From contig MPPA01000022.1 in assembly GCA_001896725.1 (NCBI GenBank), positions 1 to 64,000 of the forward strand: DNA of 64,000 nucleotides. Reading direction: 5' to 3'. The notes under the pieces are model-generated. The model was not told the origin of the DNA. It searched no databases and was given only the letters and a program-made list of their open reading frames with translations. The stretch is from Methanococcoides sp. EBM-47. Its GTDB lineage: Archaea > Halobacteriota > Methanosarcinia > Methanosarcinales > Methanosarcinaceae. Positions 1 to 64,000 of the stretch are shown here, piece by piece. The translations under genes and the position numbers were made by a program. Within the stretch, counting starts at the first letter, position 1. Each line of letters starts with the position of its first letter.

Positions 1-141
1 GAGAACGACTATGGATCAGCACCTGCAGGAAAGACATTCCAGGAGTGCTATAACGTCAAGACCATAGAGCCCACAGACGAATACATGAAAGTGTACGAAA
101 GGGCAAGAAAGAAGCTCGAGGGACTAGGACTAGTGTTCTAA
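1..141 (+). CDS. mtmB: Monomethylamine methyltransferase, C-terminal fragment
   Basis: The window opens inside a reading frame of 46 codons ending at TAA 139-141. The readable tail contains SAPAGKTFQECYNVKTI and ends KKLEGLGLVF, which I recognise as the C-terminus of MtmB, the pyrrolysine-containing enzyme that transfers the methyl group of monomethylamine to the corrinoid protein MtmC. The in-frame UAG (pyrrolysine) codon characteristic of the family lies about 200 codons in, so it is outside the window and cannot be checked. The gene is followed by an intrinsic terminator and a permease, which fits a methylamine-utilisation locus. Confidence 0.9.
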   Translation, partial: ENDYGSAPAGKTFQECYNVKTIEPTDEYMKVYERARKKLEGLGLVF

Positions 142-156
142 GCCTCCAAAACCAAG

Positions 157-183
157 CCAGCGGATCTTTCGCTGGTTTTTTTT
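157..183 (+). terminator. Intrinsic terminator after mtmB
   Basis: CCAGCG (157-162) pairs with CGCTGG (170-175) and is followed directly by an eight-T run. It lies 15 bases after the mtmB stop codon and separates mtmB from the permease transcription unit. Confidence 0.8.
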
Positions 184-210
184 CTAAGGAGGTTAACTGA
201 CCAAAGATAA

Positions 211-229
211 TTATTAATTATATAAAATA
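211..229 (+). promoter_or_regulatory. TATA-box promoter of the permease operon
   Basis: An AT-rich element (TTATTAATTATATAAAATA) lies 18-35 bases before the ATG of the 33-residue peptide at 246. It fits an archaeal TATA box placed after the mtmB terminator, so the permease group probably has its own promoter. Confidence 0.5.
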
Positions 230-245
230 GCGGAGGCATATTAAA

Positions 246-347
246 ATGGATACATGGACCTTAATCAATGGTTCAATTTATCTTATCGATTGCTTGTTGA
301 TAGGTTGGGTGCTGCTAGATGCTGTAAAGGTATCAAAAAAATCTTAA
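246..347 (+). CDS. 33-residue single-span membrane peptide upstream of the permease
   Basis: An ATG at 246 has a good ribosome binding site (GGAGG about ten bases upstream) and opens 33 codons ending TAA at 345-347. The peptide runs MDTWTLINGSIYLIDCLLIG and then WVLLDAVKVSKKS: one hydrophobic segment of about 18 residues with a lysine-rich, probably cytoplasmic tail. The next gene's Shine-Dalgarno (GGAGGG, 350-355) begins three bases after the stop, so it would be translated as the first gene of the permease operon. No function is known to me. It could be a small transporter subunit or a leader peptide; a membrane subunit seems likelier because two more small membrane proteins follow the permease. 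Confidence 0.6.
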   Translation: MDTWTLINGSIYLIDCLLIGWVLLDAVKVSKKS

Positions 348-362
348 AAGGAGGGTTGCTCA

Positions 363-1745
363 ATGGTCGAAGAAATGAGTTCAGAATCCCCCACCCTTGT
401 AAAAACGTTGAGACCTTATCACGTGTGGGCTCTTGGAGTTGGAATAGTGCTTGTTGGAGAATATATGGGGTGGAACTTTACAGTTGCTAAGGGTGGTATA
501 CTTGGTTCACTGTTTGCATTGCTTGTGGCGGGTACTATGTATGTCATGGTAGCGCTGTGTGCCAGTGAGCTTGGAGCCGCTACAAAACTTGCAGGAGGAC
601 CCTATGACTGGGCAAGATTGTTTATCGGACCTGGTGCAGCTGCCATAGTTGGTCTTGCAGTGTACATGGAATATATTGCTCTGGAAGCTGCAGATTCAAT
701 TGTCGTAGCATCAATAGCCCAATCGATCTTCCCAGAGATACAAGTATTACCCGTAACATTGCTTGTGATATCTATCCTTACATTTATTAACTATCGCGGG
801 GTCGTGGCTGCACTTACTCTTAATTTTGCACTAACTATGACCGCTTTCATAGCTATAATCGTGTTCTTCTTCTTCAATCTTCTGGGAATTGGAAACATAC
901 CATGGAACCCTGCAGAACTGATATCAGGTGCCATGCCCAATGGGCTCGTGGGCATATTTGCTGCATTGCAGTTCGGTCCCTGGTTCTATCTGGGAATAGA
1001 AGGCGCAGCAATGTGTGCAGAAGAATGTAAGCATCCTTCAAGGGCAGTTCCACTGGGACAACAGGCAGGTATGATCACTCTGCTTATTGGGGCAAGTATG
1101 ACGCTATTTTTATGTTCTGGCCTTATACCCGCATCAGTGCTCGGCGTATCTGTATACCCCCTGTATGAGGCAGCAACCGCAAGTGGTATGTATTTCTTGG
1201 TAGTGTTTTTGGCCATAGGTACGCTGTTTACCTGTCTTGCTAGTGCAAACGGATGTGTGTGTGACTCTTCAAGATCGTGGTTTGCATTGTCCAGAGACCA
1301 CTTCCTGACACCCTGGTTCTCGGCTGTACATCCCAGGTATTTCACCCCTTATAGGGCTGTGATCTTTACAATGCCCATTGCTATTGCTTTTGCATTCAGT
1401 GGTTTTCTTGACCAAGTTATAACCTTCTCAATTACATCAGGAATGGTTGCCTATGTTATGATACCATTCTCCCTGATAAGGTTCAGGAAAATGTTCCCAC
1501 AACATTCAAGCAAGGTACGTCCGTTCATTGGTCCCCTGCAACCATGGATAGCTTACTTTACTATATGCCTGGCAATGACAATATTGTCAACACTCAATTG
1601 GGGATACCGCTACAATCTGATCTTTGGATTGGTGTTCTACATAATAGCGTACTTCTACTTTAACTGGAGGTACAAGAGCATAGAGAGTGAACATGACTGG
1701 GAACGCGATATGGGATGGCCAAATCCGATAATTCACAGGAGCTAA
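363..1745 (+). CDS. mtmP: APC-family permease, probable monomethylamine transporter
   Basis: This 460-residue polytopic protein of the amino acid-polyamine-organocation superfamily has about twelve hydrophobic segments. The N-terminal HVWALGVGIVLVGEYMGWNF and the GPWFYLGIEGAAMCAEE segment resemble ethanolamine/methylamine permeases. It lies directly downstream of mtmB, where methanogen methylamine permeases (MtmP) are found, so import of monomethylamine is the likely role; this is inferred from family and position. The start at 363 is set by GGAGGG at 350-355. It is followed at short spacing by two small membrane proteins and preceded by a 33-residue membrane peptide, apparently all in one transcript ending at the hairpin at 2297. 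Confidence 0.85.
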   Translation: MVEEMSSESPTLVKTLRPYHVWALGVGIVLVGEYMGWNFTVAKGGILGSLFALLVAGTMYVMVALCASELGAATKLAGGPYDWARLFIGPGAAAIVGLAVYMEYIALEAADSIVVASIAQSIFPEIQVLPVTLLVISILTFINYRGVVAALTLNFALTMTAFIAIIVFFFFNLLGIGNIPWNPAELISGAMPNGLVGIFAALQFGPWFYLGIEGAAMCAEECKHPSRAVPLGQQAGMITLLIGASMTLFLCSGLIPASVLGVSVYPLYEAATASGMYFLVVFLAIGTLFTCLASANGCVCDSSRSWFALSRDHFLTPWFSAVHPRYFTPYRAVIFTMPIAIAFAFSGFLDQVITFSITSGMVAYVMIPFSLIRFRKMFPQHSSKVRPFIGPLQPWIAYFTICLAMTILSTLNWGYRYNLIFGLVFYIIAYFYFNWRYKSIESEHDWERDMGWPNPIIHRS

Positions 1746-1760
1746 TATGGAGGGATAAAG

Positions 1761-2030
1761 TTGTCAAATATCAATAATAACAGATATCACAGTAAATTGT
1801 ATCAGGATGCTGGGGTCATTGTGTTGCTGCTGGCACTGTTGTATTTCTCTGAACTGTTCATGATATACAATGTATTGTCAACGATAGGAACTAATGCCAC
1901 AATACCATCCACTCTTCTGGGACTGTATGCGCTGTTCATAACCCTGTTGCTGGGAATAGAAACATTGGGATGTATGGGTGTATATAGATCCATCAAAAAG
2001 CACATGTTCGAATTTGAATACTACGATTAA
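1761..2030 (+). CDS. Small two-helix membrane protein of the permease operon
   Basis: This 89-residue protein uses a TTG start at 1761 preceded by GGAGG (1750-1754). Two strongly hydrophobic stretches (roughly residues 17-40 and 49-72) are joined by a short loop, followed by a charged tail (SIKKHMFEFEYYD). I recognise no named family. It begins 15 bases after the permease stop and is followed 11 bases later by another small membrane protein, so all three are probably co-expressed. A role as an auxiliary subunit or stabiliser of the transporter is inference from position. Confidence 0.7.
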   Translation: MSNINNNRYHSKLYQDAGVIVLLLALLYFSELFMIYNVLSTIGTNATIPSTLLGLYALFITLLLGIETLGCMGVYRSIKKHMFEFEYYD

Positions 2031-2041
2031 GGAGGTATAAG

Positions 2042-2296
2042 ATGGCAGGAGCAGTTAAAGAGGAAGGTGACAAAGGAGTGTTCATGAGGATCTTTGATAT
2101 CCTCTTTATCTTCATAGTTGCTTTTACCTGTGTGGTAACACCGGTGGTCTTGCAAGGAACTGTGCTTGTAGGGTGGGGAGAAAGCGGAGCCATGAAATTT
2201 GTATGGGATCCGGTATCCTACTTTTCATCCCTTGGAGTAATAATAGTGTTCTTTGTGGTTATATTGTATCACTCTGTGAAACATTATAAATTCTAA
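2042..2296 (+). CDS. Second small two-helix membrane protein of the permease operon
   Basis: This 84-residue protein has a strong AGGAGGT ribosome binding site before the ATG. Its N-terminus is charged (MAGAVKEEGDKG), followed by hydrophobic spans at about residues 16-40 and 58-78 and a short basic tail (YHSVKHYKF). It does not look like a copy of the preceding 89-residue protein, although size and topology are similar. It is the last gene before the terminator at 2297-2313. No family was recognised; a transporter accessory role is inference. Confidence 0.7.
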   Translation: MAGAVKEEGDKGVFMRIFDILFIFIVAFTCVVTPVVLQGTVLVGWGESGAMKFVWDPVSYFSSLGVIIVFFVVILYHSVKHYKF

Positions 2297-2313
2297 TGCC
2301 AGCTCTGCTGGCA
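2297..2313 (+). terminator. Hairpin terminator of the permease operon
   Basis: TGCCAGC-TCT-GCTGGCA forms a perfect seven-base-pair hairpin starting at the base after the stop codon of the second small membrane protein. The downstream sequence (CTTTATTTA) is T-rich but without a long U-run. Confidence 0.6.
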
Positions 2314-2357
2314 CTTTATTTACTATATGAATAATTGGACTGGAAAATGGTGATCGA

Positions 2358-2825
2358 ATGATTGATAAGAAAAAGATTAACAAAGCTGCAGACCCGGCTC
2401 ATCTCACAGGGCTAGAGAAGGAACATGTGCCTGTTATCGAAGCACCGGAACTTGTCCTCACTGAACAGCCTTTCACTGTGAAGGTGACAGTTCCACACGT
2501 AATGGAACAAGCTCATTACATCGAATGGATAAAACTATCTATGCGCGGAAGACAATTGGGAGAGGTGAAGTTTTCGTTATCTGACACAAGCGCTGTTGCG
2601 GTGTTTACGGTAACTATTCCAGAAGAGGTTGTTGCCATGAAGGCACTGGAAGTATGTAACATACATGGGGTCAATGTGTGTGGGGACTGTGGTACAAAGT
2701 CAGTGTTCACAGATCTAATTGCATTGGTAGGTTGTAATGTGCACGGTCTGTGGGAGGGTTTCAAGCATATAGAGATCATGTCAAAAGTACAGAGTACAGG
2801 AAAACCCTGCAAATGGAAGGATTGA
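2358..2825 (+). CDS. Superoxide reductase / desulfoferrodoxin-like protein with a duplicated CNxHG motif
   Basis: This 155-residue protein resembles class II superoxide reductases (neelaredoxin), which reduce superoxide at a mononuclear iron held by four His and one Cys. KEHVP (H23) and PHVMEQAH (H47, H53) match the first ligands. The C-terminal ligand motif CNxHG occurs twice: C100-N-I-H103 and C126-N-V-H129, the second followed by the usual LWE. Between them lies CGDC (C108, C111). Family members normally have one CNxHG near the end, so this protein carries a 26-residue partial duplication or an insertion. It starts 44 bases after the permease operon terminator and probably has its own promoter. 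Oxygen defence is the expected role, but activity cannot be assumed given the change. Confidence 0.75.
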   Translation: MIDKKKINKAADPAHLTGLEKEHVPVIEAPELVLTEQPFTVKVTVPHVMEQAHYIEWIKLSMRGRQLGEVKFSLSDTSAVAVFTVTIPEEVVAMKALEVCNIHGVNVCGDCGTKSVFTDLIALVGCNVHGLWEGFKHIEIMSKVQSTGKPCKWKD

Positions 2826-3382
2826 CCTTGATACAGAATTTAATCGATGAAAAATAATGAACTGGCTATTTGAGCCTTAAATCATAGAATAGATCCTTTA
2901 TGGAGAATTTCAATGAATCACACCCTCAAAGAAAGATTTATCCACATCTCAACAGGGTAGAGCTCAGACCATAACAGTGAAGAGTATAAAGACCATTGTG
3001 ATGGTCAGTAACCTGGACCCTATGAACTTGCTTTGGGACAAGACGCCCAAGTTATCAAGGAAAGATCAATGGAGTACTTGGCCCAAGCTTGCATTACTTG
3101 CACTTAGTTATGGTATCCCCTTCTATAAAAGCACACAAGTATTAGCATTTAATTTTTAACTTAGATCAATGGGGGATCATACCCTGAGATTTTTTACCTA
3201 TCTATATACCATTGATATCTAAGCATGTTTTTATGTTAATGATATGTCTTCTTTACCGACTGTACACTTTTTATGAGTTGCTTCAATGAAAAAGCTGTAT
3301 TTACCATCAAATGCCTTAATAAACAAGAAGATGAAATACTTAAACTAACAAACAAATAGCATAATAAGAAATATTTAGTTTT
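2826..3382. other. Intergenic region, 557 bp, no recognised gene
   Basis: I see nothing here that I can name. A GTG-initiated frame of 60 codons (2977-3159) exists but has no clear ribosome binding site, and its sequence matches no family I know. The right-hand third is AT-rich and probably holds the promoter of the PAS protein. Confidence 0.4.
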
Positions 3383-4648
3383 ATGGGGTATTATATGGGA
3401 ACTAATATATCAAGCAAAGAAGAGATACTAAGAAATATTATAAACAATGGTCCAGTAATTGCTTTTCTCTGGAAGGCAGAAAACATCCCTGATGAAAATT
3501 GGCCAGTAGAGTATGTTTCAGATAATATATGTATTCTGGGCTATACTGTAGAGGACTTTATTTCAGGAAAGCTTCTTTATGCTAACATCGTTCATCCTGA
3601 TGATCTTCCCGAGGTGGAGAGGGAGCTTCATGAAATATCCCATGCGGGTGGTGCAGTCTTCGTCAAGGAATATAGGGTAAGAACGAAATCCGGAGAAGAT
3701 AGGTGGGTGAAAGAGCGGACCTTCATTCAACGTGATGATGAAGGGATTGTGACCCATTACCAAGGTACTATCCTTGATATAACTGAAGAGAAGAACAGAG
3801 AAATGGCTCTGGAGGAATCACTGAGGAGGCAGAGATCACTAGAAAATGCTATAAACAATAGCTCTATCATGGTATTTTTATGGAAGGTACAGGAGTTCTT
3901 GCCAACAGAATATGCTTCTGACAATGTTTCAAAACTTGGTTATTCAGCTGAAGATTTTGTTCTTGGTCGCATTTCTTACAGTGATCTGATACATCCTGAG
4001 GACTATGAGATCGTCAAAGACACACTTGCAGATAAGTGTGAGGGTTATAGTGATAATTATACTCAGGACTATCGTGTGGTATCAAAGGATGGAAGAACAT
4101 TGTGGGTGAGTCAGGAAACCTTTATCCAGAGAGCTAAGGACGGGAATGCAACTCATTTGCAGGTAATAGTTCAGGATATCACAGAGCGGAAAGAAAGAGA
4201 GACGGAACTCAAAGTAGCGCTCGAGAAGCAGGCTGAGCTATTGGAAAGGAAAAGAGCCCTGGAAACAATCGTCAACAATAGCCCTGTGATCGCTTTCCTC
4301 TGGAAGGCAGGTCCAGAGGATGAAATGGAACTCTGGCCAGTTGAATTCGTTTCAGATAATATTACCAACTTCGGGTATTCTATTGAGGATTTCCTCTCGG
4401 GAGATATTCTTTATGGAAATATAATCGATCCTGAGGACCTTCTGGATGTCCAGACAGAACTTTCTGATATTTCTCATGAAGGTGGTAAAGTCTTCGTCAA
4501 GGAGTATAGGATAAGGACAAAGTCCGGGGATCAAAGGTGGGTTGAAGAGCAGACGTTCATCCAGCGTAATGATGAAGGGGTAGTTACCCATTATCTGGGT
4601 GTCATCCAGGACATTACAGAACAGAAAGAAAAGTGTGATGATAACTGA
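3383..4648 (+). CDS. Triple PAS-domain protein without an output domain
   Basis: This 421-residue soluble protein consists of three PAS/PAC units (about residues 10-137, 150-272, 292-416), each ending in a D-I-T-E segment and joined by short coiled-coil linkers. Units 1 and 3 are the most alike: both carry V-I-A-F-L-W-K-A, VKEYR(V/I)RTKSG and FIQR(D/N)DEG, which suggests internal duplication. No histidine-kinase, GGDEF, HTH or receiver domain follows, and the frame stops soon after the third PAC. PAS domains sense ligands, redox or light; with no output domain it may act through partner proteins or be a truncated sensor kinase. The neighbours do not reveal a target. Confidence 0.85.
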   Translation: MGYYMGTNISSKEEILRNIINNGPVIAFLWKAENIPDENWPVEYVSDNICILGYTVEDFISGKLLYANIVHPDDLPEVERELHEISHAGGAVFVKEYRVRTKSGEDRWVKERTFIQRDDEGIVTHYQGTILDITEEKNREMALEESLRRQRSLENAINNSSIMVFLWKVQEFLPTEYASDNVSKLGYSAEDFVLGRISYSDLIHPEDYEIVKDTLADKCEGYSDNYTQDYRVVSKDGRTLWVSQETFIQRAKDGNATHLQVIVQDITERKERETELKVALEKQAELLERKRALETIVNNSPVIAFLWKAGPEDEMELWPVEFVSDNITNFGYSIEDFLSGDILYGNIIDPEDLLDVQTELSDISHEGGKVFVKEYRIRTKSGDQRWVEEQTFIQRNDEGVVTHYLGVIQDITEQKEKCDDN

Positions 4649-4906
4649 AGAGTATTAAAAGGTGGGGAGACTTGAAAGTTGTTTATCATAGCATTTTAAA
4701 ATTTTATTAGCTATTTCTCCCTTACCTACCATTTATTTTTTAATCTTTGATATTCAAATATAGCTCAAGCTTCTATTTCTCAATGGAACATAAAATGAAA
4801 GAGCTCCGTTCACAAGTGCTCTGTTAACGAAATTAGAAATAAAGAGCCTCTACATTTTTTAGTTCACAATGCTAATTTAATATATTGCTGTACTTTATGT
4901 TGTAAT

Positions 4907-5203
4907 ATGCAAATTGAGGTTTTTATAAAATACTATTTGTTGGCATACATTGCATTCGTTAATGCCATTTCCTTTACTTTTATGGGTCTGGACAAAAAAA
5001 AGGCCAGGGATAAAGAATTTAGGATATCTGAAAAAACGTTATTCATGTGGGTAATTATAGGTGGGAGTCTGGGAGGTTTGTTAGGAATGAGATTCTTCAG
5101 ACATAAAACACATCACCTACAGTTCAAATATGGTTTTCCGCTTATTTTACTTGTCCATTTAGTGCTCATAGTTGTTTTGGGGTTGAAGATGTTATCTACA
5201 TAA
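4907..5203 (+). CDS. DUF1294 family small membrane protein
   Basis: This 98-residue protein has the DUF1294 pattern: a first hydrophobic helix, the segment F-M-G-L-D-K-K-K-A (residues 25-33), then a helix with GGSLGGLLGMRFFRHKT, and a final hydrophobic segment. Function of the family is unknown. No Shine-Dalgarno is visible before the ATG, so a leaderless transcript is possible; TTTAATATA about 30 bases upstream could be the TATA box. Confidence 0.8.
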   Translation: MQIEVFIKYYLLAYIAFVNAISFTFMGLDKKKARDKEFRISEKTLFMWVIIGGSLGGLLGMRFFRHKTHHLQFKYGFPLILLVHLVLIVVLGLKMLST

Positions 5204-5222
5204 AAATAAAAAGGAACAGGTT

Positions 5223-5588
5223 TTAGAAACCTAATCTTTCCATTTCTTTGAGTATCTTTGGACTGAAATCAGTGAAATTCTGTATGCCATCGGTCCAGGC
5301 AGCGATCATCATGGCATCTTTTATCTCTTCTGAGGTTGCCTCAAATTTTTTAAGTCTTTCCAATATCTTAAGTGCACTCTCTATGTTGAGCTTTGAGCAT
5401 GCTATAGCAAAAACCAAAATATGCTTTTGCTTCATGGTCAGCCCATTTTCTCTCTCCTTCCACACAGATTTATAATATCCTGCAAGAGCTTCCCCGAAGT
5501 CCTCATCGATCCGGTTTGCATATATCACAGATCTTGGCTTTAAGCCCTTTACATCCTTTGCTTCTTGTATGTCTTTTGTCATGATCAT
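5223..5588 (-). CDS. Carboxymuconolactone decarboxylase / AhpD-like protein without CxxC
   Basis: The frame can be read from 5633 (136 codons), but I prefer the ATG at 5588 (121 residues), because the usual start of this fold aligns near there and an AT box at 5608-5620 would put transcription onset at this ATG. The segment HILVFAIACSKLN, then EEIKDAMMIAAWTDG, matches the helical CMD/AhpD fold. The redox CxxC of AhpD is absent: only one Cys lies in the corresponding helix. A peroxidase-partner role is therefore unlikely. The gene is divergent from the DUF123 gene with almost no spacer. Confidence 0.6.
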   Translation of the reverse strand: MIMTKDIQEAKDVKGLKPRSVIYANRIDEDFGEALAGYYKSVWKERENGLTMKQKHILVFAIACSKLNIESALKILERLKKFEATSEEIKDAMMIAAWTDGIQNFTDFSPKILKEMERLGF

Positions 5589-5635
5589 CAGTATAGATTC
5601 TACGGTAAATGATTTAATTTTATGCATCCACATGT

Positions 5636-6088
5636 ATGCGTATGATCGGACCAGTTAAGGACAAAGGTGTATATTGTCTGATCTTCAGCAACCAACAATG
5701 TAACTTAAGGATTGGAAGTCTCAATGCTGTCAATTTTGAGGCAGGTTATCACATTTATGTGGGTTCTGCCCAAGGTACTGGTGGTCTGAAAAGATTGTAT
5801 AGGCATGTGACGCTTTCTAAGGAAGGAGGAAAAAAGGCAAGATGGCATGTAGACCATATAAATCTTGATGGGCACTTCAAACTGGTATGCGTCATATATG
5901 CATCTACTCATAGAAAGCTTGAATGTCCTTTCGCAAATAGCTTGCGATCAAAACCTGTTAATGGTTTTGGATGTAGTGATTGTGCGTGCAGATCTCATCT
6001 TTTCTATCGCTGTTCTGATCCGACGGATGAAGTAGTAGAAGTTTTCAAAAATTATGGTTTAAAACCCTCAATTGAAAAAATAGTGTGA
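5636..6088 (+). CDS. DUF123 (GIY-YIG superfamily) protein
   Basis: This protein of 148-150 residues (start at 5636 or 5642) contains KGVYCLIF at the N-terminus, then YHIYVGSAQG, RLYRHV and ARWHVDHI, the hallmarks of DUF123, a GIY-YIG-related fold found alone or fused to endonuclease III in archaea. C117, C120 and C122 (CSDCAC), with C98, form a likely metal site. A role in nucleic-acid processing is the family expectation; the substrate is unknown. Its start lies three bases from the longest possible start of the divergent AhpD-like gene, so the two share a very compact promoter region. Confidence 0.8.
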   Translation: MRMIGPVKDKGVYCLIFSNQQCNLRIGSLNAVNFEAGYHIYVGSAQGTGGLKRLYRHVTLSKEGGKKARWHVDHINLDGHFKLVCVIYASTHRKLECPFANSLRSKPVNGFGCSDCACRSHLFYRCSDPTDEVVEVFKNYGLKPSIEKIV

Positions 6089-6405
6089 TCGAATAAACTA
6101 TTGATTTTTAGAATTATATTAAAAGAACATATAAATGGAAGATCGAGGGTATCTTCCCGGGGAAGATCGATGCCCTCCCCAGAATTTGATGATGATTATA
6201 TTAATTAGGAAGATACAACTGTGATACCCTCTAAGGTCCTATATATTTATTTAATTATATAAATCTAATGCCTTTAAAAAAGATTTGTCCTGTGTTCGCT
6301 AATGTATTTCAGTGGCTGCAATACTTAGCTGCCATATTAACTGGATCTAATTTATATACAATTTATACTAATAATGGTAACAATAAGAAAGTAATGCCAG
6401 GAGCA
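6089..6405. other. Intergenic region between convergent genes, with nested inverted repeats
   Basis: This 317-bp spacer lies between the DUF123 gene and the end of thiC. It contains a 17-base palindrome (ATCTTCCC-G-GGGAAGAT, 6151-6167) inside a longer pairing of GAGGGTATC (6145-6153) with GATACCCTC (6223-6231). It may be a structured RNA or a terminator region. No ORF with coding character was seen. Confidence 0.4.
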
Positions 6406-7692
6406 TTACTTTGCAAGGTTATAGTTCTTATTGACTATTTTCAGGGCACAATAGTTTCCACACATTGTGCATGCATCTGTGTCCTCTGGTGCTCTGCTAT
6501 TCCTTATTTCCCTTGCGAGCACCGGGTCAAGGCAGAGGCTGTACATCTTCTCCCAGTCAAGGTCTCTGCGAGCCCTGCCCATTTCAAGGTCCCAGTTACG
6601 GCTTTCCTTGTACTTGACCATGTCACCTACATGTGCCGCTATCCTTGATGTTTTAACACCTTCGATCACATCTTCAATGTTTGGAAGCGCAAGGTGTTCT
6701 GCAGGGGTTACATAGCAAAGGAAGTCACAGCCTGCTGCTGCTGATGTTGCCGCACCGATGGCTGTCACGATGTGATCCCGGCCTGCACCTATGTCAGATA
6801 CAAGAGGACCGAGCATGTAGAATGGCTTTCCATTGCTCATTGACTTCATGAGCTTGACGTTCATATCTACTTCGTCCAATGGTACGTGGCCCGGACCTTC
6901 GACAATGACCTGCAGGTCATATTTGTCATGTGCTTTCTGTGCGCATTCAGAGTTGATGATAAGTTCCTGAATCTGAGCTCTGTCCGTCGCATCGTGTATT
7001 GCTCCTGCGCGCATTCCATTGCCTGTGGACAGTGTGACCTCGTGCTCTTTAAGGATCTCACAGAGATAGTCAAAGTTCTCGTAAAGAGGGTTCTCTTTCT
7101 GGTTGTGCAACATCCATGAGCTCATGAACGCACCACCACGGGAGCAGAGGCCACCATATCTGCCGTGTGCTTTCAGCCTGTCAAGGACAATGTTATTGAT
7201 ACCAGTATGAATGGCCATGAAGTTGGTACCGAGCTTTGCCTGTTCCTCGGTAGCATGCCACAGGTCATCTTCGGTCATGTGGACAATGGAACCATCCCTT
7301 CTTGCAGCTTCTATGAATGCCTGATAGAGCGGCACTGAACCCACGGAGAGCGAGATCGCATCGCATACCTGCTTTCTTATTTTAAGGAAATCCCCACCAG
7401 TACCTAATTCCATGAGTGTGTCTGCACCAGCTTTTTCTGCTGCCTTTGCCTTTGCGACCTCTGCTTCCTCATCAATGATGTCTGATGATGAGCCAATGGA
7501 AGCATTGACCTTTGTCCTTAGACCTTCACCAATACCGCATAATTTGATATCTCTATATGGGGTCATAGGGATTACTATTCTGCCTGCAGCAATTCCTCTC
7601 CTTATGAACTCAGGGTCTTTGCCTTCGATCTCGGCTACGATCTTCATCTCTTCTGTGATCTTTCCATTCTTTGCATCTGTTACTATTGTCAT
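6406..7692 (-). CDS. thiC: Phosphomethylpyrimidine synthase (ThiC)
   Basis: This 428-residue radical-SAM enzyme converts aminoimidazole ribotide to hydroxymethylpyrimidine phosphate for thiamine biosynthesis. Family segments include TDAKNGKITEEMK at the N-terminus, ELGTGGDF, EGPGHVPLDEV and LGPLVSDIGAGRDHI. The C-terminal 4Fe-4S cysteines are C408, C411 and C415 (CTMCGNYC), a CX2CX3C spacing one residue shorter than the bacterial CX2CX4C; I believe archaeal ThiC often looks like this. A TATA-like box lies at 7734-7745 on the minus strand and GAGGT precedes the ATG. No TPP riboswitch is visible, but two copies of a palindromic motif lie upstream. Confidence 0.95.
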   Translation of the reverse strand: MTIVTDAKNGKITEEMKIVAEIEGKDPEFIRRGIAAGRIVIPMTPYRDIKLCGIGEGLRTKVNASIGSSSDIIDEEAEVAKAKAAEKAGADTLMELGTGGDFLKIRKQVCDAISLSVGSVPLYQAFIEAARRDGSIVHMTEDDLWHATEEQAKLGTNFMAIHTGINNIVLDRLKAHGRYGGLCSRGGAFMSSWMLHNQKENPLYENFDYLCEILKEHEVTLSTGNGMRAGAIHDATDRAQIQELIINSECAQKAHDKYDLQVIVEGPGHVPLDEVDMNVKLMKSMSNGKPFYMLGPLVSDIGAGRDHIVTAIGAATSAAAGCDFLCYVTPAEHLALPNIEDVIEGVKTSRIAAHVGDMVKYKESRNWDLEMGRARRDLDWEKMYSLCLDPVLAREIRNSRAPEDTDACTMCGNYCALKIVNKNYNLAK

Positions 7693-7770
7693 GATAGATA
7701 CCTCAATGGTTACTACATCCTACAAAGTACAGCTTTTATATAAGACTTTTTAAAAAATTAACTTTTGTTT

Positions 7771-7785
7771 AACTCAAGTTGACTT
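7771..7785. promoter_or_regulatory. Candidate operator upstream of thiC, copy 1
   Basis: AACTCAAGTTGACTT matches the second copy at 7914-7928 in 13 of 15 positions, giving a shared palindromic consensus AAnTCAAGTTGAnTT. It sits about 26 bases upstream of the thiC TATA-like element, a position suited to a transcription factor. Confidence 0.45.
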
Positions 7786-7913
7786 TACTTAAACATAAAT
7801 AGAGATATATGGAAAGGTCCCAGATCCGTGATCCAGTATTCATAAAGCGCTTTAGCTCTTTAATGTTGTATAATTTCAAGGTATTTTAGTAGATTCAGAA
7901 ATATAGGAAAAGT

Positions 7914-7928
7914 AAATCAAGTTGATTT
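7914..7928. promoter_or_regulatory. Candidate operator upstream of thiC, copy 2
   Basis: AAATCAA-G-TTGATTT is a perfect odd palindrome, 143 bases upstream of copy 1. It lies between the glycosyltransferase stop codon and thiC, so of the flanking minus-strand genes only thiC could use it as an upstream element. Confidence 0.45.
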
Positions 7929-7984
7929 GATGTATCATCAAGTAAAAATGACAGTTTGGAATAGAGTGGTCCGTTGAATGAATT

Positions 7985-8905
7985 TCATTTCCTGTCCGAT
8001 TTGTCCCTTTGCCGCAGTGCATGCATGATCTCCATATGCATGGAAACCATAAGATCACTTAGCATACCTAAAACGAACATTTGAAAACCAGACATGATCA
8101 GCAAAGCTGTAAGAACGGTCATGGGTATACGTGTGATACCTTTGAACCACTGATCGACCACGTAAGTACCTGTTACGAGACCTGAAAGAATGAAAATGGT
8201 TCCGATAATGCCAAAATAGAACATAGGGTTGTGGAACCTGGCTAAAAGGTATATCGTTTTACCTATCCTGAAACCATCTTTAAGGGGATTGAGTTTGGTT
8301 GCCGCATCAGACTTACGGGAAAGATAGGTTATTGGCACTACCTCTATAGTGTGGTCAAGTTTAATGCTCTGTATGGTCATTTCAGACTCAACTTCAAACC
8401 CTGTTTCTTTCAGGGCAAAAGATTTGTAGACATCCCTGGTGAAAGCCCGATACCCGGTCAATATATCTGTGAGATGTTGCCTGTATGCCATGCTGAACAA
8501 GTGATTAATGAGCTTGTTACCCATTAGATTAAGACCGGGGAATGCTCCTTTTTCGAAATTGTTCATCCTGTTACCTATCACATGCCCTGCACGCCCTTCT
8601 AACAATGGAGCCAGCATTGCATGCACATCAGATGCAAGATAAGTACCATCTCCATCCAGCATCACGATATATTCATTATCCAGTGTTTCAAAGGCCTCTT
8701 GGACAGCTTGGCCTTTGCCTTTTCCCTTCTGTAAAACTACGTTGGCACCTTCAGCTTTTGCAAGCTCCCGAGTATTATCGGTACTATGTCCGTCTATAAC
8801 AATTATGTTATAGAATCCTTCAGATCTGAAATCCTTTACTAGCTGAGCTACTGTAGCTTCTTCGTTAAGTGTGGGAATAAGTATACAGACGTCTTTTTCC
8901 TGCAA
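7985..8905 (-). CDS. Polyprenol-phosphate glycosyltransferase, GT2 family (AglJ-like)
   Basis: This 306-residue protein has an N-terminal GT-A domain of the DPM1/GT2 type: ILIPTLNEE (8-16), VIDGHSTDNT, and the nucleotide-sugar/metal motif D84-G-D86. Two C-terminal transmembrane helices (about 226-250 and 261-287) anchor it. It would transfer a sugar from a nucleotide donor to dolichyl phosphate, the first step of archaeal S-layer N-glycosylation, as AglJ does in haloarchaea. Assignment to AglJ rather than another dolichol-phosphate hexosyltransferase is tentative. It starts 11 bases after the tbp stop on the same strand, so it may be co-transcribed with tbp. Confidence 0.8.
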   Translation of the reverse strand: MQEKDVCILIPTLNEEATVAQLVKDFRSEGFYNIIVIDGHSTDNTRELAKAEGANVVLQKGKGKGQAVQEAFETLDNEYIVMLDGDGTYLASDVHAMLAPLLEGRAGHVIGNRMNNFEKGAFPGLNLMGNKLINHLFSMAYRQHLTDILTGYRAFTRDVYKSFALKETGFEVESEMTIQSIKLDHTIEVVPITYLSRKSDAATKLNPLKDGFRIGKTIYLLARFHNPMFYFGIIGTIFILSGLVTGTYVVDQWFKGITRIPMTVLTALLIMSGFQMFVLGMLSDLMVSMHMEIMHALRQRDKSDRK

Positions 8906-8916
8906 GATGCTACCCT

Positions 8917-9468
8917 TTAGAGAAGTCCCATGCTATCAAGCTGTCGTTTCACTACTTCAACGCCTTCTCTACAGTTCTCTGGTGTTTTCCCGCCAGTTAC
9001 TACAAGTTTCCCTGAGCTGAAAATAAGAACAACTACTTTTGGTTTATCGATACGATACACAAGTCCAGGAAATTGCTCAGGCTCATATTCTATGTTCTCA
9101 AGGCCAAGACCTATAGCTATTGCATTGAGGTTAAGCACAGCGTGAAGATCAGCAGATGCTACAATGTTCTGTACGGTGATCTCTGGCTCTTCTATGGTCT
9201 TTATACCGATCTCATTGAGCTTTTTCGCCATGTTGCTTATTACTGTATGGACATCATCCACATTCTTTGCTCCGGTACACACAACCTTTCCAGAAGTAAA
9301 GACCAGAAATGCAGCTTTGGGTTCAGAGACCCGGTATACTAGACCAGGGAATTTCTGTTTGTTGTATTCAGCACCTTCGAATTCTGCCTCGATCTTTGTT
9401 AGATCAAACTCATCAGCAAGTTTTGTAGAGGCAACCACATTCTCGATCTTAATATTGTATTCGGTCAT
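8917..9468 (-). CDS. tbp: TATA-box-binding protein
   Basis: This 183-residue archaeal TBP is made of two direct repeats (about 5-90 and 96-182). Each contains the FPGLVYR segment and a strand of the type [16 protein letters not shown] or [16 protein letters not shown]. It binds the TATA box and recruits TFB and RNA polymerase. A palindromic TATA-like CTTATATAAG at 9512-9521 lies about 45 bases upstream of the ATG. Confidence 0.97.
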
Positions 9469-9647
9469 TGAAAATCCTCAGCATTCAAGCATGGTTTTAT
9501 ATCCATATATTCCTTATATAAGCTAATAGCTTGATATTTATATACGTATTTAAACTCACCGGATGCAAAAAATAAAAATTAAGTTTATGTAACATGATAT
9601 CTCATACGTTCCATAAAGCAAGCCTTCAATCCATTAAATAACTGAAA

Positions 9648-10763
9648 TCAATCAGAAGATGTTTTTTCCAGGGCTTTCAATCCATCTATGATAGCATCAT
9701 ATTTTCTGCAAACCCTTTCGATAAGGTCTGTCTCCACGCTTCCGTGGGTTGGGACAAGTATGTCAGCTCCTTCACCTACTTGCACACCATTGCTCGTTAG
9801 GTCATAATCAGGAGCGATCACAACCCCTTCCGCAGATACGCCTAGTTTCAGATCACTAACGATCCTGGATATCATATCAGTTGCTGGCTTAACCTTCTTG
9901 TCTATTAGAAGAGCTTTTGACACATACTTTTCCTTGAGGTCCCTCAGATTTGACAGGGTAAATTCTGTTTTCTGTTTATTCCCCACGTTTTCCAGTGCTT
10001 CCACTGCTTGAATAATGTCATCGAAAGTAGTGGAACTAACCTCAATGATCTCTCCATCATAGTACCTGCTTACCTTTTCCAGATATCCTCGAGATATCAC
10101 AAGCTTAGAAACATCTGCAAGTTCTTCTATTTCTTCTTCTGTAGGGTCATAGGCATTGATCACCTTATAATCTTCAATGCCGCATAATATGGCCAAGGAT
10201 TGGTACATAGGTGTGAAGGCTACAAGTTTGTACCCAAGCCACTTATTGAGGCCTTTATCACCACTTTGCTGGTGAGAAAGCTCAATAATCTTCTGCTTGA
10301 TAGCTTCCGGATCATTTGAGCTCAATCCGAAGTAATCAGCGAAAAGTGGGGTTGTCTGCAGCTTTTTTGTTCTGCCGTAAGGCACGGACACGATCAGACC
10401 ACGATTTATCAGTTCTCTTATATGGTCATATACAGTGTTGCCCCTCATGTCCACAAGATCAGACTGTACCACAGGCTGGTGATATGCTATCATTGCAAGG
10501 GTACGTAACATGGGCGCGCTCAGCTCTTTAGGAGCTACCGGTCTTACAAGGTCTGTAAGCATCGGTTTTACCTGCATTACATAACGTTGTCCCAGGTCTA
10601 TTATCTCTATGCCAGATCCTCTCTCTGAGTATTCTTTCATTAATGTTTCAACTATTGTAACAGCTTTGTTCGCAGGTTTGCCTATGATCTTTCCTAGGGT
10701 CTGGGCATCCAGTGTCCCACCGGCAGCAAAGAGTGCCGCTTCAATAGTTTCCTTCTCATTCAT
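9648..10763 (-). CDS. scpB: Segregation and condensation protein B, with long C-terminal extension
   Basis: ScpB is the kite subunit of the SMC-ScpAB condensin. The frame is open to 10889, but the real start is the ATG at 10763, which overlaps the scpA stop (ATGAATGA) and begins MNEKETIEAALFAAGG, a classic ScpB N-terminus. The tandem winged-helix core (about residues 5-170) contains LRTLAMIAYHQPVVQSDLVD and YDHIRELINRGLI. The protein is 371 residues, whereas typical ScpB is 180-220; the additional ~190 residues are not recognisable as a named domain. It is translationally coupled to scpA and smc. Confidence 0.9.
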   Translation of the reverse strand: MNEKETIEAALFAAGGTLDAQTLGKIIGKPANKAVTIVETLMKEYSERGSGIEIIDLGQRYVMQVKPMLTDLVRPVAPKELSAPMLRTLAMIAYHQPVVQSDLVDMRGNTVYDHIRELINRGLIVSVPYGRTKKLQTTPLFADYFGLSSNDPEAIKQKIIELSHQQSGDKGLNKWLGYKLVAFTPMYQSLAILCGIEDYKVINAYDPTEEEIEELADVSKLVISRGYLEKVSRYYDGEIIEVSSTTFDDIIQAVEALENVGNKQKTEFTLSNLRDLKEKYVSKALLIDKKVKPATDMISRIVSDLKLGVSAEGVVIAPDYDLTSNGVQVGEGADILVPTHGSVETDLIERVCRKYDAIIDGLKALEKTSSD

Positions 10764-11607
10764 TCCCTGCCAGAACCTCACTGGGATCATCATCAGAAAT
10801 ATATGAAGGATATATGAACAGTTCTCCGAACAGCTCATTCTGCTGGAGCCATATTTTCTTCTCAGTAGCAAGGAAAAGCAGGGAAACATAGGTCATTATG
10901 TTCTCTGATCTTTCTTCGCCCATCAATTCAGAGAACACAACAGATTCATGTTCTTCAAAAACAGAATCAAGTACATGGTTAAGTCTGGCAACACGCCCAA
11001 GAATATCTTCTTCATGGGCTATCCCCAGAACCTCATCAGTGGTGACAGCAACCCTTTCTTCAAGTTTGCGAATCAATTTTTTTTCCCTTTTTCTGTGTTC
11101 TACCCTTTCAGCTTTTTTCAGTTCAACTATAAGTTCTTGTAGTGTCACAGGTCTTGTGGCAATCCTTCTCACAGGCAGCTTTGGCACTGGATAATCATCA
11201 ACTTCAAAGAAGTCCATACTGTCTTCGAACGCATCGGTTTCTTCTGGCTCGCCCATATCTACCCAGTTAGATTTCATGCGTAAGAGTATGGAAGCATAAA
11301 GCAGTGTTCTCCCTGAGATGCGCAGGTCCATCAGCTGTATGTTTTCTATATGTGCTAGGAACTTGTCGGTGACGCTAACAATATCAATATCCCATGGATC
11401 AATTTCTCCATTTTTGGCGAGATTTACCAATATCTCTACGGGTTCGTTCATTACATCGTCAGAAAATTCAAGCAGGTTCTCATCAACTCCCAGAGAGCGC
11501 AGTGTCTCAAGGAATTCAGGGTCTATAGTCCCTGACAGCAAAGAACGGCTTTCAGAAAGAGGTTCTACTACAGTTGGTGTTTTAAACTCCTCTATGATAT
11601 TGCTCAT
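10756..11607 (-). CDS. scpA: Segregation and condensation protein A (kleisin)
   Basis: This 283-residue kleisin bridges the SMC heads. Recognisable features are the early EPVEILVNLAKNGEIDPWDI segment (ScpA N-terminal domain contacting the SMC neck), the LLYASILLRMKSNW helix, a basic-acidic linker, and a C-terminal winged helix (VSLLFLATEKKIWLQQ). Its ATG overlaps the smc stop by four bases, and its end overlaps scpB, so all three form a coupled operon. Confidence 0.92.
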   Translation of the reverse strand: MSNIIEEFKTPTVVEPLSESRSLLSGTIDPEFLETLRSLGVDENLLEFSDDVMNEPVEILVNLAKNGEIDPWDIDIVSVTDKFLAHIENIQLMDLRISGRTLLYASILLRMKSNWVDMGEPEETDAFEDSMDFFEVDDYPVPKLPVRRIATRPVTLQELIVELKKAERVEHRKREKKLIRKLEERVAVTTDEVLGIAHEEDILGRVARLNHVLDSVFEEHESVVFSELMGEERSENIMTYVSLLFLATEKKIWLQQNELFGELFIYPSYISDDDPSEVLAGNE

Positions 11608-14600
11608 CTGAACTTCACACCTGTTATGCTTGTAATGTCATTCTCCTGCATTGCAACACCTATGGTTCTTGAAGCTGCTTCTATCATTGGTTTTCTCAGA
11701 GAAACAACAATGAATTGGGCATTTCCCACAGATTTTTTTACTCTTTCAGCCACTTTAGCAGCATTGGCCCCGTCAAGGAACATATCTATCTCATCAAAAG
11801 CGTAGAATGGTGCAGGTCTGTATTTCTGAATAGCGAACACAAATGATAATGCAGTAAGGCTCTTTTCACCGCCTGACATAGCTTCAAGGCGTTGTAATGT
11901 CTTTTCCTTTGGTTGAGCCCTCAAAGTAAGTCCACCGCTGAAAGGATCCTCAGGATCATCTAACACAAGCTCCCCACTACCATCTGAAAGCTCATTGAAT
12001 ATCTCGTGGAAGGCAATATTTATTCCGTTATAGGCTTCCATAAAAGCCCCTTTTTTGAGTACTTCATATTGCTTGATCCTTTCCAAGATCTGCTCCCTCT
12101 CATTGAACAGAGTGTTCCTTCTTGACCTGAGATCTTCCAGTCTTGCCTCAACTTCATTGAACTCATCTATGGCCCTCATGTTGACAGGCTCCAGACGTTC
12201 CATTGCCTTCTCAATAGAGGATATCCTGGTACGCACGGTCTCAGACCCAGGAACATCATCTGTTTCCTCGATACCTCTTTGTGCCAGTTCTACTGTCAAT
12301 TCTGTTATCTGTTCCACAAGAGCCGCCTGAGTGGCTTCCATAGCCATCAGTTGTCTGCTACCTTCCTCGAACCTTGTCCTAGAGGACTCAAAATGTTTCC
12401 TGGAAAGGCCATACTCGTTTTGCATATCAAGACGCTGCTGCTGCATGCCTTTTAACATATCAACAAGCTCTGATTCCCTGGCTTGTTTTTGGGTAAGCAC
12501 TACTTCAAGCTCCTCGATCTTTGCCGCAAGCTCATCTACACGTTGTTTATGATTTATTTTCTTTTCATCCAGAGATCTTATGATCTCCCTGTTATCTTCT
12601 ATCCTGCCAGTAGCATATTCATTGTCAAGGTTAAGGGCATTGATATGTGCTTCAACGTCACGGATACGCCCTTCCAAGCGCCTCAGATCTTCATCAATGC
12701 TCTCTGCTTGCCTGTTCAGCTCAGGAACTTCAGATCCGGCAAGTTCACTTTCAAGTTCAGAGATCCTCTCTTCAAATAAACTGGCCTGTTCATCTTTTTC
12801 TCTTTTCTGAACAGTTACAGATCCCATTTCTGTTCTCAGTTGCTTGCGAACCTCTTCGATCTCTTCAAGTTCGGCATTCTTTGCTGCCAGCACTTGTGCC
12901 AGGCGCTCGCCTCTGCCGGCGATCTCCTCAAGCTGCATTTCTTTACGGGCGATCTCTTTGTCATGCTCATTCATTTCCCGGTTAACATCAGCAATATGGC
13001 TTTCCAGCGTATCCAGTTTTTTGATCGCTGCACCACGTCTTGAATCAAATTCAGTGATCTTCTCTGCTACTTTTATGAGCTTGTCCTTCTCTGAGGCGGC
13101 AAAGGATAGCCCGGAACTCTGCACTGAACCACCCACCATAGCACCACTTTTCTCGATAAGCTCCCCTTCCAGTGTTACCATTCTCAAACCGCCCATAAGC
13201 CTGCGGGCGTTCTGCAATGTATCTACCACAAGGGTATCTCTGAATATATACCAGAAGACAGACTCGAACTTTGGTTCGAAGTCCACAAGGTCTATCGCAT
13301 AGCCTATAACACCACTTCTGCCACTGAGATCTTTGTAAGGCCTTCGATCTTCCATTTTGTTAAGAGGAAGGAATGTAGCCCTGCCAGCCTGTCTGCGTTT
13401 AAGAAAATCTATCGCTCTGGCAGCATCTTCATCAGTGTCCACTACTAATGCCTGCATTTTCCCGCCTGCAGCTATGCCAAGAGCAGTTGCATACTTCTGG
13501 TCTACACTTCCAAGTTCTGCGACGGTGCCATATATTCCAGGAAGTCCGTGATGCTTTTTTTCATTAATTATCATGTCCACAGCTTTAGAATATTTGCTGT
13601 GGTCCTCTGCAGCCCTCACTCTGGCCTCGATACGGGCATAATCGTCCTGGTATTTACGCAGCGATTCTTCGATATCTTTTATCACTCCTTTGAGCTGGGA
13701 GCGGTTACTTTCAAGGTCGTCCATATCCTTTGTGAGAGAATCTATTTTCTCATTGAGCTTCTCAATATCATATTTAACAGAACCTATATCACTATCTGAA
13801 GAAGCAGCCTTTGAACGGGCATCTTCCATCTCGCTCTCAATATCCCTTACCTCAGCTGATTTGCGCCTCAAGGCATCAAGTATCCTGTCTTCCTGGCGCA
13901 TAAGCTCGTTCTTCTCATTTCTAGTGTTCTCGAGACTGTTCTTAAGCTGGCTAAGTTCATCCCGGGTCTTGGAGAACTTTGCGTCCACATCGGATATCCG
14001 GCTCTGCAGTATCATTCTCTGGGTCTGTTTTTCTGAATGCTCTGCCCTGATACTTTCAAGACGTACTTTTTCTTCATTTATTTTAGCATCCAGGTCAGAT
14101 ACCTTGCCTTTGATCTCATCTATCTCTACAAAGGCCCTCATCCTTCTGGAATCCACATCTTCCAGTTCCCTGTCTGCAAGTTCTATACTGTCCTTACACC
14201 GTGAGATCTCACCAAGTGTAGATTCTATATCCTTCTTTATCTGGATCTGCTCATCTTCTCCCATCCGCTGTATCCGGAGAGTGAGCTCTTCAAGTGATCT
14301 CTCAAGTTCTTCCATCCGCTGACGTCTTTCTTCAAGAGTAGTTTCCAGCTCTTTAATGGAAGATCTGCATGATCCCATATCAGCATCGATTGATACAAGC
14401 TCCTTCTTAGCATCCATGAGCCTTGCAAGAAGCATGAATCCTTCAAATTTCGTTTTTTCTTCTTTCAACGCCTGATATTTGAGTGCCTGATCCCTTTCCC
14501 CTTTAAGTTTTTTGAGCTGTGCATCAACTTCTTCAAGGATGATGTCGACTCTTTCCACTCTCTCCCTTACGATCTCAAGCTCACTGAGAGCTCTTTCCTT

Positions 14601-15125
14601 TTTGTTGTCGAACTCGGCAACCCCTGCTATCTCATCGATGATCTTGCGCCTTTCAACGGGGGTCATGGTGATTATGCGGGTTACGTCACCCTGCATCACT
14701 ACATTGTAACCTTCAGGTGTCACCCTCGCCTTTGCAAGATAATTATGCACATCTGTAAGGCTTACAGCTTTGCCATTAAAGTAGAAATAACTGTAATATC
14801 CCGTATCAGTTTCCCTTATTTTTCTAGTAATGGTAATTTCATCAGCATCTACAGGCATCTCTCTATCCGTGTTATCGAATTTGATGGCTACTTGTGCAAA
14901 ATCAGGTTTTTTAGCCTTATCACCATTATAAATAAGGTCTGTAAGCTTTTCAGCCCTAAGAGTGCGTGAACTGGAAAGTCCCAGCACAAAAAGTATACCG
15001 TCAATTATGTTGGATTTACCACTGCCATTTGGGCCTGATATCGTGGTGAAATCATCATAGAAAGGTATCTTCACTTTTTTCCCGAAGGACTTGAAGTTAA
15101 TGAACTCTATTTCTTTTATGTACAC
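11604..15125 (-). CDS. smc: Chromosome segregation protein SMC
   Basis: This 1173-residue SMC ATPase has Walker A GPNGSGKSN (31-39) in the N-terminal head, a long coiled coil, a hinge at roughly 515-680 (with HGLPGIYGTVAELG), the returning coil, the ABC signature MSGGEKSLTALSF (near 1080) and Walker B AFDEIDMFLD (near 1105). It forms the condensin-like ring with ScpA and ScpB, which follow in the same operon. The first gene of the group is probably the coiled-coil protein at 15165-15923, 39 bases upstream. Confidence 0.97.
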   Translation of the reverse strand: MYIKEIEFINFKSFGKKVKIPFYDDFTTISGPNGSGKSNIIDGILFVLGLSSSRTLRAEKLTDLIYNGDKAKKPDFAQVAIKFDNTDREMPVDADEITITRKIRETDTGYYSYFYFNGKAVSLTDVHNYLAKARVTPEGYNVVMQGDVTRIITMTPVERRKIIDEIAGVAEFDNKKERALSELEIVRERVERVDIILEEVDAQLKKLKGERDQALKYQALKEEKTKFEGFMLLARLMDAKKELVSIDADMGSCRSSIKELETTLEERRQRMEELERSLEELTLRIQRMGEDEQIQIKKDIESTLGEISRCKDSIELADRELEDVDSRRMRAFVEIDEIKGKVSDLDAKINEEKVRLESIRAEHSEKQTQRMILQSRISDVDAKFSKTRDELSQLKNSLENTRNEKNELMRQEDRILDALRRKSAEVRDIESEMEDARSKAASSDSDIGSVKYDIEKLNEKIDSLTKDMDDLESNRSQLKGVIKDIEESLRKYQDDYARIEARVRAAEDHSKYSKAVDMIINEKKHHGLPGIYGTVAELGSVDQKYATALGIAAGGKMQALVVDTDEDAARAIDFLKRRQAGRATFLPLNKMEDRRPYKDLSGRSGVIGYAIDLVDFEPKFESVFWYIFRDTLVVDTLQNARRLMGGLRMVTLEGELIEKSGAMVGGSVQSSGLSFAASEKDKLIKVAEKITEFDSRRGAAIKKLDTLESHIADVNREMNEHDKEIARKEMQLEEIAGRGERLAQVLAAKNAELEEIEEVRKQLRTEMGSVTVQKREKDEQASLFEERISELESELAGSEVPELNRQAESIDEDLRRLEGRIRDVEAHINALNLDNEYATGRIEDNREIIRSLDEKKINHKQRVDELAAKIEELEVVLTQKQARESELVDMLKGMQQQRLDMQNEYGLSRKHFESSRTRFEEGSRQLMAMEATQAALVEQITELTVELAQRGIEETDDVPGSETVRTRISSIEKAMERLEPVNMRAIDEFNEVEARLEDLRSRRNTLFNEREQILERIKQYEVLKKGAFMEAYNGINIAFHEIFNELSDGSGELVLDDPEDPFSGGLTLRAQPKEKTLQRLEAMSGGEKSLTALSFVFAIQKYRPAPFYAFDEIDMFLDGANAAKVAERVKKSVGNAQFIVVSLRKPMIEAASRTIGVAMQENDITSITGVKFR

Positions 15126-15164
15126 GTGGATCCTCTGCGTTTAAATCCTTTCTCTGAAAGGTGG

Positions 15165-15923
15165 TCATTTCCTACGGGTGATAGTTAAGACCGCATCTTC
15201 ATCATCACGTGTCTCTACACTTTCATATTCTGTCTCTGATCTCTTTCTGGGAACATTGTCCTTGGCAACAATGAATTCACAACTGTGGTCCTGAGGGATA
15301 TTTTTCTCTTTCCTTCTGAAACTACGTGCATTATCACTATCTGCAATAATATATTCAGTTCTTTTTTCCTCGGGTTCAGGCTTTTTCATTGGAGCAGGCT
15401 CTGGTTGTGCATCCCTTATGTAAAAGCGCTGGTTCATTGAAGCGGTCTGCCCGACCGATACTCGCGGTAGATCATTGGGCCTTATCGAAAAGGATGGAGG
15501 TTTTGCAGGTGGCTGGGGAGGTCTGCTAACCTCATGTGAGGTCATCTTCTTTTTCTCATCCCTTGGTATTCTTACCTCCCTTGCTACTGCTGTTTCCCTT
15601 GTATCAACAGTATCAGAAGGTTGCACCGATGTTGGACTATCCTGTCCTTTCTTTTCAAGCGCCGATATTTTAAATGAGCGGATCAATGATTTTTGGTCTA
15701 ACAATTCATCCATGATACCATTGAGATTATTAGCCAGTTCCTGTATCCTGTTCTCAGCTTTTGAAAGACGATTATTGATATCAAGATCATTTTTGAACTC
15801 ACTACGAAGTTCTGCTAGTATTGAATCCCTGAGGGACCTTTTGAGCTCATCTATCTCTGCTTCCTTATCCCTTAGTTGCCTTTCAAGTCTTTCAATGATG
15901 AAATTCCTATTCTCACCATTCAT
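15165..15923 (-). CDS. Coiled-coil protein encoded immediately upstream of smc
   Basis: This 252-residue protein has a charged heptad-type N-terminal half (about residues 1-85; RLERQLRDKEAEIDELKRSL) followed by a low-complexity, Pro/Lys/Glu-rich region (about 95-250) without predicted fold. No catalytic motif or membrane segment. I do not recognise a family. It lies 39 bases before smc on the same strand with an AGGT-type ribosome binding site. A partner or regulator of SMC is suggested only by position. Confidence 0.75.
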   Translation of the reverse strand: MNGENRNFIIERLERQLRDKEAEIDELKRSLRDSILAELRSEFKNDLDINNRLSKAENRIQELANNLNGIMDELLDQKSLIRSFKISALEKKGQDSPTSVQPSDTVDTRETAVAREVRIPRDEKKKMTSHEVSRPPQPPAKPPSFSIRPNDLPRVSVGQTASMNQRFYIRDAQPEPAPMKKPEPEEKRTEYIIADSDNARSFRRKEKNIPQDHSCEFIVAKDNVPRKRSETEYESVETRDDEDAVLTITRRK

Positions 15924-16028
15924 GTGATACCTCGCAAGACCATTCTATCTCCTCTGTGCGAATTATATAACAAAAGTATAATATAACTTATGGTCCATTT
16001 TATATAAATATACTCATAAATATTTCAT

Positions 16029-18689
16029 TCAAAGCGCTGTTATTGAGGAGGTATTTGTGATCGGATCTTTTTCCACATGGAACAAATGGTCGGCAGAATC
16101 GATAAGTGCCTCATCATGCGAAACAATAATTATCTGGGCCACACCGAAATCTCTCATACGGTCTATGAGTTGGATGAGCTGTTGCACATGTCCCCTGTCA
16201 AGGAATACGGTTGGTTCATCCATTATCAAAGGAGGCAAGGGTGAACCCTTCGCAGTTCCGTTCATTGCCATGGACAATAATCTATAGATAGCACATCGCA
16301 ATACCAGATTGAAGATAGCTCTTTCTCCACCACTGAGTAACTTTGGTTCCAAAGGAGTGCCATCCTTACCGAAGATTGTTAGATTGTATTCAGGATCGAG
16401 CTGCACATGAGAATATGCGTTGTTGGAATACATGAATCCAAATATCTCGTTTATAAGAGCATCAAGAGCACCTACATTGCGGGCCCGAAGCTCAGCTCTG
16501 ATACGCATGTACATGCTTTCTAGTTCTTCTGCATCCCTGTACACTGCACCAAGAAAATCTGATCTATACTGAAGGGAGCACAACTCCTGTTGCAGGCGGG
16601 AAAGCCTTTCTATTTCTTTTTCTACCATTCCTATTTGCTTCATCGCTTCAGCCATTCTCTCTTCCAGATATCTGCTTTCGCTTTCGATCTTCCCGAGAGC
16701 TTCTTCATACTGCTGCAACAGAGATTTCAGTGATCCTGCATCTATTCCCCCCATCTTTTTGTCGATCTCGGATAATCGCTGCTTTCCATCTATGATCTGC
16801 TGGTCCAGTAGCCCTATCTTTTCCTGATCACTTTGTATCCGCTCTTCCAGTTTCTCTATATCCTTTCTCTCAGATTCGCTCTTAATATACTTCTGTTGTG
16901 CTTCTTTTGCAAGATCGAGCTTTTTCAGGGCTTCAGCATGCTTTTTAATGGATATGGAAACTGCCTCCTGCAACAACTGTTCCTGTTCTTTCTGTTGTGT
17001 AACATCTGCCATCATTTTTTGTTTAAGGGAAACAGCTTCATTTAATCTCTTATTATCATCATCTATCCTTGAGACATGGTCCAGAAGCCTTTTTTGGTAC
17101 ATATCTATTGTCTCGCTGGATGATCTGATAAGATCATCACAATCCTCCATCCTTTTGGAAACTGCTTTTATCTGCTTTAGCTGTTCCATCTTCAGATCAA
17201 ATTCTTCCTCTTTCTTACTGATGGCAACCAGTTCATTCTTTAAAGAAGCCAAATGTTCCTTATCAGATAGGATTGTTTCATGCATTGCAGAACCATGCAG
17301 GTCCTGACCACAGGTAGGACACTTACCTTGATCTATAAGTTGTTTACTTTTATTTATGCGCTTGCTGATCTCTTCTTCTTTGGTGAGCAGTTTCATTCTG
17401 TCTCCATGCAAACTTTTTTGTTGAGTTTGTACGAGTTCTATTATGTCTTCAAGTCCTGATAATTTCTTAGTGGTAAAACCAAGTGACTCTATTTCCCCTG
17501 TCATGTTTGATTTTTCCGCTTGCGCATCTTTAAGTGAGACTTGTAATTTTTCAATTTGTACAGCTATATCTTCCTTCTTTTTCAGACCATTTTCAAGAGA
17601 ATCATTAACATCCTGTATCTGACTAAGAAGTTGCCGTAAAGTCCTATCTGTATTTTCGATGTTCTGTTCGTGCAAAGCTTTTTTTTGCTTGGTATCGTTC
17701 AGATCGTTTTGTTGTACACGCTCCTGCTTTTCAGCATGCACAAGCATTTGCTCCACTTCTCCATGCCATCCCATTTGTTCCTTGATACTGGAAACACTTT
17801 GTTTGAGCTCATTTATATGCGAACGTAGAGACTGAATAGAAGAAGTGCTGCTGTTAATGCTCTCAAATGCTTCTTTTCTTTTGATATTGAGCTCCTTTAT
17901 CTGGGCATCAGTAGATTTTTTTTGGAGTGTGAGCTGTTCATATTCTCCAAGTTTTGAACGTAGCTCATCGATGTATGACCTTGCTTTATCCCTATTTTTA
18001 ATGACAGTAGTGTGTTGTTCCTTAAGATGTGAAGCCTCGGTCAGCAGGCGATTCAAGTTATCAACAGGACCCTTACCTTCGATCTCTGAGATTTCGTTTT
18101 TTACTTCCTTTATGTGCCTTTCTGTATCCCGCTGATGCCTTCCAACTCCTATCCTGGCACTCCCGGCACGCTCTCTGTAATCTTCAAGCTTTCCTATCTG
18201 CAGAAGATCATCTATCATCCTTTGTCTGTCCGCAGGTTTTGCGTTTATAAGGACATCTATCTCGCCCTGCCTTATATACACGCAGTTCCTGAAAGCTTCT
18301 TCATCCATCCTAAGGAGCGAAAGAATGCTATCGTAAGTACGCTTTGCCTGGTCTGTGAATATCTGTCCATTGACCTTCAATACTGAACGGGTGTTGGAGG
18401 CCCTCCCGGACTCAGGATCATTGCGGAATACTTGTTCCATAGAATAAACATTACCATTCTGCTCAAATTCTAATAAAACAGATGCCTTTGTAGCTCCCTT
18501 GCGCACAATATCAGTGATAGTGAAATCTTTTGTGAGGGTCCTGCTCCCAAAAAGACCTGTGAAGCAAGCTTCCAGCAGACTGGACTTACCACTGCCGTTG
18601 ATACCCGAAATAACAGTAACCCCATTCTTAAAATGGATTTCAAGGTCTTCGTAACTACGTATGTTCTTCAATTTCAGGTATTTAAGCAT
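16029..18689 (-). CDS. rad50: DNA double-strand break repair ATPase Rad50
   Basis: This 886-residue protein starts at the ATG that overlaps the mre11 stop (TGATG); a TTG one codon earlier is possible. Walker A is GINGSGKSS near residues 30-38; the coiled coil is folded at a zinc hook CPTCGQD (about 455-461); the C-terminal head has LSGGERAIFNLVLR (near 783) and Walker B LIMDEPTVFLD (near 825). It forms the Mre11-Rad50 complex that tethers and processes DNA ends. Confidence 0.97.
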   Translation of the reverse strand: MLKYLKLKNIRSYEDLEIHFKNGVTVISGINGSGKSSLLEACFTGLFGSRTLTKDFTITDIVRKGATKASVLLEFEQNGNVYSMEQVFRNDPESGRASNTRSVLKVNGQIFTDQAKRTYDSILSLLRMDEEAFRNCVYIRQGEIDVLINAKPADRQRMIDDLLQIGKLEDYRERAGSARIGVGRHQRDTERHIKEVKNEISEIEGKGPVDNLNRLLTEASHLKEQHTTVIKNRDKARSYIDELRSKLGEYEQLTLQKKSTDAQIKELNIKRKEAFESINSSTSSIQSLRSHINELKQSVSSIKEQMGWHGEVEQMLVHAEKQERVQQNDLNDTKQKKALHEQNIENTDRTLRQLLSQIQDVNDSLENGLKKKEDIAVQIEKLQVSLKDAQAEKSNMTGEIESLGFTTKKLSGLEDIIELVQTQQKSLHGDRMKLLTKEEEISKRINKSKQLIDQGKCPTCGQDLHGSAMHETILSDKEHLASLKNELVAISKKEEEFDLKMEQLKQIKAVSKRMEDCDDLIRSSSETIDMYQKRLLDHVSRIDDDNKRLNEAVSLKQKMMADVTQQKEQEQLLQEAVSISIKKHAEALKKLDLAKEAQQKYIKSESERKDIEKLEERIQSDQEKIGLLDQQIIDGKQRLSEIDKKMGGIDAGSLKSLLQQYEEALGKIESESRYLEERMAEAMKQIGMVEKEIERLSRLQQELCSLQYRSDFLGAVYRDAEELESMYMRIRAELRARNVGALDALINEIFGFMYSNNAYSHVQLDPEYNLTIFGKDGTPLEPKLLSGGERAIFNLVLRCAIYRLLSMAMNGTAKGSPLPPLIMDEPTVFLDRGHVQQLIQLIDRMRDFGVAQIIIVSHDEALIDSADHLFHVEKDPITNTSSITAL

Positions 18690-20092
18690 CAAAGATAATC
18701 ACCCAGGTTATACTGTTTTGGCTTTGCATGAGCAGGTACCTTTTGTTTCTTATCCGCATGTTTTTCATTCTCTGTTTCAGCTACAGCCATATCCGGTTCA
18801 TTTTCAGGTTCAAGGACCTTATCCTCGATAAAGGTGATATTGGATTTTTCAGTTTCTGTTTTATTCACTTCAGGAGATGGTGAATGAGTGCTCTCTTTAC
18901 CTGTTCCGGACACAGGAAGTGATGTTTTATTTTGGGCAGATGTCAGTAGGATTGGTTTTGAAAAGTCCATTATCTCCAGAATAGTACTAACACGATTTTC
19001 CGTTTCATCGCTGACCTTTGTTTTGGGAAGGGACAGATCCCTGATTATCTCGTCAATGAGTAGTCCTCCCTCTGAAAGGTTCATTTTTTTGATCTCTTCT
19101 TTTATTGCTTCGTCGGGATCATAGAAGGAAATGGGAACAGACCGTCCAAGAAGGTCTTCAGTGACTTTTCTCAAATCCCTTATCCTCGGAACGAGTACAT
19201 TACGTGAAAGTAGCATCTCTTCTATCTCAGCATAGGAAATCGATACACTGTCATCATCGCCGATTATTTCTATGAACACCACTTTTTCTTCCACGTCCCG
19301 TTCTTTTACGGCAGACAATATATCCTCGTATATCTTTGCAGGGTCATTGATCGTAACTGGTATCCTGATAAATTCCCGGGTAGGTATATTCCTTCTACCG
19401 ATGTCGATACCATTTTCAGAGATCGTAATTATGTTATACGAACGTTCCTCTTTTTCTGCAAAGCTATTGCGCTCAGTGCTGCCACAGTATGTGACCCATG
19501 TATCACCTACAGTGATCTTTTCGTACTTGTGATAATCCCCCAATAGCATCAAATCCACATGGAAAGGCATAGATCCTAGCACTGAAGCACAATCCCACTC
19601 ACCAGGGGTAATAGGGTTCATGAGCTGATGCATTACAAGCACATTGTATGAAGTATCTTGAGGCTCCTCAAAGATAGAAAAATCGAAGAGTGGTATCTTA
19701 GACCTGGGAACACTATCTATCCCAAAAAAAGCTATATCCTCAAGCATATACGGAACAGCCCCTAATCTTATTGCAAGTCCCATGCTTTCAAAAAGGTCAA
19801 GCCACTGTGTACTCTGCTTACTTTCATGGTTGCCTACAATGGCCAGAAGGGGAATGCCTGCTTCTTTGAGCTGGGAGAACAGCTTCATTGTATCTAGTAT
19901 ATCTTCCAGAGAAGGGGTCCTTGAGTCAAAAAGGTCACCTGCATGTACTACTGCATCTACTTTCATTTTAATTGCATCATCGATGACAGTCGAAAACGCA
20001 CGCAAGAAATCCTGTCTGCGAATATCACTGTGGTATTGCCGGTATCCTATATGAGTATCTGCAGTATGGATTATTCTGATATCTCGGTCCAT
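18689..20092 (-). CDS. mre11: DNA double-strand break repair nuclease Mre11
   Basis: This 467-residue protein has an N-terminal calcineurin-like phosphoesterase with motif I D12-T-H14, motif II GDLFD (D53), motif III GNHE (N88-H89), H155 (VMHQ), and motif V as G185-D-Y-H188. Characterised archaeal Mre11 has GHxH in motif V, so the first His is Asp here. The last ~110 residues are low-complexity, ending PKQYNLGDYL, a likely Rad50-binding or flexible tail. The stop overlaps the rad50 start, giving translational coupling. Exo/endonuclease activity is expected from the family. Confidence 0.93.
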   Translation of the reverse strand: MDRDIRIIHTADTHIGYRQYHSDIRRQDFLRAFSTVIDDAIKMKVDAVVHAGDLFDSRTPSLEDILDTMKLFSQLKEAGIPLLAIVGNHESKQSTQWLDLFESMGLAIRLGAVPYMLEDIAFFGIDSVPRSKIPLFDFSIFEEPQDTSYNVLVMHQLMNPITPGEWDCASVLGSMPFHVDLMLLGDYHKYEKITVGDTWVTYCGSTERNSFAEKEERSYNIITISENGIDIGRRNIPTREFIRIPVTINDPAKIYEDILSAVKERDVEEKVVFIEIIGDDDSVSISYAEIEEMLLSRNVLVPRIRDLRKVTEDLLGRSVPISFYDPDEAIKEEIKKMNLSEGGLLIDEIIRDLSLPKTKVSDETENRVSTILEIMDFSKPILLTSAQNKTSLPVSGTGKESTHSPSPEVNKTETEKSNITFIEDKVLEPENEPDMAVAETENEKHADKKQKVPAHAKPKQYNLGDYL

Positions 20093-20527
20093 CTTGATAA
20101 TATTATGAGCCTACAGCATTTTAATATTGCGAAATGCGGTCTTTGTATGCCGGAACGAAGCAGTGGGGATGTTACATTTCTATACTTATATTCAGGGGAG
20201 AAGGAATATCCTTTCAACCTCGCTCTGTTTATATTTTTGCAGTTAATAGTTCAAGATTGGCTCCATATGGGTGGCCACAACCGTCAAGATCATCATGATC
20301 TTGCAGGCTGCGAAGGTCATAATATATTATAGTGTTTTTGTATTTTGAAAAGACCGTTCCTAAGAGACGAAGTGTCTGTGCATGGAGATATCTTATCCGT
20401 TTATAATGAGCTTGTAAATAATAAACTAATGTTCATTTTGTTTATATACGTGTTCATGATGAAATTTGAGTATATTTAATTGAAAATATCCAATGTTGCC
20501 AAAACATGAATAAGCTGAGGTTTTTCA
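20093..20527. other. Divergent intergenic region, 435 bp
   Basis: This spacer separates mre11 (minus) from the giant VWA protein (plus) and must hold both promoters. It contains a perfect 19-base inverted repeat, CAAGATCAT-C-ATGATCTTG (20285-20303). TTTATATACG at 20440-20449 is a candidate TATA box for the VWA gene. No coding ORF was recognised. Confidence 0.45.
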
Positions 20528-23500
20528 ATGAGAGCTCAAACCAGATTTCTGATCCTGTCCTTAATGCTTCTTTCATTAAGTGTGTCAGCAATGGCATTGA
20601 ATGTAGAAATATACTCTATGCCTTCCCAGAACAGTGTAGGGGACAATGTGAGTGTGATGGTCAGGGTTACAGAGAATTCCACTCCTCTAAGCAATACACT
20701 TGTGAACTTCATTACAAATATGGGATATTTGAGCTCATCCTCAGCATTGACAAACACATCGGGATATGGCCATGTGTATCTCACAACAACGGAGGCTGGA
20801 GTTGCAACAGTCAATGCAAGCGTTGGGAGCATATCCAACACCACGGACATAACTTTCTCTCCTCTTAAAGTTGATAGCATATCCATAGCTGGACCTCAGG
20901 ATCCGGTAACTGCAGGCAATGTAACAATTGTTAGGATAAGCATGCTGGATCGATTTGGTAATATCAATGATACTGCTGAACTAACCATTGATGTAAAAAT
21001 TGAAGATGTTTTTGGGCATATCCTAAAAGAAGATAGGATCACAAGGGCACCTTATACTCTGACACATATAACATCCAGCCATAATCTGACGGATAGAAGT
21101 GTAGCCGATATGGTTTTTGCAAACTCGGTAACAACTGATCAAAATGTTGTTTTGTCGATCAATTCTACTATTGCAGGCAATATCAATATTTCTGCATCAT
21201 ACGAAGGAATTAGCAATTCAAGGACCATTGAAGTTGAGCCAGCTCCACCATCCAGAATGGGTTTCTGGTACAATGAGGAATGCACTGTTAACACTACTTC
21301 AGAGATCATTGTGCGGGTTTATGATAATTACAATAATTTTGTAGCAAATTCCCAGGTCCTGTTCAATGCAACACCCCCTGAACATACTCCACATAACAGT
21401 CATATAGAGTACAATTCTCTGAACCTTAGTAATCTGTACAATATTACTGGGATCAATGGGTTGGCTTATACGGTATTCAGAACAGATAAAAGAGCAGGTG
21501 CTAATACTATCAACATTGCTGTGGCAAATTCTTCAATAAATTATAGACTTGTAATCAAAGGATTGGCAGACTCGGCTGATTCCCTTTTCCTTACTCATTC
21601 CCCAACGATTGCCTATGCGAATAATGAAGACAAATATAAGCTCACTGGTCAGGTTGTGGACCAGTTCCTTAATCCCATTATCCCAGACCAAAATATATTC
21701 CCAATAAAGGAGCAGATTGTCTTCTACGATGGTAGTAATTCCTTATTAGGCCTTCTGAATTCAGAAGGGAAATCATCTATTCAGGTCGGGCCCACGCCTT
21801 ACATCGAAAATGTCAGTATCACTGCTACATATAGGAACTCCAGTGGTCATACTAATATCTCAAACTCTACGGTGTTGCAATTTATAGCAGGGTCCAACAT
21901 AAGTCTTGATGTATACTCTTCATATGACACTCTACTTGCACAGGGTTTGAACGGGAACCATGAAAGCACGATCAAAGCGACCGCAATAGATCAATGGGGA
22001 CATACATTGCCTGGCATAAACCTCACCATCAGTACAACTAATGCCACGATCGGGAGCCTCTCAATGAATGGTATTAATGCTACAAGTATAAATGTAACAA
22101 CAAATGAGATAGGGAGGGCATCTTTGAAATTTGTATGTGGTGATGTTCCGGGGAATACCACAATTGTTGCTACTGCCGGTAGTGCTACAGCATCCATTCC
22201 GATCACGGTCAAAGATGTACCTTTTCTTAGTGCAACAGTTTCCGTAGAACCCGAATCCCTCAACTCAGGTGATGTGGTGAGTGTTACTTCAGTGGTGTCT
22301 ATCGAAGGAGACTTGCCGGTCACAAGACCAGCTGCAAGCGCCATGCTTGTCCTTGACCGCTCTGGTAGCATGGACCCGGACTACTATGCAGGAACACCCC
22401 TTGATGTGGTGCTTGTTATTGACAGGTCTGGAAGTATGGTCGGAAAACCAATTGCTGACGCTAAGGCTGCTGCAAAGGAATTCATGGGAAATCTGGTGTC
22501 AAATTCCAAGGTTGGCATTGTATCCTTTGCAACCTCAAGCACCGTAGATTGCGGAATGACCTCTCTTAATGTTTATGACAACAAGATTTCTGTTAATAGG
22601 AAGATAGATTCCATGGTTGCAGAAGGTTGGACAGCAATGGGAAATGGCATGAACGATGCAAATAATTTGCTTATGAACAATGGTCGCCCAGGAGCAAAAA
22701 AAGTAATGATCGTGCTCACAGATGGTGAAACAAACAGAGGCACTGATCCAGAAGATTCAATTCCCATAGCAAATGAGAATGGTATCACTATATATACGAT
22801 TGGTCTGGGTGATGTAGATGAACCCTTGTTAAGACACATTGCATCAGAAACAGGAGGTAAATATTACTATACGCCAGACAGTTCAAACCTGGGTGCAATT
22901 TATGCTTCAATTGCACAGGAACTGAGCGATTATGATGTTTCTGAGGCCAAATATGGTGAAGATGGTTTCACACCATATGATTTCAGTTTCTCAGGTTCCA
23001 TTCCAAGAAGAAGCACTTTTGAGGACACTTTTACAATAAATGAAACTATAGATGATCTGAAAGTAATGTTAAAATGGGACAACAGTGCTTCTGATCTGCA
23101 TCTTTATCTTACAAGCCCCTCGGGTATAGTTTACGGTTCAGGTCATAATACAACCGGCTATTATCCCAGTGGCGCTTCAGAATATATATGGATCGAGCCT
23201 ATCTCGTACCTGTACTCAGAAGATACAGGAAATAGTGTCGAATTTGGTACGTGGACGGTAAAGGTGAGCAGCGGATCGGTCGTCCGGTCCCAACCTTTCA
23301 CAATATCAACATATATCGATAAGAAGAGCGCATCCAAGTTGTCATCACATGCATTCCTTTCAAGCTTTGATGAGAACAGAGGTGACAAGGCAGGCTTGGC
23401 TCTATACAGCTATGAGAATATAGTTCTTACCAATACCCAGACAAGTTATGTTCATGATAATAGTACCTGGACTGGATACTTTACAGTCCCGGATACTGCA

Positions 23501-26071
23501 AGATATAATTTCAATATATCATGGAGTGATTCGTCATCAATAAGTGCTAATCTTTATGATGGTACGGATCTGCTGGGCTCTTCCAGTGGGACAGGCACAT
23601 GTGAAGTTTCTTCTTTGCTCAGGGCAGAAGAAACATATCGTATTGATATTGTAAAGGGAGCTGGCTCTTTTACAGATACCAGGTTTACAATAGATGTTTC
23701 AGCTTTGCCGCTGGATACTGTAATGGCTGCATATTATGATGGGAGCAGGCGTAATTCGGGAATAAAGTACAGGACATGGGGTGTTCCCCAATGGTCTGCG
23801 GAAAAGTCCGTTACTAATGTTGGTAACACTCCTGCTTATATGGTACTTAGATCAAATCCAAAAAGCCCTGAAATGATCATGGCTATCTCTGACAATGATT
23901 ACAATCTGAACGTTCAGATCTGGAATGGTTTGTCGTGGGCTAGTACCACGAAGCTAGTAAACAGATTGAACTCATATAAAGAAAAAAGTTTTGATATATC
24001 ATATGAGCAGAGTTCAGGGAATGCAGTTGTTGTTTTCACAGATTGGTACAATAACCGCCGAGTTCCTCGGTATACTAAATGGAATGGCCTTTCATGGAGC
24101 TCTGATTCTCCTGTGGTCAGTAATGTCTACTCAAACAAAGGTAATGTTGCATGGATCAGACTAGAATCAAATCCAAGCTCTGATGAGATGGTACTTGTAA
24201 CTCTCGATGATAAAAAGTATATGAGTGCACAGGTATGGAATGGAAATTCCTGGGGTAATGCTATATCCCTGACAAGTTCTGCAATAACTTCAAATTATCA
24301 GTGCTTCGATGTGATCTATGAACAGGGGACCGGACGTGCAATGGTCGTATGGGCTGATTCGGGGTACATTAAATATCGTATTTGGAGCGGCAGTTCATGG
24401 GGACGTGAGCAGAACCTCTATTCTGTGAACAATGCGTACTGGCTCAAACTAGCAGCTGATCCGAGCTCTAATAATCTCATACTTGCTTATCAGGATAGCT
24501 CCAATGCAGTGTATGCCTTCTCGTGGAGTGGCTCTTCATGGTCTTCCCGGCAATCGATCGGGTCCAATACAGGTAGTAATGCGAGAAGATCAATGGATGT
24601 TGCCTTTGAGCAGTCCGGTGGAAGAGCTCTGATTGTCTGGGGAGACAGTACTTCTGTCCCGAAGTACCGTACATGGACGGGCTCATCATGGGATCGTCGT
24701 GCGTTACAAGCATCCAATATCGGAGATACAGCATATTGGGTGCAGTTAACTCCTGATCCAGCATCAAATGAAATGTTCCTTATGACGTCTGACCGTAACA
24801 ATGATATCAATATCCAGAAATGGACAAATTCCTCATGGAGCAGTACCTCTGAAGTTGAAACCTCGTACAACAGCAATTATGAATGTTTTGATATAGCATT
24901 TAATTATCAGAAAGGTTTTGGAGGAAGTGACCAGCTTTCATGGAGCCAGTGGAATGCAAGCGTAAAATCAACTTTTAATAATGATTCCCTTGCCCATCTG
25001 AGCAATGTCATAGATACCATTACAGCTGATGGATTGACCGCAATTGATGAAGGCCTGTTCGTTGCTAACAATGAGCTTTCCTCAGTAGAAGGTAACTCTA
25101 CTATAGTCATTATGACTGATGGAATAGACAATGCAGGTTATCATTCCCTGCTGGGAGAAGCATACCGGGCAAAGGAACGCAATACAGTTATATATACGGT
25201 AGGATTTGGTAACAGTGAATCTGAAGTAGACCCAATGCTTTCGGAAATTGCGCGTATCACTGGAGGAGAGTATTATTTTGCACCAAATTCCAGCGTTCTG
25301 AAGGATATATTCAGGGGTATTGCGGAACAGATCACTAATTTTTCTGCCCAGGGTCCCTCATTGAACATCCAGATACCTCGCAATTATGTCGCACCTACTG
25401 CCATAGGAAAGGCTAGCTATATTCCGGGAAGCAGTAACTGTACAACAGGTAATATGAGCTCTTTTGTGGTTCCCGGATCTCCGGGAAAAGGTAACGCTGA
25501 ACCATCAATCATAGCTCTCAATGACAGGTATGTCCTTTCGTGGCAACTCCCAAACCTGAACCCAGGTGAAAAATGGGGTATATGGTATCAGATGAATGTT
25601 GCAGGTTCTGGTTATTTGCCTATCATCATGCCACAATCTAATATAAGTTACGTGGACCTGGATGGCTCAAATGTTACAGTATATCTCCCTAGTAGTGGTG
25701 GCTCAAGTGTTAAGGGTAATGCAGGTGAAATATGGTCTTATTCTCTAGGAAGCCTCACGATGACCACTGACAAGCCTGTTACTTTAATAAACGAACCTTC
25801 CAAGCTGACACTAAGAGTAAAGGATACCACGGGTAACTATAGCTTTGCGTATGTTACTCTATACTCAAGCCTTGGTTATTTTGATCATAAGCAGAATCCT
25901 ATAAATATAACGGTAATTGGTTCAGAAACATTGAATTTCTCAAGTGCCACGGCAGGAAATGCTTATATTAAGGCTTATGCACATAAGATCAACTCTACTG
26001 ATTTAAATGACACAAAAGAGTGTGAGGAAGTGCTTGTTGTCCGGCCAAAGGGGATGATCAGCATCAAGTAA
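20528..26071 (+). CDS. Giant secreted VWA-domain surface protein with inserted W-rich propeller
   Basis: This 1847-residue protein begins with a signal peptide (FLILSLMLLSLSVSAMA). Order: Ig-like/invasin-type beta domains (about 25-590); a VWA domain (about 605-800) with MIDAS D632-R-S-G-S and LTDGE; a P-domain-like sandwich (about 810-925); the first half of a second VWA (SSHAFLSSFDENRGDKAGLA, near 935-955); a PPC-like sandwich (965-1055); a propeller with eight W(N/S/T)GxSW-type motifs (1060-1475); then the rest of the second VWA (TADGLTAIDEGL, MTDGIDNAG, to about 1610); and C-terminal beta domains. Many N-x-S/T sites suit glycosylation. No C-terminal anchor is visible. Likely role is adhesion or cell-surface interaction; the ligand is unknown. 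A pilin gene follows. Confidence 0.85.
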   Translation: MRAQTRFLILSLMLLSLSVSAMALNVEIYSMPSQNSVGDNVSVMVRVTENSTPLSNTLVNFITNMGYLSSSSALTNTSGYGHVYLTTTEAGVATVNASVGSISNTTDITFSPLKVDSISIAGPQDPVTAGNVTIVRISMLDRFGNINDTAELTIDVKIEDVFGHILKEDRITRAPYTLTHITSSHNLTDRSVADMVFANSVTTDQNVVLSINSTIAGNINISASYEGISNSRTIEVEPAPPSRMGFWYNEECTVNTTSEIIVRVYDNYNNFVANSQVLFNATPPEHTPHNSHIEYNSLNLSNLYNITGINGLAYTVFRTDKRAGANTINIAVANSSINYRLVIKGLADSADSLFLTHSPTIAYANNEDKYKLTGQVVDQFLNPIIPDQNIFPIKEQIVFYDGSNSLLGLLNSEGKSSIQVGPTPYIENVSITATYRNSSGHTNISNSTVLQFIAGSNISLDVYSSYDTLLAQGLNGNHESTIKATAIDQWGHTLPGINLTISTTNATIGSLSMNGINATSINVTTNEIGRASLKFVCGDVPGNTTIVATAGSATASIPITVKDVPFLSATVSVEPESLNSGDVVSVTSVVSIEGDLPVTRPAASAMLVLDRSGSMDPDYYAGTPLDVVLVIDRSGSMVGKPIADAKAAAKEFMGNLVSNSKVGIVSFATSSTVDCGMTSLNVYDNKISVNRKIDSMVAEGWTAMGNGMNDANNLLMNNGRPGAKKVMIVLTDGETNRGTDPEDSIPIANENGITIYTIGLGDVDEPLLRHIASETGGKYYYTPDSSNLGAIYASIAQELSDYDVSEAKYGEDGFTPYDFSFSGSIPRRSTFEDTFTINETIDDLKVMLKWDNSASDLHLYLTSPSGIVYGSGHNTTGYYPSGASEYIWIEPISYLYSEDTGNSVEFGTWTVKVSSGSVVRSQPFTISTYIDKKSASKLSSHAFLSSFDENRGDKAGLALYSYENIVLTNTQTSYVHDNSTWTGYFTVPDTARYNFNISWSDSSSISANLYDGTDLLGSSSGTGTCEVSSLLRAEETYRIDIVKGAGSFTDTRFTIDVSALPLDTVMAAYYDGSRRNSGIKYRTWGVPQWSAEKSVTNVGNTPAYMVLRSNPKSPEMIMAISDNDYNLNVQIWNGLSWASTTKLVNRLNSYKEKSFDISYEQSSGNAVVVFTDWYNNRRVPRYTKWNGLSWSSDSPVVSNVYSNKGNVAWIRLESNPSSDEMVLVTLDDKKYMSAQVWNGNSWGNAISLTSSAITSNYQCFDVIYEQGTGRAMVVWADSGYIKYRIWSGSSWGREQNLYSVNNAYWLKLAADPSSNNLILAYQDSSNAVYAFSWSGSSWSSRQSIGSNTGSNARRSMDVAFEQSGGRALIVWGDSTSVPKYRTWTGSSWDRRALQASNIGDTAYWVQLTPDPASNEMFLMTSDRNNDINIQKWTNSSWSSTSEVETSYNSNYECFDIAFNYQKGFGGSDQLSWSQWNASVKSTFNNDSLAHLSNVIDTITADGLTAIDEGLFVANNELSSVEGNSTIVIMTDGIDNAGYHSLLGEAYRAKERNTVIYTVGFGNSESEVDPMLSEIARITGGEYYFAPNSSVLKDIFRGIAEQITNFSAQGPSLNIQIPRNYVAPTAIGKASYIPGSSNCTTGNMSSFVVPGSPGKGNAEPSIIALNDRYVLSWQLPNLNPGEKWGIWYQMNVAGSGYLPIIMPQSNISYVDLDGSNVTVYLPSSGGSSVKGNAGEIWSYSLGSLTMTTDKPVTLINEPSKLTLRVKDTTGNYSFAYVTLYSSLGYFDHKQNPINITVIGSETLNFSSATAGNAYIKAYAHKINSTDLNDTKECEEVLVVRPKGMISIK

Positions 26072-26101
26072 AGTGAGCTATTGTTCCACTTTTTGTTAAA
26101 A

Positions 26102-26126
26102 GGCTGTTTCATTCAGCCCAATTTTT
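26102..26126 (+). terminator. Hairpin terminator after the giant VWA gene
   Basis: GGCTG (26102-26106) pairs with CAGCC (26114-26118) across a seven-base loop, followed by CAATTTTT. It lies 31 bases after the stop codon. Confidence 0.55.
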
Positions 26127-26220
26127 AATTTTTAATTCAATCACTATTAAAGGGTTGATCGTTGCAAGTGTTTGATTATTTTAGAATGATTTTTATAGTA
26201 AATCGTCTGTAATTCAAAGT

Positions 26221-26871
26221 ATGGGCCAAAAACGATCTTTTCCCTACTTTATGCAAGTCCGGTTCACAGATCAGGGAATAAGTCCTGTTGTAGGGACTTT
26301 GTTGATGTTGGCTATTACAGTATTGTTCATAGGGGTAATGGTTGTTTCACTTGCCGGAGTAGCTAACCCTTTAAAGACAGGATTGACAGCAAAAGTGGAA
26401 CTAGAATTAATAGAAGGCGGCATACCTAATGAGGTAAGATACAGGGATAACTTCATAACATTGGTACATAATGGAGGTGATCCATTGCCTCTTGAAAACA
26501 TAAAGATAGTTATTTCCGGGCAGGGTAGCAGCTATACAGGAGTGGTGGCACATGGAGGAAGGATCGTAAACGGGGAGGTGCAGGTAACATACCTTGATCT
26601 ATGTTCTGTGGGAAAAGAAGCACATTATGCCAAAAGGAACCCCTGTATAGAAGATGGTTATTGGTCTGCAGGTGAAGTGATCGTTCTGAACGGTGATGAT
26701 GGGCGAGGTCGCAATTCAACTGTAAATGTGCAAGTTGGAAGTATCACCAATACGTCAAACAACTTCGGTCTAAAGAAAGGGACTGAAATTATCGTGACAA
26801 TCATAGAAAGCCCATCGAACAGACTGATCGCAAAATGTGATGCAAAGGTCATGGCTGCAAAGAAAAGTTAA
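26221..26871 (+). CDS. Archaeal type IV pilin-like protein
   Basis: This 216-residue protein carries a class III signal: a short basic leader followed by DQGISPVVGTLLMLAITVLF, the archaeal pilin/flagellin N-terminal pattern (cleaved by a prepilin peptidase, with the hydrophobic helix forming the filament core). The remainder is a beta-rich globular domain with two Cys (near 122 and 138). No ribosome binding site is seen; TTTTATAGTA near 26189 would place the transcript start at the ATG, so it may be leaderless. It lies behind the VWA surface protein but probably has its own promoter. It is one of the pilin-domain proteins common in haloarchaea and methanogens; partner machinery is not in the window. 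Confidence 0.8.
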   Translation: MGQKRSFPYFMQVRFTDQGISPVVGTLLMLAITVLFIGVMVVSLAGVANPLKTGLTAKVELELIEGGIPNEVRYRDNFITLVHNGGDPLPLENIKIVISGQGSSYTGVVAHGGRIVNGEVQVTYLDLCSVGKEAHYAKRNPCIEDGYWSAGEVIVLNGDDGRGRNSTVNVQVGSITNTSNNFGLKKGTEIIVTIIESPSNRLIAKCDAKVMAAKKS

Positions 26872-26908
26872 CCTAAATTATTAGTACAGAAAGGTATAAG
26901 GTAGTGCG

Positions 26909-29089
26909 ATGAGCGGACAGAGAGGATATTTACGTTATTTTCCTAAGGAACACTGTTATCCTAACCAACAGGATGCTATGGAAAAGATATATTCTGCACT
27001 TCTAAGGAAAGAGATCATTCTTTTCGAGGGGGCGTGTGGTACTGGCAAGACCCTCAGTTCTCTTGCTCCAGCGCTCAATGTGGGTAAGCAACTACAGAAG
27101 ATAGTTATCATTGCAACTAATGTCCATCAGCAAATGGTGCAGTTCATCAATGAAACAAGGGAGATAAAACAGGTAAATGATATCAAAGTGGCGGTAGTAA
27201 AGGGCAAGGCTGCCATGTGTCCCCATGCAGTAGACTATGAGGAATGCCGGATCAAAAGGGACAATACTTTTGAGTTGATAGAGTTAGAGAAAGAACTCGA
27301 TCTGAAAAAAAAAGAAATTAAGTCCGCATCTGAAAACTACAAACGTTCCAAGGATCCGGCGCTTATAGCTTTAAGAGATGCGTTGTCCAATGAAATAGAG
27401 ACAGGTGAACAAAAAGCCCGTGGTTTAAGAGAGAGGGCATGCAATGACCTTTACGAGGTATTGCATTTTGAAAGTGAAATATTCAGACAGTGGCTTTTTG
27501 CTGATGTGCGCACTCCTGAAGAGATTAATGAGTATGCCACAAAAAAAGGTATGTGTGGCTATGAATTACTGAAAAGGGAATTGAAGTATGCAGACCTCAT
27601 TATTTGCAATTTTCATCATATTTTGAGCGGAGAGATATTTTCAACATTGCTCACCTGGCTGGACAAGGAACCGCAGGATATTATAGTGATCTTTGACGAA
27701 GCTCATAACTTGGAATCTGCAGCACGTTCTCATTCATCCATGGCCATCACTGAACATACAATTGAAAAAGCCATTGCAGAGATAGAAGCCAATCAGGAAT
27801 TGATACCTGAAAGCCGTGTGGTCGACCTGTTCAAAATGTTAAATGGCATCATAAGGGAAACATACAATAACAGGTTCAAGTTCGGTGAGAGGGAAAGAGT
27901 AGGCAGGCTTTGGTATGATATGCGTATCAGTGATCCCTATGAGCGTAATGACGTGGTAAGGGCTAGGTTCATGAGGCAGACCTTGGACCTTGGTTTTAAG
28001 GATGATGCTGCCATACAGCATGTACTCTCTGAGGCAAGTAAGTTTGGGCAAACACTTGACGATGAGTATAAAGAGCAGTATAAGAAGGGTCTGAGCAAAA
28101 CTCTTAAAAGGTCACATATTCGGTATGCTGCAGATTTCTTATCCTCCTATCTGGTCTTGTCCAATGATCATCGCTATTACCCTATCATGAATGTGCGCAG
28201 GGACCCGAACGATCAGATATACGGGCGCCTGGAACTTTTCACCTGCATCCCCAGCAATGTTACAGAACCACTTTTTGATTCTGTGTTCTCTGTCATTCTT
28301 ATGTCGGCCACACTACGGCCCTTTGATATGGTGAAGGCTACGCTGGGCATAAAGCGGGAAACATGCGAGCTTTCATACGTGACATCATTTCCCCCGGAAA
28401 GGCGTCTGACCATAGCTGTAGATGCCCCTCCTTTGTTCGCGAGAAGCAGAGATGACCCACGCGCCCTGGAGGCCGTAGAACAGGTATTGTTAGGTGCCAT
28501 CGAGAGCTCCAGAGGTAATGTCATTATCTTTTTCCAGAGTGCAGCTGAAGCGAGAAGGTACTATTTAAAACTTAGCGATGACCTGAACGTACCCACGTTA
28601 CTGGATGAGGCTGGAGTCTCCTCCCATGAAGTGAGAGAAGCTTTTTTTGAACTTGGAGAGAAAGGAGGAAAAGGTGTACTTTTCTCATATCTCTGGGGTA
28701 CATTGAGCGAGGGAGTGGATTTCAGGGATGGCAGGGGCAGAACTGTTATAATCGTTGGTGTTGGTTACCCGGCTCTCAATGACAGGATGAACGCTGTGGA
28801 ATCGGCTTATGATCATTCTTACGGGTTTGGAACTGGATGGGATTATGCAGTGCAAATACCTACGATCCGTAAGATAAGACAGGCCATGGGCAGGGTAGTG
28901 CGTTCCCCTATGGACTACGGAGCAAGGATATTACTTGACGGTCGCTTCCTCACCGATTCGCGTCAACGATATGGGAAGTTCGCTGTTTTTGATATTTTTC
29001 CTCCTGATGAGAGGGAGGAGTTTGTGGATGTTCAACCGGAAAAGGTGAAGTTCTCATTGATGAACTTCTTTCAGGACAATTCAGAATGA
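26909..29089 (+). CDS. XPD/DinG-type ATP-dependent DNA helicase
   Basis: This 726-residue superfamily 2 helicase has Walker A EGACGTGKTLSS (about 40-51), the DEAH box FDEAHNLE, and C-terminal motifs MSATLRPFD, GTLSEGVDF and QAMGRVVRS. Four Cys at MCPHA, EECRI, RACND and KGMCGYE fit the iron-sulphur cluster of the XPD family, although the second and third are separated by an acidic coiled-coil insertion (about 125-170). It unwinds DNA 5' to 3' and would act in repair. The gene begins 37 bases after the pilin stop. Confidence 0.9.
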   Translation: MSGQRGYLRYFPKEHCYPNQQDAMEKIYSALLRKEIILFEGACGTGKTLSSLAPALNVGKQLQKIVIIATNVHQQMVQFINETREIKQVNDIKVAVVKGKAAMCPHAVDYEECRIKRDNTFELIELEKELDLKKKEIKSASENYKRSKDPALIALRDALSNEIETGEQKARGLRERACNDLYEVLHFESEIFRQWLFADVRTPEEINEYATKKGMCGYELLKRELKYADLIICNFHHILSGEIFSTLLTWLDKEPQDIIVIFDEAHNLESAARSHSSMAITEHTIEKAIAEIEANQELIPESRVVDLFKMLNGIIRETYNNRFKFGERERVGRLWYDMRISDPYERNDVVRARFMRQTLDLGFKDDAAIQHVLSEASKFGQTLDDEYKEQYKKGLSKTLKRSHIRYAADFLSSYLVLSNDHRYYPIMNVRRDPNDQIYGRLELFTCIPSNVTEPLFDSVFSVILMSATLRPFDMVKATLGIKRETCELSYVTSFPPERRLTIAVDAPPLFARSRDDPRALEAVEQVLLGAIESSRGNVIIFFQSAAEARRYYLKLSDDLNVPTLLDEAGVSSHEVREAFFELGEKGGKGVLFSYLWGTLSEGVDFRDGRGRTVIIVGVGYPALNDRMNAVESAYDHSYGFGTGWDYAVQIPTIRKIRQAMGRVVRSPMDYGARILLDGRFLTDSRQRYGKFAVFDIFPPDEREEFVDVQPEKVKFSLMNFFQDNSE

Positions 29090-29172
29090 ACATCTCAGGA
29101 TAATTTATATTAGAGGCCGGTAATAGATATATTATAAAATATAGCATTCAAATTTCATAGGAGTGTATAGTA

Positions 29173-29601
29173 ATGGGGCTTGAAGATCTGATGAAGGAAG
29201 TTTCGACAGAACTTGAAAAACTTGTAAGTACCAAGACAGTGGTCGGAGATGCTGTAACAGTGGGTGATACGACCATTATCCCTGTGACCAAGGTATCCTT
29301 TGGTTTTGGCACGGGCGGTGGAGAGGGTAGAAGCAAAGACAATGAAGAAGGTTTTGGTGGTGGTGGCGCAGCAGGCGCAAAAATAGAACCTGTGGCTTTT
29401 ATAGTCATATCTAATGAAGAAACCCGATTGATGTCAATTTCCGGAAAATCCGATATTGGTGTCCTTCTTGAATCAGTTCCAGATCTGATCGAGAAGATCA
29501 AGACCATGAAGAGAAAAAAGGACAAGGGAAAAGACAACAATGGTACAGACACAACTGATGAAAGTAAAGGTTCTGGTGTAATCGAGGTAGAAGTACAATA
29601 A
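29173..29601 (+). CDS. GerW (YtfJ) family protein
   Basis: This 142-residue protein matches the GerW/YtfJ family: MGLEDLMKEVSTELEKL at the N-terminus, GDTTIIPVTKVSFGFGTGGG, then a glycine-rich stretch and AKIEPVAFIVI. In Bacillus the homologue is a sporulation/germination protein; its role in a non-sporulating archaeon is unknown. TATA-like sequence (ATATTATAAAATATA) lies 25-45 bases upstream. The next gene encodes DUF2953, the same partner as in Bacillus (YtfI-YtfJ). Confidence 0.88.
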   Translation: MGLEDLMKEVSTELEKLVSTKTVVGDAVTVGDTTIIPVTKVSFGFGTGGGEGRSKDNEEGFGGGGAAGAKIEPVAFIVISNEETRLMSISGKSDIGVLLESVPDLIEKIKTMKRKKDKGKDNNGTDTTDESKGSGVIEVEVQ

Positions 29602-29668
29602 ATCACTGGGTCACAGAACATACTATTGGTCCTGTACGTTGGCAGTCTTTCTTTGATCTGGTCATACT

Positions 29669-30364
29669 ATGTTCACTGCAATGCAGGTTGTGCAGATAGC
29701 AGCGCTAATAGTCATATTGCTGGCATTGCTCACACTTTTCTGTGCTATAGACCTGATAGTGGATGTGAAGAAAAAAGGTCAGGACATTTCCGGAAGAGTA
29801 GTGGTCAAATGGCTGTTTCTGTCATATTCCAGGTTCTTCTATCCATCTGGGGCAGAAAGTTCTGCTCCAAAAAAAGGGAAAGATGCAGGTAAGAAGGAAG
29901 AAATGGAAAAGTCCGGTCATATTAGTGCAATGCATGGAGAAACGGTACCTGAAGAAAAGAGCACGGATGGAACAAAAAGCACAAAAAAGAAAAAAGAACT
30001 GAAGATTAAGGATCTTGTTAAGATATTTCTTGATGTGAAAAAACCTCTTTTAAGATTTATTAATGACGTAATGTGTAATCTTAGATTTAGGAGTTGCAGA
30101 TGCGCTGTAACTTTCGGGCTTCCTGACCCAGCAGATACAGGAGCTCTGTGCGGTTTTCTTTTTGGAATATTCGGGTCATTGCGTCATTACCGGCAGAACT
30201 TTTCCTATTTTCTGGAACCCAGGTTCGATGATAAAATGCTGGACATAGAACTGATAGCTGATGTAAGGGTGCGTATTTACAGATTCATCTTTATATTCCT
30301 CCGTTTTGCACTTGACCGGGGCGTGCTCAGAACGGGATGGTTATTGGTGCGTACCTACAGATAA
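29669..30364 (+). CDS. DUF2953 membrane protein, partner of GerW
   Basis: This 231-residue protein has an N-terminal transmembrane helix (QIAALIVILLALLTLFCAI), a Lys/Glu-rich spacer (about 65-120), and the DUF2953 core with FGLPDPADTGALCGFLFG (about 152-169). DUF2953 proteins are commonly encoded next to GerW, and here the gap is 67 bases. Function is unknown. The protein probably faces the cytoplasm from the membrane. Confidence 0.82.
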   Translation: MFTAMQVVQIAALIVILLALLTLFCAIDLIVDVKKKGQDISGRVVVKWLFLSYSRFFYPSGAESSAPKKGKDAGKKEEMEKSGHISAMHGETVPEEKSTDGTKSTKKKKELKIKDLVKIFLDVKKPLLRFINDVMCNLRFRSCRCAVTFGLPDPADTGALCGFLFGIFGSLRHYRQNFSYFLEPRFDDKMLDIELIADVRVRIYRFIFIFLRFALDRGVLRTGWLLVRTYR

Positions 30365-30424
30365 ACATGGCATAGGCATTCAAGTGTCAAAGTTTAATAA
30401 TATGCAGTGATGATTAAGACCTGA

Positions 30425-31393
30425 ATGATCAGAGTAAAGTCTCCTTCCAGAATTCACATGGGTCTTATAGACATGAATGCCGAGCTTGGCAGAGTGGATG
30501 GTGGAGTAGGTTTATCCATTGATCAGCCCTATGTACTGATCTCAGCAGAGGTCGCTGATGATATAGAGATAATAGGGCAATCTTTTCTTGCACAGCGTAT
30601 GGAGGCAGCAGTCCGGGCCTTGGTGCCAGAAGGCCAGGGTGTAAGGGTGACCATAGAGGCAGACATGCCTCCCCATGTTGGCTGTGGTTCCGGGACCCAG
30701 GCAGCGCTTTCTGTCGCAGCTGCAGTGAACAGACTGTATGGACTGGGACTGAGTGTACGGGAGATGGCCATTGCTGTGGGGCGCGGTGGTACATCAGGCA
30801 TTGGTGTCGCATCCTTTGAAAAAGGTGGTTTCATAGTTGATGGTGGACATAAGTTCGCTGAGAAGGGTTCATTCTCACCTTCATCTGCAAGTAAAACACC
30901 TCCAGGACCCGTGCTTTTCAGAGAGGACTTTCCAGATTGGGAAATTGTGCTGGCTTTACCAAGCGAGGACATGCACATGGGAGCTCACGATGCTCAGGAA
31001 GTGGATATATTCGAGAAGGAATGTCCTATCCCGTTGCATGAGGTACAGGCAGTAGCCCACATAGTGCTCATGAATATGATGCCTGCTATCATGGAAAAGG
31101 ATATTGAGGCTTTTGGCAAGGCCACAGATCGCTTACAGACCATGGGGTTCAAGCAGAGGGAAATACACTTGCAACATCAGGCCGTCAGGGACCTGATCGA
31201 GCTTTTACAGGACAGTGGTGCTTATGGAGCGGGTATGAGCTCTTTTGGGCCTGTTGTATATGCGTTCACTGACAATCCAGAGGACGCATCTTACTTAAGG
31301 GAAGATGCGCAGGCTTTTCTGGACGGCACCATTGGGGGCAAGGTTATAATTACCAGAGCTAACAATACCGGTGCTTCTATTCTGGAGGAATGA
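30425..31393 (+). CDS. Beta-ribofuranosylaminobenzene 5'-phosphate synthase
   Basis: This 322-residue GHMP-kinase-fold enzyme condenses p-hydroxybenzoate or p-aminobenzoate with PRPP in an early step of methanopterin biosynthesis. The N-terminus SPSRIHMGLIDMN and the glycine-rich PPHVGCGSGTQAALSVAAA (about 79-97) are characteristic, as is GRGGTSGIGVASFEKGGFI. Its TGA is followed one base later by the TTG start of nop5, so the two are tightly linked. This gene fits the methanogen assignment. Confidence 0.92.
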   Translation: MIRVKSPSRIHMGLIDMNAELGRVDGGVGLSIDQPYVLISAEVADDIEIIGQSFLAQRMEAAVRALVPEGQGVRVTIEADMPPHVGCGSGTQAALSVAAAVNRLYGLGLSVREMAIAVGRGGTSGIGVASFEKGGFIVDGGHKFAEKGSFSPSSASKTPPGPVLFREDFPDWEIVLALPSEDMHMGAHDAQEVDIFEKECPIPLHEVQAVAHIVLMNMMPAIMEKDIEAFGKATDRLQTMGFKQREIHLQHQAVRDLIELLQDSGAYGAGMSSFGPVVYAFTDNPEDASYLREDAQAFLDGTIGGKVIITRANNTGASILEE

Positions 31394-31394
31394 T

Positions 31395-32495
31395 TTGAAG
31401 GCTGTTACATGGTTTGGCACACTGGTAATTTCTGAAGATGGGGAAGTTGAGGAATGCTGCCTGCTGAAAAAGGATCCTGAGCTTCTTGCTGAACATATGT
31501 TGACTGCTGCGGGAGATGAATACCTGCCCGTGCATGGGCTAAAACTGAGGGAACTGGCACTCGATTGTGATTTTGTTGATCTTGAGGAAGAATATGATGT
31601 ACTGCTTCGGGAAGTATGCATAAGTACGGTAAAACGCCAGATATCCATGACAGATACTGATGACAAGCATATCATCCAGGCAGTGGAGGCCATGGATGAC
31701 ATTGATAAGGCAGCCAATGAACTTTCTGAAAGACTTACTGAGTGGTATGGCATATATTTCCCGGAACTTGAGCTTACTGCAGAACCCATGGCAAGGTTCG
31801 TGGCAAGGTTCGGCTCCCGTGAAAATGTGCCAGAAGGTCATAATATGTTCGCTAAGGCCAGCAGTTCCATGGGTGCGGAACTGTCTCTAGTGGATGAGGA
31901 CCTTTTACGTAACTTTGCGACCAGCCTGTGCGGGATATATGATACCAGAAAGAATCTTGAACAGTACATTATGAATAATATGGGTGCGGTAGCTCCTAAT
32001 GTTACAGATATAGCCGGTGCACCTCTGGGTGCGCGGCTTATCAGCCTTGCCGGAGGACTGGAAAAACTTGCAGCTTTTCCTTCAAGCACCGTGCAGGTCA
32101 TCGGCGCGAGCAATGCTCTGTTCAAACATCTGAGGTCCCGCGCTCCGTCTCCAAAGCATGGTGTGATCTTCAACCATCCGCTCATTAAGGGCTCACCCTG
32201 GTGGCAAAGGGGTAAGGTTGCCAGGGCACTGGCATCTAAGATCAGTCTGGCGGCACGCATGGATGTCTATGGCAGCGCGCATGATCCTTCTATAAGAGAA
32301 AACCTTGAGCGTAAAGTAGAAGCCATCAGGAAGGCTCATCCAGAACCGCCTAAGAAACTGTCCACGAAGGTCACTCAGCCAGGTCCGGGCAGGGCAGGCG
32401 GCAGGCCGGTCAAAAAGCGCGGCGGCCAGAAAAAAGGTGGCATGAACAAAGGCGGTAAAAGCATAGGTAACAGATCAGGAGGCAGATCTGCATGA
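31395..32495 (+). CDS. C/D box RNP core protein Nop5 (Nop56/58-like)
   Basis: This 366-residue protein is the scaffold of archaeal box C/D ribonucleoproteins that guide 2'-O-methylation. I choose the TTG start at 31395, because GGAGGA at 31384-31389 is correctly spaced (the frame is open from GTG 31371). The Nop domain has GAVAPNVTDIAGAPLGARLI and SSTVQVIGASNALFKHL. The C-terminus is a Lys/Gly/Arg-rich tail (about 325-366). The stop overlaps the fibrillarin ATG. Confidence 0.95.
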   Translation: MKAVTWFGTLVISEDGEVEECCLLKKDPELLAEHMLTAAGDEYLPVHGLKLRELALDCDFVDLEEEYDVLLREVCISTVKRQISMTDTDDKHIIQAVEAMDDIDKAANELSERLTEWYGIYFPELELTAEPMARFVARFGSRENVPEGHNMFAKASSSMGAELSLVDEDLLRNFATSLCGIYDTRKNLEQYIMNNMGAVAPNVTDIAGAPLGARLISLAGGLEKLAAFPSSTVQVIGASNALFKHLRSRAPSPKHGVIFNHPLIKGSPWWQRGKVARALASKISLAARMDVYGSAHDPSIRENLERKVEAIRKAHPEPPKKLSTKVTQPGPGRAGGRPVKKRGGQKKGGMNKGGKSIGNRSGGRSA

Positions 32496-33187
32496 GCATT
32501 GAGCAGTTGTCGGACGGTATCTTTGAAGTGATCACAGACGACAGGAAGATACTGGCCACACGTAACCTCTATCCAGGCCATAGCGTGTACGGCGAAAGGC
32601 TTATGGACGTGGATGGTGTGGAATACCGCCAGTGGGACCCCCACAGAAGCAAGCTGGGTGCTATGGTGCTCAAGGGCTTTGACATTCCCATCGAATATGA
32701 TTCCCACGTACTGTACCTGGGTGCTGCATCGGGCACCACCGTAAGCCACGTCTCGGATATCCTGGCCGATGGCCTGGTGTATGCTGTGGAGTTCTCCCCG
32801 CGCACCATGCGCGACCTTATCAAGCTGTGCGATCAGCGTCCCAATATCATCCCCATCCTTGCAGATGCCAACAAGCCCCGTTCATATGCTCATATCGTGG
32901 AAACAGTGGATGTTATCTTCCAGGATGTAGCCCAGCCCAACCAGGCTGAGATAGCTGCTAATAACTCCAAATACTTCTTAGAGAACGATGGTCATTTGAT
33001 GCTTTCCATCAAATCCCGCAGTATCGACACCGTAGCCAATCCCAAGAAGATATTCAAGGACGAGGTCAAAAAGCTGGAAAGCGATTTTGGCGTGGAGTTC
33101 GAGGTGCTGCAACGCAAAGAGCTCGATCCCTTCCACGAGGACCATCTGGGCGTGCTGGCACGGATGTTCGTGGAAGATGAGGATTAA
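32492..33187 (+). CDS. flpA: Fibrillarin-like rRNA/tRNA 2'-O-methyltransferase
   Basis: This 231-residue SAM-dependent methyltransferase is the catalytic subunit of the C/D RNP. The SAM site is LYLGAASGTTVSHVSD (about 71-86), with VYAVEFSPR and DVIFQDVAQP following. ATGA overlap with nop5 gives coupled expression. GC content is visibly higher here than in the spacer downstream, where a decayed copy of this gene's 3' end is found. Confidence 0.95.
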   Translation: MSIEQLSDGIFEVITDDRKILATRNLYPGHSVYGERLMDVDGVEYRQWDPHRSKLGAMVLKGFDIPIEYDSHVLYLGAASGTTVSHVSDILADGLVYAVEFSPRTMRDLIKLCDQRPNIIPILADANKPRSYAHIVETVDVIFQDVAQPNQAEIAANNSKYFLENDGHLMLSIKSRSIDTVANPKKIFKDEVKKLESDFGVEFEVLQRKELDPFHEDHLGVLARMFVEDED

Positions 33188-33419
33188 AGGCAATAAAACA
33201 GATCGAAGAGGTGATTATACCTCTATTTTTGAAGCAGCCATTTCCAGATGGGTTTGACAAATATTTTTCTACCATCTATCTTTTGTGTCATCAGTAAAGA
33301 TTGGATTTTTTACTATTTGGTCTAGTAGGCCAAATAACAGGTAGTTTATTTGGTTTAGTAGGTCACATTAGTCAGATGATATTGATTTTTCTTTGAACTT
33401 CGAATTCAGAAAATAATGT
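33188..33419. other. AT-rich spacer with a direct repeat
   Basis: Between fibrillarin and its decayed copy lie two imperfect direct repeats beginning TTTGGTCTAGTAGG (33318) and TTTGGTTTAGTAGG (33349). The first also has short inverted ends (TTTGG/CCAAA). No gene was recognised. Confidence 0.4.
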
Positions 33420-33540
33420 TTCTTAGAATATGTTAAAAGGCAGGAAGGTGATTTTGGTGTAGAGCTCGAGTTTCTGCAGAAGGATAAATAGATTTGAATA
33501 ATGAGAATCATGTGGCAGTAGATGTTTTTGGAAGATGAAG
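33420..33540 (+). pseudogene. Decayed duplicate of the fibrillarin 3' end
   Basis: Reading GTT at 33432 onward gives VKRQEGDFGVELEFLQKDK, then stops, and ends MFLEDE. This matches the true fibrillarin C-terminus (VKKLESDFGVEFEVLQRKE ... MFVEDED). Several in-frame stops, a small deletion in the middle and a shift to AT-rich composition show that the copy is old and non-functional. It sits about 350 bases downstream of the intact gene. Confidence 0.75.
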
Positions 33541-33551
33541 TTAGGTATCCT

Positions 33552-35261
33552 CTATTCTTCTGCAAAATCTATACTTTGAAGGGCTTTTAATATCTCTACG
33601 TAATTCCATTTCTTTTCTTTAAATTTTTTACACAATTCATTAAGTATCCTTTTGGCTTCTCTAACTAATCTGTCAAATCCTTTCTCTGCTGCTTTTGTTC
33701 CCACTTTACCCAATTCTATTGCAGTTTCCACTGCAAGCCATTCAAATTCTTTCTCAACAGCTTTTTTTCCTATAATTTCTAGTGCTAATAATGCACTAAA
33801 TGGAACGCCTTTAAGTTCTTGCTCCGCTGCCTTAATTCCCACATTTCCTAGTGCTTCTACAGTCTGTACTGCAAGCCATTGAAGCTCTTGATTAACTGAT
33901 TTTCTACCCACATTCTTTAGTGCTCTTACAGCTTGATCTGCAACTTCTTTGACCTTTTGTTCTGCTGCTTTTTCTCCTATTTTTTTAAGTTCCTCTACAG
34001 TCTCGTTTGCAATATATTCAGGTTCGTTCTCTGCTGCTTTAGTTCCAATACTTTCCAGTGCCTTTGCAGCTTCTTCAGCACTATATGGATCATTTTGTAC
34101 TATTGCTTCTGTTCCTATATTTCCTAATGCTTTTGCAGCCTCCTGCATTGTAACTTCCTGTTTTTGTTCTGCTGCTTTAGTTCCCACATTTCCTAATGCT
34201 TTTGCAGCTTCCCGCGTTGCAGTTTTTAGTTCTTGTACTATTGCTTCTGCTCCTATATTTCCTAATGTTTTTACAGCTTCTCGCGCTGCAGCTTCCTGCT
34301 TTTGTTCTGCTGCTTTAGTTCCCACATTTCCTAATGCTTTTGCAGTTTCCTGCGTTGCAGTTTCAAGTTCTTGCTTTATTGCTTTTATTCCAATTGTTCC
34401 AAGATTTATGACTACTGATAAAGTCGAATTTTCATTCTCCTTTTTAATTGCAAAGATTGCAATATTTTGTATAGCATCGATTATGTATCTTGCAAACTTG
34501 TCTTCTTCTCCACTCTCAAAATGGGCTTCTTCTAATATGGAAATTGTAGAGTTTGTTATAACTTTAAGTCCGTTTCTTATAGTTTCATAGTCATTTTTCC
34601 CTAGAGCACTGTTTATTATATCTATTATAGGCTGAACTGGATCAATTTCATCTACTATTTCATAGTCATTTAGAGCCTTCAACACATTATCTTTGGTTAT
34701 TTTCTCTGCTGATATTTTTATTAAGACCGAAGGCTTCAGTAAATCCAATGTCTTCAAGATATAAGGTATCAAACACACAAAAGCAAAGAATCCCAGAAAA
34801 TAAACTGCAAAAATAGCAAGTTCCATGTTGATGCCTGCAACACCAATATCTATTACCTTTAGCAGCCCAAGCCCGTAGAAAATTACAACAATGTAGATGC
34901 TGAGCAGTATCCACATATCAGGGTTGTTTTTGTAAACATCGATGACCCTTGCAGAATATGATTGGGCTGCAAGCTGTACTGCCACGAGACTCAGGGTTAT
35001 GACGAGTGCAATGGTGGCTGCAAGACTTTGTACAAGGGCACTGATAAGGTAGCGTTCGTTGTCGAAGAAGCCCATGTTTCTTAATTCAGTGGTGTTATAA
35101 TTTGGACCACTCGGGATTGCAAAATCGGAATTTACTGCCGCAAAGCCGATGAACACTAACAGGAATATTATAAGCAGGAAACTAAATAGGCAAAAATAGA
35201 AAAACATCCTATTTGACCATGATGGTCCTTCAAAGCTTTCTTCAATTCGTTCCAGCAGCAT
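33552..35261 (-). CDS. DUF2254-like membrane protein with eleven 23-residue helical repeats
   Basis: This 569-residue protein has four N-terminal hydrophobic segments (about 19-42, 73-98, 117-138, 147-170); the region ALVQSLAATIALVITLSLVAVQLAAQSYSAR resembles DUF2254. Residues 287-539 are eleven consecutive 23-residue units of the type L-G-N-V-G-T-K-A-A-E-Q. Units 2 and 4, and 3 and 5, are especially similar, so part of the array grew by doubling a 46-residue pair. The repeats probably form a cytoplasmic alpha-solenoid used for protein binding. No enzyme motif was seen. The gene ends 12 bases from the decayed fibrillarin copy. Confidence 0.75.
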   Translation of the reverse strand: MLLERIEESFEGPSWSNRMFFYFCLFSFLLIIFLLVFIGFAAVNSDFAIPSGPNYNTTELRNMGFFDNERYLISALVQSLAATIALVITLSLVAVQLAAQSYSARVIDVYKNNPDMWILLSIYIVVIFYGLGLLKVIDIGVAGINMELAIFAVYFLGFFAFVCLIPYILKTLDLLKPSVLIKISAEKITKDNVLKALNDYEIVDEIDPVQPIIDIINSALGKNDYETIRNGLKVITNSTISILEEAHFESGEEDKFARYIIDAIQNIAIFAIKKENENSTLSVVINLGTIGIKAIKQELETATQETAKALGNVGTKAAEQKQEAAAREAVKTLGNIGAEAIVQELKTATREAAKALGNVGTKAAEQKQEVTMQEAAKALGNIGTEAIVQNDPYSAEEAAKALESIGTKAAENEPEYIANETVEELKKIGEKAAEQKVKEVADQAVRALKNVGRKSVNQELQWLAVQTVEALGNVGIKAAEQELKGVPFSALLALEIIGKKAVEKEFEWLAVETAIELGKVGTKAAEKGFDRLVREAKRILNELCKKFKEKKWNYVEILKALQSIDFAEE

Positions 35262-35472
35262 TCTATTAAATATACAGTTTCAATAAATAAAGCTGTATTG
35301 AAATGAAACAGAGAACTTATGCATGTGAAAAAAGGGCTATATAGAAATCCTCCGTTTCCAAGAGAATTACAAATTAGTACTTTTTATTATAATGCACTAT
35401 TTACTGCCTTTTTGTGGTGCTTCAATGTGCAAGCGTGAATCCTGTCAACAAGTATATCTCTTAGAAAAACAC

Positions 35473-35498
35473 TATATGTAGTATAACCACTACATATA
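35473..35498. promoter_or_regulatory. Palindromic operator before the envelope gene cluster
   Basis: TATATGTAGT (35473-35482) and ACTACATATA (35489-35498) are perfect inverted arms with a six-base spacer, 27 bases before the ATG at 35526. A similar half-site, ACTACGTATA, occurs at 36313-36322 upstream of the ArsR-like regulator. The position overlaps the core promoter, suggesting repression. Confidence 0.6.
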
Positions 35499-35525
35499 TC
35501 TTAATTGACTTAAAGAGGTATTAAT

Positions 35526-35969
35526 ATGAGACGCAAAACAATAGCAATACTTGCAATAGCGCTCCTGACAGGGTTGGCTGCAACTGCCATGGTAAGCGCC
35601 GAGACTCCTCTTGTGCAGCGTGCTTCAGGTTATGCTGGAGCTTTTTGCAACTGGGGCACAGGAGGCAATGGATATGGTCCGGGTTACTGCGCGGCGTATG
35701 TAGGTCAGGAACTTACAGTAAAGACCGTAGACGAAGCTCTTGTGATAGCTAAGAAGCAGATCTCAGACGATGTAACGGAAAATGACATTTACCAGATGGG
35801 CAGATGGTGGGTAGTCTATTATACTGTAGATGGCACTGTCAGGCAAGGACGTATCGATGTATATACAGGTGAAGTTATTCCGGACTTCTTCGCCTCACAG
35901 TATACTCCCGGGCAATACAGGCAGGGAATGGGCAGAGGCCATGGCATGATGGGTATGTGGAGATATTAA
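35526..35969 (+). CDS. Secreted PepSY-like protein
   Basis: This 147-residue protein has a clear signal peptide (AILAIALLTGLAATAMVSA) and a mature domain with a PepSY-type pattern: VDEALVIAKKQISD, then GRWWVVYYTVDGTVRQGRID and a terminal Y-T-G-E. The C-terminus is rich in Gly, Met and His (MGRGHGMMGMW), which could bind metal. AAAGAGGT precedes the ATG. It is the first gene after the palindromic operator and is followed by a small membrane protein and an ArsR-like regulator. Metal or stress response in the envelope is possible, but not shown. Confidence 0.7.
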   Translation: MRRKTIAILAIALLTGLAATAMVSAETPLVQRASGYAGAFCNWGTGGNGYGPGYCAAYVGQELTVKTVDEALVIAKKQISDDVTENDIYQMGRWWVVYYTVDGTVRQGRIDVYTGEVIPDFFASQYTPGQYRQGMGRGHGMMGMWRY

Positions 35970-36084
35970 ATCCATTACCCATTTTTAACAATATGAAGTG
36001 CTCTTTAAATCCGAAGAAAGCTATCTGTTCAATTATTAAAAAGTAGCTTCTTTAAGAACACATATATGGGGTGAAATTGACGGT

Positions 36085-36300
36085 ATGATGGGATATTACG
36101 GTAGTATGTATGGCGGGCTCTTTGGTTTCCTTATCCAGATATTGGTCATACTTCTGATCGTAGGAGTTGTGGTCATGCTACTTAGTAAGTCCAATTTTGC
36201 TGGCTCAGGTAACAATGAGAGGCTGGTGAAAGTGGAAAAGGATGTGGAAGAGATCAAAAAAGCCGTGGAAGAAATAAGGAACAAACTTAACGAGATATAA
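36085..36300 (+). CDS. Small membrane protein with C-terminal coiled coil
   Basis: This 71-residue protein has a Gly/Tyr/Met N-terminus (MMGYYGSMYGG), one transmembrane helix (FLIQILVILLIVGVVVMLL) and a charged coiled coil (LVKVEKDVEEIKKAVEEIRN). GGGGTG lies ahead of the ATG. It follows the PepSY-like gene by 115 bases, and the ArsR-like gene follows by 72. Function is unknown. Confidence 0.7.
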   Translation: MMGYYGSMYGGLFGFLIQILVILLIVGVVVMLLSKSNFAGSGNNERLVKVEKDVEEIKKAVEEIRNKLNEI

Positions 36301-36372
36301 ATTTTATAATGCACTACGTATATTGTTTCACTATTAGAACGGCACAATAGCTGGCTTAGAGCTGGTCTGCAG

Positions 36373-36666
36373 ATGACCCGATCACTTGAACAAATAGTAC
36401 ATATCGGTGAGGCCCTCGCCCATCCGGTAAGAATACAATTATTGTACCTGCTTTCAGAAAAGGAGAGATACATCTATGAGCTTGCCAAAGATCTGAACCT
36501 CTCTAGGCAGGTAGTGGACCTTCATCTCAAACGCCTTGAAAAGGCAGGTTTTGTGGAAAGCGACCTGCGACTTGAAGAGAACGATCTGCGTGCAAAAAAA
36601 TTCTTCAGGCTGAAAGAGTTCGATGTGAAACTTTGTACAGAAGACCTGAAGAACATATTCAGTTGA
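36373..36666 (+). CDS. ArsR-like winged-helix transcriptional regulator
   Basis: This 97-residue protein has the fold ALAHPVRIQLLYLLSEKERYIYELAKDLNLSRQVVDLHLKRLEKAGFVESD (quoted here in parts: ALAHPVRIQLLYLL; LNLSRQVVDLHLKRLEKAGF), typical of ArsR/HTH_20 dimeric repressors. There is no CxC metal site; a single Cys is near the C-terminus. It is likely to bind the palindrome at 35473-35498 and regulate the preceding genes and itself (half-site at 36313). Confidence 0.8.
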   Translation: MTRSLEQIVHIGEALAHPVRIQLLYLLSEKERYIYELAKDLNLSRQVVDLHLKRLEKAGFVESDLRLEENDLRAKKFFRLKEFDVKLCTEDLKNIFS

Positions 36667-36672
36667 TTGGCT

Positions 36673-37080
36673 TCAAGGAATCAGGATCTCGCTTATAGCA
36701 TGGATGACCCCATTGCTGCATTCAATATCCGGTTCTGTTATGCTGGCAGTATCTACCATAATGCCACCATTATGTTTAATCCTCAGTTCTTTCCCACCTA
36801 TGGTCCTGAGAGAACCAATATTCTGGAGATCCTTCATCATGTATTTGCCTTCAACGATATGATAATCTATGATCCCCATCAAATATGGAATATCAGCGAA
36901 AGCTTCCTCTATCACCTCTTCAGGTATCATCTCAAAAGCCGATTCCACAGGTGCGAACACAGTAAATGGGCCTGTATTGCTGTATTTCCCTATCAGTCCC
37001 AGTATCTCTGCAGCTTTAAGCAGGCTTTGAAAAGACCTTTTTTCCTGTGCAGTCCGTATTATGTTCTGTAGTTGTGCCAT
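36673..37080 (-). CDS. Fasciclin (FAS1) domain protein
   Basis: This is a 135-residue single FAS1 domain: H1 motif GPFTVFAPVESAFEMIP, YHIVEGKYM, and the C-terminal IECSNGVIHAISEILIP. The frame is open to 37152, but GGGAGATAAT directly before the ATG at 37080 fixes this start, and no signal peptide results. FAS1 domains mediate adhesion; in methanogens short, apparently cytoplasmic versions occur. It converges on the ArsR-like gene. Confidence 0.88.
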   Translation of the reverse strand: MAQLQNIIRTAQEKRSFQSLLKAAEILGLIGKYSNTGPFTVFAPVESAFEMIPEEVIEEAFADIPYLMGIIDYHIVEGKYMMKDLQNIGSLRTIGGKELRIKHNGGIMVDTASITEPDIECSNGVIHAISEILIP

Positions 37081-37180
37081 ATTATCTCCCTCTAATAAGG
37101 GGGAAAGCTTCTGACATAAAGCTTGCGTAAACGAGCACCCATCGAAAAGCATAAGAACCCATTTCTTACCTTATATCAAT

Positions 37181-38098
37181 GTGGTGACCATAAATCATAT
37201 TATCAAAGCAGAAGGTCTTGTCAAAAGATATGGTGAATTCACGGCAGTTGATGATGTAAGTTTTTATGTGGAAGAAGGGGAAATGTTCGGCTTTCTTGGT
37301 CCCAATGGTGCAGGAAAGACCACCACCATGAAAATGATCCAGTGCATTTCACCTAAAACATCTGGTATACTTGAGGTCTTTGGGATGGATGTATCTGCGC
37401 ATCCACGTGAAATCAAAAAAGATATGGGTGTCGTTCCCCAGGAGAATAACCTAGACCCTGATTTTACTGTGTATGAGAATCTCAGGAACTATTCCCGGTA
37501 TTTTGACATCCCTCCAAAAGAAGCAGAGAAACGCATAGAAGAACTTCTTGACTTCGTGCAACTTCAGGACAAGAAGAACGTCATGTCTGAGTTCCTTTCA
37601 GGAGGCATGAAACGCCGTCTTGTGCTTGCAAGATCTCTTCTGAACAACCCTAGATTGATAATGCTTGATGAACCTACTGTAGGCCTTGATCCTCAGGCCA
37701 GGCACCTCATATGGGAGAAATTACGGTCTCTCAAAAAAAGAGGTGTTACTATCGTACTTACAACGCATTATCTGGATGAAGCAGAAAAATTATGTAACAG
37801 GCTTGTGGTAATGGATTATGGGAAAATAGTCGTAGAGGGTGAGCCTGAACAGATAATAGAGGATCACATTGGAACTGGTGTGGTGGAAGTTGATAATAAT
37901 CCCAAGCTTGTGGGATGCCTTCAAAAAAGTGGGTTAAGCTATGAGATAATAGGAGATACCATGATGATATATACAAATGATCCAATGCATATTGCTTCCC
38001 AGCTCAACATGGAATGCTCCCTGGATAAAATAACCACCAGGAAAGCCACTCTTGAAGACGTGTTCCTTAAATTAACAGGCAGAAAACTGAGGGAATAA
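37181..38098 (+). CDS. ABC transporter ATP-binding protein (ABC-2 type)
   Basis: This 305-residue ATPase has Walker A GPNGAGKTTT (about 46-55), signature LSGGMKRRL, Walker B IMLDEPTVGLD and the H-loop TTHY. The ~80-residue C-terminal extension is typical of the DrrA/CcmA drug-export subfamily. The start is GTG at 37181; TTATATC lies only ten bases upstream, so the transcript start is unclear. The permease follows two bases after the stop. Confidence 0.93.
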   Translation: MVTINHIIKAEGLVKRYGEFTAVDDVSFYVEEGEMFGFLGPNGAGKTTTMKMIQCISPKTSGILEVFGMDVSAHPREIKKDMGVVPQENNLDPDFTVYENLRNYSRYFDIPPKEAEKRIEELLDFVQLQDKKNVMSEFLSGGMKRRLVLARSLLNNPRLIMLDEPTVGLDPQARHLIWEKLRSLKKRGVTIVLTTHYLDEAEKLCNRLVVMDYGKIVVEGEPEQIIEDHIGTGVVEVDNNPKLVGCLQKSGLSYEIIGDTMMIYTNDPMHIASQLNMECSLDKITTRKATLEDVFLKLTGRKLRE

Positions 38099-38100
38099 TC

Positions 38101-38892
38101 ATGTCCTACTTGCAGTACTTCCAAATTCCGGAACTTGACAGAAGGCTCTTAAAGGTCTGGCTAAGGAACAAAGATGTTTTCATGAAGAACGTTAAACTTA
38201 ATTTTCTTCCACCCTTTCTTGAACCCATACTATACCTGCTGGCAATGGGATTCGGATTAGGGGCATTCATCGATGACATCGATGGTGTATCCTATGCACA
38301 GTTCATAGCCCCTGCCCTTATAGCAGTGTCTGTGATGTACGCTTCTTTCTTTGAATGTACCTATAGTTCTTATGTAAGGATGTATTATCAAAAGACGTTC
38401 GATGCCATTATAGCTACTCCTCTGATCATTGAGGATGTGATAGCTGGTGAATTGTTCTGGGGGGCTACTCGTAGTGCTATAAATGCCTTAGTAATGATAC
38501 CCGTGATCGCCGCCTTTGGGCTGATAGATCTGAAATATGCTCTGCTAATCGTTCCCTTTGCATTTTTGGCAGGTTTGCTCTTTGCCTGCATAGGCATGTG
38601 CTTTACGGCATTGACACCAAATATTACGGTTCTTGAATACCCGACCCTGTTGTTCATTACTCCAATGTTCCTGTTCAGCGGAACATTTTTTCCTCTAAAA
38701 GTACTGCCGGAAGCCATACAATACTTTGCTTTTGCCTTCTTACCACTCACTCATATAGTGAGGATCATACGGGCCCTTGCTTATGGTTCTTTAGAAGTGT
38801 CCCTGATCTCAAGCCTGCTATGGATATTAATGGCATCATTTCTTTTTTTTGTTCTGTCCATGAACCTCATGAAGAAAAAACTGATCGTATGA
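38101..38892 (+). CDS. ABC-2 type transporter permease (NodJ/DrrB-like)
   Basis: This 263-residue membrane protein has six hydrophobic segments and the ABC-2 pattern FLEPILYLLAMGFGLG near residue 39, followed by the NodJ-like MYASFFECTYSSYVRM and TFDAIIATPL. It forms an exporter with the preceding ATPase. The substrate is unknown. The lipoprotein downstream starts 51 bases later and may be linked functionally. Confidence 0.92.
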   Translation: MSYLQYFQIPELDRRLLKVWLRNKDVFMKNVKLNFLPPFLEPILYLLAMGFGLGAFIDDIDGVSYAQFIAPALIAVSVMYASFFECTYSSYVRMYYQKTFDAIIATPLIIEDVIAGELFWGATRSAINALVMIPVIAAFGLIDLKYALLIVPFAFLAGLLFACIGMCFTALTPNITVLEYPTLLFITPMFLFSGTFFPLKVLPEAIQYFAFAFLPLTHIVRIIRALAYGSLEVSLISSLLWILMASFLFFVLSMNLMKKKLIV

Positions 38893-38943
38893 TAAGTTGT
38901 TGAAAGCGATATATTGAATTAATAATATGATATTTGGTATACG

Positions 38944-39852
38944 ATGAATAGATATATCCTGCTTATTGCCTGCTCTTTGGCAGTAGTTCTCCTATCAGGA
39001 TGCATAGAAGAATTGGTGCCATTAGAAAATGTATCCGGGTCACCCGACCCCTCGATGTACGAGTTTGATGTGTTCCTTAATGGAAGCCAGCTCAATGGCA
39101 ATTTTGCAAGGACAAGCACTTTTTATCTTTCTACAACTCCCAGTGTAAAAGTCGTAAATATGATCGATAACGAGTCACTGTTGGATATTATGCCCCCGGA
39201 AGGCATTACAACGACAGATGATGATGTATTGTCAAACATAGTGGTCATAGCTGACCCTGCTATACATACTAGTTCCTCTATTGAAGTTTTTCAGAACTAT
39301 TCAAAAGAGCAAAAAGTATCATCTTTTAACTATACGGTCTCTAAAAAAGTGATAAAAGGTCAAAAACATATTTATCTTAGCTTCAGTGAACCCATAAGAG
39401 GTTATGTAGCATATACAATGGCTGTGCCTACCAGCCAGAATTTCCTTCACATTTCTGAGGCGCCATCAGTAGTCCGTGTAGTGCTTCCCAAAGACCACAC
39501 TACAGGAAATCCTTTGCTAGGCAGGGCAAGACCAGATCCCGAAGATATATATTATGACGACAAAGGGCGAATGAACCTGGTATGGTATAACATGGGCACA
39601 GAGAAAAGCTCTGTAGTAGGCATGTTCGAGGCCCTGTTCAAGACAGGAATCCAAACACCTCCCAGTACAAGAAAGCTCATAGCAGTGAAGTTCTACAAAG
39701 ATTCGGCACCAGCACATCTACTTGTTGCCGGAGTGATACTGTTTTCTCTTGCTTTGGTAGTGATCGCAGATTATTTCAAAAAAAGAGGAAAACTAAGAAA
39801 ATTGCGCGAAGAGATCGAAGCCGGAGCGAAGGGAAAAAAGCCGCAGGCATAG
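38944..39852 (+). CDS. Membrane-anchored lipoprotein-like protein (DUF5803-like)
   Basis: This 302-residue protein has a lipobox at its signal peptide (VVLLSGC, Cys 21), a beta-rich extracytoplasmic domain, and a C-terminal transmembrane helix (HLLVAGVILFSLALVVIADYF, about 258-278) followed by a strongly basic tail. I believe it matches the archaeal DUF5803 family; function is unknown. It may belong to the ABC operon. Confidence 0.7.
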   Translation: MNRYILLIACSLAVVLLSGCIEELVPLENVSGSPDPSMYEFDVFLNGSQLNGNFARTSTFYLSTTPSVKVVNMIDNESLLDIMPPEGITTTDDDVLSNIVVIADPAIHTSSSIEVFQNYSKEQKVSSFNYTVSKKVIKGQKHIYLSFSEPIRGYVAYTMAVPTSQNFLHISEAPSVVRVVLPKDHTTGNPLLGRARPDPEDIYYDDKGRMNLVWYNMGTEKSSVVGMFEALFKTGIQTPPSTRKLIAVKFYKDSAPAHLLVAGVILFSLALVVIADYFKKRGKLRKLREEIEAGAKGKKPQA

Positions 39853-39871
39853 TTCAATGGTCCGGGCACGA

Positions 39872-40612
39872 CTATATGTCTATTTCCATCCCATCGAACC
39901 CCAGAGGCAGTTCTTTGGAGGCCACATCATGGGGTGCAAAATAATGGCTCAGGTGAGTAAAAACAACCTTTTTTGCTCTAATTTCTCTTGCAAGGTCCAG
40001 TGCCTCTTCAGAATTCATATGTTTTTTTACTCCTATAGTTGGAGGCACTATTGCATCAGCGATGAGAATATCAGGACATATCATGACCTCAAGACTTCTG
40101 GAGGATATGTTGCGTTGAGTATCTCCTGTGATAACTACTTTTTTCTTACCTTCTTTTATTATTACCCCAGCAGGTCTTTTAGCTGGAGGGTGCACCACTT
40201 CGAAAAGTGTGAATTCCAGGCCTATTAGAAAAAAAGGAGTGTACATCCTCACTTCATGGCGCCGGGGGTGCATGTAGTGCAGATATTCCAATATGTAATC
40301 AAGGGTCTCTTTTATTCCATATACATCTACGTTATACTGGACCCTATGAAACTCAGCAAAACCTGCAAAATGGTCGTAATGTGTATGTGTCCATATCACA
40401 CCATCAATATATTGAACACCACTGCCAAGTAATTGAGAGCGTAGGTCTGGACCCGTATCCACAAGCACTTTGCCTTTTTCCGTTTCAATGAGGATAGAGG
40501 ATCTTGTTCGCTTGCTGCGTCCTCCGTTATGGGCATCAGTACAGGTTGGACATGTGCATCCTATTACAGGGGTGCCAGGAGCATCACCTGTTCCCAGAAG
40601 AGTGATCTTCAT
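39872..40612 (-). CDS. PhnP-like metallo-beta-lactamase fold hydrolase
   Basis: This 246-residue enzyme has the metal motif H76-T-H78-Y-D80-H81 and, at the N-terminus, the structural zinc cysteines C19, C21 and C24 (CTCPTC), as in PhnP phosphodiesterases. The C-terminus has FTHLSHYF. Family members hydrolyse cyclic phosphates or related diesters; the substrate here is unknown. Only five bases separate it from the AAA ATPase gene upstream, so they are likely co-transcribed. Confidence 0.88.
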   Translation of the reverse strand: MKITLLGTGDAPGTPVIGCTCPTCTDAHNGGRSKRTRSSILIETEKGKVLVDTGPDLRSQLLGSGVQYIDGVIWTHTHYDHFAGFAEFHRVQYNVDVYGIKETLDYILEYLHYMHPRRHEVRMYTPFFLIGLEFTLFEVVHPPAKRPAGVIIKEGKKKVVITGDTQRNISSRSLEVMICPDILIADAIVPPTIGVKKHMNSEEALDLAREIRAKKVVFTHLSHYFAPHDVASKELPLGFDGMEIDI

Positions 40613-40617
40613 ATGTA

Positions 40618-41895
40618 TTAGACCTGATCGGAATATTCATCTGTTTTCATAACGGTCCTTTCATTGAACACATCAATTGCATTGAGCATATCCTGTTGCG
40701 TTAACTCTGTCCTTTCCTCGATAAGGGCGGTGAGCACACTTTCTCGAATGATCATCCTTAGATCGGACCCACTGTATCCTTCGGTGAGGGATGCTACCTC
40801 AGAGTTATCAAAATTGCCAGGAATGGGCTTTGTAATGATATCAAGGATACGTATCCTCATTTCTTCATCAGGCAACGGGAAGTTCATGATCTCATCAAAT
40901 CTTCTCCAGGCTGCAGAATCCAGCATTCTTGGATGGTTCGTAGCTGCCATGAGCAACACTCCGTCCCTTGTGAGACTTATATCATCGATGGCCTTGAGCA
41001 AGGTATTGACAGCTCTCTTCAAAGCTGCATGTTCATCAGATGTTCTTGTCTTTGCAACAAAGTCAAACTCGTCAATGAAAAGGATGCAGGGATTAAGTCT
41101 TTTTGCAAGGGCGAACACCCTATCTATGTTCTTTGCAGTTTCTCCAAGATACTGGTCAGTGATCATAGAGAGTTTCACCTCTACAAAAGGTATTGCAAGG
41201 CGTTCGGACATTGCCCTTGCAACACTGGTCTTGCCAGTACCAGGTGGGCCCACCATGAGGATCTTTCCGATGTCGTACAGGCCAATTTTATTCAGATATT
41301 CTCTATATTGGATGGCCTTCACGATCTTCTCCACCTCAGCCTCCTGTTCTTTTGTGAGCACCAGGTCCCTCAATGGCTGGACAATGTCTTCAGGAGCCTT
41401 TATGTGCACAAGTTTAAGCATGTCATCACCCCCTTCCTCAGCAGCGATGGCATTCACTAGAGACTCTATCCATTCCCTGTCAACTTCCTTGGGTCTTATC
41501 TTGCTGCGGGCATCAGCATAATTTGCCCCTTCTAACTTCTTTTTCTCATAGTAATATGCAAGACAGGGATTATGTGCTATTTTTTCAAGTGCTCCCTCCC
41601 TTTTTTCAAACCATTCAGCAGCTACCTCAAATGCAGTTAGACGAATGCGAAAATCACGTTCATCTACGTCTACGAAAGGCAGTGATCTTATTTCTCCCTT
41701 GGGTTCCTTTATATCAAAGAGCTTTTCTATATCCGAATTAGAAACAGACAGGGGTTTGGGAACTGTCCTTTTTTCTCGGTTCCAGTAATTCTTCCTTATG
41801 TTTTTGGGAAGGTCGCTGATCTCCAGTTCCGAATATTTATTAAATATATGAGTGGTAAGCAAAAGCTCAACTATATCAAGTGTTCTGTCCGCCAT
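40618..41895 (-). CDS. AAA-family ATPase
   Basis: This 425-residue protein has a C-terminal classical AAA module: Walker A GPPGTGKTS, Walker B LFIDEFDF, sensor ATNHPRML and arginine finger region SAAWRRFDE, followed by the helical lid GYSGSDLRMII. The first ~170 residues are helical and not recognised; they may bind the substrate. It lies upstream of the PhnP-like gene on the same strand. Confidence 0.88.
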   Translation of the reverse strand: MADRTLDIVELLLTTHIFNKYSELEISDLPKNIRKNYWNREKRTVPKPLSVSNSDIEKLFDIKEPKGEIRSLPFVDVDERDFRIRLTAFEVAAEWFEKREGALEKIAHNPCLAYYYEKKKLEGANYADARSKIRPKEVDREWIESLVNAIAAEEGGDDMLKLVHIKAPEDIVQPLRDLVLTKEQEAEVEKIVKAIQYREYLNKIGLYDIGKILMVGPPGTGKTSVARAMSERLAIPFVEVKLSMITDQYLGETAKNIDRVFALAKRLNPCILFIDEFDFVAKTRTSDEHAALKRAVNTLLKAIDDISLTRDGVLLMAATNHPRMLDSAAWRRFDEIMNFPLPDEEMRIRILDIITKPIPGNFDNSEVASLTEGYSGSDLRMIIRESVLTALIEERTELTQQDMLNAIDVFNERTVMKTDEYSDQV

Positions 41896-42014
41896 GTTCT
41901 AACCAATCAAAAGTGTTCTGTATCTTCAGAAGTCCATCATTTGGACATCTTATATAAGTGTTCTTTTTAAATAAGCTTTTGTATAATTAAGAATATACTG
42001 CACAAGTCGTAAAA

Positions 42015-42512
42015 TCAGACCTTCTTTATCTTACCTTTCATAGGAATATATATATCGCCGGCTTCCAGTAGTCTGGCAATTGTTATCTCGAGCTCATTTT
42101 CATCAATATCCAGTAACTTACATTTCTCACCTAGTTCGTCTAGGCCAAGTTCTCCTCTGGCTGAAATATGTTCAAGTATGATCTTTGAAAGGTCTTTGTT
42201 ACGAACTTTCTGACCCTTATGTGGTGCAATGAAATTAAGTTCACCCACTGGATCACTGCTCTGCGGTACATTCTGAAAGCTCTGTGAATGGACCATGTGT
42301 ATAGGTCCATTTGCTTGTACCTTTGCCTGCATTAAAGTACGGGACTTGACAGCCTCATCAAGGTTTTCAGAGGTACTGATCAATTGCAGCTTTCTTACCT
42401 CCAGCCTGGCACCACATCTCTGGCATCGTGTGGTCCGGGAAGTACCAATTTCTATTATCTGTGCATGCATCCTGCATTTGGTACATATGATCACCCCGTA
42501 CATTATGATCAC
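42015..42512 (-). CDS. Zinc-ribbon and winged-helix protein
   Basis: This 165-residue protein begins with a two-Cys-pair zinc ribbon (CTKC and CQRCG, about residues 10-34), then a flexible region, then a C-terminal winged-helix-like domain (DLSKIILEHISARGELGLDELGEKCKLL, given in part: KIILEHISARGELGLDEL). Translation may start at the ATG at 42503 instead of the GTG at 42512. A DNA- or RNA-binding role is likely; I do not know the exact family. Confidence 0.7.
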   Translation of the reverse strand: MIIMYGVIICTKCRMHAQIIEIGTSRTTRCQRCGARLEVRKLQLISTSENLDEAVKSRTLMQAKVQANGPIHMVHSQSFQNVPQSSDPVGELNFIAPHKGQKVRNKDLSKIILEHISARGELGLDELGEKCKLLDIDENELEITIARLLEAGDIYIPMKGKIKKV

Positions 42513-42564
42513 TTATGATACTACCTATAAATACTGTATTGCTTATAAAAGTTAAAGATGTAGT

Positions 42565-42919
42565 TTACACTCAGATCTCAGGAGAAAGATGTTTCAGGAA
42601 TGGTAGCCATACAAAAGCTCTTATATCCAGCGCTATGGTCAGCTTCACCATTCAGGAATAAATGGAATGCTGATCTTATTGTATATGATGATAGCGGAAG
42701 ATACTTGGATATACTGTATTAGGAGCGCTCATGAACCATCCACGTGCTCAGCATGGTAGCATACCCGAAGCATCGAATATATGAGCTTGACTTGCTTTTA
42801 TTAAAGGCTTGTATAGATATTGCCCAATGTTGTGGATATGATGTATCGCCTTTAGGACAAGGGAAAAGAACCTAAGCGGCCAGAAATTCTATCGGGCACA
42901 TGGTTTCAAGGAAATATAA
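42565..42919 (+). pseudogene. Decayed GNAT acetyltransferase gene
   Basis: Around 42741 one frame reads TIHVLSMVAYPKHR, then LLLLKACIDIAQCCGYD, matching GNAT motif A and the following helix. After a frameshift another frame reads NLSGQKFYRAHGF and ends KEI-stop at 42917-42919, the classic GNAT C-terminus. The acetyl-CoA loop (R/QxxGxG) is destroyed, and stop codons interrupt the upstream part. The gene is dead. Confidence 0.65.
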
Positions 42920-42920
42920 C

Positions 42921-43595
42921 TCATTTTCCATATCGCCTCTGCCTTTTTCTGAAATCCCGAAGAACTCTTAAAAGGTCCATTTTTCTGAAACCGATCCAGT
43001 TAACATCTGTGAAGAAAAGTTCTGAATATACAGATTGCCATATCATGAAATCCGACAGATGTTTACCTCCTGCCCTTATTACAAGGTCTGGTTCATGTTT
43101 CAACATTAGATGAGATTCTATGGTCTTTTCATCAATTTGTTCTGGAGATATTCTTTTCATTTTCACGTCTTCAAGTACGGTCCTTACAGCTTTTGTGATC
43201 TCACTGCGTCCTCCAAAGTCTATCGCCATGTAAACCATAAGTTTGGGACTACTTCTTGTCTTAACAGACTCACCTGTAGTATTATATATTTCAAACCCTA
43301 TCTCTTTAGGAAGTTGTTCCATTAGCAAGCTAAGGGAATCCAGTAAACTTGCCATCATAGCTGACCGAAGTTTCTCCTCAGTATCCAGCACATCCACATA
43401 TATACTTATGACCTTGATGTTCAGTTCCAGACACCAGGTAATATACGTTCCCAATTTCTCCATTCCTTTCTCGTGAAGCAGATCGCTCTCTGACATTACC
43501 AAGGTGAGATTTTCAGGAATGGAATAATTGTTGCGAGAAAGATCTCTGAGGAGATACTTTTCATACACTGAACTTAATATGCTCCTATATTTCAT
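42921..43595 (-). CDS. Cis-prenyltransferase homologue lacking the catalytic Asp (probable NogoB-like subunit)
   Basis: This 224-residue protein belongs to the UppS/DHDDS family, whose members extend isoprenoid chains for the glycosyl carrier lipid. The C-terminal half is conserved: DLVIRAGGKHLSDFMIWQ, YSELFFTDV and RRYGK, which supplies the RxG motif (R221-Y-G223). In the first motif, xMDGNxR is replaced by VMSES (S35 at the catalytic Asp position). This pattern fits the non-catalytic partner of a heteromeric enzyme, as for NogoB receptor with DHDDS; a two-component cis-prenyltransferase has been reported for Methanosarcina mazei. The catalytic partner is not in this window. Confidence 0.85.
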   Translation of the reverse strand: MKYRSILSSVYEKYLLRDLSRNNYSIPENLTLVMSESDLLHEKGMEKLGTYITWCLELNIKVISIYVDVLDTEEKLRSAMMASLLDSLSLLMEQLPKEIGFEIYNTTGESVKTRSSPKLMVYMAIDFGGRSEITKAVRTVLEDVKMKRISPEQIDEKTIESHLMLKHEPDLVIRAGGKHLSDFMIWQSVYSELFFTDVNWIGFRKMDLLRVLRDFRKRQRRYGK

Positions 43596-43626
43596 ATTCC
43601 AGCTTTTTCTGCATTTTTCCTTTCTC

Positions 43627-44808
43627 TTACTTTGCCGTTGAGACTATCTTTACCACTGAACCATTTTCAAGCTCATGTTTTTCTCCCAGCCTCATCTTTG
43701 TCTTTGCATCCACTGCATAAAGGAACCTATCCCCTATGTCCGAATGTACCTTGTATGCAAGCTGATGGGCATTGGACCCTCTTTTCATAAGGAATGCATC
43801 AGGCAGCATTTTTCCATGTTTATCTGTCCATTTACCTTCGTCCTCTACAGGATATACGACGATCAGATCAAGCAACTCGAATACAGCTTTGTTGATGCAT
43901 TCCTGAATGCCTGTGTTGTGCATCCTGTGCAGAAAATTTCGAATGCTTTCAAGGGCTTTCTGTTGTGCAGGACTGATATCTTTGGAAACTACAAAAAAAT
44001 CTTTATCCCCTAGTTCATACTTGATTACTCCTGCTTTTGAAGCAGACCTAAGGGCAAGTTCTGCAGCAGCGCTTGTAGGCACTACGATCCCACCTATGGC
44101 CTTCAGTTTTTCTAAGTTCTGAGCAGGTGCAATATCTGCTTTGTTGGCTGCAATTATCATAGGCTTACTGATCATTCTTATCTTATCACACAGCTTGGTC
44201 ATTTCTTCGTCGGTCCATTTGGTAATGTTATGGTCAAGCTTTGTCACCAGAAGGGCTTCAATTACATGTGCTTCCTCAACTCCTGCACCTGCCAGCTGTT
44301 CCGCTAATACCCTTTCTATCTTCAGGTTCTCTCCTTGGATTTTGCGGGACAACTTCTGCCAATTACGTTTAAGTATGCCCACCAGCCACATGGTGATCTC
44401 ATGGTTGAGGAACTGTACATCTTCAACAGGATCATGACATCCGACATCTACGGGATTTCCTTCTATATCTGTACAGCCTGCTGCGTCTATTACATGTATG
44501 ATGGCCTGAGCCTGCCTGAGATCGTCAAGAAAAGTATTCCCAAGACCTTTGCCCATATGTGCATCGGGCACCAGACCTGCCACATCTATGAGCTCAATGG
44601 GCACATAACGTATGCCATCCACACAGTTGCCACATCTGTGATCTCTCTCCACGCAAGGGCATTTTACCCTTATGTATGCAACACCTTTGTTGGGATGGAT
44701 GGTGGTAAAAGGATAATTGGCAATTTCCACATCTGCAAGAGTGGAAGCTTTAAAAAAGGTAGATTTTCCTGAGTTGGGTTTTCCTGCAAGTCCTATGGTC
44801 ATTGACAT
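43627..44808 (-). CDS. OBG-family GTPase/ATPase, YchF-like
   Basis: This 393-residue P-loop protein has G1 GKPNSGKST (about 8-16), G3 DVAGLVPDAHMGKGLG, G4 ANKAD, and a C-terminal TGS domain (final ~70 residues). A Cys-rich insert (CPCVERDHRCGNC, about 50-62) is typical of the archaeal branch. Family members bind ribosomes and are thought to influence translation or stress responses. Confidence 0.9.
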   Translation of the reverse strand: MSMTIGLAGKPNSGKSTFFKASTLADVEIANYPFTTIHPNKGVAYIRVKCPCVERDHRCGNCVDGIRYVPIELIDVAGLVPDAHMGKGLGNTFLDDLRQAQAIIHVIDAAGCTDIEGNPVDVGCHDPVEDVQFLNHEITMWLVGILKRNWQKLSRKIQGENLKIERVLAEQLAGAGVEEAHVIEALLVTKLDHNITKWTDEEMTKLCDKIRMISKPMIIAANKADIAPAQNLEKLKAIGGIVVPTSAAAELALRSASKAGVIKYELGDKDFFVVSKDISPAQQKALESIRNFLHRMHNTGIQECINKAVFELLDLIVVYPVEDEGKWTDKHGKMLPDAFLMKRGSNAHQLAYKVHSDIGDRFLYAVDAKTKMRLGEKHELENGSVVKIVSTAK

Positions 44809-44930
44809 AGTTCATTCAATTCACTTGTCAGGATTTAACTTTTTTTGATTATAACAGATTATTGATCTCATTTGAGAATAATCCACCAACAAACTTTTAT
44901 CTAAATAATACATTAGACATGAAACCAGTT

Positions 44931-45002
44931 GTCCCGATAGGGTAGCGGATATCCTTGAGGCCTGCGGAGCCTTAGACCCGAGTTCAAATCTCGGTCGGGA
45001 CG
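44931..45002 (+). tRNA. tRNA-Arg (anticodon GCG)
   Basis: A 72-base cloverleaf: acceptor GTCCCGA/TCGGGAC; D-arm GGGT-AGCGGATA-TCCT; anticodon arm GAGGC-CTGCGGA-GCCTT with anticodon GCG (Arg, codon CGC); variable AGAC; T-arm CCGAG-TTCAAAT-CTCGG; discriminator G. CCA is not encoded. Confidence 0.93.
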
Positions 45003-45348
45003 TTAAAATAATTAAATATTATGAGCTCACTTCGTTTTATCTATCAAGATGCGAAGTGAAATCAATATTTAGGTTGCAGCTGTTTTAGCTTTCTACTATT
45101 TTGATGGATCTATTACTTTTCTTATATATCTATATCATTGAAAACTTCTACATATTGTGTATTCAATATATAGCGGGTATGAGCATATTTTTAATAATCC
45201 GTTAAATATGTCTGTATAGATGTTGCAGTGCCAAGAAATATTTTTTCTAATCTGGAGACAAGAAGCAAAAATTCATTAATAAGACATTAATAATGTAATC
45301 TGTCAGTTATAATTGATCAGAACACTAAGAAAGGTTCTTGCTTGATAA
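45003..45348. other. Intergenic region after tRNA-Arg
   Basis: This 346-bp AT-rich spacer has one hairpin, CACTTCG (45028-45034) with CGAAGTG (45052-45058), 26 bases after the tRNA, possibly a processing or termination signal. Nothing else was recognised. Confidence 0.4.
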
Positions 45349-45975
45349 ATGGTGTATAATATGAAAATAAATGTGATATTCTACAGCTTGTATGGTCACA
45401 TCTACCAAATGGCAGAAGCTGCAGCTGCAGGCGCAAGAGAGGTGGAAGGAGCAGAAGTGGAACTCTTCCAGGTACAAGAAACGTTCACAGAAGAGATACT
45501 TGAAAAAATGGGGGCAACCGAGGCAAAAAGATCTTTTGCCCATATACCGGTGGCAACGGTCGATAAGCTCGCAGAAGCAGATGGTATAATTTTTGGCGTT
45601 CCTACTCGATTTGGAATGATCCCGTCTCAGATGCAGGCATTCATAGACAGAACAGGAGGTCTGTGGTCAAAGGGAGGGCTTGTGAACAAAGTGGGTAGCA
45701 TATTTACATCTGCAGCAACCCAGCACGGAGGACAGGAGTCTACCATACTGGGTTTCTCCACAGTGTTATTCCATCATGGTATGGTCATAGTTGGAATACC
45801 ATATACGTACCCAGGAATAAGTGTTCAGGATGAGGTCAGTGGGGGAGGGCCTTATGGTGCATCTGCCGTAGTTGGCAATGGTGTTGGGAGGCCACCTACA
45901 AAGAACGAACTTGATATAGTACGTTTTCAGGGAAAACATGTTGCAGAGATCACCAGGAAACTGGTCGGTGAATGA
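45349..45975 (+). CDS. wrbA: WrbA-type NAD(P)H:quinone oxidoreductase
   Basis: This flavodoxin-fold protein of 204-208 residues has an N-terminal FMN loop (FYSLYGHIYQMAEAAAAGA), FGVPTRFGMIPSQMQAFIDR and ATQHGGQESTILGF, as in WrbA. It reduces quinones with NAD(P)H in two-electron steps, protecting from oxidative stress. The start may be the ATG at 45361 (MKINVIFYS) rather than 45349, because a GGTG lies before it. It is convergent with the CysRS-like gene. Confidence 0.92.
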   Translation: MVYNMKINVIFYSLYGHIYQMAEAAAAGAREVEGAEVELFQVQETFTEEILEKMGATEAKRSFAHIPVATVDKLAEADGIIFGVPTRFGMIPSQMQAFIDRTGGLWSKGGLVNKVGSIFTSAATQHGGQESTILGFSTVLFHHGMVIVGIPYTYPGISVQDEVSGGGPYGASAVVGNGVGRPPTKNELDIVRFQGKHVAEITRKLVGE

Positions 45976-46037
45976 TCGTTATTATCATGTGGACTGCTAC
46001 CTGCGTGTTCTAAATAATGTTTGTGGGACATCCAATC

Positions 46038-47288
46038 TCATAATACCCTTAGTACTTCATTGATCTGTGCAATAGAGGACATAAGATCCTCAATGTTCCT
46101 TTTTCCCATCTTTCCTTGGTCCTGCAAATGACCAAGTTCCAAGATCGCATCTTCTAGGCTCTCAAAAGCAGAAAGCACATCAAGGTCATTGTCCATGTGG
46201 CTCTTAAATGTAGGGACCATTTCTTTTATTATTTCTGAGGCTTTAGTATCTTCCAGGCTTTTATCAGGTGATGACCTCTTCAGTTCATCTATGGCCAGCA
46301 GAAGGTCCCTTAAATGTTGTGCCCTTTGTTCCATTGCTTTGTATGTAAAGTTCAAACGTTTCCTATAATGACCATATATAAGGAAAAAACGTATCTCTCT
46401 TCCGGAATAACCCTTAGAGAGCAGATCTACCGGGTAAATGACATTACCTCTGCTCTTAGACATTTTCTTTCCTCCAACTAGCAGATGAGCGCCATGCAAC
46501 CAGTAACGGGAAAGCCTTTTTCCAGTAACGGACTCCATTACTGCTATATTGTAGTCGTGATGCCTCACAAGATTGTCTTCACCGCCACACCAGATATCAA
46601 CAGTAGGACCAAGTGTATCACAAAGCATTGCCGGATCCTGTATGTTCCATGCGGGCCTGCCTCTTCCCAGGGACGATTCCCAGGAAAGTCCTTCTTCATT
46701 CCGATTTCCATGCCATAGGATAAAATCACCTATATTCCAGTTATTGCCAGGATATGTGTCCTTATGAAAGCGTCTTATCTTTGCTGGCCAGTCAGAACTT
46801 TTAAGATGGCTCAGCTTTCCAAAATCTTTAAACGAACGAATATCAAAGTACACATTCCCTTTATACCAGTAAGCATGTCCATCCTGCAGTAGCCTTTCAA
46901 TTATTTTCACAGCCATATCAACTGAAGTGGAAGATTTGGGATTGTATGTGGGCTTTTTGATATTGAGCTCAGCAATGTCCATGAAGAACCTGGTGGCATA
47001 CATGTCTGTCAGGCTGAAAACATCTGTTGAGTTCTTGTTTGACTCAATTATGGCCTTATCTTCGATGTCTGTAAAATTGAGAGTCCTTTCCACTTCGTAT
47101 CCGGTAAACTCCAGGTACCGTAAAAGGATATCCTCAAAAAGGAATGTACGATAATTTCCCAGATGTGCTGATTGGTAGATAGATGGACCACATGTGAACA
47201 TCTTCACTTTTCCATTCTCTGCAGATTCAAATATCTCTATGTTCTGGCTCATGCTATTGTACAATCTAAGCAAAGTTGGCTCCCCCAT
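46038..47288 (-). CDS. Cysteinyl-tRNA synthetase-like ligase with altered zinc site
   Basis: This 416-residue class I ligase resembles CysRS: MFTCGPSIYQSAHLGN (C33; HIGH-equivalent HLGN 42-45), GRGRPAWNIQDPAM and KKMSKSRGN (274-282). CysRS holds zinc with four ligands (Cys, Cys, His, Glu). Here the first Cys (C33) and a His (H243) remain, but the ECSAM cysteine is D218 and the HHENE glutamate is N247. It is shorter than CysRS at the C-terminus, with no clear anticodon-binding domain. It may activate a different amino acid or make an amino-acyl conjugate rather than charge tRNA-Cys. Neighbours give no hint. Confidence 0.75.
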   Translation of the reverse strand: MGEPTLLRLYNSMSQNIEIFESAENGKVKMFTCGPSIYQSAHLGNYRTFLFEDILLRYLEFTGYEVERTLNFTDIEDKAIIESNKNSTDVFSLTDMYATRFFMDIAELNIKKPTYNPKSSTSVDMAVKIIERLLQDGHAYWYKGNVYFDIRSFKDFGKLSHLKSSDWPAKIRRFHKDTYPGNNWNIGDFILWHGNRNEEGLSWESSLGRGRPAWNIQDPAMLCDTLGPTVDIWCGGEDNLVRHHDYNIAVMESVTGKRLSRYWLHGAHLLVGGKKMSKSRGNVIYPVDLLSKGYSGREIRFFLIYGHYRKRLNFTYKAMEQRAQHLRDLLLAIDELKRSSPDKSLEDTKASEIIKEMVPTFKSHMDNDLDVLSAFESLEDAILELGHLQDQGKMGKRNIEDLMSSIAQINEVLRVL

Positions 47289-47310
47289 TTATTTATTTAT
47301 TTATTTATTA
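47285..47310. repeat. ATTT microsatellite at the start of the CysRS-like gene
   Basis: Five consecutive ATTT units followed by ATTATTAAAT begin at the initiation codon of the minus-strand gene. Slippage could change the leader length. Confidence 0.6.
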
Positions 47311-47470
47311 TTAAATGAACTCATAAAGGATTATGCGAAATCCGGGCAACAAAAGGTTATTAGTGATATTATATTGTGACTTATTTTTTCATATTTAATA
47401 TGTTATAGATATATCTTTAAATCTTATTTATATTGTTTTTTGTTGATCGGTTGCATTATTATAATAATGA

Positions 47471-47501
47471 GTATACAGCATAGTATACATATGTTTATAT
47501 A
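47471..47501 (+). promoter_or_regulatory. Paired GTATAC sites and TATA box of the first LVIVD unit
   Basis: Two self-palindromic GTATAC hexamers (47471-47476 and 47483-47488) are spaced 12 bases start to start and lie just upstream of the TATA-like TTTATATA (47494-47501). The region from CATAT through the TATA box aligns with the promoter of the second unit near 51500-51520. Confidence 0.45.
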
Positions 47502-47553
47502 GGATTTTCCTTTAGGTAAAGAAGTGTTAAAAACCGGCCAAGTGGTGTTGCTC

Positions 47554-47850
47554 ATGCAAAAACGAAGATCAATTCTTGTTTTACTTTTGATCATCTTAAT
47601 GCTTTTTGCAAGCGGCCTAATAATACTATCTTCTTGGCGGGGGCCTAATATAGCTGTGCTTAGAGATGAACCATTTTTAGATATCCCAGTTGTGAGTTTT
47701 TCTGGGAATTTTTCCAATCTGTACTATGGAGAAGGAGGTAACCTTGTGCATTCTTTTACAAAAAAAGAAGATATATTTTCCGGTAACACGTTCATAAAAT
47801 CTGAGCTTGAAGAATCTGCTGGTGAAACCACTAGGTTTGAGGTGACCTAA
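47554..47850 (+). CDS. Small signal-anchored protein of the first LVIVD unit
   Basis: The frame is open from GTG 47524, but the ATG at 47554 is preferred: it fits the promoter, and the same ATG context (AAGTGGTG-n6-ATGCAAAAAC, with six intervening bases) is kept in the second unit. The 98-residue product has a basic start (MQKRRS), a strong transmembrane helix (ILVLLLIILMLFASGLIIL), and an acidic extracytoplasmic domain. Its TAA is followed without spacing by the ATG of the LVIVD protein, so they are translationally coupled. No family was recognised. Confidence 0.65.
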   Translation: MQKRRSILVLLLIILMLFASGLIILSSWRGPNIAVLRDEPFLDIPVVSFSGNFSNLYYGEGGNLVHSFTKKEDIFSGNTFIKSELEESAGETTRFEVT

Positions 47851-50800
47851 ATGCAACTCAAATCAAATGGGTCGATCTATCTTGGAGTCACACTACTTTG
47901 CGTGATAATGTCCACAGGAATAGTATCGGCTGAAGAGCTCAGTGTGAACTTTGTTAGTCAAATTGATATAAATAACTACAATGATGCTGGTATCACAAAT
48001 ACTTTTGCGATACAGGGGCAGGACCTTGTCAGTCACTTTGGCGGGAGCATCTCGAATGTTGCAGTAGCTGGAAATTATGCATACCTCGGGCAGGGACAGG
48101 ATATGCTGGTGATCGATATCAGTGATGTTTCTGTTCCATCTGAAGTGGGAAGGGTAACCACTCCATCTTTAGTGAATAATATTGCTACATCTGGGAAATA
48201 TGCATACATTGCCAATAGTGAGAATGGACTTGTGATAGTAGATATCTCAGATCCGGCCTTACCAGTGATCGTAGGAAATTGTGATTCCAGTTTCGCATAT
48301 GGTGTTGCTGTGGAAGGACATTTTGCATACATAGCCGATGGCGCTAGCGGTCTTTTAATTGTGAATATCAGTGATCCTACGGCACCAATGCTTGAAGGGG
48401 TATACAATACTGCCGGGTTGGCATTCAGTGTTGCCATAGCAGGCGGTTATGCTTATGTAGCAGATGGTGTTAACGGCCTTGTGGTCATTGATATCGATGA
48501 TCCATCCTCACCAAGCATTAAAGGAGCTTATAACACTGCAGGGATCGCATACGATGTTGCAGTAGCAGGTGATCATACATATGTGGCCGATGGTGCCAAT
48601 GGTCTTGTAATATTAAACATCACTGATCCTTCCTCACCGTTCCTCTCCGACACCTATGACACTGAGGTTCTTGCAAGAGGGGTCAATGTATCAGGCAGTT
48701 ATGCATACGTAGCTGATGGTGACGGCGGAGGTCTTGTGATAGTGGACATCAGTGATCCAGCGAATGTTTTCAGTTCAGCGGTCTATCGTGCTACTACAGG
48801 CAATGCATATGATGTTGCCGTATCAGGCGATTGTGCATATATAGCATTTGGCAGGAGTGGTCTTGCTATAGTCAATATTACGAATCCAGCAGCACCAACT
48901 TTTGCAGGTAAATATGATATGTCCGGTTATGCATCTGGTGTTGTCATAGCAGACAATTATGCCTATGTAGCAAATGGCTACATGGGTCTTTCGATAATAA
49001 ATATTGCAGACAGGTCTTCTCCAACCAGTGCTGGTCGTTATATTACTGCTGGATATGCACGTGATGTTGCTGTTAACGGTAGTTATGCATACGTAGCCAA
49101 TGATATCAATGGTCTTGTTATAGTAGATATATCCGATCCATTTGCGCCAGCTTATAAAGGCAGATACGATACTGCTGGATGTGCATGGGATGTTGATGTA
49201 AATGGTAGTTATGCATACATAGCTGATGGAGAAAATGGTCTTGTCATAGTAGACATATCCAATCCTTCTGCACCAGCTTATAAAAGCAGTTGCGACACTC
49301 CTGGTAAGGCTGAAAATGTCGTAGTCTCAGGTAGTTATGCATACGTAGCTGATGGTGAGAGTGGTCTTGTAGTGATCAACATAAGCGATCCAGCCATACC
49401 ACTGATTGAAAACAGTTATAATACCGCTGGCCACTCATATGGCATTTCTGTAGTTCATAACTATGCTTACATAGCAGATGGTACTAATGGTCTTGTGATT
49501 TTGGATGTAAGCAATCCTGCTTCATTGACACTTAAAGGCAGTTATGGCACCTATTTTGCCCAGGACATTGCCGTATCGGGCAATCACGCATACATAGCAG
49601 ATGACCGTAATGGTCTTATGGTCCTGAATGTTACTAACCCCTCTGCTCCAACACTTGCAGGCAGTTACAATACTGCTGGCTATGGGTATGGTGTTGCAGT
49701 ATCAGGCAATTATGTATACGTAGCTGATTTTAATAATGGTCTTGTCATACTTCAAGTGGATCATGGGTCGAATGTACCTGATACCACAGCACCTGCACCT
49801 GTAACGGCTCTGGATGAGGTTGAAGCAGGCCCTACTTGGATCAAATGGGCATGGACGAACCCTAACGACATTGATTTTAGTCATGTGATGTTATTCTTTG
49901 ATGGGACTTTTATCACAAACATATCGGAAGGATATTATAATTCAACAGGCTTAATTGAAGGAAGCACACATACATTAAGCATCAAGACAGTAGACACTTC
50001 AGGGAACATTAACCCTACATGGGTAAACGTTTCAGCAACAACCACACTTTCGGCAGATTCCATCCCGCCTGGATCTATAACAGATCTGGGAGAAAATGGT
50101 ACTGGTTCGGATTGGATCAGATGGGCATGGATAAATCCCACTGACGCTGATTTTAGTCATGTGATGGTATATATAGATGGGGTATTTGTTACAAATACTG
50201 TTGATAGTTCTGTAAATTCCTACAATGCAACCGGACTTTCCGAAGGTGTTGTTCACATCATCGGTATTCGCACAGTGGATTATTCAGGCAATGTTAATTC
50301 AATATGGGTCAATGGCTCAGCCACTACAGTGAAGTTTCCAAAGATCTCAAACCTCTCTGGAACAAATATCACAAAAACTTCTATAACACTTGCATGGGAG
50401 AGCTCAGATGACACCAGCTGGGTACAAATAAAAAGGAATGGTGTGGCATTTGGTAATGTGACTGGGTCAACACGTTATGTAGACAACAATTTGAGCAGTG
50501 GTAGTGTTTATGCGTATACTCTAATCCCTTATGATCAGTATGGTCTGGAAGGCAGAGCAGTAAGTGTGGACCTGAGGACCAAATCTGGTAGCAGTGAAGG
50601 GGGGAGCAGTAGGAGCAGCAGCAAAAAAAGCAGTAGCGGTGGAACTGGGAATGCAGCCTCAGTTGAGGACTTTGAAAATCTGGCAATAAGGGATGTTGCA
50701 ACTGCTTTCCTTAGGATGGATTCAAATGCAACCTACGTATTTTCAAAGGAAGGAAATCCGATACTATCAATCAGTTTATGTTCCCTCAAGAACTCCGGCC

Positions 50801-51330
50801 AGATCACATCCACTATCGAAGTATTGAACAACATATCAAAACTTGTTAATAGTACTCCTGATGGAACCATTTATAAATATGTTAATATATGGGTTGGCAA
50901 GGCGGGTTTTGCAACAGCATCTAACATAGAAGATGCACATGTAACGTTCAAGGTGAACAGTTCCTGGATCCAGCAAATGGGTGTTAGTCCAGGATACATA
51001 AGACTGCAACGATATAACGGAACTGCGTGGGAAGTATTACCTACTCGAATAGCAAATAATTCAACGGAATATGTACTGTTTGAGTCTCAGGTACCTGGTT
51101 TCTCATCATTCGCCATAACTGCCGAGAAAGCACTTGCTGCAGCTTCTATAATTCGTGATACGGATACAGGTATCATATCAGAAGGCTCATTAAGCGATCA
51201 TGTCCGGACAGATGGTACAAACCAAGATCAAAAGCATCAAAAATCTAAAACATGGCTGTCAATAGCCACTATTCTTGTAATAGGCACAGTCACTGCAGGA
51301 TATGTATATCTGAAGAGAAAACAGAACTGA
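47851..51330 (+). CDS. LVIVD-repeat propeller surface protein, copy 1
   Basis: This 1159-residue secreted protein has a signal peptide (residues 1-26), then 14 LVIVD repeats of about 42 residues (roughly 68-632) of the form YAYVADGxxGLVIVDISDP, enough for two seven-bladed propellers. Three fibronectin-III-like domains follow (about 640-910), a Ser/Gly linker (920-935), a PGF-pre-PGF domain (about 935-1095) and a C-terminal helix (WLSIATILVIGTVTAGYVYL) with a basic tail. It lacks the PGF sorting motif present in copy 2, so it is probably held by a plain transmembrane anchor. It likely belongs to the cell envelope; ligand unknown. Confidence 0.88.
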   Translation: MQLKSNGSIYLGVTLLCVIMSTGIVSAEELSVNFVSQIDINNYNDAGITNTFAIQGQDLVSHFGGSISNVAVAGNYAYLGQGQDMLVIDISDVSVPSEVGRVTTPSLVNNIATSGKYAYIANSENGLVIVDISDPALPVIVGNCDSSFAYGVAVEGHFAYIADGASGLLIVNISDPTAPMLEGVYNTAGLAFSVAIAGGYAYVADGVNGLVVIDIDDPSSPSIKGAYNTAGIAYDVAVAGDHTYVADGANGLVILNITDPSSPFLSDTYDTEVLARGVNVSGSYAYVADGDGGGLVIVDISDPANVFSSAVYRATTGNAYDVAVSGDCAYIAFGRSGLAIVNITNPAAPTFAGKYDMSGYASGVVIADNYAYVANGYMGLSIINIADRSSPTSAGRYITAGYARDVAVNGSYAYVANDINGLVIVDISDPFAPAYKGRYDTAGCAWDVDVNGSYAYIADGENGLVIVDISNPSAPAYKSSCDTPGKAENVVVSGSYAYVADGESGLVVINISDPAIPLIENSYNTAGHSYGISVVHNYAYIADGTNGLVILDVSNPASLTLKGSYGTYFAQDIAVSGNHAYIADDRNGLMVLNVTNPSAPTLAGSYNTAGYGYGVAVSGNYVYVADFNNGLVILQVDHGSNVPDTTAPAPVTALDEVEAGPTWIKWAWTNPNDIDFSHVMLFFDGTFITNISEGYYNSTGLIEGSTHTLSIKTVDTSGNINPTWVNVSATTTLSADSIPPGSITDLGENGTGSDWIRWAWINPTDADFSHVMVYIDGVFVTNTVDSSVNSYNATGLSEGVVHIIGIRTVDYSGNVNSIWVNGSATTVKFPKISNLSGTNITKTSITLAWESSDDTSWVQIKRNGVAFGNVTGSTRYVDNNLSSGSVYAYTLIPYDQYGLEGRAVSVDLRTKSGSSEGGSSRSSSKKSSSGGTGNAASVEDFENLAIRDVATAFLRMDSNATYVFSKEGNPILSISLCSLKNSGQITSTIEVLNNISKLVNSTPDGTIYKYVNIWVGKAGFATASNIEDAHVTFKVNSSWIQQMGVSPGYIRLQRYNGTAWEVLPTRIANNSTEYVLFESQVPGFSSFAITAEKALAAASIIRDTDTGIISEGSLSDHVRTDGTNQDQKHQKSKTWLSIATILVIGTVTAGYVYLKRKQN

Positions 51331-51570
51331 GATCGTATAACCCCTGTGCTTCCACCGTGCAGGGAATACATAAAGAACAAAGATGTTGTTTTCAGTCGCA
51401 GAAATGGAAGTTCAGATCTGGCTTAAATCACAAGATCTTTTATGGTATTTTATTTTATTAGTACCACTCTTTCTAAACATTGGAGGTTGGGTTGTAAAAT
51501 ATGCATATCTATTTATATGAATACTTCCGCTTTCTGAAGCGGAGTATTAAAAGTTTAAGTGGTGCCGATC
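51331..51570. other. Spacer between LVIVD units, with promoter and leader hairpin
   Basis: This region holds the TATA-like ATTTATATGA (51511-51520), aligned with the copy 1 promoter, and a long hairpin: ATACTTCCGCTT (51521-51532) with AAGCGGAGTAT (51537-51547), perfect except one bulged base. The hairpin falls in the presumed start of the second transcript. No gene was seen. Confidence 0.45.
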
Positions 51571-51824
51571 ATGCAAAAACAGGTATAGATCCCTGTTGTA
51601 CTTCTGACCGCAATCATAATTCCGTTCAAGCGGTCGAACGTACCATTTTCAGAAAGGTGTAAATGCGTTACAGAAAATTTTGGATCCATCCTCTGGTAGG
51701 GGATAGTGGCAGTTCTTTGTCTTCTATAAAGAAAGAGCAGAACCCTCAAAATTATATTAACACAACTGGACTGGATACCTGGAAATGGATTTGCTGATGA
51801 GACCACTGAAACTGGAGTGATAAC
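51571..51824 (+). pseudogene. Decayed copy of the small signal-anchored protein
   Basis: ATGCAAAAACAGGTATAG begins as in copy 1 (MQKRRS) but reaches a stop at codon 6. Further on, other frames read GDSGSSLSSIKKEQ (copy 1: GEGGNLVHSFTKKED) and DETTETGV (copy 1: GETTRFEV) directly before the next gene. Stops and frameshifts show that it is no longer translated as one protein. Confidence 0.7.
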
Positions 51825-54800
51825 GTGCAACTCAAGTTAAGTGGATCAATATATTTAGGAGCCGCAGTAATTTTAATGCTGCTGATCTCAGGGATCAGTG
51901 CAGCTGAAGAGCTTAAAGTAGATCTTGTTAGCCAGTATAATGGAAATACCTATGATACCATCAGTATAACCAATGCTATCACAGGGCAGGATTTCGTTAG
52001 TCACCGTGGGGGGAGCATCTCCACGGTTGTGGTAAAAGATGATTATGCATATGTTGGACAAGGGCAGGATTTACTGATCCTGGACCTGAACGTTAGTGAA
52101 GCCCCTGGACCTGTAGAGGTAGGAAGGGTCACAACTCCTGCAATAGTCACCAATATCGTCATATCCGGAGGTCATGCATATGTGGCAGATGGACAGGGTG
52201 GCCTGGTGGCAGTGGACATCACTGACCCGGGTGCATCAACCATTTCAGGCACTATTGGTTCAATATTCGGATCAGGTATTACTGTATCTGGTAATTATGC
52301 CTACATGGCCAGCGGGTACAGGGGTTTGGTCACAGTAGATATAAGTGATCCGACAGATCTGGAAAGTTTGTCCACCATAGGTACATCCGGCTATGCCTAT
52401 GATGTTGCTGTGAATGGCAGTTTTGCGTACGTAGCAGATGGTGATAATGGTCTTGTGGTCTTTGATCTAACAAATCCGGGCACACCAAGTATCATAGGTA
52501 ATTGTTCAACTTCCGGCTCAGCAAGAAGTATTGCCGTATCAGGAAACTATGCCTACATAGCTGATGGTGCCAATGGACTTGCGATCCTCAATATAACGGT
52601 TCCGGCCGCACCGACCATTACAGAAACCTATGATACTGCAGGATTTGCACGGGATGTTACCTTATCAGAAGATCATGCATACATAGCCGATGGGACCAAT
52701 GGTCTTATAATCCTAAACGTTACAGATCCCGAATCGCCGGTCTTAGCAGGAACACACAACATTGCATCTTCAGAGGCTTTTTGTGTTGATGTGTCAGGAA
52801 ATCGCTCTTATGTGGCTTATGGAAGAAGCGGTCTTTCAGTCTTGGATATTTCCAATCCATCCAGCCCAACAAGTGTGGCCACCTTTGATGCAACCACAGG
52901 GTTTGCAAATGGTGTGGTACTTTCAGACTACTATGCTTACGTAGCTAACGGTTTAATGGGTCTCATGGTTGTGAACGTAACAGATCCAGCCTTACCAACC
53001 GGTGCGGGTAATTGTGCCACTGACGGCTATGCACACGATCTTGCTGTTTCAGGAGGTCATGCGTATATTGCCGATGGAAGAGGCGGTCTTGTCGTAGTAG
53101 ACATATCCGATCCTTCCAGGCCAACTCGCAAAGGCAGCTGTCCTACATCTGATCAGGCTTTTGATGTTGCCATCTCAGGAAATTATGCATACGTTGCGGC
53201 TAATAGCAGTGGTCTCAGTATAATAGGTATTGGGGATCCTTCCAATCCAACTCTCATAGACAGTCACAGTACTGCTACAAGCAATACTACAAGCAGTGCA
53301 AATGGGGTTGCAGTAAAAGACAATTATGCCTATGTAGCTGATGGTTCTAGCGGTCTTGTGATCATGAATATCACCAACCCTGACTCAGTTGAAGTTGTTG
53401 GCAGTTATAATACAACCCATGCAAATGGGGTTACAGTAAAAGACAATTATGCCTACATAGCTGATGGACGTAATGGTCTTGTGGTCCTCAATATAACAGA
53501 TCAGACCAACCCGACGTTCACAGGCAGGGGTAATACAAGTTATGCACATGACCTTGTCATTTCTGGAAATTATGTGTACGTTGCAGACGATAGTCAGGGG
53601 ATCGTGATCTTTAATGCCACTAATCCTGCAGAGCCAATTCAAGAAGGTAGTTATATTACTGCTGGTTATGCATATGATGTTGCAGTTGCCAACAATTATG
53701 TATACGTAGCAGATTTTGGTAATGGTCTTGTCATCCTTAGTGTAGAAGGTGCGGACGATACAACCCCTCCGGCGCAAATATCAGGTCTGAACGCAACAAT
53801 TACAGGTGCAGACTGGATCAGATGGTCCTGGACAAATCCCATTGATGCTGATTTTAGCCATGTGATGGTATATCTCGACGGTGAATTTGTCGCAAACACA
53901 ACAGATAGCAGCATCAATTTCTATAATGCAACGAATCTTTCTGAGGGCACTACCTACACGATCGGTATCCTTACAGTAGACACTTCAGGGAACATTAATT
54001 CCACAATGGTCAATGACTCAGCTATTGCAATGTCGCTTCCGAAGATAAACAGTGTTTCTGGAACAGATATTACAAGAAACTCAATTACAGTGATATGGGA
54101 AGCTTCTAATGACACTGCTCAGGTACAAATAAGCAGGGACAATACCATCCTTGAAAACGTGAGCGGGTCAACATCTTATGTCGACAACGATTTGAGCAGC
54201 GGTACTACCTATGTTTATACTCTTGTCCCATACAACAGTGATGGACTCGCAGGTATAGCAGTGAGCAAGGAATTTACAACCAGATCTTCCGGTGGTGGTG
54301 GTGGAGGTAGCAGCAGAGGTAGCAGTAGTGGAAGTGGAGGTGCCTCGGTTTCCGTAGAGGATTTCACAAATCTGGCATTGAAGGATGCAAATACCCAATA
54401 TCTTAGAATGAATGCCAATGTGACCTATCAGTTCACAAGGGAAGGAAATCCCATACAGTCGGTCAGCTTCTATTCTCTGAAGAACATGGGAGGAACAACT
54501 GCCACCATAGAAGTGCTGAACAACATATCAAAACTGGCTAACGTCGCTCCTGAAGGATCCATTTATAAATATGTCAATATCTGGGTCGGAAAGACAGGTT
54601 TTGCTACACCTGCCAACATAAAGGATTCAAAGATAAGGTTCAAGGTGAATACTTCATGGATACAGCAGATGAATGTAGATCCGGAGAACGTGCAGCTTCA
54701 GAGGTATAATGGAACTGCATGGGAGGTTTTACCCACTACTATGGAAAGCAGCACTGCTGATTACGTGATATATGAGTCTCAAACTCCCGGATTCTCTCCG

Positions 54801-54992
54801 TTTGTGATAACGGCTGAAGAGATGCCTGAACCACCTGTAATCGAAACACCCGATGTGCAGAGCAATGTTACTAACAACGTTACTGACAATGTTACTCCTC
54901 CATCGGTTGAGGAACCCAAGACCCCAGGATTTGAAGCACTCTTTGCAGTCGTAGGTCTGCTTGCAGTTGCATACCTCGTTAGAAGGAATTAA
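51825..54992 (+). CDS. LVIVD-repeat propeller surface protein, copy 2, with PGF-CTERM anchor
   Basis: This 1055-residue paralogue starts at GTG 51825. It has a signal peptide, 14 LVIVD repeats, two fibronectin-III-like domains, a Gly/Ser linker, a PGF-pre-PGF domain, a Thr/Asn/Val-rich spacer with N-x-T sites, and a PGF-CTERM tail: PGFEALFAVVGLLAVAYLVRRN given in part as PGFEALFAVVGLLAVAYL plus RR. The tail is the sorting signal processed by archaeosortase A, after which the protein is lipid-linked. Copy 2 has one fibronectin domain fewer than copy 1. It ends in a strong terminator. Confidence 0.9.
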   Translation: MQLKLSGSIYLGAAVILMLLISGISAAEELKVDLVSQYNGNTYDTISITNAITGQDFVSHRGGSISTVVVKDDYAYVGQGQDLLILDLNVSEAPGPVEVGRVTTPAIVTNIVISGGHAYVADGQGGLVAVDITDPGASTISGTIGSIFGSGITVSGNYAYMASGYRGLVTVDISDPTDLESLSTIGTSGYAYDVAVNGSFAYVADGDNGLVVFDLTNPGTPSIIGNCSTSGSARSIAVSGNYAYIADGANGLAILNITVPAAPTITETYDTAGFARDVTLSEDHAYIADGTNGLIILNVTDPESPVLAGTHNIASSEAFCVDVSGNRSYVAYGRSGLSVLDISNPSSPTSVATFDATTGFANGVVLSDYYAYVANGLMGLMVVNVTDPALPTGAGNCATDGYAHDLAVSGGHAYIADGRGGLVVVDISDPSRPTRKGSCPTSDQAFDVAISGNYAYVAANSSGLSIIGIGDPSNPTLIDSHSTATSNTTSSANGVAVKDNYAYVADGSSGLVIMNITNPDSVEVVGSYNTTHANGVTVKDNYAYIADGRNGLVVLNITDQTNPTFTGRGNTSYAHDLVISGNYVYVADDSQGIVIFNATNPAEPIQEGSYITAGYAYDVAVANNYVYVADFGNGLVILSVEGADDTTPPAQISGLNATITGADWIRWSWTNPIDADFSHVMVYLDGEFVANTTDSSINFYNATNLSEGTTYTIGILTVDTSGNINSTMVNDSAIAMSLPKINSVSGTDITRNSITVIWEASNDTAQVQISRDNTILENVSGSTSYVDNDLSSGTTYVYTLVPYNSDGLAGIAVSKEFTTRSSGGGGGGSSRGSSSGSGGASVSVEDFTNLALKDANTQYLRMNANVTYQFTREGNPIQSVSFYSLKNMGGTTATIEVLNNISKLANVAPEGSIYKYVNIWVGKTGFATPANIKDSKIRFKVNTSWIQQMNVDPENVQLQRYNGTAWEVLPTTMESSTADYVIYESQTPGFSPFVITAEEMPEPPVIETPDVQSNVTNNVTDNVTPPSVEEPKTPGFEALFAVVGLLAVAYLVRRN

Positions 54993-55003
54993 GTTATAAA
55001 ATG

Positions 55004-55035
55004 AGAAGGGGCTAACCCCTTCTTCTGTTTTTTTT
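55004..55035 (+). terminator. Intrinsic terminator after LVIVD copy 2
   Basis: AGAAGGGG-CTAA-CCCCTTCT (55004-55023) is a perfect eight-base-pair stem followed, after three bases, by a run of eight to nine T. Confidence 0.85.
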
Positions 55036-55159
55036 ATTCCTTTTAATGCAAAAAAGTATTTGAACCAATCTTCTCTGAGAGTGTTGGATGTTTTCTGGAT
55101 ATGATATAAAAAAATAAAGGACTATTAATCCACTTATATAATAGAAGAAAGTATATCCA

Positions 55160-55732
55160 TCACATGATCTCCAGCAAGATTTCCGCGATATTTTCGCATT
55201 CGTCTATCAAAGGATGGTCCCATGCTTCTCTGAGCATCCATAACACTTCTTTTTCAAACCATGATTTTTGTTCTTTTTCCAGATCGATTTTTTTCCATAT
55301 ATCAGGTCCATGTTCGGTATAGGCAGCAAGGAGCTTTTCAATGTTATGGATCTTATCGGCTATTGCTATGGCTTTTGCTCCTTCCGGGCCATTTCTAACA
55401 GTTTCCACATACTTCTTTTTCTTTTCTTCCCATGAAAGTCTGTCATCATGGGTTACAGCTATGACGATCTCATATACATCATTTCCAAGTTCGGCTTTCA
55501 ATTGCTCGGGAGTGCATGTGGTGTATTCAAGAACATCATGTGTCAGAGCAGCAGCTATTACGGGATCAGGAAAACCATGTTTTGAAAGTTTCAAAGCCAC
55601 CATGAAAGGATGAACAATGCATGGTAGGCCATCAACCTTTCTTGTTCGCCCATTATATGCTACTAAAGCCAGACGTATGGCTCTTTCAACAAGATCTGTC
55701 GGAAAATCCTTCTCAACGGTCCTATCATCCAC
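55160..55732 (-). CDS. Small HD-domain hydrolase (SpoT/Mesh1-like)
   Basis: This 190-residue single-domain HD protein has VHPFMVALKL, THDVLEYT and AIADKIHNIEKLL, the metal ligands of the RelA/SpoT hydrolase (Mesh1) type. The usual HDxxED is HDVLEY here. No nucleotide synthetase domain is attached. The family hydrolyses (p)ppGpp or related nucleotides (Mesh1 also NADPH); the substrate in this organism is not known. Confidence 0.8.
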   Translation of the reverse strand: MDDRTVEKDFPTDLVERAIRLALVAYNGRTRKVDGLPCIVHPFMVALKLSKHGFPDPVIAAALTHDVLEYTTCTPEQLKAELGNDVYEIVIAVTHDDRLSWEEKKKKYVETVRNGPEGAKAIAIADKIHNIEKLLAAYTEHGPDIWKKIDLEKEQKSWFEKEVLWMLREAWDHPLIDECENIAEILLEIM

Positions 55733-55927
55733 ATTAAAGCCTCCTTGTCCCCCAATAATAAGAAACGTGAAACTTTAAAACGTATGATCTATTGGTATAA
55801 ATAAGTTAAGAATGAAGCTCAATACCCAACCTAATGGATCAAGACCTGAGAGTATAAGAGATAAAATACCGTAAGAGAGCCATCTATAAAAAATTGATAA
55901 AACCAAGGTATTGAGGTTAAAATATAA

Positions 55928-56000
55928 CGCCCGAACCGGGATTCGAACCCGGGTCGAAGCCTCGACAGGGCTTCATGATAGGCCACTACACTATTCGGAC
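55928..56000 (-). tRNA. tRNA-Asp (anticodon GTC)
   Basis: Minus-strand cloverleaf: acceptor GTCCGAA/TTCGGGC, anticodon arm AAGCC-CTGTCGA-GGCTT (GTC), T-arm ending CCCGG-TTCGAAT-CCGGG-type pairing, discriminator G. CCA is not encoded. Confidence 0.93.
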
Positions 56001-56062
56001 GCTATGTTGAAAGCAACCTTAAAAGGGAGTTTTCACATTTAAACCTTTCGTCAGGGATAAAG

Positions 56063-56173
56063 TCCCGCCTCCCAGACTCGAACCGGGGGCATCGCGGTGC
56101 CTGCGCGGTAATGTGTGACTGATGTCACATGACCATACTACAGCCGCGCACTCTACCACTGAGTTAAGGCGGG
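56063..56173 (-). tRNA. tRNA-Tyr (anticodon GTA) with a 39-base intron
   Basis: Acceptor CCCGCCT/AGGCGGG with C1-G72 and A73, the archaeal tyrosine identity elements. D-arm ACTC-AGTGGTA-GAGT; anticodon stem CGCGG/CCGCG, loop CTGTAG-A with anticodon GTA. The intron lies after base 37 (56099-56137) and contains a small hairpin (GTGAC-ATCA-GTCAC) and its own CCGCGC. Exons are 36 + 36 bases, giving a normal 72-base tRNA. Confidence 0.88.
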
Positions 56174-56283
56174 ACAACGCAATTGATCTAGGAGGTCATA
56201 CCTCACGGGTATCACACTGATACGCATCATACTACTTAGCCTTTTCGGAAAACACCCCTGAAAGATCATTGAAAATGGAGGAA

Positions 56284-56307
56284 AAGAAGGAGTGAGTGCC
56301 CCTTCTT
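56284..56307 (-). terminator. Hairpin terminator after the AdoMet synthetase gene
   Basis: On the minus strand AAGAAGG and CCTTCTT (56301-56307 and 56284-56290) pair across a ten-base loop, 12 bases after the stop codon, followed by TTCC. Confidence 0.5.
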
Positions 56308-56318
56308 CAAAAAGGACA

Positions 56319-57515
56319 TTAGAATGTATCCAGTTCGCCCTTTATGATCATCTCGGTTATGTCAGCTACGTTGGCAAGGCCTTCATCAATGATGGCGTTA
56401 GCTTCGGATCTGATCAATTCGAAGTGAGCTCCTTTCTTAGGAATGATCTGAGCGCTTGCCACCAATGGCTGATCTATGGGCTGCCCTATCTGTGAAAGTA
56501 TCCTTATGTATACGTCTTCAACATCAGGCACTTCCTTAACTATTTGCCTTGCTATCCTTGTGGAAAGGAGGTTGTAGAGCTTACCGATGTGGTTGATGGG
56601 GTTCTTACCGCTTGTAGCTTCCATGCTCATGGGTCTGTTCGGAGTGATCAGGCCATTACAGCGATTACCTCTGCCCACAGAACCGTCATCACCCATTTCC
56701 GCAGAAGTACCAGTTACGGTCAGGAACACAGACCCATGTTCATAATTGTCTGCAGTGTTAACATAGGTATTGACCTTCCTGTCAGTGTATTTCAGTGCCA
56801 GGTCGTGGACATGGCTGTTTACCTGTTGTTTGATGCTGATATAACTGTCCATATCATCAATATACCTGTCAACCATGGCACAGCCCACAGTGATGGTGAT
56901 CTCATCGCCATCTCTCATACCCATGACCTTGATATCCGTGCCTATGCCAGGGATTTTTCTTTTCAGATTATTGATGATCTCCCTTTCAGTATTATATACA
57001 ATGTTCTCAAGTTCTGAGAACGGAGCATGACCTACACCAAAGGAAGTGTCGTTGGCAAAGGGTACTTTGTTCTTTCTGAACACATCTCTCAGGTCTGAAG
57101 AGCCTGTACCAAGTTTACAGTCTATTATAATATCCTTTTCCAGGTCCATATCCACAATATGCTTTCTTAGATATTGTCTGGCAGCTGAAAGTGCTACAGC
57201 ATCAGTGGGAATCTCTGCACCTTCGAACTCTTTTGTCGCTCTGCCTACAAGCAAAGCGTATATGGGTTGTATGACCTCTCCGCCACCGAATGCCGGGCAT
57301 GAACGACCCGCGACTATTTGTATCTCATCAGTATTGTGGTGCAGTACAGCTCCACACTTTTTAATGTACTCAGCGCATAAAGCACGGCTCACTGCCTCAG
57401 AGAGACCATCTGAAATGCTGTCTGGGTGCCCAATACCCTTTCTCTCAACAAGTTCGATCTGCTGTCTGTTGACAGGGGTTTCCGTCAAAGGTTCGACCTT
57501 GATGTTCCTGATCAT
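56319..57515 (-). CDS. mat: Archaeal S-adenosylmethionine synthetase
   Basis: This 398-residue enzyme makes AdoMet from methionine and ATP; it is of the archaeal type. The frame is open to 57539, but AGAGGATT directly upstream supports the ATG at 57515 ([10 protein letters not shown]). Family segments: [64 protein letters not shown] and [18 protein letters not shown]. Confidence 0.96.
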
Positions 57516-57539
57516 TCTAATCCTCTTTAAAGTAGACAA

Positions 57540-57817
57540 ATCCCTCTATTAATACATTTTTATATTTCTATGGGAATTTGTATAATAACTAATGCATAGT
57601 CATATTTAATACTAACCACATTTGTCATTACTTCTGGTAATAATTAGGTTGTAGGGACAAATGGCAGAAATACAGTGTCTGATGGACAGATCATATGCCA
57701 ATTTCAGAGATCATGCAAGACAACTTATATCTTAGAAGCATATGAAGACTTATATCTAAGGAAGGTGTTCCTCAGGTCAGTGATAACCCAAGGAGAATGC
57801 AGCTGGAAGTAGGAACA
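57540..57817. other. Divergent promoter region between mat and hisG
   Basis: This AT-rich region of about 280 bases must carry promoters for both genes. TTATATTTC-like sequences occur near 57560, and TTATATCTAAGG at 57750-57761 could serve hisG. No ORF was recognised. Confidence 0.35.
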
Positions 57818-58672
57818 ATGATACGCATTGCAATACCCAATAAAGGACGACTCCACAATCCAACCGTTGATCTGCTAAAGGAAGCAGGCCTGCCAGTACT
57901 TGAAGGTGGTACCAGGAAGCTTTTCGCCAAAACAAATGATCCTGGTATCACCATTCTTTTTGCAAGAGCTTCGGATATCCCTGAATATGTGCAGAATGGA
58001 GCTGCGGATGTAGGTGTGACAGGTCTTGATCTGATAGATGAGACAGGAGCACGAGTAGAAATGTTACTTGATATGGATTTTGGAAGAACGAATCTTGTGC
58101 TTGCCGTCCCCGAAGACTCACAGTATAATACACCTCAGAGCTTGGAAGGAAAAAAGATAGCTACAGAGTTCCCTAATATCACATCAAGGTATTTCAAGAA
58201 CCTGAACATCAATGTCACGATCATTAAGGTCAGTGGTGCCTGTGAGCTTACGCCTCATGTTGGAATTGCAGATGCCATAGTAGATATCTCAAGCTCTGGG
58301 ACCACACTTGCAACTAATCATCTGAAAATGATCGATAAAGTATTCACCTCTTCTGTTTATCTTATCGCCAACAAAAAGACCAGTGAAAACAACCCCAAGA
58401 TAGAGCAGATAAGCACCTCCATTGAAAGTGTGCTCAGGGCAAAAGGCAAACGATATCTTATGATGAATGTACCCGAGTCATGTCTTGAAGCTGTCAAGCA
58501 GGTACTTCCAGGTCTTGCAGGTCCTACTGTAATGAAGGTCGAAGCCTCGCATTCGATCCTTGCAGTACATGCTGTGATAGATGCTGATCTCATCTTTTCC
58601 ACAGTGAACAAGCTGAAAGCCGTAGGGGCAAAGGATATACTTGTGGTGCCCATTGAAAGGCTTATGCCGTGA
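57818..58672 (+). CDS. hisG: ATP phosphoribosyltransferase (long form)
   Basis: This 284-residue enzyme catalyses the first step of histidine biosynthesis (ATP + PRPP to phosphoribosyl-ATP). I choose the ATG at 57818 (MIRIAIPNKGRL), which follows GTAGGA; the frame opens at 57797. GVTGLDLIDE, SGACELTPHVGIADAIVDISSSG (quoted in part: SGACELTPHVGIADAIVD) and the C-terminal ~75-residue ACT-like regulatory domain mark the long, HisZ-independent form that is feedback-inhibited by histidine. hisA follows after nine bases. Confidence 0.95.
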   Translation: MIRIAIPNKGRLHNPTVDLLKEAGLPVLEGGTRKLFAKTNDPGITILFARASDIPEYVQNGAADVGVTGLDLIDETGARVEMLLDMDFGRTNLVLAVPEDSQYNTPQSLEGKKIATEFPNITSRYFKNLNINVTIIKVSGACELTPHVGIADAIVDISSSGTTLATNHLKMIDKVFTSSVYLIANKKTSENNPKIEQISTSIESVLRAKGKRYLMMNVPESCLEAVKQVLPGLAGPTVMKVEASHSILAVHAVIDADLIFSTVNKLKAVGAKDILVVPIERLMP

Positions 58673-58681
58673 GATGATAGT

Positions 58682-59425
58682 ATGGGATTCGAAGTCATTC
58701 CTGCGGTGGACATAAGAGGGGGAAAATGTGTCCAGCTGGTACAGGGGGCTCCAGGAAGTGAAATGGTCTCACTGGATGACCCTGTGGCTGTTGCACTGGA
58801 GTGGGTAGCACAGGGAGCAAAGACATTGCATCTTATCGACCTCGACGGAGCATTGGATGGAAGAAGGGTCAATGCACCTGTGATCGAAAAAATAGTGAGC
58901 GCAGGTAAAAAAAGAGATGTGACCATCCAGATAGGAGGAGGTATCCGCTCATTTGAGGATGCTGCACATCTCCTCAAGCTTGGAGCAGACAGGGTCATAC
59001 TGAGCACAGCAGCACTGCGTGAACCGGAACTTGTCAAAAGGCTTGCAGATGAGTTTGGAAGTGAACACATCAATGTTGCTCTGGATTCAAAGAACGGAAA
59101 AGTAGCCATAGATGGATGGAAAACGATCTCTGAATTCACCGCAGTAACGTTGGGAAGAAAGTTCGAAAAGCTGGGTGCAGGCACTCTGTTATTCACTAAC
59201 ATCGATACCGAAGGGCTCATGAAAGGGGTTGATCCAGGACCCACAGCCGAACTGGTGAAAGCCGTGGGCATACCTGTCCTAGCCTCAGGAGGCATCACTA
59301 CACTTCAGGATATACTCACTATGCGGGCAACTGGCGCGTGTGGAGTGGTTGTAGGCAGCGCATTGTATACAGGCAAATTCACTTACCTGGAAGCTCTTGA
59401 TATTCTGAAAGAGCAGCAGAACTAA
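58682..59425 (+). CDS. hisA: ProFAR isomerase HisA
   Basis: This 247-residue (beta/alpha)8 barrel isomerises ProFAR to PRFAR, the fourth step of the histidine pathway. Segments: VIPAVDIRGGKCVQLVQG, the catalytic D8 at its N-terminus, LIDLDGAL, IQIGGGIRSFEDA, VALDSKNGKVAIDGW and LASGGITTLQD. It lies between hisG and hisB on the same strand. Confidence 0.96.
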   Translation: MGFEVIPAVDIRGGKCVQLVQGAPGSEMVSLDDPVAVALEWVAQGAKTLHLIDLDGALDGRRVNAPVIEKIVSAGKKRDVTIQIGGGIRSFEDAAHLLKLGADRVILSTAALREPELVKRLADEFGSEHINVALDSKNGKVAIDGWKTISEFTAVTLGRKFEKLGAGTLLFTNIDTEGLMKGVDPGPTAELVKAVGIPVLASGGITTLQDILTMRATGACGVVVGSALYTGKFTYLEALDILKEQQN

Positions 59426-59477
59426 CTGATATGGGCTTATATAGTTTAGACATGTACATTTGCTTGGTGTGAAGCTT

Positions 59478-60053
59478 ATGAGAAAAGCAACTATCTCCCG
59501 CAAGACCAAGGAAACAGATATACGGATGGAGCTTAGCCTGGACGGGAGCGGTATTTCCGATATTTCCACAGGTATAGGTTTTTTTGATCACATGCTGCAC
59601 GCGTTCTCAAAACACGGGAACTTCGATCTTGTGATCAAAGCCGAAGGGGACCTCATTGTAGATGATCATCATCTCATTGAGGATACAGGGATCGTATTGG
59701 GGCAGGCAATAGCACAGGCATTAGGAAATTGTGCAGGTATAGCCCGTTTTGGAGAAGCAAGGATTCCTATGGACGAAGCCCTCGCTTCAGTGTCCCTTGA
59801 TATAGGAGGGCGCAGTTATCTAAGATTGGATGCTGCTTTTATCTTTCCGAAGGTAGGGGATTTCAGTACGCAAATGGTAACGCATTTTTTCGAATCAGTG
59901 GTGAACAATGCCAGGATCAATATGCATGCCAGCGTATACGGGGACAATGATCATCATAAGATCGAGGCACTGTTCAAAGCTTTTGCATATGCCATGCGCA
60001 GAGCCGTAGTAGTGGAGGGTGAAGGTATCAAGAGCACAAAAGGAGTGCTCTGA
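59478..60053 (+). CDS. hisB: Imidazoleglycerol-phosphate dehydratase
   Basis: This 191-residue enzyme carries out the sixth histidine step. The ATG at 59478 ([15 protein letters not shown]) is preferred to the TTG at 59460. Metal motifs are present: [33 protein letters not shown] and [14 protein letters not shown]. It ends 20 bases before the end of the convergent MutS-like gene. Confidence 0.95.
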
Positions 60054-60077
60054 GGTCATTTTTTATTTTCACCTCAG
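60050..60077. terminator. Shared hairpin between convergent hisB and MutS-like genes
   Basis: CTGAGGT (60050-60056) pairs with ACCTCAG (60071-60077); the loop is T-rich. It overlaps both stop codons and can act on either transcript. Confidence 0.5.
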
Positions 60078-62191
60078 AATTTACTTTTCAGCCTCTCATA
60101 AAAGATCTGCTCGTTACCGTTAGTTCTGCGCAGGAGTCTTTCTACTATCAGTTCGGGTGTGCTCCTTGCCACATAATTGTAACGTGGAGTACGATCTACG
60201 ATCAGATTAAGGTCACAGTCCAGGCCATTTGCCTCTATGCCATCGACCCTCACATCGCTTTGCATATTTTCCATAATGAGTCCAGACAGATGTGACACGA
60301 ATACAGCTAGACTATTTTCATTCTCTGAAAGCATTTCCAGTATACCTGAGATAATCCGTGCGGAAGCCCCTGGTTCTGTTATGGATTCCAGCTCATCCAC
60401 AAGCACTATCTTCTCTGAGCCATCGGCAACCACTGAAAAATCAATTAACGTCGTTTCAAATGCACCTGCATCTAGAGTTCCTTTGGACTTTGCAAAGTAA
60501 TAAAGTCCCTCGGTCAGTCCAATCTCTATATCAGAGGCTGGTACAGGAAAGCCCATATGGGTAAGGATGATGCATTGCGCCAGTAATTCCAGAAGTGACG
60601 TCTTACCACCGGAATTAACACCACTTAGGAGCACTATCCTGCTCGTATCTCCTTTCGGACTAAAGGATGTTGTACCAACAGCGTAATCTATTGGCACCAC
60701 TGTGCCATGTCTCGATCTGAGAAAGAGGTTCTCCGCATCTTTGAAACCTAATCCGGTTCCTTCTATGATCCTGGGAAGAGAAAGAGCATACTCAGAAGCA
60801 AAACATCCGATTGTAAAACCAACATCAAAATCCAGTACATTTTTCACCATTTTCCGAATGCACTCACGCAGATCCGTCAGAGAGCACGCTACCTGCCTCT
60901 TATGTTCTATCTTTCTTTTTTCTATCCTCTCTTTTACATACTGTTTCATATTAGTGATCTGTGTTCTATCAGCTTCCACCGGATAGGTGATACTTTGAGG
61001 AAATATGTCATCCAGGAAAAGTATCTCTTTCTTTTGGAGGGGGAGAGCTGTACAAATGTGCTTTCTGGCTTTTTCGATAACTGAAACATAATTATGTCGC
61101 AATTGGCCCCCAAGCATTGACTTTAGTTCACCGCTGTCGCGTATCATCCTCAGCATATCATGCCCACTAAGGACCAATTGGCTCTCCCTGAGAGCATTTT
61201 CAAGCTCCTGGTTCACAAAGGTATTTACATTTGCAATTATGGTATCGATCCTATCAAGTATTAATGTAAGGCGATCTATCTCAGGATCTGTACCTGCACG
61301 CACATCACCATTCTCATCTATCATACAAACAGTTCTTTCAAGTTTGTCCAGGATCGCATCGTCCACCTCATGCAGGAAGGTCATACCTGCAGTTCTTATC
61401 ATACGAGTGATCTGAAGGGAACTGTCTATAACACATAGATCCCTTGATGCCTGAAATATCTCATTTTCGGGAACTATTTTCCAGCCATCACAGGTTTCCA
61501 GCTCAGCAATTATTTCTATCTCAACATCTTCAGGTAGCTCACAGGAGAATAGGCTGTCATCTGCAGCTATGACATGGGTATATCCTCTTGCAGAATCCAC
61601 GACATCGGTGAGGGAACTCACAAGATGTACATCCAGATATTCTCCAAACCGTTTTTTTATTTTTTCAAGTCTCTTGGGATCAGAGGTCAATATTACCCTG
61701 TCCCTTACCTTCACAGGTTTCAATTTAGTATTAAGTGGCCTCACATAACCCAGTAAACATAATAATCTCTCATTTCCCATGAGCCTGTCAGCGTGTTCGA
61801 TATATTGTGCCACAGAACTCTGTATAGATTCTATCCTATCCCTTCTGGATGCCGGATAAGGGAAAAAGGTATGTATCTTCTCTTTGGCATAACCTGTATG
61901 CGCAAAGGGCTTGATTATATCCAGCAATCTTTCATAGATATCCATGGCCTCTCTTGTTTTAAGGAAGTCCTGTGCTCTGACACCTTCTATCTTTGAATTT
62001 ATTTCCTGCACTAGAGAAATCGCGTATCTCTGACCTACACCCTCCACACAAGATATGCTTGCTACATCACCGCTAAGGATTGCTTCGAGGGCATTTTGTT
62101 CGGTGCCGAAGTATTCTATGAAACGTCTGGCCATTTTTTCCCCTATACGGGGAATATCGTTCAAGGAACGTATACTGTCATTGTGTTTCAT
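60074..62191 (-). CDS. MutS-family ATPase with N-terminal helix-hairpin-helix
   Basis: This 705-residue protein has an N-terminal HhH pair (DIPRIGEKMARRFIEYFG, and VASISCVEGVGQRYAISLV), a middle helical region, and the MutS ATPase: Walker A SGVNSGGKTSLLE, Walker B KIVLVDELESITEPG, and the switch region FVSHLSG. The mismatch-recognition domain of MutS1 and the Smr nuclease domain of MutS2 are absent. It belongs to an archaeal MutS-related group of unknown function, perhaps recognising branched DNA through HhH. The next minus-strand gene upstream (DUF4130) also suggests DNA metabolism. Confidence 0.85.
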   Translation of the reverse strand: MKHNDSIRSLNDIPRIGEKMARRFIEYFGTEQNALEAILSGDVASISCVEGVGQRYAISLVQEINSKIEGVRAQDFLKTREAMDIYERLLDIIKPFAHTGYAKEKIHTFFPYPASRRDRIESIQSSVAQYIEHADRLMGNERLLCLLGYVRPLNTKLKPVKVRDRVILTSDPKRLEKIKKRFGEYLDVHLVSSLTDVVDSARGYTHVIAADDSLFSCELPEDVEIEIIAELETCDGWKIVPENEIFQASRDLCVIDSSLQITRMIRTAGMTFLHEVDDAILDKLERTVCMIDENGDVRAGTDPEIDRLTLILDRIDTIIANVNTFVNQELENALRESQLVLSGHDMLRMIRDSGELKSMLGGQLRHNYVSVIEKARKHICTALPLQKKEILFLDDIFPQSITYPVEADRTQITNMKQYVKERIEKRKIEHKRQVACSLTDLRECIRKMVKNVLDFDVGFTIGCFASEYALSLPRIIEGTGLGFKDAENLFLRSRHGTVVPIDYAVGTTSFSPKGDTSRIVLLSGVNSGGKTSLLELLAQCIILTHMGFPVPASDIEIGLTEGLYYFAKSKGTLDAGAFETTLIDFSVVADGSEKIVLVDELESITEPGASARIISGILEMLSENENSLAVFVSHLSGLIMENMQSDVRVDGIEANGLDCDLNLIVDRTPRYNYVARSTPELIVERLLRRTNGNEQIFYERLKSKF

Positions 62192-62203
62192 GCTCTCACG
62201 TAC

Positions 62204-63055
62204 TTACATTTCAAAGAAATCTCCCAGTTTACAGGGAGATATCCCCCGTTCCACCTTGTATCTGTCCTTCATAGACATGCCACTGGCAGAAGAAGCAGAC
62301 CAGGGCTGAAATTTCTTAGCCTGCTTTTTGTTTCTTCGACTGTCTATCATCTGGGAATCATAGTAAACGTCCCACAAATCCTCCACATCATCAGATTTTT
62401 TCACGGTCGTCAGATCACCTAAGAATGAAGAAGTAACGACCATAAACCTGTCAAGACCAATAAAATTCCCGTTGCCGATCCATGCTTTATCTCCATGCAC
62501 CACAGCAACAGGAAGGTCTGGGTTCTTCTTCGCCAGCCATCTGCAGAACATGTCTTCTACCCGATGTTCCGGTTTGATCTCGGCTGTAAGTATCCCCCTT
62601 ACAAAAGAAGGTCTTGCGAACATGCAAAGTCTGTGATAGGAAAGTCTTACCTCTCGCATATAACGGTAACATTTCCTTTGCAGCTGGGTTTTTCCTGAAT
62701 AAAGAGAAGTTACGCTCTCAGATGAGCTCAAATTTCTAACAAGTTCTGAAGGCTCACATTTTGCATGCCTTAGTACGAGATCGATGTAATGTATCAGGTC
62801 AGGTTCTTTCCTGCAGGAATGATTTACATGGTGATACCAATGTTTACCAAATGCCTTTTCTGCCAGATGTGCTATTGCCACAGGTTCAAAGCCAACATGT
62901 TCTAAATCCCTTTTCACTCCTGCAAAATCGATCTTTCTTCTAAGTTCTTCCAGATCTTTGGCATATACAAGGTGCGCATCTGGCAACTGTCTCAGTTTCA
63001 GGCAGGCAAGCAACACCCCTTCCACATTTGTCCTGAAGCCTATTATCAGGAACAT
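62204..63055 (-). CDS. DUF4130 family protein linked to a DNA-repair radical SAM enzyme
   Basis: This 283-residue protein has the DUF4130 pattern: YRYMREVRLSYHRLCMFAR, FVRGILTAEIKPEHRVEDMF (about 155-174) and RFMVV. DUF4130 proteins are regularly encoded beside a radical SAM protein and, in bacteria, with uracil-DNA-glycosylase-like domains; here it overlaps that radical SAM gene by ten bases. A DNA modification or repair function is proposed for the pair but not demonstrated as far as I know. Confidence 0.82.
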   Translation of the reverse strand: MFLIIGFRTNVEGVLLACLKLRQLPDAHLVYAKDLEELRRKIDFAGVKRDLEHVGFEPVAIAHLAEKAFGKHWYHHVNHSCRKEPDLIHYIDLVLRHAKCEPSELVRNLSSSESVTSLYSGKTQLQRKCYRYMREVRLSYHRLCMFARPSFVRGILTAEIKPEHRVEDMFCRWLAKKNPDLPVAVVHGDKAWIGNGNFIGLDRFMVVTSSFLGDLTTVKKSDDVEDLWDVYYDSQMIDSRRNKKQAKKFQPWSASSASGMSMKDRYKVERGISPCKLGDFFEM

Positions 63056-64000
63056 ACCTCCATGAATACAGAAAGATTTGTCTGGTAACGTCCTTTTATC
63101 TTGATATAAGGTCTTGCCCTTGTAATTGACACGCCCATGCGAGCAAGGTCCTGCTCGCAGTTAAAAGGTCTGGCTTGTATTATCCGACTTGCGCTCACTG
63201 GGCCGATCCCAGGGACCAGTAGCAACTCCTGTAAACTTGCATTGTTGATATCTATAGGGAACATCTCCGGATTACATTGGGCAAGCAGAACCTTGGGGTC
63301 TTGGTCTTTCAGGAAACCTGTGTCAGTATAGATCTCATCAAGGTCCTTTGCCTTCAGCCCATAGTCCTTGAGCAGGTAAGATATCTGATAAAGCCTTACC
63401 TCTCGCCATTGAGGTGAAGGATCATTATGTTCTAGAGGCGTTTCAGGCACTGGATCAAAGCTCATGAAATAAGGTCTTCTTAGATCGTATTTGTCCATGA
63501 ACTTGCCTACGGTTTGTATTATATCCCTATCAGGCTCAACAATAGCACCTACAATGAACTGGGTGTCATTTGAACCTATGACATGCCCTCCGTAGCCAGC
63601 CTCTTTCCTTTTTTCTATTATTAGCTCCTTTGTCCATTTCAGACGCTGGAGTACATCCTTGTTATAATCAAAATTTGGACATACTTCTGAATAATCGATA
63701 CTATTGATCGTCTCTGCATTGACCCCGAACTTGTTTGCCACATCAGCTATCTCTTCCAGCAGGTACTTTGGTGTCCCAGGCATGAGCCTCATATGTATGT
63801 ATCCCTGGAAACCCTGAGCACGCAGTTTTCTAGCCACTTCAAGCTGCTTCTCGGAAGTATTTTCAGCATCCCCTATTACACCAGAGGAAAGGAATAAGCC
63901 TTCTACAGCATTTCTCCTGTAGAATGACCATACGATCTTTACGATTTCATCAGGAGACAGTGATACTCGAGGTGTATCCCTTGCGCACCTATTTGGGCAG
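63046..64000 (-). CDS. Putative DNA modification/repair radical SAM protein (5' end outside window)
   Basis: The frame is open to the window edge; the visible part starts CPNRCARDTPRVSLSPDEIV (ends 63999), so the start and the radical SAM CX3CX2C cysteines are beyond the window or at its edge. Within it are LFLSSGVIGDAENT and the YIHMRLMPG strand of a radical SAM barrel, and C-terminally a helix-hairpin-helix (LLLVPGIGPVSASRII), which fits DNA binding. It overlaps the DUF4130 gene, its usual partner. Confidence 0.85.
   Translation of the reverse strand, partial: CPNRCARDTPRVSLSPDEIVKIVWSFYRRNAVEGLFLSSGVIGDAENTSEKQLEVARKLRAQGFQGYIHMRLMPGTPKYLLEEIADVANKFGVNAETINSIDYSEVCPNFDYNKDVLQRLKWTKELIIEKRKEAGYGGHVIGSNDTQFIVGAIVEPDRDIIQTVGKFMDKYDLRRPYFMSFDPVPETPLEHNDPSPQWREVRLYQISYLLKDYGLKAKDLDEIYTDTGFLKDQDPKVLLAQCNPEMFPIDINNASLQELLLVPGIGPVSASRIIQARPFNCEQDLARMGVSITRARPYIKIKGRYQTNLSVFMEVCS

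Follow-up and report, generated by a model that had tools for sequence, protein, structure and literature searches.

Organization of the permease locus

The window analysed in this study, a stretch of 64,000 nucleotides from Methanococcoides sp. EBM-47, opens with the end of a monomethylamine methyltransferase gene (mtmB), whose 5′ part is missing as the contig starts at window base 1. The gene end is followed by a tightly spaced cassette (246-2296) encoding a permease (P) and three small membrane proteins (A, B and C), which in archaea are found in the order A-P-B-C. The features of the locus are:

1 to 141, + strand: C-terminal end (46 residues) of mtmB, monomethylamine methyltransferase (PF05369, E = 3e-16)
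154 to 178, + strand: terminator-like hairpin with a T run, separating mtmB from the cassette
246 to 347, + strand: A, single-span peptide of 33 residues, with GGAGG at 231-235
363 to 1745, + strand: P, APC superfamily permease of 460 residues (PF00324, E = 9e-36)
1761 to 2030, + strand: B, two-span protein of 89 residues with a TTG start
2042 to 2296, + strand: C, two-span protein of 84 residues
2297 to 2313, + strand: terminator-like hairpin closing the cassette 3′ of C

An earlier sequence-only reading had described four consecutive genes with individual Shine-Dalgarno sequences, set between a terminator on the mtmB side and a hairpin at 2297. Upon re-reading of the ORF positions, all four are located where they had been placed, each with its own GGAGG at a distance of 5–12 bases from the start codon and with the two hairpins on either side, and hydrophobicity agrees with the assigned number of spans, one in the 33-mer and two each in the 89-mer and the 84-mer. 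Throughout the 64-kb window, only six ORFs of 25–100 residues have both a GGAGG and a membrane-like segment, and A, B and C account for three of them.

Directly 3′ of the cassette (2358-2825), the window encodes a protein resembling desulfoferrodoxin/superoxide reductase (PF01880, E = 1e-23). Among the 77 archaeal loci described below, a homologue is found 3′ of the cassette in 44, from Methanococcoides, Methanohalophilus, Methanolobus and Methanohalobium, and is absent from the loci of Methanosarcina and Methanimicrococcus. It is possible that this gene is tied to an oxygen-sensitive corrinoid or permease system.

Sequence properties of the permease and its small neighbours

The assignment of P to the APC superfamily is based on its matches to PF00324 (124 bits, cut-off 24.6) and PF13520 (77 bits, cut-off 27). 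Its nearest named model is the ethanolamine permease TIGR00908, where P scores 215.1 bits and its bacterial orthologue 180.6 bits, both under the equivalog cut-off of 381.75. Orthologues of P were identified in 68 of 112 Methanosarcinaceae genomes and, with a sequence identity of 44–48%, in methylotrophic Proteobacteria. Its position next to mtmB, whose C-terminus is encoded at 1-141, agrees with an assignment as mtmP, and P probably imports methylammonium, to judge from gene context only. In several Methanosarcina genomes, the P gene is distributed over two frames (G076 C2:155056-156392, G009 C160:5332-6677, G075 C1:302-1638 and loci L077 and L078), which may reflect pseudogenes or sequencing errors.

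The three small proteins are uncharacterised and carry the label hypothetical in bacterial records. Searches against Pfam and NCBIfam retrieved scattered sub-threshold matches and no family that would cover any of the three, and querying the PDB with the three sequences returned nothing meaningful. AlphaFold predicts two long helices for both B (pLDDT 85.6) and C (pLDDT 68.9); fold-search matches of the B model were dismissed as chance matches to coiled coils. Each protein contains an aspartate that is invariant or nearly so (D25 in A, D16 in B and D19 in C). A is a single-copy gene in the genome of the window and in six bacterial genomes that were searched as a whole. A second C-like match within the window (11536-11802, E = 0.002) is spurious, as it runs antisense to chromosome-segregation genes. 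None of the loci read encodes a small protein naturally fused to the permease.

Conservation and selection in archaea

In profile searches of 77 Methanosarcinaceae loci, A was detected beside P in 76, B in 77 and C in 76 cases, with A located directly upstream of P, B downstream and C after B. The sole gap concerns a single locus (L074), where the contig stops behind B and an ORF resembling A can be made out by eye. These loci are partly redundant, and those entered into trees comprise 58 distinct permeases; the trees of B and C combined return the same paralogue groups as the tree of P. In Methanosarcina acetivorans C2A, the cassette was located at about 168,984-171,055 on the minus strand. 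A phylum-wide draw of 295 genomes contains C in 28, all of which also encode P (28/28), and the listed Methanosarcinaceae of this draw without C are also devoid of P (14/14).

Pooled over 17 species pairs, pN and pS amount to 0.031 and 0.212 for A (ratio 0.15), to 0.068 and 0.316 for B (ratio 0.22) and to 0.042 and 0.269 for C (ratio 0.16). With pN far below pS in each case, all three evolve like translated proteins subject to purifying selection, and conservation and dN/dS together exclude that A, B and C are chance ORFs. The sequence-only reading had proposed a search for the small genes beside methylamine permeases of other Methanosarcinaceae and a test of Ka/Ks against neutrality. Both have come out in its favour, and the observation extends over a far wider range than had been guessed, with counterparts also in bacteria.

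Counterparts in methylotrophic bacteria

The archaeal gene order A-P-B-C is replaced by the order B-C-A-P in bacterial cassettes, where P is preceded by an A-like single-span protein of 46–61 residues and a C-like two-span protein of about 130 residues, and where a two-span protein of about 100 residues takes the place of B. We searched 6,435 bacterial ORFs with profiles built exclusively from archaeal sequences. The top 33 matches of the C profile are the expected ORF, one in each of 33 loci, and the top 16 matches of the A profile are the ORF directly before P (best E = 6e-6), with A profile matches beside P in most bacterial loci, whereas the B profile misses the bacterial protein at E = 1e-3. 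Comparison of archaeal with bacterial profiles yielded E-values of 8e-12 for A with A, 3e-4 for B with B and 1e-4 for C with C, and no off-diagonal matches. The weakest link is the putative equivalence of the bacterial protein of about 100 residues with B, which has an hhalign probability of 39% and is suggested by this score together with position, length and topology.

Bacterial C contains about 45 extra residues between its two spans and bacterial A a longer conserved tail, which is soluble and includes the motif SREGE, and the subunits of the two domains are thus not strictly equivalent. The same tail bears on the role of A. Being located directly upstream of P in both domains, the 33-residue ORF might act as a leader peptide in regulation, coupling translation to the P gene, and have no function as a membrane protein. 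We consider this highly improbable, given that its conservation resides in the amino acids and not in the codons (pN/pS 0.15), that the bacterial homologue carries a further conserved soluble tail and that A has its own strong Shine-Dalgarno sequence and a typical membrane span.

Two more conserved and uncharacterised genes follow 3′ of P in 32 of the 33 bacterial loci (for example L093:5373-6340). They encode a protein of about 230 residues without a Pfam match and another of about 100 residues with weak similarity to DUF5683, neither of which is part of the archaeal operon.

Co-occurrence in a fresh set of genomes

In 398 freshly drawn Pseudomonadota genomes, the P subfamily is present in 14, and C was detected in the same 14 and in one further genome (G604, E = 3e-4), where the match is spurious, with a broken frame and three stops. 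A and B were found beside C and P in all 14 genomes (14/14), 13 of which had been held out, while one (G365) had been used in training. As negative control we employed the ethanolamine permease, which occurs in 45 of the same 398 genomes: none of 30 of its loci from this set contains A, B or C beside it. In archaea and bacteria alike, A, B and C all adjoin this particular permease subfamily.

Gene neighbourhood of the cassette

In archaea, mtmB is found upstream of P in 68 of the 77 loci. Four Methanosarcina loci contain the cassette without mtmB nearby and with no methyltransferase gene in sight. An orphan second copy type of the whole A-P-B-C cassette is observed in Methanosarcina and related MAGs (L060, L063, L066 and L078), with mtmB being absent from the fetched flank, and these copies possibly serve another amine. 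In bacteria, 19 of 33 loci contain the N-methylglutamate synthase genes mgsB and mgsC in the stretch that was fetched, and one locus (L104) has a gene resembling gmaS (Gln-synt_C) upstream. Plasmid pAMI6 of Paracoccus aminophilus carries the cassette in divergent orientation to gmaS-mgsCBA, in a region whose annotation reads hypothetical-hypothetical-hypothetical-amino acid permease-hypothetical-hypothetical. During growth of Methyloversatilis universalis FAM5 on methylamine, genes of the N-methylglutamate pathway are upregulated 6- to 10-fold and so are co-clustered conserved proteins (PMC5023235), which may include those of the cassette. The cassette is independent of its neighbouring metabolism, which involves mtmB in archaea and mgsABC or gmaS in bacteria. 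As the archaeal and bacterial pathways have only methylamine in common, the permease with its small partners constitutes the constant element.

The described distribution also speaks to a separate function of B and C, which might form a membrane device of their own, for example to export or conduct the ammonium, protons or sodium that methylamine use releases, and share with the permease nothing but the pathway. Such a function would be in line with the two-span topology of both proteins and with the fact that they remain adjacent in archaea and bacteria despite their different placement with respect to A and P. However, B and C never appear without this permease (28/28 archaeal and 14/14 proteobacterial genomes), and they follow the permease and not the pathway, being retained in the four Methanosarcina loci that lack mtmB nearby, which together leave an independent device improbable.

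A candidate multi-subunit methylammonium transporter

The arrangement of the ORFs, their conservation as proteins, the exclusive and nearly perfect co-occurrence with one permease subfamily and the methylamine-related gene context together point to a four-part carrier. We thus propose as the most economical account, with a probability of roughly 70%, that the cassette encodes a single transport system, consisting of a methylammonium permease of the APC superfamily with LeuT fold and three dedicated small membrane subunits. In such a system, A, B and C would bind P within the membrane and would be needed for its folding, stability or gating. The distribution of charges predicts for A an extracellular N-terminus and an intracellular C-terminus, with its lysine-rich tail inside. 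The conserved aspartates D25 of A, D16 of B and D19 of C would be placed at or near the membrane boundary, where they may form salt bridges with the carrier. Since A directly precedes P and B directly precedes C in archaea and bacteria, even though the pairs have changed places, the gene order suggests A with P and B with C as assembly units.

A point against assigning the small proteins as subunits is that co-occurrence could also reflect a shared pathway without contact. Moreover, the same co-occurrence and operon data would be accounted for if A, B and C were assembly or quality-control factors dedicated to the permease, that is membrane chaperones interacting transiently and not as stable subunits. 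Such behaviour has a parallel in the 31-residue MgtS, which binds to other transporters and makes them more stable, yet is not an essential subunit (PMC5803215). Three conserved proteins with invariant charges across two domains exceed what a simple stabiliser would appear to need, which argues weakly against chaperones, and we regard this role as unlikely.

A stronger version of the proposed four-part transport system would make it a hetero-oligomeric carrier of the APC/LeuT fold with three obligate micro-subunits that set methylammonium selectivity, coupling or gating, common to methanogenic archaea and aerobic methylotrophic bacteria. We put this forward tentatively, as a possibility that is more doubtful than dedicated subunits as such. 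If true, it would define an undescribed transporter architecture that has moved between domains as one cassette with rearranged gene order. If the permease needs its three small partners, heterologous expression of its gene alone would probably fail, and annotation would miss part of the transporter or leave it hypothetical. The entry of methylated amines into methanogens and methylotrophs is largely uncharacterised, even though these compounds are major methane precursors in saline sediments, and the conserved set offers a precise and testable parts list in the genetically tractable hosts M. acetivorans, Paracoccus and Methyloversatilis.

Comparison with known systems

The sequence-only reading had known of no description of small partners for methylamine permeases. 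This stands for the set of A, B and C, for which we found no description as a conserved set in the open literature. As a general statement it needs some qualification, since sORF_05 of Methanosarcina mazei was reported as a translated small membrane protein adjoining the trimethylamine permease MM_1691, with a speculated role as subunit (PMC11456600). Like A, sORF_05 is a tiny single-span membrane protein beside a methylamine-type permease from the same archaeal family. Unlike P, MM_1691 appears to be MttP, a member of a family of about 350 residues outside the APC superfamily, and we therefore rejected sORF_05 as a published homologue of A. In the genomes read, the neighbour of MttP is a 49-residue protein (MVQ..AAAMEAYNAYW), probably the counterpart of sORF_05. 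The genome of the window itself contains an mttB-mttC-MttP locus (L127:1-2750, G000 contig C15) with a single-span protein of 49 residues similar to the one beside MttP in Methanosarcina. A search of the MttP regions of these genomes with P gave no match, and neither did the A profile against the 49-residue protein. Methylamine permeases thus appear to have gained small partners on at least two occasions.

Other carriers are encoded together with a protein of one or two spans, such as MetS of MetP, DUF485, DUF997 and DUF4212, to none of which A, B or C shows a Pfam or NCBIfam match. The ethanolamine permease TIGR00908 is the nearest named family of P, yet its loci are free of A, B and C (0/30). 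In the mammalian heteromeric amino acid transporters LAT1-4F2hc and b0,+AT-rBAT, which are among the sequence relatives of P in the PDB, an APC carrier is combined with a dedicated single-span partner, as proposed here, whereas their heavy chains have a large ectodomain and no relationship to A, B or C. With respect to A, an analogy is found in GkApcT, an APC-superfamily transporter distantly related to P (E = 1.6e-9), against which the peptide MgtS packs (PDB 5oqt/6f34; PMC5803215). Both pairs would place a single-span peptide of about 31 residues against an APC-superfamily carrier. MgtS, which is not homologous to A, is foreign to GkApcT, having been picked up from the E. coli expression host, and has its N-terminus inside, whereas A comes from the same locus as its permease and is predicted to have its N-terminus outside, and the complex may by analogy serve as precedent for the packing of a span of about 30 residues on the APC fold. 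The cassette is real and conserved, and while small accessory subunits are a known theme among transporters, a set of three, accompanying an APC carrier in both archaea and bacteria, would be unusual.
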